DNA from: Chloroflexota bacterium | GTDB lineage: Bacteria; Chloroflexota; Dehalococcoidia; Lucifugimonadales; JACQOS01 | Assembly (NCBI GenBank): GCA_016202425.1 | Contig: JACQOS010000213.1 | Location: 1 to 32,186 of the forward strand | Direction of reading: 5' to 3' | Length of the DNA stretch: 32,186 bases | Part shown: positions 1 through 32,186 of the stretch, in pieces | Numbering within the stretch: the stretch's first letter is position 1 | How the letters are laid out: each line of letters starts with the position of its first letter | Program-made: the position numbers and the translations under genes | Notes under the pieces: generated by a model | Databases searched by the model: none | The model's input: only the letters and a program-made list of their open reading frames with translations | What the model was told of the DNA's origin: nothing

Positions 1-50
1 CGTCAAAGGGGCTTCGCCCCTCTGGACTCCCCTTTTTCAGCAGCCTGCTA
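1..50 (-). repeat. MITE-like repeat copy 1 (partial, cut by window edge)
   Basis: Reverse complement reads TAGCAGGCTGCTGAAAAAGGGGAGTCCAGAGGGGCGAAGCCCCTTTGACG. It shares the TAGCAGG..TG.GAAAAA.GG.GGAGTCCAG + hairpin module with copies at 13776-13886, 22565-22713 and 32093-32186. Confidence 0.8.
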
Positions 51-84
51 CAGGGGCTGGCTGGACGCGGCCACCCTCCTGTCC

Positions 85-999
85 TTATTGGCTCCGCCCT
101 CGGACCACGGTTGCCCCCCGAGCCGTTGGCTGGGTGACCTTCACCGTACCGGAGACACCGAACCGCCGGGCCGCCTCCGCCATCTCGTACGCCACCGTCA
201 CCTCTCTGCCCTGGGTCAGGGCCAGCACCGTCGGCCCGGCCCCCGAGAGGAACGCTCCCAGGGCGCCCCCGTCCATCGCCGCCCGGAACAGGTGGCGCAT
301 GGCGGGGAAGAGCCTCTCGCGCGCCGGCTGGTGCAGCCTGTCCTGGGTCGCCCAGCGCAGCAGCTCCACCTTCCCCGTGGCCAGCGCGCTCACCAGCAGG
401 GCAACCCTTCCTGCATTATACACAGCGGCCTCGCGACTCACCTCGTCCGGGAGCACTGCCCTGGCCTCCACCGTGGGAAGCTGTGTGTCGGGGATGAAGA
501 GCACGGCGTGAAGGTCCGCCGGTAGAGGAACGGCGGCACGTACCCACTGGTCCCCCTCCGCGACCACGATCTGGCAGCCGCCAAAGAGGGCTGGCGTCAC
601 GTTGTCCGGGTGGCCCTCCAGGGCGATGGCGAGCGGCAAGAGCCGCTCCGGGTCGTCGGGCGGGTCTCCCGCCAGGGCCGCGGCCGCCACCAGCCCGCCG
701 ACGATGGCGGCGGCGCTGCTCCCCAGGCCGCGGGCCAGGGGAATCTCGTTGTGGCAGGCGATGGAGAGCGCCGGCATTGCCCGGCCCCGCTCGGTGTAGT
801 ACCTGGCCGCGGTGCGATAGACCAGGTTGCCCGGCCCGGTGCTGAGCTGCCCCGCGCCCTGGCCCGTCACCCTAACCCGCGACTTCTGGGCTACAGCTAT
901 CGTGACTTCGTTCCAGATGTCCAGGGCCATGCCCAGGCAGTCGAACCCGGGCCCCAGGTTCGCGGTGGTCGCCGGTACCCGAACGCTCACGCGCTCCAT
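85..999 (-). CDS. thrB: Homoserine kinase (GHMP kinase family)
   Basis: Protein from MERVSVRVPATTANLGPGFDCLGMAL...IPLARGLGSSAAAIVGG...; GHMP ATP-binding motif and PATTANLGPGFD signature. The ORF extends to 1119 but ATG at 999 is the sensible start. Confidence 0.95.
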   Translation of the reverse strand: MERVSVRVPATTANLGPGFDCLGMALDIWNEVTIAVAQKSRVRVTGQGAGQLSTGPGNLVYRTAARYYTERGRAMPALSIACHNEIPLARGLGSSAAAIVGGLVAAAALAGDPPDDPERLLPLAIALEGHPDNVTPALFGGCQIVVAEGDQWVRAAVPLPADLHAVLFIPDTQLPTVEARAVLPDEVSREAAVYNAGRVALLVSALATGKVELLRWATQDRLHQPARERLFPAMRHLFRAAMDGGALGAFLSGAGPTVLALTQGREVTVAYEMAEAARRFGVSGTVKVTQPTARGATVVRGRSQ

Positions 1000-1146
1000 C
1001 GTCCCCCTCAAGGACACGTGGGTGTATGGTACCAGGATAGCATGGCCCGTGCCCAGGTTTGAGGCCAGCGCCGACATGACCCGCCGGGCCACCGAGGCCA
1101 GCGGAGGCTCTGCGGCCAACCCCTTCTGAATCGGCGGCGAGGGGAG

Positions 1147-1152
1147 TATAAT
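1147..1152 (+). promoter_or_regulatory. -10 box TATAAT of tRNA-Pro
   Basis: TATAAT lies 13 nt upstream of the tRNA 5' end. Confidence 0.5.
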
Positions 1153-1165
1153 CGAGCTCGGCCGT

Positions 1166-1240
1166 CGGGGCGTGGCGCAGCTCGGTCAGCGCGCAGCGTT
1201 CGGGACGCTGAGGCCGGCGGTTCAAATCCGCCCGCCCCGA
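1166..1240 (+). tRNA. tRNA-Pro (CGG anticodon)
   Basis: Acceptor CGGGGCG/CGCCCCG, D-arm GCGC...GCGC, anticodon stem CAGCG-TTCGGGA-CGCTG (anticodon CGG), T-arm GGCGG-TTCAAAT-CCGCC. CCA not encoded. Confidence 0.95.
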
Positions 1241-1278
1241 CATCGCCGCCTCCAGCGGCCTACGCTGCGTCCTTTCTC

Positions 1279-1306
1279 TTGACAGCCCAGGGCACCTGGA
1301 TATACT
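1279..1306 (+). promoter_or_regulatory. Sigma70-type promoter TTGACA-16-TATACT
   Basis: TTGACA 1279-1284, TATACT 1301-1306, about 50 nt before the start of the isochorismatase-like gene. Confidence 0.7.
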
Positions 1307-1357
1307 GGCAGAACCCCCGAGGCCACGGCAAGCCCCATCCTGGGAATTCGAGGGGAA

Positions 1358-2026
1358 ATGAAACAGCTCCACCCCGTCCAGGCCAACCCGGCCAATGCCC
1401 TCCTCGTGGTGGTGGACGTGCAGAACGAGTTCGCCAAGGTGGGCGGCCTGGGCGGCGCCGCCAGTGGGCCCGTGACGGCCGCCATGGCCCGGGCCATGGC
1501 CCCGAAGGTCCGCGTCATTCAGGGCCTGGTGGAGAAGGCGCGGGCCTCCAGGGTCCAGGTGATGTACGTCCAGTCGGTGCGCACCCACCAGGAGCCGGAC
1601 TTCACCGTCTTCAACTACTCGCCCCGCTACCTGAAGGTGGGGAGCTGGGGGGCCCAGATCGTGGACGAGCTGAAGCCTCAGGAGGGCGACGTCGTCATCC
1701 AGAAGTTCTGCCACGACCCCTTCCACAGGACCAACATTGACCAGGTGCTGGCGCGCCTCGTCCCCGACCCCACGAGGCATATCGCCATCGTCACGGGCGG
1801 AGGGATCAACGTCTGCGCCTATCACGCCGTCATGGGCTTCTACTTCCGCAACTACTGGACCGTGGTGCCCGTGGACGCCGTGTACGGCAACGAGGAGGGG
1901 ACGCGCCTTGCCCTGGAACAGTTCTCAGGTGCCGCGTACCCCAACATCTTCCTGTCCCGCTCGGACCTGGTCCAGTTCTCAGGCGACCGCGAGGCCGGCG
2001 TACGCGACCTCGTTCCCAACACCTAG
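1358..2026 (+). CDS. Isochorismatase-like cysteine hydrolase
   Basis: ALLVVVDVQNEFAKVGG..., IQKFCHDPFHRTNIDQVL..., IVTGGGINVCAYHAVMGFYFRNYWTVVPVDAVYG; Asp-Lys-Cys hydrolase pattern. GGGGAAATG start context. Confidence 0.9.
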   Translation: MKQLHPVQANPANALLVVVDVQNEFAKVGGLGGAASGPVTAAMARAMAPKVRVIQGLVEKARASRVQVMYVQSVRTHQEPDFTVFNYSPRYLKVGSWGAQIVDELKPQEGDVVIQKFCHDPFHRTNIDQVLARLVPDPTRHIAIVTGGGINVCAYHAVMGFYFRNYWTVVPVDAVYGNEEGTRLALEQFSGAAYPNIFLSRSDLVQFSGDREAGVRDLVPNT

Positions 2027-2044
2027 CGGTAGACGGAGACCACC

Positions 2045-3724
2045 ATGGGAAGGACAAGGCTCTTGCTGGGCTGTCTAGCTTCGGCGCTCTTGTTGCTGGC
2101 GTTGGTGGGCTGCGGCGCCGCCGAGGCGCCAACGGCGACCCCCGCGCCGACGCCCACCCCCATCGTTGCCCAGCCCAAGTACGGCGGTGTCATGAACGTT
2201 GCGCAGCGGGGCGACCCGGCTAGCTGGGACCCCATGGCCATCAACATCTTCACCGCCGTGGGCCTCAGCCACCCCCTGTACGGCGAGGGCAACCTGGTGA
2301 AGAACTGCCGCGACAATATCTACCAGGTCTGCCCCTCCCTGGCCGAGCGGTGGGAGGCCAACGCCGACTTCACCCAGTGGACCTTCAAGATCAGGGACAA
2401 CGCCTACTGGCACGACGGCAAGCCCTTTACCGCGGAGGATGCCAAGTTCTGGGTCGACCTCTCGGTCAACGGCGCCCCTCCCGATCGGAAGCCGGCCTAC
2501 TTCAAGGCCAACTTCGACCCGCTGGTCAAGACGGAGGCCCTGGATGGTAACCGCTTCCGCGTCACCCTGGCCAAGCCGCGGCCTGGCTACCTGGAGGCCC
2601 TTATCGAGATCGGCAACCAGATCGCCCACCCCAAGCACCTGGTCGAGCCGGAGCTCCAGAAGGGGAACAAGACCGTGGGCCCCCAGGAGATCAACTGGGT
2701 CGCCACCGGCCCCTTCAAGATGCTCAAGTACGACAAGGGGGCCGTGGTCCAGTACCGGAAGTTTGATAAGTACTGGGAGAAGGACGAGCGGGGACGCCAG
2801 CTCCCCTTCCTGGACGGCATTGACTTCCCCATCATCAAGGAGCCGTCCGCCATGGTGGCTGCCTTTCGGACGGGCAGGATCGACACCACGGCCAAGGGCA
2901 GCGGCTTCCACCTGACGCCCGAGGCCAAGGACCAGATCGCCAAGGACCTGGGAGACAAGGTCTACTTCGTCAACATCCCGTACCTGGCCGAGTCCATCAC
3001 TCCCAACTCCCTGCGCACTCCCTGGAACGACGTCCGCCTCCGCAAGGCCCTCTCCCTGTATATGGACCGGCAAGCAGGGATCCAGAGCATCTACGGCGGG
3101 TTCGCCGAGTTGAGCACCTTCTGGGCCCCCAACTCCCCCTGGGTCAACCCCGACTTCCGGACCTGGCCCGGCTACAACCCCGCCACCAAGGAGAAGGACC
3201 GCGCCGAGGCGAAACGCCTGCTGACCGAAGCCGGGTACCCCAACGGTTTCAAGACTACCCTCATGTGCCGGGACCTGTGGGTCAAGTGGTGTGAGTTCCT
3301 GGAAGGCCAGCTCACCGGACTCCTGGGCCAGGGCAACGTGACCATCGACGTGGTAGACACGGCGAAACGAGGGGCACGCATCGCCACGGGCGATTTCGAC
3401 ATCCACCCCGACAGCTACTTCTCCCTCTTCCCCACGGAGGGGGTCTCCGACTTCCTCACCACCAACCCCAACGCCGATGTCAAGCACAACGACAAGAAGG
3501 TGGACGAGTACTTCGACCGCCTCCTGACCGTCACGTCGTTCGAGGAGAAGGTGAAGCTGAGCCGGGAGATCGAGCGGTACATCCTCCAGCAGCAGTACCT
3601 CACGACGTACACCTGGTACCAGTGGGCTGTGCTGGCCTTCCGCTCCTACGTCAAGGGCGTCGCGTTCCCGGCGCAGAACTCGGCCCTGCTCACCGATTTC
3701 GTGACCACCTGGATGGACAAGTAG
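2045..3724 (+). CDS. ABC transporter substrate-binding lipoprotein, family 5 (peptide/nickel type)
   Basis: Lipobox LALVGCG, Thr/Pro linker, YGGVMNVAQRGDPASWDPM, FTAEDAKFWVDL, NDVRLRKALSLYMDR; SBP_bac_5 fold. Confidence 0.92.
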   Translation: MGRTRLLLGCLASALLLLALVGCGAAEAPTATPAPTPTPIVAQPKYGGVMNVAQRGDPASWDPMAINIFTAVGLSHPLYGEGNLVKNCRDNIYQVCPSLAERWEANADFTQWTFKIRDNAYWHDGKPFTAEDAKFWVDLSVNGAPPDRKPAYFKANFDPLVKTEALDGNRFRVTLAKPRPGYLEALIEIGNQIAHPKHLVEPELQKGNKTVGPQEINWVATGPFKMLKYDKGAVVQYRKFDKYWEKDERGRQLPFLDGIDFPIIKEPSAMVAAFRTGRIDTTAKGSGFHLTPEAKDQIAKDLGDKVYFVNIPYLAESITPNSLRTPWNDVRLRKALSLYMDRQAGIQSIYGGFAELSTFWAPNSPWVNPDFRTWPGYNPATKEKDRAEAKRLLTEAGYPNGFKTTLMCRDLWVKWCEFLEGQLTGLLGQGNVTIDVVDTAKRGARIATGDFDIHPDSYFSLFPTEGVSDFLTTNPNADVKHNDKKVDEYFDRLLTVTSFEEKVKLSREIERYILQQQYLTTYTWYQWAVLAFRSYVKGVAFPAQNSALLTDFVTTWMDK

Positions 3725-3767
3725 CCGGCACCGGCGGCAAAATGGCTCGAAACGCGGAGGTCACAGG

Positions 3768-4412
3768 ATGGTAAGAGCGCGAAACCTGGTTCACGAGGAG
3801 GTCATCCCCTACAATACCGGACGCGCCTTCCAGCTCCGGAAGGGGCAGTCCATCCGCATCATCGGGCGCACCACCGTGGACTTCGTTGTCCTCAACCTCC
3901 ATAACCTGAGCGAGCGGTTCGACCAGGGGCGGACCAAGGCCAACCAGGCCAAGATTTTCCTCACCAAGGGGGACGTCCTGTTCTCCAAGCACAACAACGT
4001 GATGATGACCATTCTGGAGGACACCTTCCCCGGCCACCACGACCTCCAGAAGGGGATGTGCAGCCGCAAGCGCCACGAGATGGTCTTCCGGGGAGAGGCC
4101 AAGCGGGTCCACTGGGGAGGAAAGCAGCTCAACCCCCAGCGGTTTGAGGACATCCCTCCCCGAGGGTGCTGGGAGAACCTCTCGGAGGCCCTGAAGCCCT
4201 GGGCTATCAGCGCCGACGATGTCCCCAACCCGTGGAACATCTTTCAGAACATGCGCATCGACGGCCAGACGGGCCAGATGTGGTGGGACCACCTGGAGCT
4301 GGACAAGGATGCCCACGTGGAGCTCAGGGCGGAGATGGACCTCCTGGTAGCGGCCAGCCACTGCCCGGGGGGCGTCGGGCGCACCACCCACGTTCAGGTC
4401 TACGGCCCCTGA
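3768..4412 (+). CDS. DUF1989 / urea carboxylase-associated family protein
   Basis: Contains LQKGMCSRKRHEMVFRG, RGCWENLSEALKPWAI, NIFQNMRIDGQTG, VELRAEMDLLVAASHCP, the DUF1989 pattern. Confidence 0.85.
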   Translation: MVRARNLVHEEVIPYNTGRAFQLRKGQSIRIIGRTTVDFVVLNLHNLSERFDQGRTKANQAKIFLTKGDVLFSKHNNVMMTILEDTFPGHHDLQKGMCSRKRHEMVFRGEAKRVHWGGKQLNPQRFEDIPPRGCWENLSEALKPWAISADDVPNPWNIFQNMRIDGQTGQMWWDHLELDKDAHVELRAEMDLLVAASHCPGGVGRTTHVQVYGP

Positions 4413-5537
4413 GCCCGCGGGCCCGAGGACTGCCGCTCCTTCTCGCCCAGCGCCGACAGCAGATAGGCCTCCAGCAACGGGTCCAGGTCACCGTCTAGCA
4501 CGGCGTTGGCATCGGAGGTCCCATACCCTGTCCGGTGGTCCTTCACCAGCTTGTAGGGGTGGAGGACGTAGCTCCGGATCTGGTTGCCCCACTCGGCGGA
4601 GACGTGCTCCCCCTTGAGCCTGGCCTGCTCCTTTGCCCGGCGCTTCAGCTCCAGCTCCATGAGGCGCGCCCTGAGGACATTGAGGGCACTCTCCTTGTTC
4701 TGGAGCTGGGAGCGCTGGTTCTGGCAACTGGCGACTATGCCCGTGGGCAGATGGGTGATGCGCACCGCCGTGGCGGTCTTCTGCACGTTCTGGCCCCCAT
4801 GGCCGCCCGCTCGGAACACCTCGACGCGCAGGTCGTCGGGCTTGATGAGGATGTCCACTTCCTGCTCCGCCTCCGGCATGACCTCCACCAGGACAAAGGA
4901 GGTGTGACGGGCGTGGGCTTCGTCGAAGGGCGAGATGCGCACCAGCCGGTGGACTCCCTTCTCTCCCTTGAGCCACCCGTACGGGTACGCGCCAGCGACT
5001 TCTAGCGTCGCGCTCTTGATGCCCGCCTCTTCCCCCTCGGACGTGTCCAGGACCTGGGCCGCGAACCCCCTCCGCTCGGCCCACCTCAGGTACATGCGCA
5101 GGAGCATCTGGGCCCAGTCCTGGGACTCCGTGCCGCCAGCGCCGGCATGGACGGCCAGGATCGCCGTGCGGCCATCGTAGGGCCCGGCGAAAAGGAGCTG
5201 GCGCTCCAGTTCGTGGACCCGAGCCTCCAGGTCCCCCGCCTCCTCCGCGAAGGTCTCCTCCAGGGAGGTATCCCCCTCACGGAGGGAGACCTCCGTCAGC
5301 TCGGACAGGGCCGAGGCCCGCTCGTGGAGGCCCCGCCACGTCTCTACCGTGTCGCGGACGCTCGCCAGGCGGCGCATCACCTCCTGGGCCTGCTGGGGCT
5401 GCCCCCAGAGCCCGGGCGCAGCCGCACGCCGCTCCAGGTCCTGTATCTCCCGGTCCTTGGCTTCCAGGTCAAAGACGCACCTGCATGTCAAGGATCCGCT
5501 GGATCAAACGCTCGGCACGGTCTCTTAGCTCCTGCAT
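4400..5537 (-). CDS. prfB: Peptide chain release factor 2, expressed via +1 programmed frameshift
   Basis: Frame 0: ATG CAG GAG CTA ... CAG GTG CGT CTT TGA (5537-5469). The +1 frame continues CTT-T-GAC CTG GAA GCC AAG... into RF2 with GGHGGQNVQKTATAVRITHLPTGI. ORF track shows only the second frame (to 5491). Confidence 0.95.
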
Positions 5538-5556
5538 GGCTCACCACCTACCTGTT

Positions 5557-6297
5557 TCAACCATCTTCAGACAGCAGGCGCCCCTGCTGGATCGGCACAG
5601 GCCCATCAGAGGGGCCTGGCCCCCGTTCCAAGAGCTTGCCGGCGGCGGCCAGGTGGGCCAGCCGGGTCGGCTCTGGCACCCTGTAGCCAGCGCAACAGGC
5701 CAGCACCCACCGTACGGCATCCCTCAGGTCTATCTTGTGGCCAACGGAAACGTACAAGGGGCTGGTCGCGTCTCGGGTGCGTACCGCCGCGCCCACCACC
5801 TCCCCTCTGTCCTCCAGCGGGACCCATGCCCCTCGCTCCGGGGCCAGCGGCCCGTGGCGGCCACAGAGGATGGACTTGGCGCATCCTGCGGCCGGCACCT
5901 CTGCCAGCAGCCCCAGATGGCAGGCCAGGCCGAAACGGCGTGGGTGTGCCAGGCCATGGCCGTCGGCCAGGAGGAGGTCCGGCGTGACGCTCAGCCGCTC
6001 CAGGGCCGCCAGTACCAGGGGCGCCTCCCGAAAGGAGAGCAGCCCTGGAATGTACGGGAAGCCCGGCTTCCCTTCAGCAGTCCTCACCTCCGCGACGCGC
6101 AACTCCGGGAACGACAGCACCACCGCGGCCCCTCGCACCCTCCCGTTCCCGTCCGGCGGCGAAAGGTCGGTGCCGGCCACGTACCGGGGCGGTTGGGCCA
6201 GGGGGCTGTCCCGGGATACCTGGCGCGCCAGGCGCCGCTGCAGGGCCTGCGCCTCTTCGACCGACAGTTGCCAAGGGTGGAGTCGAAGCACCTTCAC
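5557..6297 (-). CDS. nfi: Endonuclease V (deoxyribonuclease V)
   Basis: YVAGTDLSPP, FPYIPGLLSFREAPLVLAAL, PDLLLADGHGLAHPRRFGLACHLG, CAKSILCG, SPLYVSVGHKIDLRDAV. Confidence 0.93.
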   Translation of the reverse strand: MKVLRLHPWQLSVEEAQALQRRLARQVSRDSPLAQPPRYVAGTDLSPPDGNGRVRGAAVVLSFPELRVAEVRTAEGKPGFPYIPGLLSFREAPLVLAALERLSVTPDLLLADGHGLAHPRRFGLACHLGLLAEVPAAGCAKSILCGRHGPLAPERGAWVPLEDRGEVVGAAVRTRDATSPLYVSVGHKIDLRDAVRWVLACCAGYRVPEPTRLAHLAAAGKLLERGPGPSDGPVPIQQGRLLSEDG

Positions 6298-6424
6298 GGA
6301 GCCGACGCCTCTCGCCTCTCAAACAGCCAGGGGCAGGAACAGCCTCATCATAGCAAGGGCGTCCCACGACGTACAGGGCGGTGAGTCCGATGGGCCGCTG
6401 CCGTCCTGTCCACCGGCGGCGCCT

Positions 6425-7231
6425 CTACTGCTGGGCGAGGAGGGAGGTTACCAGGAAGACGAGCACGCCCAGCAGCACGTACAGAAAGCCTATGCGCGAC
6501 TCCCGGACTCCTGTGGCCGGTATGAGGTCCACCGCGGCGATATACAGAAAGCTTCCGGCAGAGAGGGCCAGGAAAGAGGCCGTCGCCAGCGGATATGACC
6601 CCTTCAAGAGAAAGGGCAACGGTATTGCCACCATGGTCGCCAGCCCGATGCTGGCACCGGCCAGAACGGCAGTCTTTCGCCTCCGTCCAGAGGCCAGGGC
6701 GATGGTGCTGATGGCCGCACCCGCTGGCACCTCGTGGAGGACGACGGCCAGAAAGACCAGCAGCCCCAGGGAGGCACTGGCGGCGAACCCAGCGCCTATG
6801 GCCAGCCCATCGATGAAGTCGTGGACGTTGAAGCCAATCATCGCAGCCAGCCCGGCGTGGGCGCTGATGGGAATGGCCTGCGGATGCAATAGCTCCGCCA
6901 CCAGCGTGTGCTCCATGGGCGGGTCCGCAGGGGCCGGCTGAGGGCGTCCGTGGGCGCCGGGGGGTTCGTGGGCGTGGCCTGCGAAGACCTGCTCGATCAC
7001 GTAGATGAGCAGGAACCCCGCTCCCACCAGAAAAGGCATCCACCATGGGGCACCCTCCAGGCTTTCCGGGATCATCTCCAGCAGGCTTGCTGCCAGCATG
7101 AACCCACCGGCAAAGCCCAGGAACCCCAGGGCGCGTTTGCCGCCCGACCGCGTGCCAGACACGGCGAGCCAACTGCCAATGACGTTGGCTACCAGGGTGA
7201 CCAGTCCCAGCGCGAGAGCCCAGCCCAGCAA
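6425..7231 (-). CDS. ZIP family metal transporter
   Basis: Multi-TM protein; His-rich loop (GHAHEPPGAHG), FNVHDFIDGLAIGAGF, VLHEVPAGAAI motifs typical of ZIP TM4/TM5. Confidence 0.9.
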   Translation of the reverse strand: MLGWALALGLVTLVANVIGSWLAVSGTRSGGKRALGFLGFAGGFMLAASLLEMIPESLEGAPWWMPFLVGAGFLLIYVIEQVFAGHAHEPPGAHGRPQPAPADPPMEHTLVAELLHPQAIPISAHAGLAAMIGFNVHDFIDGLAIGAGFAASASLGLLVFLAVVLHEVPAGAAISTIALASGRRRKTAVLAGASIGLATMVAIPLPFLLKGSYPLATASFLALSAGSFLYIAAVDLIPATGVRESRIGFLYVLLGVLVFLVTSLLAQQ

Positions 7232-7399
7232 CGCCTATTCCTGCTCTGAAGCTCGTGCCCAAAGACGCACTTCAACAGCTAGCATCAACACCTCGGCGGA
7301 GAATGTCAAGGCTTCAGGGGACAGCACCCGTACCATGCCGGCGGGCATCCTCTCTCCTGGGACTCCCGCCGTCCGGTTCCCTCCGATGCGAGCTACAGT

Positions 7400-8551
7400 T
7401 TAGCCCCGCTGGCCGATGGGGACAAAGGGGAGGTCCATGGGGCCCGTGTACTCCAGGAGGGGCCGGATAAGCATGTTGTTGGTGTACTGCTCCACCACCT
7501 GCAGGGTCCACCCAGGGATGCGGCCCAGGGCGAAGATGGAAACGAAGAGGTCTTCCGGGATCCCCAGCAAGTAGTAGATGGAGCCGGCATAGAAGTCCAC
7601 GTTGACGTAGATCCCCTTGGCCCGGTACGGGAACATGATCTCATCTTCAAAGCGCTGGAGGATCTGGAACCACTGGGGCTGCCCCTTCACCTCACCCAGC
7701 CGGCGGGAGCGTTCCCGCAGGTGCCGGGCCCTGGGGTCCTCGGCCTTGTAGACCCGGTGCCCGAAGCCCATGACGCGGTCCCCCCGCGAAAGAAGCGCGT
7801 CGGCGTAGGCCCGGGCGCGCTCAGGGTCGGCCACCTCTTTCACCATCTTCATGACCTCTTCCGCAGCGCCCCCGTGGGCAGGGCCCTTCAGGGCACCTAT
7901 GGCAGCCACCACCGCCGAATGGAGGTCGCTCAGGGTGGAGGCAACGACCCGGGCGGTAAAGGCGGAGGCGTTGGCGCCGTGCTCGGCGTGGAGGATGAAG
8001 TCCACGTCCATGACGCCGGCAGCCTCTTCGTCGGGCTCCTTGCCGAACAGCATGTACAGGAAGTTGCCCGCATGGTTGAGCTTGGGGTTGGGCTCCACCG
8101 GGCGAAGGCCCTTGCGGATCCGCTCAAGGGCAGCCACGATCGTCGGCGCCTGGGCGGTGAGACGGAGGCCCTTGCGGACAAGCGCCTCCTTGGAGTTGTC
8201 CTTCACCTCCGGGTCGAAGGCCGCCAGCGCCGACACCGCCGTACGCAGCACATCCATGGGGTGAGCGTCCTTGACCCGCTGGATGATCTCCACCACCCCC
8301 CGAGGAATCGACCGCTCGGCCCGGAGGCCAGCGTCAAACGCCTCCAGCTCCCTTGGCGTCGGCAGCTTCCCACGGAGCAGCAGGTAGACCACCTCTTCAA
8401 ACGTGGACTGCTCCGCCAAGTCGTGGATGTTGTACCCTCGATAAAGCAGCTTCCCTACGCCGCCGTCTATGAAGCTGGCCTCTGTGGTGTCCAGATAGAC
8501 GTCTTTCAGGCCCCTTCGCAGCTCCACCTTCCTCGCCGTTGTCATGGTCAC
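7400..8551 (-). CDS. gltA: Citrate synthase (citrate/2-methylcitrate synthase family)
   Basis: FIDGGVGKLLYRGYNIHDLA, HAEHGANASAFTARVVAST, LKGPAHGGAAEEVMKM, MGFGHRVYKAEDPRA. AGGAGG upstream of start. Confidence 0.95.
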   Translation of the reverse strand: MTMTTARKVELRRGLKDVYLDTTEASFIDGGVGKLLYRGYNIHDLAEQSTFEEVVYLLLRGKLPTPRELEAFDAGLRAERSIPRGVVEIIQRVKDAHPMDVLRTAVSALAAFDPEVKDNSKEALVRKGLRLTAQAPTIVAALERIRKGLRPVEPNPKLNHAGNFLYMLFGKEPDEEAAGVMDVDFILHAEHGANASAFTARVVASTLSDLHSAVVAAIGALKGPAHGGAAEEVMKMVKEVADPERARAYADALLSRGDRVMGFGHRVYKAEDPRARHLRERSRRLGEVKGQPQWFQILQRFEDEIMFPYRAKGIYVNVDFYAGSIYYLLGIPEDLFVSIFALGRIPGWTLQVVEQYTNNMLIRPLLEYTGPMDLPFVPIGQRG

Positions 8552-8743
8552 GCCAACCTCCTTCGACCTTCAGAACGCTCTTTGCTTCTCGGCTCCACAT
8601 GACTGGGGCTCGGAAGCGTTGCCGCTTCCGAGCCCCATAGCACCTACTTCCTGGGACACGAAAGGCCGTACCCCAGGTACCTAGCCTCGTAGCTAATGGC
8701 CACTTCGGAATGCACTGGGCCCCATTCCGAAAAACGTGAACTC
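8552..8743 (-). promoter_or_regulatory. Structured 5' leader of citrate synthase mRNA (candidate)
   Basis: Between a good minus-strand promoter and the start codon. Contains a perfect 14-bp hairpin (8605-8636, GGGGCTCGGAAGCG-loop-CGCTTCCGAGCCCC) and a 9-bp hairpin (8704-8731, TTCGGAATG...CATTCCGAA). Confidence 0.45.
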
Positions 8744-8749
8744 AAGTCC

Positions 8750-8779
8750 ATACTATCAGGGCGGTATCCGCAGTGTCAA
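8750..8779 (-). promoter_or_regulatory. Sigma70-type promoter TTGACA-18-TAGTAT reading toward gltA
   Basis: Minus strand TTGACA at 8779-8774 and TAGTAT at 8755-8750. Confidence 0.65.
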
Positions 8780-8859
8780 CAAACGGGCTGGAAAGGGCGG
8801 GACCTCGCCATGGTACAATACGTGCGTTGACCTGCCCGGAGCGTTTATCTCTCTTGCCA

Positions 8860-10227
8860 GTGCTTCGCATACGGTTGCTTCTCCCCGGAGTCCTTCTTTC
8901 CCTCCTGCTGCCCGCCCTCCTTGCCTGCGGCTTGTGGCAGCGGCAGGAGCCGCGCGCCCCGGAGACCCCCGCGGAAGTTCCCCAGGAACTCCGGGTCGTC
9001 TGGGAGGTATGGCAGCTCCTGAGCCGGGACTTTGGCGGGCAGCAGGAGGTCGAATCTCGGAGCTTGAGCGAAGGGGCCATCGAAGGCATGCTTCAGGCCC
9101 TGGGAGACCACGAACCCCCCTTCCTCAGCCGCGACGACTATGACGCGAGCAGGCCCGATCTGGGCGGAGTCTGGCAAGCCTGGCGGGCGCTCACTCAGCG
9201 GCTCCAGGGCGAGGAGGCACCGGACCCGGACAGGATGAAGGAGGCCGCCATTCAGGGCATGCTGGAAGCCCTGGGCAATCCGTACACCACGTACCTGCCC
9301 CCACCCCAGTACCAGCTCGAGGCCTCGAGCTATAGCGCCAGCTTCGAAGGCATCGGGGCATACGTCAACCCCAGGGACGGACAGATCGTCATCGTGGCCC
9401 CCATGCCCGGCTCCCCTGCGGAAAAGGCCGGCATCCTGCCCGGCGACACCATCCTCGCCGTCAACGGCACCTCTACGGCCGGCATGAGCCTGCCGGACGT
9501 CATTCTGCGCATCCGCGGGCCCCGAGGGACGGCCGTAGAGCTCCTGGTCCTGCACCCGGGCGAGCAAGGGCCTGTCACCATCTCCGTGGTCCGGGACATC
9601 ATCAAGCAGACCGCCGTCTACTGGCAGCCCCTCCAGCCGGGTATCGCTTACCTTCGCGTTGCGGAGTTCCTGGACACCACGGAGCAGGACGTCACCGGGG
9701 CCCTCAAGGCTATCGCCGCACAGGGCTCCAACGCCATCATCCTGGACCTGCGGCGCAACCCAGGGGGCCTCCTGGCCACCACCGTGGCCGTTGCCAGCCA
9801 GTTCCTGACCGACGGCCTGGTGGCCTACCATGTCGACGGCCACGGCAAGCGTACCGACCTGGCGGTCAAGCAGGGTGGGGTCGCCCCGACCGCCCCCATG
9901 GTCGTCCTCATCGACCGGGGCAGCGCCAGCGGCAGCGAGCTCCTGGCGGGGGCGCTCCAGGACCACGGGCGTGCGATCCTCATCGGCTCCAGGACCTTTG
10001 GCAAGGGCAGCGTCAACGAGCTCCGGCGCCTCAGCGACGGCTCCGGCCTGTACCTCACCACCGCCCTCTGGTACACGCCGGACGGCCGGCTGATCGAAGG
10101 CAAGGGCATGGACCCCGACGTCGTGGTGCCCATGGACCTCCGCATACCCCTCGGCTCCGCCCTCGACACTCAACTGGCGGGTGCCGTGCAGCGGCTCCGG
10201 GCCCCGACGCCTGTTGCCGCTGGCTGA
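8860..10227 (+). CDS. S41 family C-terminal processing peptidase, lipoprotein
   Basis: Signal peptide VLRIRLLLPGVLLSLLLPALLAC, PDZ domain (GSPAEKAGILPGDTILAVNG), Ser/Lys active site GSASGSELLAGAL / GSRTFGKGSVNE. GTG start at 8860 is inferred; the ORF opens at 8773. Confidence 0.9.
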   Translation: MLRIRLLLPGVLLSLLLPALLACGLWQRQEPRAPETPAEVPQELRVVWEVWQLLSRDFGGQQEVESRSLSEGAIEGMLQALGDHEPPFLSRDDYDASRPDLGGVWQAWRALTQRLQGEEAPDPDRMKEAAIQGMLEALGNPYTTYLPPPQYQLEASSYSASFEGIGAYVNPRDGQIVIVAPMPGSPAEKAGILPGDTILAVNGTSTAGMSLPDVILRIRGPRGTAVELLVLHPGEQGPVTISVVRDIIKQTAVYWQPLQPGIAYLRVAEFLDTTEQDVTGALKAIAAQGSNAIILDLRRNPGGLLATTVAVASQFLTDGLVAYHVDGHGKRTDLAVKQGGVAPTAPMVVLIDRGSASGSELLAGALQDHGRAILIGSRTFGKGSVNELRRLSDGSGLYLTTALWYTPDGRLIEGKGMDPDVVVPMDLRIPLGSALDTQLAGAVQRLRAPTPVAAG

Positions 10228-10258
10228 AGGGGAGGACTGGAAAGGGAAGGCGAGGGGT

Positions 10259-10729
10259 TTGCCCACGGAACGCATCAAAGTCGTCACCATCAATCGCAAG
10301 GCGCTCCACGACTACGAGGTCCTGGAGCGCGTGGAGGCAGGCCTGGTCCTCACGGGCACGGAGATCAAGTCCATCCGCGCCGGGCACGTCAATGTCAGGG
10401 AGGCCTACGCCCGGCCCGAGGACGGCGAGCTGTGGCTGGTGGGCGCCCACATCGCCCAGTACCCCCAGGGCGGCATCTACAACCACGACCCAACCCGTCC
10501 GAGGAAGCTGCTCCTCCGCAGGGAGCAGCTCGCCAGGCTCGTCAGCAGCGCTGCTCAAAAGGGCTTCACCATCGTCCCCCTGCGTCTCTACCTCAAGGGC
10601 CACGTGGCGAAGGTGGAGCTGGCCCTCGCCCGGGGCCGCAGACAGTACGAGAAGCGCCAGGTCATCGCTCAGCGGGAGGCCGAGCGGGAGATGGGCCGCT
10701 CCATGAGGTCCAAGGGCTCACGCCGGTAG
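10259..10729 (+). CDS. smpB: SsrA-binding protein SmpB
   Basis: INRKALHDYEVLERVEAGLVLTGTEIKSIRAGHVNVREAYARPEDGELWLVGAHIAQY; likely TTG start at 10259. Confidence 0.95.
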   Translation: MPTERIKVVTINRKALHDYEVLERVEAGLVLTGTEIKSIRAGHVNVREAYARPEDGELWLVGAHIAQYPQGGIYNHDPTRPRKLLLRREQLARLVSSAAQKGFTIVPLRLYLKGHVAKVELALARGRRQYEKRQVIAQREAEREMGRSMRSKGSRR

Positions 10730-10766
10730 CCGAACGCTTCGAAATCCACCCAGTGGCTAGTATCTA

Positions 10767-10794
10767 ATGACGTGAATCCGCGTAAACACGTCAT
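10767..10794. repeat. Perfect inverted repeat ATGACGTG-12-CACGTCAT
   Basis: Arms 10767-10774 and 10787-10794, directly downstream of smpB. Confidence 0.7.
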
Positions 10795-10800
10795 ACTTCA

Positions 10801-10885
10801 AGTCCCGCTCATCCTGAGCACCGTCGAAGGACATGAGCGGGACTTTTCCTCCGCTCGTATGGTTCGACAGGCTCACCACGAGCGG
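10801..10885. repeat. Double palindromic intergenic element (TGAGC/GTCGAA type)
   Basis: AGTCCCGCTCAT...ATGAGCGGGACT (10801-10844) followed by CCGCTCGT...ACGAGCGG (10851-10885). The loops CCTGAGCACCGTCGAAGG and GGTTCGACAGGCTCACC are partly complementary to each other. Confidence 0.75.
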
Positions 10886-11019
10886 TTGACCATAGCGCCC
10901 TTTTCCGACAATAGCCCCTAGATACCGTTACGAGATACGCCGCTGTTTTCGGCAAGTTGACAAATAGGACTATAATTGGTGGGAGTCTTGGTAACAAAAG
11001 GTAAGAGAAAGGAGGATTC

Positions 11020-11691
11020 ATGCAGCAAGAGGGAATCTCCAAGGGCGACGTGCTTCAAAAGCTCGCGGGCCTGTCTTTTATCGCAGGCGCGATTCTGCTC
11101 ATTGTGTCCAACGCCTTGTTCCCCCGTCCGGCTGACCCCAGCGACGCAGCACAGTTCGTCCAGAAAATCGCCGACAGCCGCGGTGGCTTTTGGGAGGTAG
11201 ACACTCTCCTCCTTGCGGTAGGCATTTGGGCGGTCATGATAGGTGCTACCGGGGTCTACCGCTCCATCTCCACGGGAGGTGCGGCTGCCTGGGCGCGTCT
11301 TGGATACTACGGGGTGATCGTTGGCGTGACGGTGTGGACGGTGCTCTTGGCCCTGAACCTCGGACTTTCGCAGGCAGTGAAACTCGCCGGAACTGATAGG
11401 GCCGTCCAGGTCATGGCGATGACGACCAGCGGCGTGTTCAGTATGTCGATTATCGTGCTCTGGCTGGCCCTAACTTTCCTGGGGATTGGCATGGTTCTCA
11501 GCGCGGTCTATCCCAAGTGGGCAGGCTGGGCCATTATTGTCCTGGGAGTTGCCACTGTGATAGTAGGAATTCTCCAGGGTCTGGGGGGGCCGAGCAAGAC
11601 CGTGACCAACGTGCTCTTCCCTATTGTTTCCATCCTGACCACCCTTTGGGGACTTGTGCTGGGCATCTGGATTACCCGAAAGGCGTGGTAG
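11020..11691 (+). CDS. Polytopic membrane protein, function unknown
   Basis: Several hydrophobic helices (FIAGAILLIVSNALF, TLLLAVGIWAVMIGATGVY, GWAIIVLGVATVIVGILQG); AAAGGAGG ribosome-binding site just upstream; TATAAT at 10971-10976. Confidence 0.75.
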   Translation: MQQEGISKGDVLQKLAGLSFIAGAILLIVSNALFPRPADPSDAAQFVQKIADSRGGFWEVDTLLLAVGIWAVMIGATGVYRSISTGGAAAWARLGYYGVIVGVTVWTVLLALNLGLSQAVKLAGTDRAVQVMAMTTSGVFSMSIIVLWLALTFLGIGMVLSAVYPKWAGWAIIVLGVATVIVGILQGLGGPSKTVTNVLFPIVSILTTLWGLVLGIWITRKAW

Positions 11692-11710
11692 AGGCTCGGG
11701 CGGTGTGGTG

Positions 11711-11716
11711 TATAAT
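11711..11716 (+). promoter_or_regulatory. -10 box TATAAT of tmRNA
   Basis: TATAAT lies 8 nt upstream of the tmRNA 5' end. Confidence 0.55.
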
Positions 11717-11724
11717 AGCGGTAC

Positions 11725-12077
11725 GGGGACGCGTGGCTTCGACAGGGGAAGGCTTGGCGGAATTGCAGGCCGAGGTGCCGTCACACCTCGTAAAACAGGC
11801 GGCAAAAGAGTAACTGGCGAGCCTCAACTCGCACTGGCTGCCTAAAGCGCGGCCACGTCCGCTCCTCCGTCCCCCGAACGGAGGAACCGGGCGCCATTAA
11901 GTCGGGGTGCGGCTGCCCTGGCGCCGAGAGGGGCCGCTTAAGAGCATCGGCTGGCTGGGCTTCTTCGCCGCCGGCGGAGGGGGAGCCTGGCGAGAACTCA
12001 AGCACCGGCTAAGCCTGTAGCATATTCCAGCGAGGCCTCTTCTGGACGGGGGGTTCGACTCCCCCCCGTCTCCACCA
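11725..12077 (+). ncRNA. ssrA: Transfer-messenger RNA (tmRNA)
   Basis: GGGGACGCGTGGCTTCGACAGG 5' end and GGTTCGACTCCCCCCCGTCTCCACCA 3' end. Acceptor GGGGACG/CGTCTCC has the G3-U70 alanine identity pair. Tag ORF ends ...GEPQLALAA-stop. Confidence 0.95.
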
Positions 12078-12278
12078 GAAACACGGTCTTGCGCCCCTCG
12101 GGCGCCTGGCTCGAGAGGTCATAGAGCGCCTGGGGTGAGGGCTACCAGCCGGCTAGAGCCGTCGGAGGTCAAGCGGTCCCCGCTTCAGGGTCCGGCGGCG
12201 CTGTGACCTCCTTGAACCTGTAAGACCTCCCCTCGTGGGCCACCCGCTCCCCAGTCCGGAGGCGGTGCAAGATGGTGA

Positions 12279-12739
<461 letters not shown>

Positions 12740-13775
12740 CGGGGTGTCTGGTTGGCGGGGCGGTCGGGGATGCGCTCGGCCTGCCGCTGGAGGGCATACC
12801 GCCGCAGCGTGCTCGCAAGTTCCGGCGATCGCCGCTGCGGCATGCGCTGGTCGGCCGCTGGGGCATGGTGTCCGACGATACCGAGCATGCGGCCATGACC
12901 GCCGCCGCGCTGGCGGTCACAGCCGGGGAGCCTTTTCTTTTCACCCGCAGACTGGCGCGATCGCTGCGCGGGTGGCTGGCCAGCCTGCCGGCGGGCTGTG
13001 GTCTGGCCACCGGGCGCGCCATCCTAAAGCTGTGGCTGGGTTTTCCGCCGCAGAGGAGCGGCGTCTGGTCGGCTGGCAATGGGCCGGCGATGCGGGCCGC
13101 GGTGATCGGGGTTGCGTGGGGCGACCAGCCGCAGCAGACGTTGGACTTGGTCCGCGCCAGTAGTGTGCTGACTCATCGCGACCCGAAGGCGACCGTAGGT
13201 GCCCATGCGGTGGCGCTGGCCGCATGGCAGGCCGCGCAAGGGGTGTGCGACCCGGTGGCCCTGGGTGAGACTTTGCGTGCCGACCACGGCGGCGTGGCAG
13301 AGCCGCTGCTGGAGTTGATCGAACGGGCGGTCGCGTCGGCAGACGCGCGGCAGTCGACGCCTGAGTTCTGTCACGCGCTTTGCGGCAAGGGTGGGGTCAC
13401 CGGCTTCATCGATCACACGGTCGCGGTCGCGATGCATGCCTGGCGCGCCTTTCCCGAAGACTACCGGCAGGCAGTCGAAGGCGCCGTGGCGTGCGGTGGC
13501 GACACCGATACGCTCGCCGCGGTGGTGGGAGGCATCGTTGGCGCAAGAGTCGGGGTGGCAGGCATCCCGATGGGCTGGTGCCAGGGCGTCAGGGACTGGC
13601 CGCGCTCCCTCGGCTATCTGACGCGACTGGCTGCGGTGCTGGCCAGCAGCCGGTCGCTGGGGCAGCCGGTGGTCCCACCACGCGCCGTCTGGCTGTTCTG
13701 CTTCGTGCGCAACCTGGTCTTTCTGGCGATTGTGCTCGTCCACGGCTTCCGGCGCTTGTTGCCGCCTTACTGAGC

Positions 13776-13886
13776 CAACCTTCGACCCCCGTCCCCCTTC
13801 CCTTCACCAGGTTCAGGGCAGGTTCCAGAACCCCGCCAGAGGGGGCTCGGCCCCCTCTGGACTCCCCTTTTTTCCGCAGCCTGCTA
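13776..13886 (-). repeat. MITE-like repeat copy 2 (distal end truncated)
   Basis: Reverse complement TAGCAGGCTGCGGAAAAAAGGGGAGTCCAGAGGGGGCCGAGCCCCCTCTGGCGGGGTTCTGG...AAGGGGGACGGGGGTCGAAGGTT. Homology stops about 3 bp after the ADP-ribosylglycohydrolase stop codon. Confidence 0.75.
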
Positions 13887-15149
13887 GGGGCGCTGAAGGT
13901 GCTGGCGGACGAAGGCCTCTTCCTGCTCCCGGGTGTGCAGTTGGCCGTCCAGACGGGCGTCCCGAAGGGCCTCCAGGAGGGCTCCCACCCGAGGCCCCTG
14001 GGGAACGCCCAGACGCGCGAGGTCGTCTCCCGTGAGGAGAGGCCGGACGTGCCGGTCCTCATCCACGTAGCGCAGGAGATGCCGGCGGGCTTCTCCGGTG
14101 GCCAAGGCGGCGACGACCTGGACGGCCTCCAGGGCGTAGCCTCGCAGCCTCCGGTACACGGCTGCCGGGGAGGTCTCCTGGGCTAGAGCAGGGGCATCGT
14201 GCCGGAGGGCCACGGTGTCGCGCACGAGCTTGGCCTGGCGGGGGGGCAGGTTGAGGCGCAGGATGAGCCCTTCCACGGGACCAGGGCGGCCGACTGCCGG
14301 AGGGCTGACCCCCAGGCCAAAGGCCAGCACGCCCAGATAGTGGGGCGGGCGAAGGGGAAAGCCGGAGCCTGCCAGGAGCGCCAGGGCATCCCCCAGGGCC
14401 CGGGAGTCAGGCAGGACGGGTTGAATGGCCGCTAGGACCCCCAGCTCCGCTGCCCGAGTCAGGGCTTGAGGCGCGTGAGGTTCGTTGAACACCAGGCTGA
14501 GTTCGCGCCGGAGGCGGTCTGGGCTGATGGTGTCCAGGAAGGACAGGTCCCGTCGCAAGAGGGTGAGCGTTTGGGGCTCCAGGCGGAAAGAGAGGCGCTG
14601 CTCATAACGGATGGCGCGGAGGATGCGGGTCGCGTCGTCCTGGAAGCTGGCGGCGTGCAGGACACGGACGAGCCTGGCGGCCATGTCGCCCTGCCCGCCC
14701 GTGGGGTCCAGGAGCCGGGCAGGGGCTGGGACCAGGCGCAGCGCCATGGCATTGATGGTGAAGTCGCGGCGTCGCAGGTCTTCCAGGGTGGTCGCGGGGC
14801 GAACGGTGGGCAAGGCCCCTGGGCGACGGTAGGTCTCGGAGCGGGCGGTGGCGATGTCCACGCGGTGGTCCGTCAGCGCGAGCTTGACGGTCCCGAACTG
14901 AGAGCGGGCCACTACCTGGGCCCCGGAGGCCTCGGCCAGGGCAAGGCCATAGGCGCCGGCGTCGCCCTCCACCACGAGGTCCAGCTCAGGGATGGCGAGT
15001 CCCAGGAGGAGGTCCCGAACGGCACCCCCGGCGGCATAGAGGGGCAGGTGGCGCTCGCGGGCAAGGCGGACGGCCTGGGCCAGGAAAGCGGCGATGGGCC
15101 CGGGAACGCTGGCCGCCAGGCGGGCACGTAACTCTCCGGCACGCGGCAT
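13884..15149 (-). CDS. cca: CCA tRNA nucleotidyltransferase / poly(A) polymerase family
   Basis: LYAAGGAVRDLLLG, ELDLVVEGDA, HRVDIATARSETY, RRRDFTINAMAL, DDATRILRAIRYEQRLSF. Real start ATG 15149; the ORF-track extension to 16319 is antisense to rnc/ftsY. Confidence 0.92.
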   Translation of the reverse strand: MPRAGELRARLAASVPGPIAAFLAQAVRLARERHLPLYAAGGAVRDLLLGLAIPELDLVVEGDAGAYGLALAEASGAQVVARSQFGTVKLALTDHRVDIATARSETYRRPGALPTVRPATTLEDLRRRDFTINAMALRLVPAPARLLDPTGGQGDMAARLVRVLHAASFQDDATRILRAIRYEQRLSFRLEPQTLTLLRRDLSFLDTISPDRLRRELSLVFNEPHAPQALTRAAELGVLAAIQPVLPDSRALGDALALLAGSGFPLRPPHYLGVLAFGLGVSPPAVGRPGPVEGLILRLNLPPRQAKLVRDTVALRHDAPALAQETSPAAVYRRLRGYALEAVQVVAALATGEARRHLLRYVDEDRHVRPLLTGDDLARLGVPQGPRVGALLEALRDARLDGQLHTREQEEAFVRQHLQRP

Positions 15150-15188
15150 GGCGCCATTGTACCGGCGTGGCGGACTGCCAACAACGCG

Positions 15189-15194
15189 TATAAT
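15189..15194 (+). promoter_or_regulatory. -10 box TATAAT immediately upstream of rnc
   Basis: Only 9 nt separate TATAAT from the GTG start at 15204. Confidence 0.5.
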
Positions 15195-15203
15195 GGAAGC
15201 GCC

Positions 15204-15899
15204 GTGGCGACGAGAACGCTGGAAGATGCCCTGGGCGTGCGGTTCCACGACCGCGCGGTCCTCCAGGAGGCGCTCAGCCACTCGTCCTACGCCAACGAAC
15301 ATCCCCAGGAAGGAAAGGCCAACGAGCGGTTGGAGTTCCTGGGAGATGCGCTCCTGGGCCTGGTGGTCGCCCAGGAGCTGTACCGGCGTTTGCCGGACCT
15401 GGACGAGGGGTCGCTGACGGACCTGCGTTCTCAAGTGGTCCGGGGGGAGACGCTGGCCACGGTCGCCAGACGCATGGGCCTCGGCCAGCACCTGCTCCTG
15501 GGCCAGGGGGAGGCGGCCAGCGGTGGCAGGGATCGGGACTCCAACCTGGCGGGCGTGCTGGAGGCGGTGGCCGGGGCTGCGCTCGTGGACAGAGGCTATG
15601 GGGAGGCTCGCCGGTTCGTGCTGCGGGCGCTGGCCCCTGAGCTGCGCCGGGCGGGAAGGGCCGGTGTCCCCCAGGACCCCAAGTCGCGGCTCCAGGAGAC
15701 CCTTCAGAGGCGGGGGACCGGTGCACCCCGGTACGAGGTGCTCCGCACGGAGGGGTCCGGGCACCGGCCTGAGTTCCGGGTACAGGCGGTGGTGGATGGA
15801 AGGGTGCTGGGTACGGGGAGGGGCAGGCGGAAGGTGGACGCCGAGCGTCAGGCTGCCAGGGAGGCCCTGGCGGCGCTCGCCCAGCATCCGGAGCGATGA
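15204..15899 (+). CDS. rnc: Ribonuclease III
   Basis: ALSHSSYANEH, NERLEFLGDALLGLVV, NLAGVLEAVAGAALVDRGY, C-terminal dsRBD (DPKSRLQETLQRRG...GRGRRKVDAERQAAREAL). Confidence 0.95.
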   Translation: MATRTLEDALGVRFHDRAVLQEALSHSSYANEHPQEGKANERLEFLGDALLGLVVAQELYRRLPDLDEGSLTDLRSQVVRGETLATVARRMGLGQHLLLGQGEAASGGRDRDSNLAGVLEAVAGAALVDRGYGEARRFVLRALAPELRRAGRAGVPQDPKSRLQETLQRRGTGAPRYEVLRTEGSGHRPEFRVQAVVDGRVLGTGRGRRKVDAERQAAREALAALAQHPER

Positions 15900-15936
15900 T
15901 GGTATGATGCACCCCCTGGCGAGAGGACGGGAACGC

Positions 15937-16914
15937 ATGGGGATTGCCAGCCTGAGGGAGCGGATAGAGCAGGGGGTGCGCCGCACCCGAGAGGCCTGGT
16001 TTGGCCGGGCGGCCGGGCTCTTCCAGGGCCCCGCCCTGTCGGCTGCCACCTGGGAAGAGCTGGAGGAGACGCTTATCGCCGCCGACGTGGGCGTGGCGAC
16101 CACGGACGCTCTCCTGGAGCAGGCCAGGAGGCGTCTGGAGGGCCGCCGAGAGGGCTTGGGCCCTTTGGCTGCCTTGGGGGCGCTCAAAGAGGAGATGGTC
16201 TCCCTTCTCGGGCCGGGGGACGAGCGGGTAAAGGGGCTGCTAGAGCCGGACCGCGGGCGGCCGGGGCCCCTGGCGGTGCTGGTGATGGGGGTGAACGGGT
16301 CCGGGAAGACGACGAGCATCGCGAAGCTGGCCCGGTACTACCAGGCCCAGGGCCGGCAGGTGATCCTGGGGGCGGCGGACACGTTCCGTGCGGCGGGCAT
16401 CGAGCAGCTTGAGGTGTGGGGCCATCGGCTGGGCATTCCCGTGGTGGCCCACCGGCATGGAGGCGACCCGGCGGCGGTGGCCTTCGACACCTTCCAGGCT
16501 GGCAAGGCCCGGGGCGCCGACGTGGTGATCATCGACACCGCCGGGCGTCTGCATACGAAGACCCCGCTGATGGAGGAGCTGAAGAAGGTCCGGCGGGTGC
16601 TGGGGAGGCTGGACCCCGAGGCCCCCCACGCGGTGTTGCTGGTGCTGGACGCCTCCACGGGCCAGAACGGGCTGGCCCAGGCCCGGGCGTTCACGGAGGC
16701 CCTGGGCTGCCATGGGGCTATCGTGGCGAAGCTGGACGGGACGGCCAAGGGGGGTGTGCTCTTCAGCATCCGGCGGGAGCTGGGCCTGCCCGTGCTGTTT
16801 GTGGGGACGGGGGAAACGGCGGAGGACCTGGCCCCTTTTGACGCCCGGGAGTTCGTGGAGGCGCTGTTCGAGGAGAGGGGGCAGGATACGGCCCAGAGGG
16901 ACGGGGGCGCGTAG
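15937..16914 (+). CDS. ftsY: Signal recognition particle receptor FtsY
   Basis: VMGVNGSGKTTSIAKLA, GAADTFRAAGIEQLEVW, IIDTAGRLHTK, LVLDASTGQNGLAQA, AKLDGTAKGG. ATG 15937 with upstream purine-rich RBS. Confidence 0.95.
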   Translation: MGIASLRERIEQGVRRTREAWFGRAAGLFQGPALSAATWEELEETLIAADVGVATTDALLEQARRRLEGRREGLGPLAALGALKEEMVSLLGPGDERVKGLLEPDRGRPGPLAVLVMGVNGSGKTTSIAKLARYYQAQGRQVILGAADTFRAAGIEQLEVWGHRLGIPVVAHRHGGDPAAVAFDTFQAGKARGADVVIIDTAGRLHTKTPLMEELKKVRRVLGRLDPEAPHAVLLVLDASTGQNGLAQARAFTEALGCHGAIVAKLDGTAKGGVLFSIRRELGLPVLFVGTGETAEDLAPFDAREFVEALFEERGQDTAQRDGGA

Positions 16915-16955
16915 GGTTGGGGCGCGCCGCCTCGGCACCCCTCCGCTAGACGGCC

Positions 16956-19385
16956 GTGTGGGACGTTCTTGCCTGGCTGCTGGCCGCTGAGTTCCTCGGC
17001 CTGCTGGCTTTTCCTATTCTCTTCGCCCTGACGCCCGGGCTCCCCGATCGGGGGTTCTCCCTTACGAAGCCCTTCGGGCTGCTGCTTGCCTTCTATCCTC
17101 TCTGGCTGCTGGGGTCCAGCCGGGTCATCCCCAGTGGCACCATCACGCTCGTCGCTATCCTTGCCATCCTGCTGGCGGTGTCGGCGTTCCTGGCCTGGTT
17201 CCTGTGGGACGAGTTGCAGGGGTATGTGCGCCGCCAGTGGCGCATGCTGGTCCTCACGGAGGTGGTGTTCCTGGGGCTCTTTGCCGTGTGGGCGGTCATC
17301 AAGGCGCGCGACCCCGGCATCAACCACACCGAGCAACCCATGGACTTCGCCTTCTTGAACGCCGCGCTGGTCAGCCGGCACTTTCCGCCCGAGGACCCCT
17401 GGCTGGCCGGCCAGAGCGTCAGCTACTACTACTTCGGCTACCTGATCTTTGGCGGCATCATCCGGCTGACAGGTGTGGCCAGCAGCGTGGGGTACACCCT
17501 GGCCCTGGTGCTCGTGGCCGCCATGGCCGGCACCGGCGTCTTTGGGCTGGTGGCCAACCTGGTCCGCCTTCGGGGGGGCAAGCTCGTGGGGGCCGCCCTG
17601 GCGGGCGCGGGCGCGGTGGTGTTGCTGATGGGCATTGCGAACCTGGAGAGCGCCCTGGAGCTGGCCCGGGCGAGCGGGCTGGGGTCGGCGGAGTTCTGGA
17701 AGTGGGTGGGCATCAAGGACCTGGGCGAGCCCCTCAAGTCGCCCTACTGGTATCCCGGGGAGCCGGGCTGGTGGTGGTGGCGGGCTACCCGGGTCATCGA
17801 CACAGTGGAGGCGGGGCGAAGCCTGGACTACACCATTACGGAGTTCCCTTTCTTCAGCCTGGTGCTGGGCGACCTCCATCCCCACGTCATGAGTCTGCCG
17901 TTCGTGGCCCTGTTCCTGGGGCTGGTGCTGAACTTGTGGACTGCGCCTGAAGAGGTGCGGCTTCAGGCGCTGGGAGGAAGGAAGCTGGTGCCCCTGGCTT
18001 TCGTGCTGGGCGCGCTGGGGTTCATCAATGCCTGGGATCTGCCCACCTTCACGGCGGTGCTGGGGGTCACCACCCTGGCGAAGGCGTACCCGCAGTCGGC
18101 GACGCAGCGCCGTGTCCTGGTGCGAGCCATGGGCGTTGCGGGGGCGGTGCTCGTGCTGGCCCTGTTCCTCTACCTGCCCTTCTACGCCAGCTTCCGCACC
18201 CAGGCGACGGGCGTGCTGCCTGTGGAGGAGTACGTTACCAGGCCGTTCCACTTCGTGGTGCTCTGGGGCCTGTTCCTGGGGGTGGTGGCCCCCTACCTGG
18301 CGTGGAGGCTGGTGGCGGTGCTGCGCCGCCGCCTCTGGGGCTGGAGGGAGGTGGCTGTGGCGTTGGGGGTTGCCCTGGCCCCGCTGGCGGCCTGGGGGCT
18401 GGTGGAGGGGCTCCTGGTCTTCGATGTAGCCCAGGCCGCTGGAAGGATAGGGGGCCGAGTTGTCCATCTGCTGCCGTTGGTGCTGGCGGCGGGCGGTGCT
18501 GCCTTCGTGGTGCTGGGGCGGGTGCCGCGGGCCCAGAAAGCCGCTGCGCCCGCGGGAGGGACCACCGGCTGGCTGCTGGCCGAGATGGGGCTTCGGCGCG
18601 CAGCCGGGAATCCGACCCAGAGTGCCGAGCAGCGGGACCTAGCTTGGGAAGGCTTCCCCATGCTGCTGGTCCTCGTGGCGTTCCTGCTGTTTATCGGGGT
18701 GGAGTTGTTCTTCGTCGTGGACCTGTTCCTCAGCCGAATGAATATCATGTTCAAGCTCTATTACCAGGCGTGGGTCTTGCTTGCTGTGGCTGGCAGCTAC
18801 GCCGTATACTCCCTGAGTACGCGGTTCTCCGGCTCAGCACCCGTGCTGCGCCTGGCCTGGTACGGCTGGGTGGCGGTGGTCGTGGTGGGAGTGGCGGCGG
18901 CGCTCTACTACCCTGCGGCAATGGTGTACACCAAGACCGATGGCTCGGCGACGGGCCGCACGCTGGATGGCCTGGCGTTCCTGGAGCGGGACCGGCCCGA
19001 GGAGCTGGCGGCCATACGCTGGCTCCAGGACCACTACCAGGCGGGCGACCGCCTGGTGGAAGCGGTGGGGGATGACTACTCTGAATATGGGCGCGTCTCC
19101 GCCAGCACTGGCATCCCCACGGTGGTCGGGTGGATAGGCCATGAGGCCCAGTGGCGGGGCTCCACGGGGCCCTTCGAAGGAAGGGCCGAGGCGGTGCAGC
19201 GCATCTACCAGACCCAGGAGGCGGAAGAGGCCAGAGGCCTCCTTCAGCGGTACGGCGTGAGGTACGTGGTTGTAGGGCCACGGGAACAGGCCAAGTATGG
19301 GACTGGCGGGCTGGAGAAGTTCAAGGCCCTGGGCGTACCGGTGTTCGAGCAGGGGAAGATGGTGGTCTACCGTGTCGGAGCGTAG
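16956..19385 (+). CDS. DUF2298 / Chlor_Arch_YYY domain membrane protein
   Basis: Large polytopic protein with INHTEQPMDFAFLNA and SVSYYYFGYLIFGGIIRLTG (YYY motif), ITEFPFFSLVLGDLHPHVMSLPF. Confidence 0.88.
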   Translation: MWDVLAWLLAAEFLGLLAFPILFALTPGLPDRGFSLTKPFGLLLAFYPLWLLGSSRVIPSGTITLVAILAILLAVSAFLAWFLWDELQGYVRRQWRMLVLTEVVFLGLFAVWAVIKARDPGINHTEQPMDFAFLNAALVSRHFPPEDPWLAGQSVSYYYFGYLIFGGIIRLTGVASSVGYTLALVLVAAMAGTGVFGLVANLVRLRGGKLVGAALAGAGAVVLLMGIANLESALELARASGLGSAEFWKWVGIKDLGEPLKSPYWYPGEPGWWWWRATRVIDTVEAGRSLDYTITEFPFFSLVLGDLHPHVMSLPFVALFLGLVLNLWTAPEEVRLQALGGRKLVPLAFVLGALGFINAWDLPTFTAVLGVTTLAKAYPQSATQRRVLVRAMGVAGAVLVLALFLYLPFYASFRTQATGVLPVEEYVTRPFHFVVLWGLFLGVVAPYLAWRLVAVLRRRLWGWREVAVALGVALAPLAAWGLVEGLLVFDVAQAAGRIGGRVVHLLPLVLAAGGAAFVVLGRVPRAQKAAAPAGGTTGWLLAEMGLRRAAGNPTQSAEQRDLAWEGFPMLLVLVAFLLFIGVELFFVVDLFLSRMNIMFKLYYQAWVLLAVAGSYAVYSLSTRFSGSAPVLRLAWYGWVAVVVVGVAAALYYPAAMVYTKTDGSATGRTLDGLAFLERDRPEELAAIRWLQDHYQAGDRLVEAVGDDYSEYGRVSASTGIPTVVGWIGHEAQWRGSTGPFEGRAEAVQRIYQTQEAEEARGLLQRYGVRYVVVGPREQAKYGTGGLEKFKALGVPVFEQGKMVVYRVGA

Positions 19386-21759
19386 TCCAGGGGCCGTGGG
19401 AGTAGAGGAGCCCTCCCAGCCCTGGCCCGAGACGGCGCCTGGGACCCCGACGGAGCGCAGGGAGCAGCCGCGCCGCCAGGAGGCGGCAGGGACCTGGGCC
19501 CGCTGGGAGCTCGCCGCCTACCTGGTCATCGTGGTTGCGGCCCTTGTGCTGCGGCTGTGGGGCCTGGGGGACAAGGCCTTCCACCACGATGAGAGCCTCC
19601 ATGCGAGCTACGCCTGGTACCTGTACGACGGTCGTGGCTACCGGCACGACCCCATGATGCACGGGCCGTTCCAGTTCTTCGGCACGGCCCTGATGTTCCA
19701 GCTCTTTGGGGACTCGGACTTCACCGCGCGCCTGCTGTACGCCCTGTACGGTACTGCGCTGGTGGTGCTGCCCGTGTTCCTCCGGGACCTCCTGGGCCGA
19801 TATGGCGCCCTGGTGACCTCCCTCCTCCTGGCCGTCTCGCCGACGATGCTGTACTTCAGCCGCTTCGCCCGGAACGACATCCTCATGGCCGTGTGGGCCC
19901 TGGCCCTGGTGACGCTGGTGTGGCGTTATCTCCGCCGGCAGCGGGTGCGCCATCTGGTGCTCGGCTCGGCGGTGCTGGCGTTCGCCTTCTCCACCAAGGA
20001 GACGGCGTACATCCTGACGGCAGTGCTGGGGAGCTATCTGCTGGTGGCCGCTCGGCGGGATGTGGTGCCCTGGCTTCTGGGCCGGAAGGCGTTGCGGGAC
20101 TTTGCTCCACCTGGGCAAGTGCTGGTCCTGTTGGCCACGCTGAGCCTCCCCCTGGGGGCGGGTGCTGCCTCCATCCTCCAGAAGCCGCTGGGGCTGGAGC
20201 TGGCCAACCCCGACTACACCCGCGCTCCCGTGGGGATACCGCTGGGGACGGGGCTGTATGTCGCCTTCCTGCTGGTGGTGGGGCTGCTGATGGCGGGCAT
20301 TGGCCTGGGGCTCCGTTGGCGGCCCAGGGTGTGGCTGGCGTGCGCCGCTGCCTTCGCCACGGTCTGGGTGCTGCTGTACACGTCGTTCTTCACCAACTTC
20401 TGGGGTGGGCTGGCCAGCGGGCTGTGGCAGAGCGTGGGCTACTGGGTGGTGCAGCAGGACGTGGCCCGGGGCGGGCAGCCCTGGTACTACTATCTGGTGG
20501 TAGGACTGAACTACGAGTTCCTTCCGCTGCTCATGGGGCTGGTAGCCATGGGCTTCTACCTGAAGCGAGGAGATGAATTCTCGCGGTTCCTGGTCTTCTG
20601 GGCGGTGGGTAGCTTCGCCTTTTATACGTATGCGGCGGAGAAGATGCCGTGGCTGCTGGTCAATGTGGCCCTGCCGTTCATCGTCCTGGCGGGCAAATTC
20701 CTGGGCGACCTGTTGGCCCGGCAGCCCTGGCTTGCCGAGCGGTCGCCGGTGGCGCAACGGGCCCTGGTTCCGGAAGGGGGCGATGCCGGAGCGGTCGGCA
20801 TGGCCGGAGTCCCCGAACCCAGTGGGGTGGATGCCGCGCCCGAAGGCAGCCTGGCCCCCGCGGCGGAGTCTCGCGTGGCAGAACCGGGCCCGGGTGCCAC
20901 GAAAGAGCGGTACGGTCGGCGTGGCGTCGCGGGCGCTGTGGCGAGGCTCTCCTGGCCTGCGCTGGCCTTCGCGGGGATGCTGGTGCTCCTGGTGGCCCTG
21001 GCCGGGCGCGGCCTGGGGCTGGTGCTGAGGGCGGACGTCCAGAGCTCTGTGGGGCTTCTGTTGACCACGGGGCTGGTCGTGGCGGCGCTTCTGGGGGCGT
21101 GCGGCTATCTGCTGGGCAAGGTCCCCCGGGGCAAGCGGGGCCCCCTGGCCGGCGTGGGCGTGGCGGCGATCATGCTGGCGCTGACGGTGCAGGCGTCCCT
21201 GAGAAGCGCGTACGCCAACGCCGACGTGCCTGTGGACATGCTGGTGTATACGCAGACATCTCCGGAGATACCCCAGCTCGTGCGAGAGATCCGGCGTTTG
21301 GGTGCGGAGACGGGGAAGGGCGAGAGGCTGAAGGTCATCGTGGACACGGCAGATGGCTTCGCCTGGCCGTGGGTGTGGTACCTGCGGGACTTTCCCACCG
21401 TGAGCTATCTGTGTCTGGGCAGCGACCCCGGGTGCCAGGGGATGACCCAGGCCCCTGACGCCGACGTGGTGTTGGTGGATGCGCCGAACCAGGCGTCGGC
21501 ATCGCGCTTCCTGGAGGCGTACGGGCCGCCCATCAGATACAAGCACCGGTGGTGGTTCCCGGAGAGCTACCGGGGCCTGAACGTGAAGACCGTGGCGGAG
21601 GCTGTCCGTCAGAGGCAGTCCTGGTGCCGGGTGCTGGAGTACTTCCTGGACCGGCGCTTCGACCTGTCCATCGGGTCGGTGGACGCCTACGCCTACTTTC
21701 CATCCAGCTTCAGCCCGGCGCCCCTGAAGCAGCGGGACCAGGAGAGGACACGCTGCTGA
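19372..21759 (+). CDS. TIGR03663 / Agl23-type flippase activity-associated membrane protein
   Basis: LRLWGLGDKAFHHDESLHASYAWYLYDGRGYRHDPMMHGPFQFF, TMLYFSRFARNDILMAVWAL, FAFSTKETAYI. Start inferred as GTG 19372, overlapping the preceding gene. Confidence 0.87.
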   Translation: MSERSPGAVGVEEPSQPWPETAPGTPTERREQPRRQEAAGTWARWELAAYLVIVVAALVLRLWGLGDKAFHHDESLHASYAWYLYDGRGYRHDPMMHGPFQFFGTALMFQLFGDSDFTARLLYALYGTALVVLPVFLRDLLGRYGALVTSLLLAVSPTMLYFSRFARNDILMAVWALALVTLVWRYLRRQRVRHLVLGSAVLAFAFSTKETAYILTAVLGSYLLVAARRDVVPWLLGRKALRDFAPPGQVLVLLATLSLPLGAGAASILQKPLGLELANPDYTRAPVGIPLGTGLYVAFLLVVGLLMAGIGLGLRWRPRVWLACAAAFATVWVLLYTSFFTNFWGGLASGLWQSVGYWVVQQDVARGGQPWYYYLVVGLNYEFLPLLMGLVAMGFYLKRGDEFSRFLVFWAVGSFAFYTYAAEKMPWLLVNVALPFIVLAGKFLGDLLARQPWLAERSPVAQRALVPEGGDAGAVGMAGVPEPSGVDAAPEGSLAPAAESRVAEPGPGATKERYGRRGVAGAVARLSWPALAFAGMLVLLVALAGRGLGLVLRADVQSSVGLLLTTGLVVAALLGACGYLLGKVPRGKRGPLAGVGVAAIMLALTVQASLRSAYANADVPVDMLVYTQTSPEIPQLVREIRRLGAETGKGERLKVIVDTADGFAWPWVWYLRDFPTVSYLCLGSDPGCQGMTQAPDADVVLVDAPNQASASRFLEAYGPPIRYKHRWWFPESYRGLNVKTVAEAVRQRQSWCRVLEYFLDRRFDLSIGSVDAYAYFPSSFSPAPLKQRDQERTRC

Positions 21760-21796
21760 GGCACCGTGCTCGGTCGCCGGAGAGGGGGAGAGACCC

Positions 21797-22567
21797 GTGA
21801 GGCTGCGGGACCGGGTGAGCATCGTCACCGGGGCGGGCAGCGGCATAGGGAGGGCAGTAGCCCTGGGCCTGGCTGGAGAGGGGTCGCGGGTAGTGCTGGT
21901 GGGCAGGACCCCTGGGCCGTTGGAAGAGACGAAGCGGCAGGTCGAGGTCTCTGGGGGAGCGGCGCTCGTCTGCCCAGGCGACGTGGGTGACCCTCGGGCG
22001 GTCCGAGCCACCGTCGAGGCGACGCTTCAGGCCTACGGGCGTGTGGACGTGCTGGTGAACAACGCCGGCTACAACATCCCCCAACGGGGCATCCTGGAGA
22101 TGGCTCCTGAGCAGATCGAAGGGGTCGTGCGGGGCAACCTGACGGGGAGCCTGCTGTTCATCCAGGCGGTGCTGCCCGCAATGCTCAAGGCCAGGGCGGG
22201 GACCGTCGTGAACGTCTCCTCCATAGCGGCGAAGCGCCCTGCCCTGGTCTCGGGCGCGGCCTACAGCGCGGCCAAGGCGGGGCTCATCACCATGACGCGA
22301 GTGCTGAACCTGGAGCTGCACAACACGGGGGTGCGGGTGTGCGTGGTGATTCCTGGGGCGACGGACACCCCGTTGATGGACAAGCGCGTGGCGCCTCCCT
22401 CCAAGGAGGCGAGGGCGGCGATGCTGACCCCTGACGATGTGGCCGAGGCGATCTTGCTGGCGGTGCTGATGCCGGGGCGCGCTCTTGTGGAGGAGGTCGT
22501 CATCCGGCCCACGGTGCAGGTGGAGTTCCGCCGCCAGGTGCCGCCCCCGGCGGCCAGCGGGGCATAG
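21797..22567 (+). CDS. SDR family oxidoreductase (FabG-like)
   Basis: SIVTGAGSGIGRAVALGLA, DVLVNNAGYN, NVSSIAAKRP, AAYSAAKAGLITMTR. Confidence 0.92.
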   Translation: MRLRDRVSIVTGAGSGIGRAVALGLAGEGSRVVLVGRTPGPLEETKRQVEVSGGAALVCPGDVGDPRAVRATVEATLQAYGRVDVLVNNAGYNIPQRGILEMAPEQIEGVVRGNLTGSLLFIQAVLPAMLKARAGTVVNVSSIAAKRPALVSGAAYSAAKAGLITMTRVLNLELHNTGVRVCVVIPGATDTPLMDKRVAPPSKEARAAMLTPDDVAEAILLAVLMPGRALVEEVVIRPTVQVEFRRQVPPPAASGA

Positions 22568-22713
22568 CAGGTTGGTGAAAAAGGAGGAGTCCAGAGGGGC
22601 GCAGCCCCTTTGGCGGGGGTCTGGGGGTGTCCCCCAGATATAATTCCTACCCCCTTCCTGGCCAGGAAGGGGGACAGGGGGATGGTCGAAAGGTTTTTTC
22701 AACACCCTGATAG
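22565..22713 (+). repeat. MITE-like repeat copy 3 (complete)
   Basis: Core 22568-22709 begins CAGGTTGGTGAAAAAGG and ends TTTTTTCAACACCCTG (imperfect inverted ends), flanked by ATAG at 22564-22567 and 22710-22713. Internal hairpins AGGGGC-GCA-GCCCCT, TCTGGGGG-TGT-CCCCCAGA and palindrome CCCCCTTCCTGGCCAGGAAGGGGG. Confidence 0.85.
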
Positions 22714-22772
22714 GGCCGGCCTGCCTCCATCTCGTTCCAGGTGGGAGGCCGCCCCGCCGCAAGGGGCCTTTC

Positions 22773-22802
22773 TTGTGTGCCTGAAGAGGCAAGCCGTATA
22801 CT
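22773..22802 (+). promoter_or_regulatory. Putative promoter TTGTGT-18-TATACT
   Basis: TTGTGT 22773-22778 and TATACT 22797-22802 upstream of the flippase-like gene. Confidence 0.45.
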
Positions 22803-22836
22803 GGGGCCTCACGGGGGATGGGAGGATACCCTGCTG

Positions 22837-23934
22837 TTGGGGAACCCACGGCTCTGGATAGGGCTCCTGGTCACCATCGCTTTCCTGGGGCTGCTGGTGC
22901 TGCGGGTGGATGTGGGCGAGACCGTCAGGCGCCTCGGGCGGGCCAACTACGTGTTCCTCCTGCCTGGCCTGGGCTTGTATGCGACGGCGGTGCTTGGGCG
23001 GACCCTTCGGTGGCGGTACCTGTTGCTGCCCCTCAAGGGCGTGGGGCTTGGGCGGCTCGTTCCCGTAGTAGTGGTCGGCTACATGGCCAACAACCTGCTC
23101 CCCATGCGTCTCGGGGAAGTGGTCCGCAGCTACTACGTAGGAGAACGCGAGGGGGTGAGCAAGGCGGCGGCGTTCGCCACGGTGGTGGTGGAGCGGGTCT
23201 TCGATGGCCTCGCGCTCCTCTTCTTCCTGGTTGTCGCTGCCGCTTTCCTTCCCGTCGCGGGGTTGGTGAAGGGCCTCGGGGAGACCACCCGCGTGCCCTG
23301 GCCTATCCTGGCCGGAGGGACGGTGCTGTCGTTCGTGGTGGTATCCGGCGTCCTGCTGTGGGGGTCGCGAGGCCCGGCGGCGTGGACGCGCCTGGCCGCT
23401 CTTGTTTGCAGGCCATTGCCCGCCAGGTGGAAGGGGCAGGTAGTGGGGCTGGTGGATCTCTTTGCTACGGGTCTGAGCACCCTGCGCAACCCCGGGCGGC
23501 TGGCCGCCGTCTTCCTGCTGTCGGTGCCCGTATGGCTGGCCGAGGCCGCGACGTCCTACGTGATAGCTCTGGGGTTTGGCCTGGAGGCGCCGCTGGGAGG
23601 CCTTGGGGGCATGGCGACGGCCATCGTGGCGATGACCGCGATTGCAAACCTGGCAACCTCGCTGCCGTCGTCGCAGGGAGGCGTCGGGCCCTTCGAGTTC
23701 TTCGCCGTGGCGACGCTGGTCCTGCTGGGCGTGGAGGCGGAGGTGGCGACAGCGTATGTGGTGGCGCTCCACCTGACGCTCCTGGTGCCGGTGACGGTGG
23801 TGGGGCTGGTGTACCTGTGGGTGGGGAAGGAGTCGCTCCTGCGGCTCATGCGCCTGCCGCCAATGGCGGCGAAGGCATCGGCTGCGGAAGGCAGGGTGGC
23901 AAGCGGCCCTGTTCCACGCGAGGAGCTCCCTTGA
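22837..23934 (+). CDS. Lysylphosphatidylglycerol synthase TM-type (UPF0104) flippase-like protein
   Basis: ATAVLGRTLRWRYLLLPLKGVG, GYMANNLLPMRLGEVVRSYYVGEREGVSKAAAFATVVVERVFDGLALL, SLPSSQGGVGPFEFFAVATL. TTG start at 22837 inferred from GGGAGG RBS. Confidence 0.85.
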   Translation: MGNPRLWIGLLVTIAFLGLLVLRVDVGETVRRLGRANYVFLLPGLGLYATAVLGRTLRWRYLLLPLKGVGLGRLVPVVVVGYMANNLLPMRLGEVVRSYYVGEREGVSKAAAFATVVVERVFDGLALLFFLVVAAAFLPVAGLVKGLGETTRVPWPILAGGTVLSFVVVSGVLLWGSRGPAAWTRLAALVCRPLPARWKGQVVGLVDLFATGLSTLRNPGRLAAVFLLSVPVWLAEAATSYVIALGFGLEAPLGGLGGMATAIVAMTAIANLATSLPSSQGGVGPFEFFAVATLVLLGVEAEVATAYVVALHLTLLVPVTVVGLVYLWVGKESLLRLMRLPPMAAKASAAEGRVASGPVPREELP

Positions 23935-24000
23935 GCCGGTGGGTGACTGCTTTGGGGGATGGCTGGGGAGGGAGGCACTCCCCGCAGGCAGGTTGTTGAG

Positions 24001-25326
24001 GTGGCCGAATACCGCGTAGGCATTATCGGCGGGGGCATTGGGGGGCTGGGAGCCGCCTATGAACTGGCCAAGTTGGGCCACCACGTAGAGCTGTACGAGC
24101 GGGCGCCGTTCCTGGGGGGACTCGCCTCCACCTTTGAGGTGGGAGGAGGGCGCCTGGAGCGGTTCTACCACCACCTCTTCCTCTCGGACACCACCATGAT
24201 CAGCCTGCTGAAGGAGTTGGGGCTGGGCGACCGGCTGATCTGGCGGGACTCCAAGGTGGGGATGTTCACCGGCGGCCGCATCTACGACTTCTCCACCCCG
24301 TGGGATCTGCTGCGCTTCAGCCCCGTGAGTCTGGTGGACCGCATGCGCATGGGGTTGGTGGCCCTCTACCTCCAGCGGGTGAAGCGGTGGCAGAAGTTCG
24401 AGCACTCCACCGCTTCGGCCTTCATGCGGAAATGGGCAGGGAAGCGCAACTACGAGGCGGTCTGGGAGCCCCTGCTGAAGGGGAAGTTCACGACGTACCA
24501 CGACCAGGTCTCCATGGCCTGGCTGTGGAGCAAGTTCGCCACCCGCGTTGCCTCCCGGGGGAAAACGCTCAGGGAGAAGCTGGGCTATATCCGGGGGAGC
24601 TGGCAGGTGCTCATCGACGCGCTGGAGCGGCGCATCCGGGAGCTGGGGGGCCAGGTGCTCACGAGCACGGCGGTGACGCGCATCCTCACGGAAGGGGGTC
24701 GGGTCTCTGGGCTGGCCATCCAGCGGGCGGATGGCATGCAAGAGCAGCGGGCCTTTGACATCGTGATCGCCACCATCCCCAGCTTCGCATTGCCCAAGCT
24801 GGTGGAGTTGCCCCAGGAGTACGTGGCCAAACTCCAGGGAGTTGAGTACGAAGGGGCCATCGCCGCCATCTGGGTGCTCAAGCACAGCCTCTCCCATATC
24901 TACTGGCTCAACATCACCGACCCGGACATCCCCTTCCTGCTGGTCCTGGAGCAGACGAACCTGGTGCCTCCGGAGGAGTACGGCGGCAAGCATCTCATCT
25001 ATACGGCCAACTACGTGACGCGCGACGACTACCGGTGGCCGCTCAGCCCTGAGGAGATCGTTCGAGGCTATATTCCCAACCTCAAGAAGATCAACCCTGC
25101 CTTCGACGCATCGTGGATCGAGGCGACTTACGTTCACAGGGAGCCTGCGGCCCAGCCCATCATCAAGGCCAACCACAGGGAGCGGATGCCTCCTACCAGG
25201 ACGCCTGTTCCGGGGCTGTGGCTGGCGGCCATGAGCCAGGTCTACCCGGAGGACCGGGGGACCAACTACAGCTTGCGCCTGGCGGTGGAGGTGGCCCGCC
25301 AGGCAGTGGAGATGCACCAAGCATGA
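24001..25326 (+). CDS. NAD(P)/FAD-dependent oxidoreductase (amine oxidase / protoporphyrinogen-oxidase-like)
   Basis: VGIIGGGIGGLGAAYELAKLGHHVELYERAPFLGGLAS dinucleotide-binding motif; C-terminal GLWLAAMSQVYPEDRGTNYSLRLAVEVARQ. Confidence 0.88.
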   Translation: MAEYRVGIIGGGIGGLGAAYELAKLGHHVELYERAPFLGGLASTFEVGGGRLERFYHHLFLSDTTMISLLKELGLGDRLIWRDSKVGMFTGGRIYDFSTPWDLLRFSPVSLVDRMRMGLVALYLQRVKRWQKFEHSTASAFMRKWAGKRNYEAVWEPLLKGKFTTYHDQVSMAWLWSKFATRVASRGKTLREKLGYIRGSWQVLIDALERRIRELGGQVLTSTAVTRILTEGGRVSGLAIQRADGMQEQRAFDIVIATIPSFALPKLVELPQEYVAKLQGVEYEGAIAAIWVLKHSLSHIYWLNITDPDIPFLLVLEQTNLVPPEEYGGKHLIYTANYVTRDDYRWPLSPEEIVRGYIPNLKKINPAFDASWIEATYVHREPAAQPIIKANHRERMPPTRTPVPGLWLAAMSQVYPEDRGTNYSLRLAVEVARQAVEMHQA

Positions 25327-25392
25327 GGGTGACGTGTTCCGTATGAGTTCTGGAAGCAGGGGAACCATTGGGGCAGGACTCTGAAGAGTCGG

Positions 25393-25421
25393 TTGACTTG
25401 CCTGGAGCCTGGGACTAGGAT
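25393..25421 (+). promoter_or_regulatory. Putative promoter TTGACT-17-TAGGAT
   Basis: Intergenic, about 55 nt before the MFS gene. Confidence 0.5.
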
Positions 25422-25474
25422 TCGGCGAGGAAGTTTTCCCCTTTCATAGCTAACTAGAAAAGGAAGCTCATTTT

Positions 25475-26746
25475 GTGGGTAACCGTGTAGATCAAGTTGC
25501 TCCATCGGCTACGCTCAGGCCTCGAGTTCCACGGCTCCATACGTTCTCATCCTTAAGGTACCGCAACTTCCGCTATCTCTGGGGGAGCACCCTCTTTGCC
25601 AGCGGTGGTCAATGGATTCAGCAGATCACGCTCAGTTGGCTCATCTATGACATGAGCCACTCGGCATTTCTGACCGGGGCTTTGCTAGGGGCACGATCAT
25701 TACCGTTCCTGGTGGTGGCCCCCATCGGTGGAGTGCTTATCGATCGCTTCGACCGTCGGAAATTGCTCTTGGCGAACCAGGTTTTCCTGGCGTCGGCGGC
25801 GCTTGGCTTTGCGCTCTTGCTCGCGGCTAACTTGGCTCGCGAGTGGCACGTCTTTCTCTTTGCCGTCATTACCGGTGCGGGGTGGGCTTTGAATAACCCG
25901 CTTCGCCAGGCTTTGGTAGTGAACACCGTCCCCCGTCAGAGTTTCCAAAATGCCATCGCCCTGAACTCGCTAGCTTTTAACGTCAATCGAGTTCTGGGGC
26001 CCGGCCTGGGAGGATTGCTCATTGCGCTCTCGGGACCTGCGACCAATTTCTTCATTCAGGCGGCATGCTATGTGGGCGTCGCCTTGCTGGTGTTCCCCAT
26101 TCGTCTGGGGCACCCTGAAACGGCTGCTCGCCACAACTCCTCCGCTTTGTCGGATCTCCGGGAAGGGTTAAGCTACGTTGCTAAGGAGCAGACAATCCTT
26201 GCATTGATGCTGATGGGGATGAGTCAGGCGCTGTTCATCATGCCGTTCGTGAACGGATTGATGCCGGTCTTCTCCAAGGAGGTGCTGGGCCTCGGGCCCG
26301 ATGGGCTGGGGCTCTTGCTGGCCACAATGGGAATGGGGGGGCTAGTAGCACCTCTAACCCTTGCCACGATGGGGAACACCCGAAGGACAGGACTTGTCCA
26401 GGCAGGGGCAGCAATGGGCTCCGGGATAATGCTCATGGTGTTTTCCCAGTCCACTAGCCTGGCTATGGCCTTGCCATTCCTGGCGATGCTAGGAACTTGT
26501 CAGATGTTTTTCTTTGTTCTGATCAACATCATCATCCAGACCCGCATTCCGGACGCTCTTCGTGGCCGCGTCATGAGTATCTATTCGATGGACATTGCCG
26601 TGGCCCCTCTGGGAGGGCTTGTGGCAGGCACCATTGCTCAACTGTATGGTGCTCCTCTGGCAATGCTGATGGGAGGAGGGTTTTCCTTAGCCCTCATTCT
26701 TGTGATTGTCACTCGGTTCAAGACTGTGCGTACCAATGCCTCGTGA
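25475..26746 (+). CDS. MFS transporter (MFS_3/EntS-like)
   Basis: SLRYRNFRYLWGSTLFASGGQWIQQITLSWLIYDMS, GGVLIDRFDRRKLLLANQ, NALRGRVMSIYSMDIAVAPLGGLVAG-type motif (PDALRGRVMSIY). GTG start. Confidence 0.9.
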   Translation: MGNRVDQVAPSATLRPRVPRLHTFSSLRYRNFRYLWGSTLFASGGQWIQQITLSWLIYDMSHSAFLTGALLGARSLPFLVVAPIGGVLIDRFDRRKLLLANQVFLASAALGFALLLAANLAREWHVFLFAVITGAGWALNNPLRQALVVNTVPRQSFQNAIALNSLAFNVNRVLGPGLGGLLIALSGPATNFFIQAACYVGVALLVFPIRLGHPETAARHNSSALSDLREGLSYVAKEQTILALMLMGMSQALFIMPFVNGLMPVFSKEVLGLGPDGLGLLLATMGMGGLVAPLTLATMGNTRRTGLVQAGAAMGSGIMLMVFSQSTSLAMALPFLAMLGTCQMFFFVLINIIIQTRIPDALRGRVMSIYSMDIAVAPLGGLVAGTIAQLYGAPLAMLMGGGFSLALILVIVTRFKTVRTNAS

Positions 26747-26957
26747 GGCAACTTCCTCTCACCACCGCAACGTTCAAGCCATCTCGGTCGCTCCAGGAGA
26801 GAGTGGGTTCGGCTGTTGGACAGGTCTAGTCTGGAAGGCCGGTGGCTGCGCGTGAAGGTGCTGGAGGAGCGGCGAGTCGCTGAGGTTGGCCATGTGGCGG
26901 AAAAGGGCGCTCGTTGAAGGGCCTACCTGGATTGTGATACACTTCTCACGCTAGAGC

Positions 26958-27470
26958 ATGCCTTCCCCCACCCGCCAGGCCGCTCTGACGACCCCGAGCG
27001 AGGCACTGCGTGCCACGATCCGCCGGGTATTGGCATCCCAGCGGGGCCCGACGGTGACCGTGCTATCGTCGCTCCTGGCGGTGCAGGACACTCTGGGCTA
27101 CATCTCTCCCCAGGCCGTTGCCGAAGTGGCGGAGTTCACCCATGCCAGCGTCAACGACGTGTGGGGTGTGGCGTCCTTCTACACGAACTTCCGCTTCGCT
27201 CCTCCGGCCCAGCACACCGTGGAGGTGTGCTGGGGTCCCTCCTGCCACGTCGTAGGGGCGCTCTCTCTGCTGAAGGCGGTGCTGGAGGGCCTTGGACGCA
27301 CAGGCGAGGGGGAGACCTCGGACGGTGCCATCACGCTCAAGTACAATACCTGCCTGGGAGCCTGCGCCCAGGCGCCCGTCATGAAGGTGGACCAGCAGTT
27401 GGTGGGGCGCGCCACGCCTGCTCTGGCGAGCCAATGGCTCCGCGGCCTGCGGCGGGAAGGCCCGGGATGA
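26958..27470 (+). CDS. nuoE: NuoE-like 2Fe-2S (thioredoxin-like) subunit
   Basis: LLAVQDTLGYISPQAVAEVAEFTHASVNDVWGVASFYTNFRF, CWGPSCHVVGA, KYNTCLGACAQAPVMKV. Confidence 0.92.
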   Translation: MPSPTRQAALTTPSEALRATIRRVLASQRGPTVTVLSSLLAVQDTLGYISPQAVAEVAEFTHASVNDVWGVASFYTNFRFAPPAQHTVEVCWGPSCHVVGALSLLKAVLEGLGRTGEGETSDGAITLKYNTCLGACAQAPVMKVDQQLVGRATPALASQWLRGLRREGPG

Positions 27471-29173
27471 CGGCCAGCTACGCCGTGTTGCAGGAGCGGG
27501 CCCAGGGGCGCCAGTGGGCCCTGGCGGAGAAGCGGCGCGTGCGGGTGGGTACTGCTCTCTGCGGGATGGCGGCGGGCGCGGGAGCGGTGCTGGACGCGGT
27601 ACGCCGGGAGGTAGGGTCCCTTGGGCTGGAGGCCACGGTGAGCGAGGTGGGGTGCCTGGGCCTCTGCTACGCCGAGCCTCTGGTGGACTTTCAGAGCCCT
27701 GGGGGCCAGCGCGTCTTCTATGGCAACGTGGCAAAGGAGCAGGCGCCGCGCCTGGTGCGGGCCCACCTGGTCGAAGGGCAGCCTGCGATGGAAGGAGCGC
27801 TGGCTACATTGGGGGGCGAGGCCCTGCCAGGGGTACCGGCGCTGGGGCAGCTGCCCATGATGAAGGGGCAGCTCCGCATCGCGCTGGGGAACGCTGGGCA
27901 CATAGACCCGGGGAGCCTGGAAGAGTACGTGGCCGTGGGCGGCTACGGGGCTCTGGACAAGGCCCTCTCGGGCATGGCGCCCCAGCAGGTGCTAGAGGAG
28001 GTGGCGCGGTCGGGTCTGAGGGGCAGGGGAGGGGCGGCCTTCCCCACAGGGGTGAAGTGGCGGTTCCTGGCAAGCTCTCCTGGGCCCGTGAAGTACATCC
28101 TGGCTAACTGTGAGGAGGGCGATCCGGGCGCCTTCAACGACAAGGCGGTCCTGGAGAGCGACCCCCACGCCCTGTTGGAAGGGATCGTCCTGGCGGGCTA
28201 CGCCACGGGGGCCTCCAAGGGGTTCGTGTTCGTCCGCCACGGGCACGAAGGGCCCATCCACAGGATGCGGGAGGCGGTGCAGCAGGCGTACGCGGCCGGG
28301 CTCCTGGGGGCGAACATCTTGGGAGCGGCGTTCAGCTTCGACTGCGAGGTTGTCCTGGTAGGGGAGTCCTACGTCTCCGGGGAGGAGACGGCCCTCATGG
28401 AGGCCATTGAAGGTAAGCGGGCTACGCCCCGGTACCGGCCGCCGTTCCCGGCCGCTGTGGGCCTCTGGGGCAAGCCCAGCAACATCAACAACATCAAGAC
28501 GCTGACCTACGTGCCCCCCATCGTCGCTCGGGGGGGGAGTTGGTTCGCCAGCATCGGCACGGAGCGCAGCAAGGGGACGGCCATCCTCTGCCTCTCCGGG
28601 GCTGTCCAGCGGCCCGGGATGGTGGAGGTCCCCATGGGAAGGACTCTCCGGGAGGCCGTCGAGGGCCTGGGTGGCGGTGTCGCGGGAGGGAGAAAGCTGA
28701 AGCTGCTGCAAACGGGCGGGCCCCTGGGAGGGCTGCTGAGCGCCGACAAGCTGGACATCCCCCTGGACTTCGATGCCATGGCCCGGGCCGGGGCCATCCT
28801 GGGGTCCGGAGGGATCATCGTCGCCGACGACACCGCCTGTGCCGTGGACCTGACGCGCCTGCTGGTGGCCTTCTGCCAGTTCGAGTCCTGTGGCAAGTGT
28901 TTCCCGTGCCGGCTGGGGACGACGCACCTGCTGGAGATCATGGAGCGCATCTGCCGCTTCCAGGCCAGGCCCGGGGACCTAGAGCTGATGCACACCGTGG
29001 GGACGCAGATGGCCGCTGGCTCGCTGTGCGGCCACGGGCAACTGGGTTTCAACCCGGTCCAGTCGGCGCTGAAATCCTTTGGAGCCGAGTTCACGGCCCA
29101 CATCGAAAGGCGTACCTGCCCCGCGGGCGTGTGCGACGGGAAGTACCTGACGCCGGAGCGGAGCAGGCGGTGA
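27467..29173 (+). CDS. nuoF: NuoF-like FMN/NADH-binding subunit with N-terminal 2Fe-2S thioredoxin-like domain
   Basis: ATGA overlap with nuoE; SGLRGRGGAAFPTGVKW, ANCEEGDPGAFNDKAVLESDPH, GESYVSGEETALMEAIEG, ESCGKCFPCRLGT. Confidence 0.95.
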   Translation: MTASYAVLQERAQGRQWALAEKRRVRVGTALCGMAAGAGAVLDAVRREVGSLGLEATVSEVGCLGLCYAEPLVDFQSPGGQRVFYGNVAKEQAPRLVRAHLVEGQPAMEGALATLGGEALPGVPALGQLPMMKGQLRIALGNAGHIDPGSLEEYVAVGGYGALDKALSGMAPQQVLEEVARSGLRGRGGAAFPTGVKWRFLASSPGPVKYILANCEEGDPGAFNDKAVLESDPHALLEGIVLAGYATGASKGFVFVRHGHEGPIHRMREAVQQAYAAGLLGANILGAAFSFDCEVVLVGESYVSGEETALMEAIEGKRATPRYRPPFPAAVGLWGKPSNINNIKTLTYVPPIVARGGSWFASIGTERSKGTAILCLSGAVQRPGMVEVPMGRTLREAVEGLGGGVAGGRKLKLLQTGGPLGGLLSADKLDIPLDFDAMARAGAILGSGGIIVADDTACAVDLTRLLVAFCQFESCGKCFPCRLGTTHLLEIMERICRFQARPGDLELMHTVGTQMAAGSLCGHGQLGFNPVQSALKSFGAEFTAHIERRTCPAGVCDGKYLTPERSRR

Positions 29174-29194
29174 GATGAGGAAAAGGAGCTGCGG

Positions 29195-32095
29195 GTGACG
29201 GAGCCCATCGCCATCACCATTGACGGGCGGGCGGTCCAGGCCCGCCCTGGCTCCATGGTGCTGGAGGCGGCCATGGAGGCAGGGGTCTACATCCCCTATC
29301 TGTGCTATCACCCGGGCATGAAGCCCTTCGCCGCCTGTCGGTTGTGCGTGGTCCAGGAGGAGGTGGAGGCAGAGGTGGAGAGGGACGGCCAGAAGGTGAA
29401 GGAGAGGCAACTACGGCCCCCCTCGGCCTCCTGCACGCTTCCGGTGCGTCCCGGCATGGCCGTGCGTACCGTCACCGAGACGGTCCGGCAACTGCAACGG
29501 GGGGTGATGGAGATGCTCATCTCCGAGCACCCCCACGGCTGCCTCACCTGCCACAGGATCGAGCTGTGTGGCCCCGAGGATATCTGCCTGCGGCACGTGT
29601 CGGTGAACGACCGATGTGTCATCTGCCCCAAGAACGAGCGGTGTGAGCTGAAGGACACGGTCCGGTACCTGGGGATGGAACTGACCTCTTCCTTGTCGTA
29701 CCAGACGCGGGGTCTGCCCATCGAGGCGGCTGACCCGTTCTACGACCGGGACTACAACCTGTGCATCGTGTGCGGTCGTTGCGTGCGGGTGTGCGAGGAG
29801 GTGCGCGGGGACAACGCCATCACGTTCACCGAGCGGGCAGGGCAGGCGCTGGTGGGGACGTCCCGGGGGACGTCGCTCTTGGAATCCGGATGCGAGTTCT
29901 GCGGGGCCTGTCTCGATGTCTGCCCCGTGGGGGCGCTGGTGGAGAGGGAGCACAAGTGGGACAAGGCAGTGCGGGTCGTGCGGACGGTCTGCCCCCACTG
30001 CCCGGTGGGGTGCCAGTTGAACCTGGAGATCAACAAGAGGGAGAAGGTGGTCCGGGCCATTCCTGAGATCAAGGCTCCGGCCAACCGCGGCCAGGCGTGT
30101 TTCAGGGGAAAGTTTGGCCTGGAGTACGTGAACCACAAGGACCGGCTGAGGAGGCCGCTGGTCCGCAAGGACGGGCAGCTCCAGGAGGCCACGTGGGAGG
30201 AGGCGATGGCGCTCGTGGCGGAGCGGCTTGCCCGCTACCGCGGGAGCCAGTTCGCAGCCGTGGCGTCAGCGCGGGGAACGAACGAGACGGCGTACCTGCT
30301 CCAGAAGTTCGCGCGCGTGGCCATGGGGAGCAACAACGTCTGCGTGGACTCCGACACCCGGCCGGCCCTGGCCAGGACGCTGGCGGACTCCCTGGGCTAC
30401 GCTGCCGCCACCAACACCATCTGGGAGCTGGAGAGGGCAGGCTGCATCCTCGCGGTCAATAGCAATACCACGGAGGAGCACAACGTGGTGGCGGTGCCCG
30501 TGAAGCGGGCTGTCAAGGGTGGCGCCAGGCTCATCGTGGTGGACCCTCGGGAGGTGGAGCTTACCCGCTATGCCCATCTCTGGCTGCGGCCCAGGCCCGG
30601 GACGACGCTGGCCCTGCTCGCGGGAATGTTGCGCGTCGTTCTCGACGCGGGGCTGGCCGACAAAGCGTTCCTCCAGGAGCGGTGCGATGGTCTGGAAGCG
30701 TTGCGGGCGTCCGTGGGGCCCTACGACCTTGAGGCCGTGGCCAGCGCTACGGGCGTGCCAGGGGAGGCGATCGGGGAAGCGGCGCGCCTCTACGCCAAGG
30801 GGGGGCCGTCGGCCATCCTCTACGCCCTGGACAACGTGCCGCCCGAGGATCAGGAGGCCGAGGTCGTGGCCCTGGCGGACCTGGCGCTGGCGACGTGGAA
30901 CCTGGGGAAGCCCTCCAGCGGGCTGTATCCCCTGCGTCACGGCACCAATGAGCAGGGCGCTTTGGACGTGGGATGCGCCCCGGACCTGCTGCCAGGCTAC
31001 GCTCATCTGGACGACGGGCACGCGCGGCGGCGGCTGGAGGAGTCCTGGAGAGCTGCCGTGCCGGAGACACCGGGCCTGGGCCTTGGTGCGGCCCTCCTGG
31101 CGGCGCGGGAGGGCAGGCTGAAGGCGATGGTGCTGATGGGAGATAGCGCCAGCTACTCCAGCGGAGAGGTGGGGGACGGCTACGAAGCCCTGGACCGTCT
31201 CGAGTTCCTGGTGGTGCACGATGCGTTTCTGGGCGAGGCGGCCCAGCGGGCCCACGTCGTGCTCCCCGCCACCACGTTTGCGGAGGACGAGGGCACGTAC
31301 ACCAACCTGGAGCGGCGCGTCCAGCTCCTGGTCAAGGCGCTCACGCCGAGGAACAGCGAGGCAAGGCCCGCCTCTTGGATGGTGTGCGACCTCGCCCGGC
31401 GCATGGGGGCGAAAGGGTTCGACTTCCTGGGCCCCGCCGAGGTGTTCGATGAGATCGCGGCCGTTGCCCCTAGCTATCGGGGCATCTCCCACGAGCGGCT
31501 GCGGCGAGAGGCCGTGCTCACCCTCCGCCCGGACCCGCTGGACCCCCTCCCTACCCAGTACCTCTACTCGGACCGGGTGTCCCAGGGGCTCCTGTGGCCA
31601 TGCCCGGAGCCTGAAGGCCCGGGGACGCCGGTCCTCTATGCCACTGGGTTTCCCCACGGGCGGGCGCGGCTCAGGCCGCTGCCGCCCCCTCGGCCCCGGG
31701 AGGCGGAGCCGTTGCTGCTGGTCCCGGGCCGGGTGCTGGCCCAGGAGGACCGGGAGATGGAGGTGGCGCAGGCCGACGGTGTGAACCAGGTCCGGCGGGA
31801 CGAGTGGGTGGAGCTCCATCCTGAGGATGCCGCGGCCCGGGGCATCAGCCCGGGCGACCTGGTGGAGGTTCTGTCGGGGAGGCAGCGCCTTCGGGGAATC
31901 GCCGTGCTCCGGGAGGGGGCGCACCGAGGGGTGGTGTCCGTCACCACCCTCTTCGGAGAGTTGGCCACCAGGCTCCAGGCCAGCGAGGCCCCGGACCCCA
32001 TGGCCAGCGTCCCCGGGCTGGTCATTGCGCCGGCACGGATGGAGAAGCTCGGCGCGGGCCCCCGCCTCCGGGCGGCGGGCGGGCCATCCCCATAG
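29195..32095 (+). CDS. NuoG / formate dehydrogenase alpha-like Fe-S molybdopterin subunit
   Basis: N-terminal 2Fe-2S (YLCYHPGMKPFAACRLCVV), two ferredoxin clusters (CIVCGRCVRVC, CEFCGACLDVC), CPHCPVGCQL, and a molybdopterin-binding body with a dinucleotide-binding C-terminus. Confidence 0.9.
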   Translation: MTEPIAITIDGRAVQARPGSMVLEAAMEAGVYIPYLCYHPGMKPFAACRLCVVQEEVEAEVERDGQKVKERQLRPPSASCTLPVRPGMAVRTVTETVRQLQRGVMEMLISEHPHGCLTCHRIELCGPEDICLRHVSVNDRCVICPKNERCELKDTVRYLGMELTSSLSYQTRGLPIEAADPFYDRDYNLCIVCGRCVRVCEEVRGDNAITFTERAGQALVGTSRGTSLLESGCEFCGACLDVCPVGALVEREHKWDKAVRVVRTVCPHCPVGCQLNLEINKREKVVRAIPEIKAPANRGQACFRGKFGLEYVNHKDRLRRPLVRKDGQLQEATWEEAMALVAERLARYRGSQFAAVASARGTNETAYLLQKFARVAMGSNNVCVDSDTRPALARTLADSLGYAAATNTIWELERAGCILAVNSNTTEEHNVVAVPVKRAVKGGARLIVVDPREVELTRYAHLWLRPRPGTTLALLAGMLRVVLDAGLADKAFLQERCDGLEALRASVGPYDLEAVASATGVPGEAIGEAARLYAKGGPSAILYALDNVPPEDQEAEVVALADLALATWNLGKPSSGLYPLRHGTNEQGALDVGCAPDLLPGYAHLDDGHARRRLEESWRAAVPETPGLGLGAALLAAREGRLKAMVLMGDSASYSSGEVGDGYEALDRLEFLVVHDAFLGEAAQRAHVVLPATTFAEDEGTYTNLERRVQLLVKALTPRNSEARPASWMVCDLARRMGAKGFDFLGPAEVFDEIAAVAPSYRGISHERLRREAVLTLRPDPLDPLPTQYLYSDRVSQGLLWPCPEPEGPGTPVLYATGFPHGRARLRPLPPPRPREAEPLLLVPGRVLAQEDREMEVAQADGVNQVRRDEWVELHPEDAAARGISPGDLVEVLSGRQRLRGIAVLREGAHRGVVSVTTLFGELATRLQASEAPDPMASVPGLVIAPARMEKLGAGPRLRAAGGPSP

Positions 32096-32186
32096 CAGGT
32101 TGGTGAAAAAGGAGGAGTCCAGTCCCGACTCGTCGGGATTGGCGGGGGTCTGGGGGTGTCCCCCAGATATAATTCTTACCCCCTTC
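32093..32186 (+). repeat. MITE-like repeat copy 4 (partial, cut by window end)
   Basis: TAGCAGGTTGGTGAAAAAGGAGGAGTCCAG + TCCCGACTCGTCGGGA + TTGGCGGGGGTCTGGGGGTGTCCCCCAGATATAATTCTTACCCCCTTC. Identical to copy 3 outside the hairpin except one base. Confidence 0.85.

Follow-up and report, generated by a model that had tools for sequence, protein, structure and literature searches.

The repeat that borders the stop codons of several genes in this genome is very likely a non-autonomous MITE that duplicates a YTAR target site. Insertion at a stop codon would copy the stop of the host and leave the protein unchanged, and insertions elsewhere in genes or in promoters would be lost by selection. The excess of insertions at stop codons is mostly the product of the tolerance of gene 3′ ends and of a stop-like target motif; any further preference for stop codons, beyond the motif and the 3′ end, is small.

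Copies of the repeat and their structure

The window is the whole stretch of 32,186 nucleotides analysed here, which is contig C174 of an assembly of 1.96 Mb in 213 contigs (genome G000). Direct reading and open reading frame (ORF) calls confirmed the original prediction that cca, the SDR gene and the nuoG-like gene all have their in-frame stop codon in the TAG of TAGCAGG. The fourth copy had been placed 35 bp past the stop codon of the thrB-like gene: it does lie outside this gene, and the measured distance from the TAA is 34 bp. The features of the window are as follows.

22564-22567, + strand: left target-site duplication ATAG, identical to the right 4-mer and containing the TAG stop codon of the SDR gene
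22568-22709, + strand: complete MITE-like element with inverted ends CAGGTTGGTGAAAAA ... TTTTTTCAACACCCTG and three internal GC-rich hairpins (fold z = -2.4)
22710-22713, + strand: right target-site duplication ATAG, the same 4-mer as on the left
21797-22567, + strand: SDR gene, 256 aa (ORF call, PF00106), with its stop codon inside the duplication
13884-13887, - strand: CTAG at the element end, holding the TAG stop codon of cca (13884-13886; direct reading)
13774-13883, - strand: element copy whose first end is good (TIR 13869-13883) and whose far end is decayed or truncated
13884-16319, - strand: cca-holding ORF, 811 aa, with a PolyA_pol head at residues 427-552 (ORF call)
32093-32186, + strand: element copy at the nuoG-like stop codon, clipped by the contig end, with the first hairpin replaced by TCCCGACTCGTCGGGA (32123-32138)
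29195-32095, + strand: NuoG/formate-dehydrogenase-like molybdopterin oxidoreductase, 966 aa (ORF call)
1-50, - strand: element copy that starts 34 bp beyond the thrB-like stop codon, clipped by the contig end
85-1119, - strand: GHMP-kinase (thrB-like) ORF with the stop codon TAA at 85-87, away from the element (ORF call)

Among named genomes, the nuoG-like protein has its nearest relatives in Chloroflexi MAGs from groundwater and in one labelled SAR202. The window also contains a tmRNA (11725-12077, + strand; tag peptide GEPQLALAA) and a tRNA-Pro(CGG) (1166-1241, + strand).

Alignment of the copies gave a non-coding, MITE-like element of approximately 150 bp with inverted ends of approximately 18 bp. 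One end reads TAGCAGG(C/T)TG(C/G)TGAAAAAG and the other TAGCAGGGTGTTGAAAAACC, and three GC-rich hairpins lie between them. The repeat proper starts at CAGG; the bases that precede it in TAGCAGG belong to the target-site duplication. The ends were searched for with an 18-base pattern (TAGCAGGNTGNTGAAAAA, three or fewer mismatches) and the reversed pattern was used as a control: 170 ends were found in G000 and 0 with the control. The complete copies (n = 32) are mostly 127-269 bp in length and have symmetric ends. As in bacterial MITEs, the repeat is short, non-coding and multicopy and possesses terminal inverted repeats. The same ends are present at high copy number in approximately eight members of the same order (for example, 321 ends in G012 and 280 in G029), and the counts in most other members are near the control level.

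Several further observations were made on individual copies. A 16-nt palindrome, TCCCGACNNGTCGGGA (NN is variable), takes the place of the first or the last hairpin in different copies, and in relatives it is found at the tip of unrelated hairpins. The genome has 133 such sites, and the reversed control gives 0; examples are at 32123-32138 of the window, at loci L089, L014, L062, L079 and L129, at L245 of G029 and at L274 of G012. This palindrome looks like a swappable hairpin-tip module. The copy at L018/L023 (G000, contig C141, 12780-12971) is almost perfectly palindromic, and its two flanks likewise form an inverted pair; it is possibly a fold-back assembly artefact at a contig end. Contig C28 (L005/L032, positions 1-174) opens with the 3′ end of the same SDR gene (its final 30 bases or more), followed by a 93.5%-identical element, and the DNA downstream of it differs from that of the SDR copy in the window. 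The cause may be variation between strains or a switch of the assembly inside the repeat.

Target-site duplication at the element border

The original prediction regarded the TAG as part of the repeat, which would then supply the stop codon. We examined the flanks of 106 complete insertions from three genomes (29 from G000, 52 from G029 and 25 from G012); this sample comes from searches and from fetched genome stretches, selected in part because they hold elements. The genomes themselves are fragmented MAGs in which many contigs end inside element copies. The flanking 4-mers of the two ends covary as a 4-bp duplication with the consensus CTAG, or more generally YTAR. On the left, the base that follows TA agrees with the base immediately beyond the element on the right; the other side shows the same correspondence (position-wise match, p = 0.00025 for the first and p = 5e-5 for the fourth position). 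Identical flank pairs other than CTAG number 16 as compared with 4.8 in shuffles (p = 5e-5). All p-values given here assume independent insertions. CTAG is the dominant target, followed by CTAA, and the SDR copy has ATAG on both flanks. Thus, the target-site duplication expected of a bacterial MITE was found as a covariation of 4-bp YTAR flanks (p = 5e-5). It should be mentioned that the left and right 4-mers are unequal in approximately 60% of copies, which we attribute to the decay of old copies and which weakens the 4-bp call. Because the first and fourth flank positions covary, the duplication is read as YTAR, and the TAG at the element border as the host's own stop codon, copied by the insertion, rather than repeat sequence.

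Another possibility is a duplication of TA only, as in MITEs of the Tc1/mariner-IS630 type. In this case the element would bring a G at both ends and TA plus G would restore or create a TAG anywhere. Both ends read TAG in most copies and the genome has an IS630 transposase, both of which speak for this explanation. However, the bases outside TA covary across the same copy (p = 0.00025 and 5e-5), and this covariation rejects an element-borne G. Moreover, the IS630 element found (PF13358, L177) has ends that begin with TAGTAC..., not CAGGGTG..., and it was rejected as the parent of the repeat. We consider the TA-only explanation unlikely and retain the 4-bp duplication. Separately, the IS630-type transposase region at L177 (G000, contig C48, approximately 29.8-32 kb) begins exactly at the CTAG stop codon of a transposase ORF upstream of it, and an element unrelated to the repeat obeys the same stop-site logic there.

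Insertions at gene 3′ ends and the integrity of the genes

Genes were called with a simple codon-usage model trained for each genome. Among the 130 ends in G000 with usable upstream sequence, 38 are at the exact stop codon of an ORF supported by this model, and three genes enter the element in another register. At element ends directly abutted by coding sequence, an in-frame TAR is present in 40/44 cases in G000, 28/32 in G029 and 18/20 in G012, that is, in 86/96 cases in the three genomes against a chance expectation of 1/3. The predicted preference for stop codons is borne out to this extent, as an enrichment of in-frame TAG/TAA genome-wide in G000 and in two further families of this order.

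The complete insertions were then compared with two null sets. The first consists of empty sites with the identical four bases in non-coding DNA, and the second (the 3′-end null) of motif-matched sites at a stop codon or up to 60 bp downstream of it. A stop codon is occupied in 38/106 complete insertions (14/29 in G000, 15/52 in G029 and 9/25 in G012), whereas the first null gives 13.8 in total (4.7, 6.3 and 2.8, respectively); an earlier run, which included small loci, had given 14/29, 11/39 and 13/36 (G000, G029 and G012). In contrast, the 3′-end null gives 29 of 60 for the same 38. For G000, G029 and G012, it gives 9.8/17, 12.4/26 and 6.8/17, compared with 14, 15 and 9 observed (p = 0.03, 0.2 and 0.2), a mild residual excess in which G000 alone has p = 0.03. 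None of the 106 insertions in the three genomes was classed as interior to a coding sequence, even though coding DNA holds many of the motif-matched empty sites. To a first approximation, the insertions prefer, or survive at, gene 3′ ends, and their target motif is itself TAA or TAG. Because the excess is found with the first null but the observed number is near that of the 3′-end null, most of it is explained by 3′-end tolerance together with the stop-like motif.

The same stop codon can be occupied in different genomes. In orthologue pairs of G000 and G029, the element is on the stop codon in both members in 4 pairs, only in G000 in 14, only in G029 in 1 and in neither in 56 (odds ratio 16, p = 0.011; these numbers are small and come from the same partly selected stretches). 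One further orthologous stop codon is occupied in both G000 and G012. The orientation of the element is opposite in 5/5 of these shared stop codons, which favours separate insertions. A transposition machinery that recognises stop codons or gene 3′ ends in themselves, for example via terminators, supercoiling or termination complexes, would account both for the 38 insertions against 13.8 among motif-matched non-coding sites and for the 4 stop codons shared by G000 and G029 with elements in opposite orientation. However, most of the excess is gone when the 3′-end null is used (38 against 29), and conserved YTAR stop codons together with tolerant downstream DNA can account for the shared sites, which may need no more than that. 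We regard such targeting as improbable, and the stop-specific part of the original prediction is not upheld, little being left of it once motif and 3′-end position are matched. Independent re-occupation of the same stop codons across lineages beyond motif and selection, with termination sites as genuine insertion hot spots, is doubtful.

Another explanation is that the insertions truncated or re-terminated the genes, which now end early on the TAG of the element. In its favour, any ORF would stop at a frame-0 TAG on the border. The C-termini were aligned with those of relatives. The cca orthologues end at 809-839 as compared with 811 here (one further match is clipped by a contig end), and that of G035, a member of the same order, ends at the equivalent codon in CTAG without the element. 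The SDR relatives end at 245-260 as compared with 256 here. The nuoG-like orthologues mostly end at positions equivalent to 951-974, and the protein of the window (966 aa) is 12-13 aa longer, not shorter, than the four closest, which end at 953-954. None of the three proteins is shortened. In a reciprocal-best comparison of element-ended genes with G029 and G012, the alignment extends to the C-terminus for 19 orthologues that lack the element; the unaligned C-terminal lengths are identical in 13/19, none of the 19 comparisons shows truncation, and 16/19 of the element-free orthologues end in TAA or TAG (hand counts). These C-termini rule out truncation for the tested genes and make it highly improbable as an explanation of the pattern. 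Insertion at an in-frame stop codon is, as predicted, low-cost for the host gene.

The cca ORF has approximately 380 extra N-terminal residues (15190-16319, - strand), and the cca of relatives matches it only from approximately residue 380. In relatives, a separate conserved stretch corresponds to residues 1-123, and the part in between matches with many in-frame stop codons. This ORF is probably two neighbouring genes in one open frame.

It had also been suggested that the element could double as a transcription terminator. Domestication of copies as terminators, kept at gene ends for this role, would agree with their 3′-end location and with the strong internal hairpins of the complete copy, which folds well on both strands (z = -2.4 and -2.6). 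However, a scan at two elements revealed no hairpin directly followed by a T-run, as in intrinsic terminators, the fold of the cca copy is no better than that of shuffled sequences (z = -0.19), and the elements at stop codons show no clear orientation bias. Thus, a terminator role is not supported by these data and seems rather unlikely.

Proposed mechanism and related elements

We propose that a transposase acting in trans would move the MITE by cutting at YTAR (best CTAG) and duplicating those 4 bp. As YTAR contains TAA or TAG, an in-frame target inside a gene can only be its real stop codon. Insertion there would copy the stop codon to the gene-proximal side and leave the protein unchanged; therefore, such insertions would be neutral and would persist, and those elsewhere in genes or in promoters would be lost by selection. 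Approximately half of the tolerated 3′-proximal YTAR sites are stop codons, which would give the observed pattern. The observations behind this proposal are the structure of the ends, the duplication of 4 bp, the bias in reading frame, the 0 coding-interior insertions in the sample and the unchanged C-termini; we infer the transposase, past mobility and the role of selection, the last from the absence of insertions.

A full-length parent IS would have to match the end sequence CAGGGTGNTGAAAAA. Searches with PF13358, PF01609 and PF13546 in these fragmented MAGs found no transposase with matching ends: the PF01609 and PF13546 searches gave either no matches or matches without matching ends nearby. 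Long end-to-end pairs (600-2600 bp, three genomes) were considered as autonomous copies, and nearly all proved to be separate elements around ordinary genes; the one pair inspected in detail contains no transposase.

Elements of this kind are already known. MITEPsy1 of Pseudomonas syringae is a 100-bp non-coding element with 18-nt inverted ends (GGAAGGTCTGAAAAAGCC, including TGAAAAA), which duplicates 4 nt of CTAG or YTAA and is attributed to the IS5-family parent ISPsy2 (PMC3189936). The present repeat resembles it in its small non-coding body, its 18-nt inverted ends, the TGAAAAA within them and the 4-nt CTAG/YTAA duplication. MITEPsy1 differs in its few copies, its other end sequence and its known parent IS, and the available part of PMC3189936 does not describe a stop-codon bias. 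IS5 of E. coli duplicates Py-T-A-Pu, with CTAG the most common (PMC5493358). The order of target preference is the same here, where a 4-bp YTAR duplication with CTAG preferred was found, but IS5 is an autonomous IS, not a MITE, and the transposase searches found no IS5-family partner. The repeat may work like IS5-type elements, in the sense of a likeness only. In the case of BOX of Streptococcus pneumoniae, 36 genes end within the repeat, at a stop codon that it encodes, without strong evidence of truncation relative to orthologues (PMC3049150). Genes likewise end at the border of the present repeat with a similar outcome of the orthologue comparison, but the BOX stop codon is in the repeat sequence itself, not in a target duplication, and sequence and structure are unrelated. 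RUP, Correia and other TA-target MITEs (PMC2229807) are also small inverted-repeat elements with many copies, but they have TA-terminated ends and TA targets, whereas the present data favour a 4-bp duplication. The present element adds a high-copy example to an established kind, together with an explanation of its stop-codon position.

These results give a testable rule: a stop-like target motif makes the gene terminus a neutral landing site, and the target-site duplication preserves the stop codon. This would be a route to high copy number for a small transposable element in a compact GC-rich genome. For annotation, it is a warning that 'repeat-encoded' stop codons may be host stop codons. 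The rule should extend to any element that duplicates CTAG/YTAR, IS5-like or other.

Follow-up and report, generated by a model that had tools for sequence, protein, structure and literature searches.

In a draft genome of 1.96 Mb and 213 contigs, from an uncultured member of the Chloroflexota and probably of the Dehalococcoidia, near-identical copies of a dispersed repeat carry unrelated, still base-paired stems at one and the same hairpin; an earlier note had described this for single copies, and the pattern holds throughout the genome when all copies are tabulated by the stem between their conserved flanks. This repeat, about 150 bp long, is a non-autonomous, MITE-like DNA transposon; its ends are IS1182-like, and it duplicates a 4-bp NTAN target, mostly CTAG. 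Taken jointly, the sequence comparisons point to an IS1182-ended, MITE-like element whose interior hairpins would be cassettes, inserted or exchanged at hairpin tips, a reading to which we assign a probability of roughly 0.7. They also suggest block-wise copying of hairpins from repeat to repeat rather than evolution base by base.

The window, which is the whole stretch of DNA analysed (32,186 nt), is one entire contig (C174) of this genome, and its first and last copies of the repeat are incomplete for that reason (copy 1, minus strand, 1-50, truncated at the contig start; copy 4, plus strand, 32093-32186, truncated at the contig end). Copy 2, on the minus strand (13773-13886, the low-coordinate boundary being approximate), is diverged; copy 3, on the plus strand (22565-22712), is a complete element of 148 bp with the 4-bp target duplication ATAG at 22564-22567 and 22710-22713. 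The parts are ordered as left end, the motif AGTCCA, hairpin 1, a core with hairpin 2, hairpin 3, a 3′ slot, and right end. In copy 3, all on the plus strand, these comprise a left terminal inverted repeat of type A, TAGCAGGTTGGTGAAAAA (22565-22582), the hairpin-1 slot with the replaced stem, GAGGGGC-GCA-GCCCCTT between CCA and TGG (22591-22613), the invariant core GGGGGTCTGGGGGTGTCCCCCAG (22615-22637), which holds hairpin 2 (CTGGGGG-TGT-CCCCCAG, 22621-22637), hairpin 3 (CCCCCTTCCTGGCCAGGAAGGGGG, 22650-22673), at whose tip other copies have insertions, the 3′ slot GTCG^AAAGGTTTTTT (22684-22699), and the right terminal inverted repeat TTTTTCAACACCCTGATA (22695-22712).

Copies 3 and 4 share an exact left flank of 32 nt (22563-22594 and 32091-32122), slightly longer than the 30 nt first reported, and a right flank of 48 nt with one mismatch (22610-22657 and 32139-32186); no such matches of these flank motifs occurred in 100 shuffles. 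Between them lie AGGGGC-GCA-GCCCCT in copy 3 (22595-22609) and TCCCGAC-TC-GTCGGGA in copy 4 (32123-32138), the latter in a slot that reads CCA, then GTCCCGAC-TC-GTCGGGAT, then TGG (32119-32142). These stems, like those of copies 1 (AGGGGC-GAA-GCCCCT) and 2 (AGGGGGC-CGA-GCCCCCT), are as the earlier note gave them, and the flank matches that it listed are real, but the flanks run far past the listed range, full copy 3 being 148 bp. In copy 2, hairpin 2 is gone as well, its place being taken by a CCCTGAAC..GAAGGG palindrome (CCCTGAACCTGGTGAAGGG), a relative of the CCTGAGC..GAAGG palindrome described below.

Throughout the genome, the core GGGGTCTGGGGGTGTCCCCCA occurs in 183 copies at no more than three mismatches (reversed control, 0). 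The element is short and geneless; most full copies measure 141-176 bp, and those with extra modules reach 269 bp. One interior is combined with five sets of terminal inverted repeats: A, TAGCAGG(T/C)TG(G/C)TGAAAAA; B, TAGAAGTGGTTCGGAAA; C, TAGAACCTGTCTCAAAAC; D, TGAAGTCATTTCAAAA; and E, ATCCCAAAAT. Left and right ends are matched within all five types (among copies with both flanks complete, A-A 19, B-B 17, C-C 4, D-D 1, and E-E 1), with about eight mixed copies, some of which may be assembly artefacts. Identical 4-mers border 27 of 48 type-A copies against 12.9 expected, a number that none of 5000 permutations equalled, and the duplicated targets are most commonly CTAG, with TTAG, CTAA, ATAG, and TTAT also seen. 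In these respects the repeat resembles known bacterial MITEs, which are short, geneless, high-copy elements with terminal inverted repeats and target duplications (PMC10969869), and insertion sequences with similar ends are found in the class. It differs from them in that several unrelated end sets sit on one conserved hairpin core and in that the interior hairpins are swapped as blocks; the words mosaic, modular, and hairpin were not found in that review. Directly after the core, many copies (five loci were recorded) carry an extra module of 60-90 nt (CTGGGCACTGCCCAGACCCACGACTCGCTACCGTCGCCTGTCGCAGG..) with hairpins of its own. The core itself, read as GGGGG-TCT-GGGGG-TGT-CCCCC (22615-22637 in the window, and in all cores), would fit the class I purine motif of intrastrand triplexes as defined elsewhere (PMC4666352). 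Its 5′ G tract is conserved though unpaired in the hairpin model, and in the core variant GGGGTTCTAGGGGTGTCCCCTA all three tracts are altered together; the variants of one relative, G033 (GAGGG/CCCTC), do not match the motif.

Within the class, a likely type of source for the ends can be named. The relative G058 has an intact insertion sequence (L263) with DDE_Tnp_1, DDE_Tnp_1_6, and DUF772 domains and perfect 16-bp ends, GAGGCTGTCCGAAAAC, which are alike at 14 of 18 positions with the type-B right ends of the element. When its transposase was searched in 198 genomes of the class, more IS1182-type elements were found, with ends CTAG-GAGCCTGTC.. and similar, and seven loci end in CTAG-(G/C)AG(C/T)(C/T)TG..; the repeat shares with them both IS1182-like ends and a CTAG-type target. 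We take these insertion sequences to be members of IS1182, given their Pfam architecture and the general features of that family. Their ends in relatives of the class are similar to those of the element, not identical. The window's own genome contains only a broken IS1182-like gene among the regions read, and the 887 kb read yielded no intact autonomous element that has type-A ends. The resemblance of ends and targets argues that the repeats are probably IS1182-derived MITEs. The broken gene (L124, contig C48, about 29.4-32 kb) adjoins an IS630-like transposase that has a single in-frame stop. An IS630/Tc1 origin, suggested by the TA-like ends, was rejected, as the duplication is 4 bp and this sole IS630-like element has other ends (TAGTACCTACTT..) than the repeat.

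Hairpin 1, between CCA and TGG, is filled by at least six unrelated palindromes. The commonest stem is TCCCGAC (46 copies), followed by AGGGGC (23), GAGGGGGGC (6), GAGGGGGC (5), and AGGGCCG (5); in a further 28 copies AGGGGC or GTCCCGA is followed by an added CTGAGC..GAAGG hairpin. The same palindromes are found in other places. TCCCGA..TCGGGA occupies the 3′ slot in 11 of 29 scored copies (as TCCCGACCAGTCGGGA instead of the sequence of copy 3), the rest having AAAGGGTTT and variants, and three dispersed, unrelated repeats have it at their tips. In repeat X, TTGCGAGGAG^CGACGAAGCAATC, it is the tip in 9 of 11 copies; in repeat Y, CATTCTGAG^CGAAGAATCT, four copies have it and two have an unfilled short form, CGAAG; and in repeat Z, CACCCTGAG^CGAAGGGT, it was found once. 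The palindrome CCTGAGC..GAAGG lies behind hairpin 1, at the tip of hairpin 2 (one case), at the tip of hairpin 3 (three), and in repeat Y (two). Among the explanations offered by the earlier note, the recurrence of these palindromes in other slots and in unrelated repeats favours a hairpin-cassette process, and the note's proposal that a still-paired stem is replaced as a block gains support from the near-identical flanks around different stems.

Three further hairpins look like intermediates, judged by their composition. In one assembly of a relative (JACPCL), GAGGGGCG|TCCGCCTCAGGCGGA|TGG keeps one arm of the old stem, as does GGGGCG|TCCCGACTTGTCGGGA|TGCCA beside GGGGCGGAGCCCCTGCCA in G020; in G024, from the window's order, the new hairpin is nested inside the old one (GAGGGGAGGGC|TCCCAGCGAAGCTGGGA|ATCCCTTT). 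We propose a scheme, still conditional, in which the interior of the element is a chain of hairpins acting as cassettes. An entire palindrome would be inserted at the tip of an existing hairpin or swapped for it, and the leftover arms of the old hairpin would then be trimmed or lost. One or two such steps would exchange the whole stem, with the flanks still identical and the new stem still paired. The exchange could proceed by extrusion and breakage of a hairpin followed by short-homology repair from another copy (ectopic exchange), or a small mobile palindrome could insert itself; the carriers would presumably be moved by an IS1182-type transposase. Among relatives of the same order or class, no pair with one orthologous site empty in one genome and filled in another was found. 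A bolder form of the proposal, which we consider possible and hold only tentatively, would make the small palindromes themselves (TCCCGA..TCGGGA, CCTGAGC..GAAGG, and others) mobile in these bacteria, with hairpin tips in DNA as their target. In MITEs and unrelated palindromic repeats alike, hairpins would then be continually overwritten through a dedicated or repair-driven tip-exchange pathway, as a bacterial counterpart of the nested palindromes of organelles. The cassette palindromes might instead share an attraction to GAG/C contexts without moving between slots.

A single local event could also yield a new perfect stem if the replicating polymerase switched template inside the hairpin. Such switching is a known one-step maker and restorer of perfect stems in RNA genes (PMC8794818), where an entire stem is likewise altered at once and stays paired, and GC DNA rich in hairpins is probably prone to it. 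However, one arm is there copied from nearby sequence, whereas the sequence flanking hairpin 1 lacks the TCCCGA, AGGGCCG, and CCTGAGC arms, which recur as identical foreign palindromes at many distant loci in unrelated contexts. We therefore regard template switching as an unlikely source of the swaps, although it could tidy new stems after an exchange.

Still less probable is that the stems mark two ancient lineages whose flanks are merely alike, as would be expected if only two stem types existed, in two old subfamilies with matching flank divergence. At a coarse level there is some such structure, in that end type B is found mostly with TCCCGAC-GG stems and the left subtypes preferred by loop GCA differ from those preferred by loop GAA. 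Yet at least six stem types exist, and within type A stem and flank are not associated: flanks differ on average at 24.6 of 68 positions between copies with the same stem and at 25.7 of 68 between copies with different stems (permutation p = 0.19). Eighteen pairs with different stems have no more than 3 differences in 68, and copy 3 shows none over 68 aligned flank positions against a full-length copy with the stem of copy 4 (L108). The AGGGCCG stem with its loop CTTA is found with end types A, C, and D, and AGGGCCGACTTATCGGCCCT is found with A and C and, with one stem change, with D. Left subtype, stem class, and right subtype together violate the four-gamete test, many of their combinations being impossible on an exchange-free tree.

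Selection on structure alone, under which stems would evolve in situ by compensatory changes, base pair by base pair, appears slightly less probable again. Some constraint to stay paired is visible. Native stems fold below -10 kcal/mol in 27 of 29 cases against 236 of 678 half-and-half hybrids between classes, and in the native-versus-hybrid pairing test across genomes the values are 94% and 54%; single compensated stem changes occur, and the basal pair is found in two forms, GTCCA..TGGC and GTGCA..TGCC. Point mutation under such selection need not be invoked for the stems, however: stems unlike one another at almost every position lie between flanks with 0-1 differences, the stems fall into discrete classes, the same stem recurs across end types and in unrelated repeats (AGGGCCG with the same loop), and no stepwise intermediates from AGGGGC to TCCCGAC were seen among the copies examined.

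The least credible account is chimeric assembly of a high-copy repeat. The draft is of the short-read type (about half of it was read), many of its contigs stop within the repeat, and contig C141 contains a perfect inverted duplication that includes flank. Yet left flank, stem, and right flank (about 80 nt) recur together at several loci with different neighbours, and a local chimera at 32123-32138, the possibility raised by the earlier note for copy 4, fails because the 94 nt of this copy recur in other contigs with different genomic neighbours at 100% (C146:5125-5218) and 99% (C110:2413-2506) identity, while the same kind of swap is present in a separate assembly (G179) and hairpin-1 variety extends to a 6.1-Mb contig (G710). 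The duplication in C141 (L142, 12830-12921) joins one element and its genomic flank in perfect inverted copies and is probably an assembly artefact.

The swap in G179, which belongs to another order of the class, is independent of the window's genome: near-identical copies have AGGATACTTCCT or CCCGATATAATCGGGG between GAGGTGC and GCCGGGG, on contigs that are mostly 60-172 kb long (one of 18.5 kb and one of 24.5 kb). On the G710 contig, a two-hairpin unit has the stems AGGAGGGC, AGGGGGAC, AGGGTCC, and AGGAGGGCC. At no more than one mismatch, the core was found in 61 of 393 genomes of the class and in 10 of 399 genomes of a phylum-wide draw that included class members, and in a scan of GTDB species genomes for the flank-and-core pattern all 64 matching stretches belonged to Chloroflexi/Dehalococcoidia MAGs. 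The core is absent from most closed relatives (one or two contigs). In G033 and G007 there is a related two-hairpin unit without MITE ends, which in the single-contig relative G033 forms an 88-bp tandem array of about 11 copies (L153, C1:1054557-1055463), also free of MITE ends; an 84-bp tandem array was seen in G710, and G545 has two copies 75 bp apart.

Palindromes nested in palindromes have been described before. In the organelle DNA of Volvox carteri, short palindromes lie inside others and form composite repeats in noncoding DNA, as here; the Volvox repeats differ in being organellar, and neither transposon ends nor stem replacement between conserved flanks appears to have been described for them (PMC2670323). 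Sponge mitochondria likewise have dispersed GC-rich hairpin elements of several types, some in tandem, but their stems are conserved and their loops variable (PMC2800124), whereas here stems vary in a fixed frame. REP elements are high-copy bacterial palindromes with GTAG/CGTC tags and variable paired stems, with subfamilies that have alternative complementary residues (PMC3733652). The present repeat resembles them in copy number, conserved short boundaries, and variable paired stems. It was nevertheless rejected as a REP element: there is no GTAG/CGTC tag at hairpin 1, which is bounded by GTCCA/TGGC or GTGCA/TGCC, the host is a 150-bp element with terminal inverted repeats, and no RAYT gene is flanked, the genome's one Y1 gene having neither core nor cassette in the 3.1 kb read. 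This sole Y1 (HUH) transposase gene (L383, C93:1267-1587, about 341 aa) is not flanked by these repeats. Nested mobile palindromes are thus known from algal organelles, and in the open-access literature we found no earlier description of hairpin exchange in bacterial MITEs or in Chloroflexi.

The functions first suggested for the hairpin (terminator, hairpin of single-stranded DNA transposition, structured RNA) are not supported. No Rfam family matched at its gathering score, the best weak matches being unrelated (E = 0.05-0.2), and the ends are of the kind that suits DDE transposons and not HUH/IS200 elements. Covariation in a stem is usually taken to prove selection on RNA structure. If hairpins swap as units, perfect two-sided stem changes would arise without selection on each pair, which would call for caution when covariation is used for discovery in genomes rich in repeats. 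The element, present in hundreds of copies per genome and alongside several unrelated host repeats, would also offer a natural system for the study of palindrome spread in bacteria.

Two open reading frames of the window end in the repeat: the stop codon of the frame at 21797-22567 is the TAG of the left end of copy 3 (22565-22567), and that of the frame at 29195-32095 is the TAG of the left end of copy 4 (32093-32095). Genome-wide, the stop-codon frames give only a weak signal for such a gene-end position, as an open frame of 150 codons or more terminates at the left-end stop in 13 of 47 cases (4 and 9 for the two remaining frames) and at the right-end stop in 15 of 57 (9 and 13). The window also contains a tmRNA gene (11725-12077) and one tRNA gene (1166-1240).
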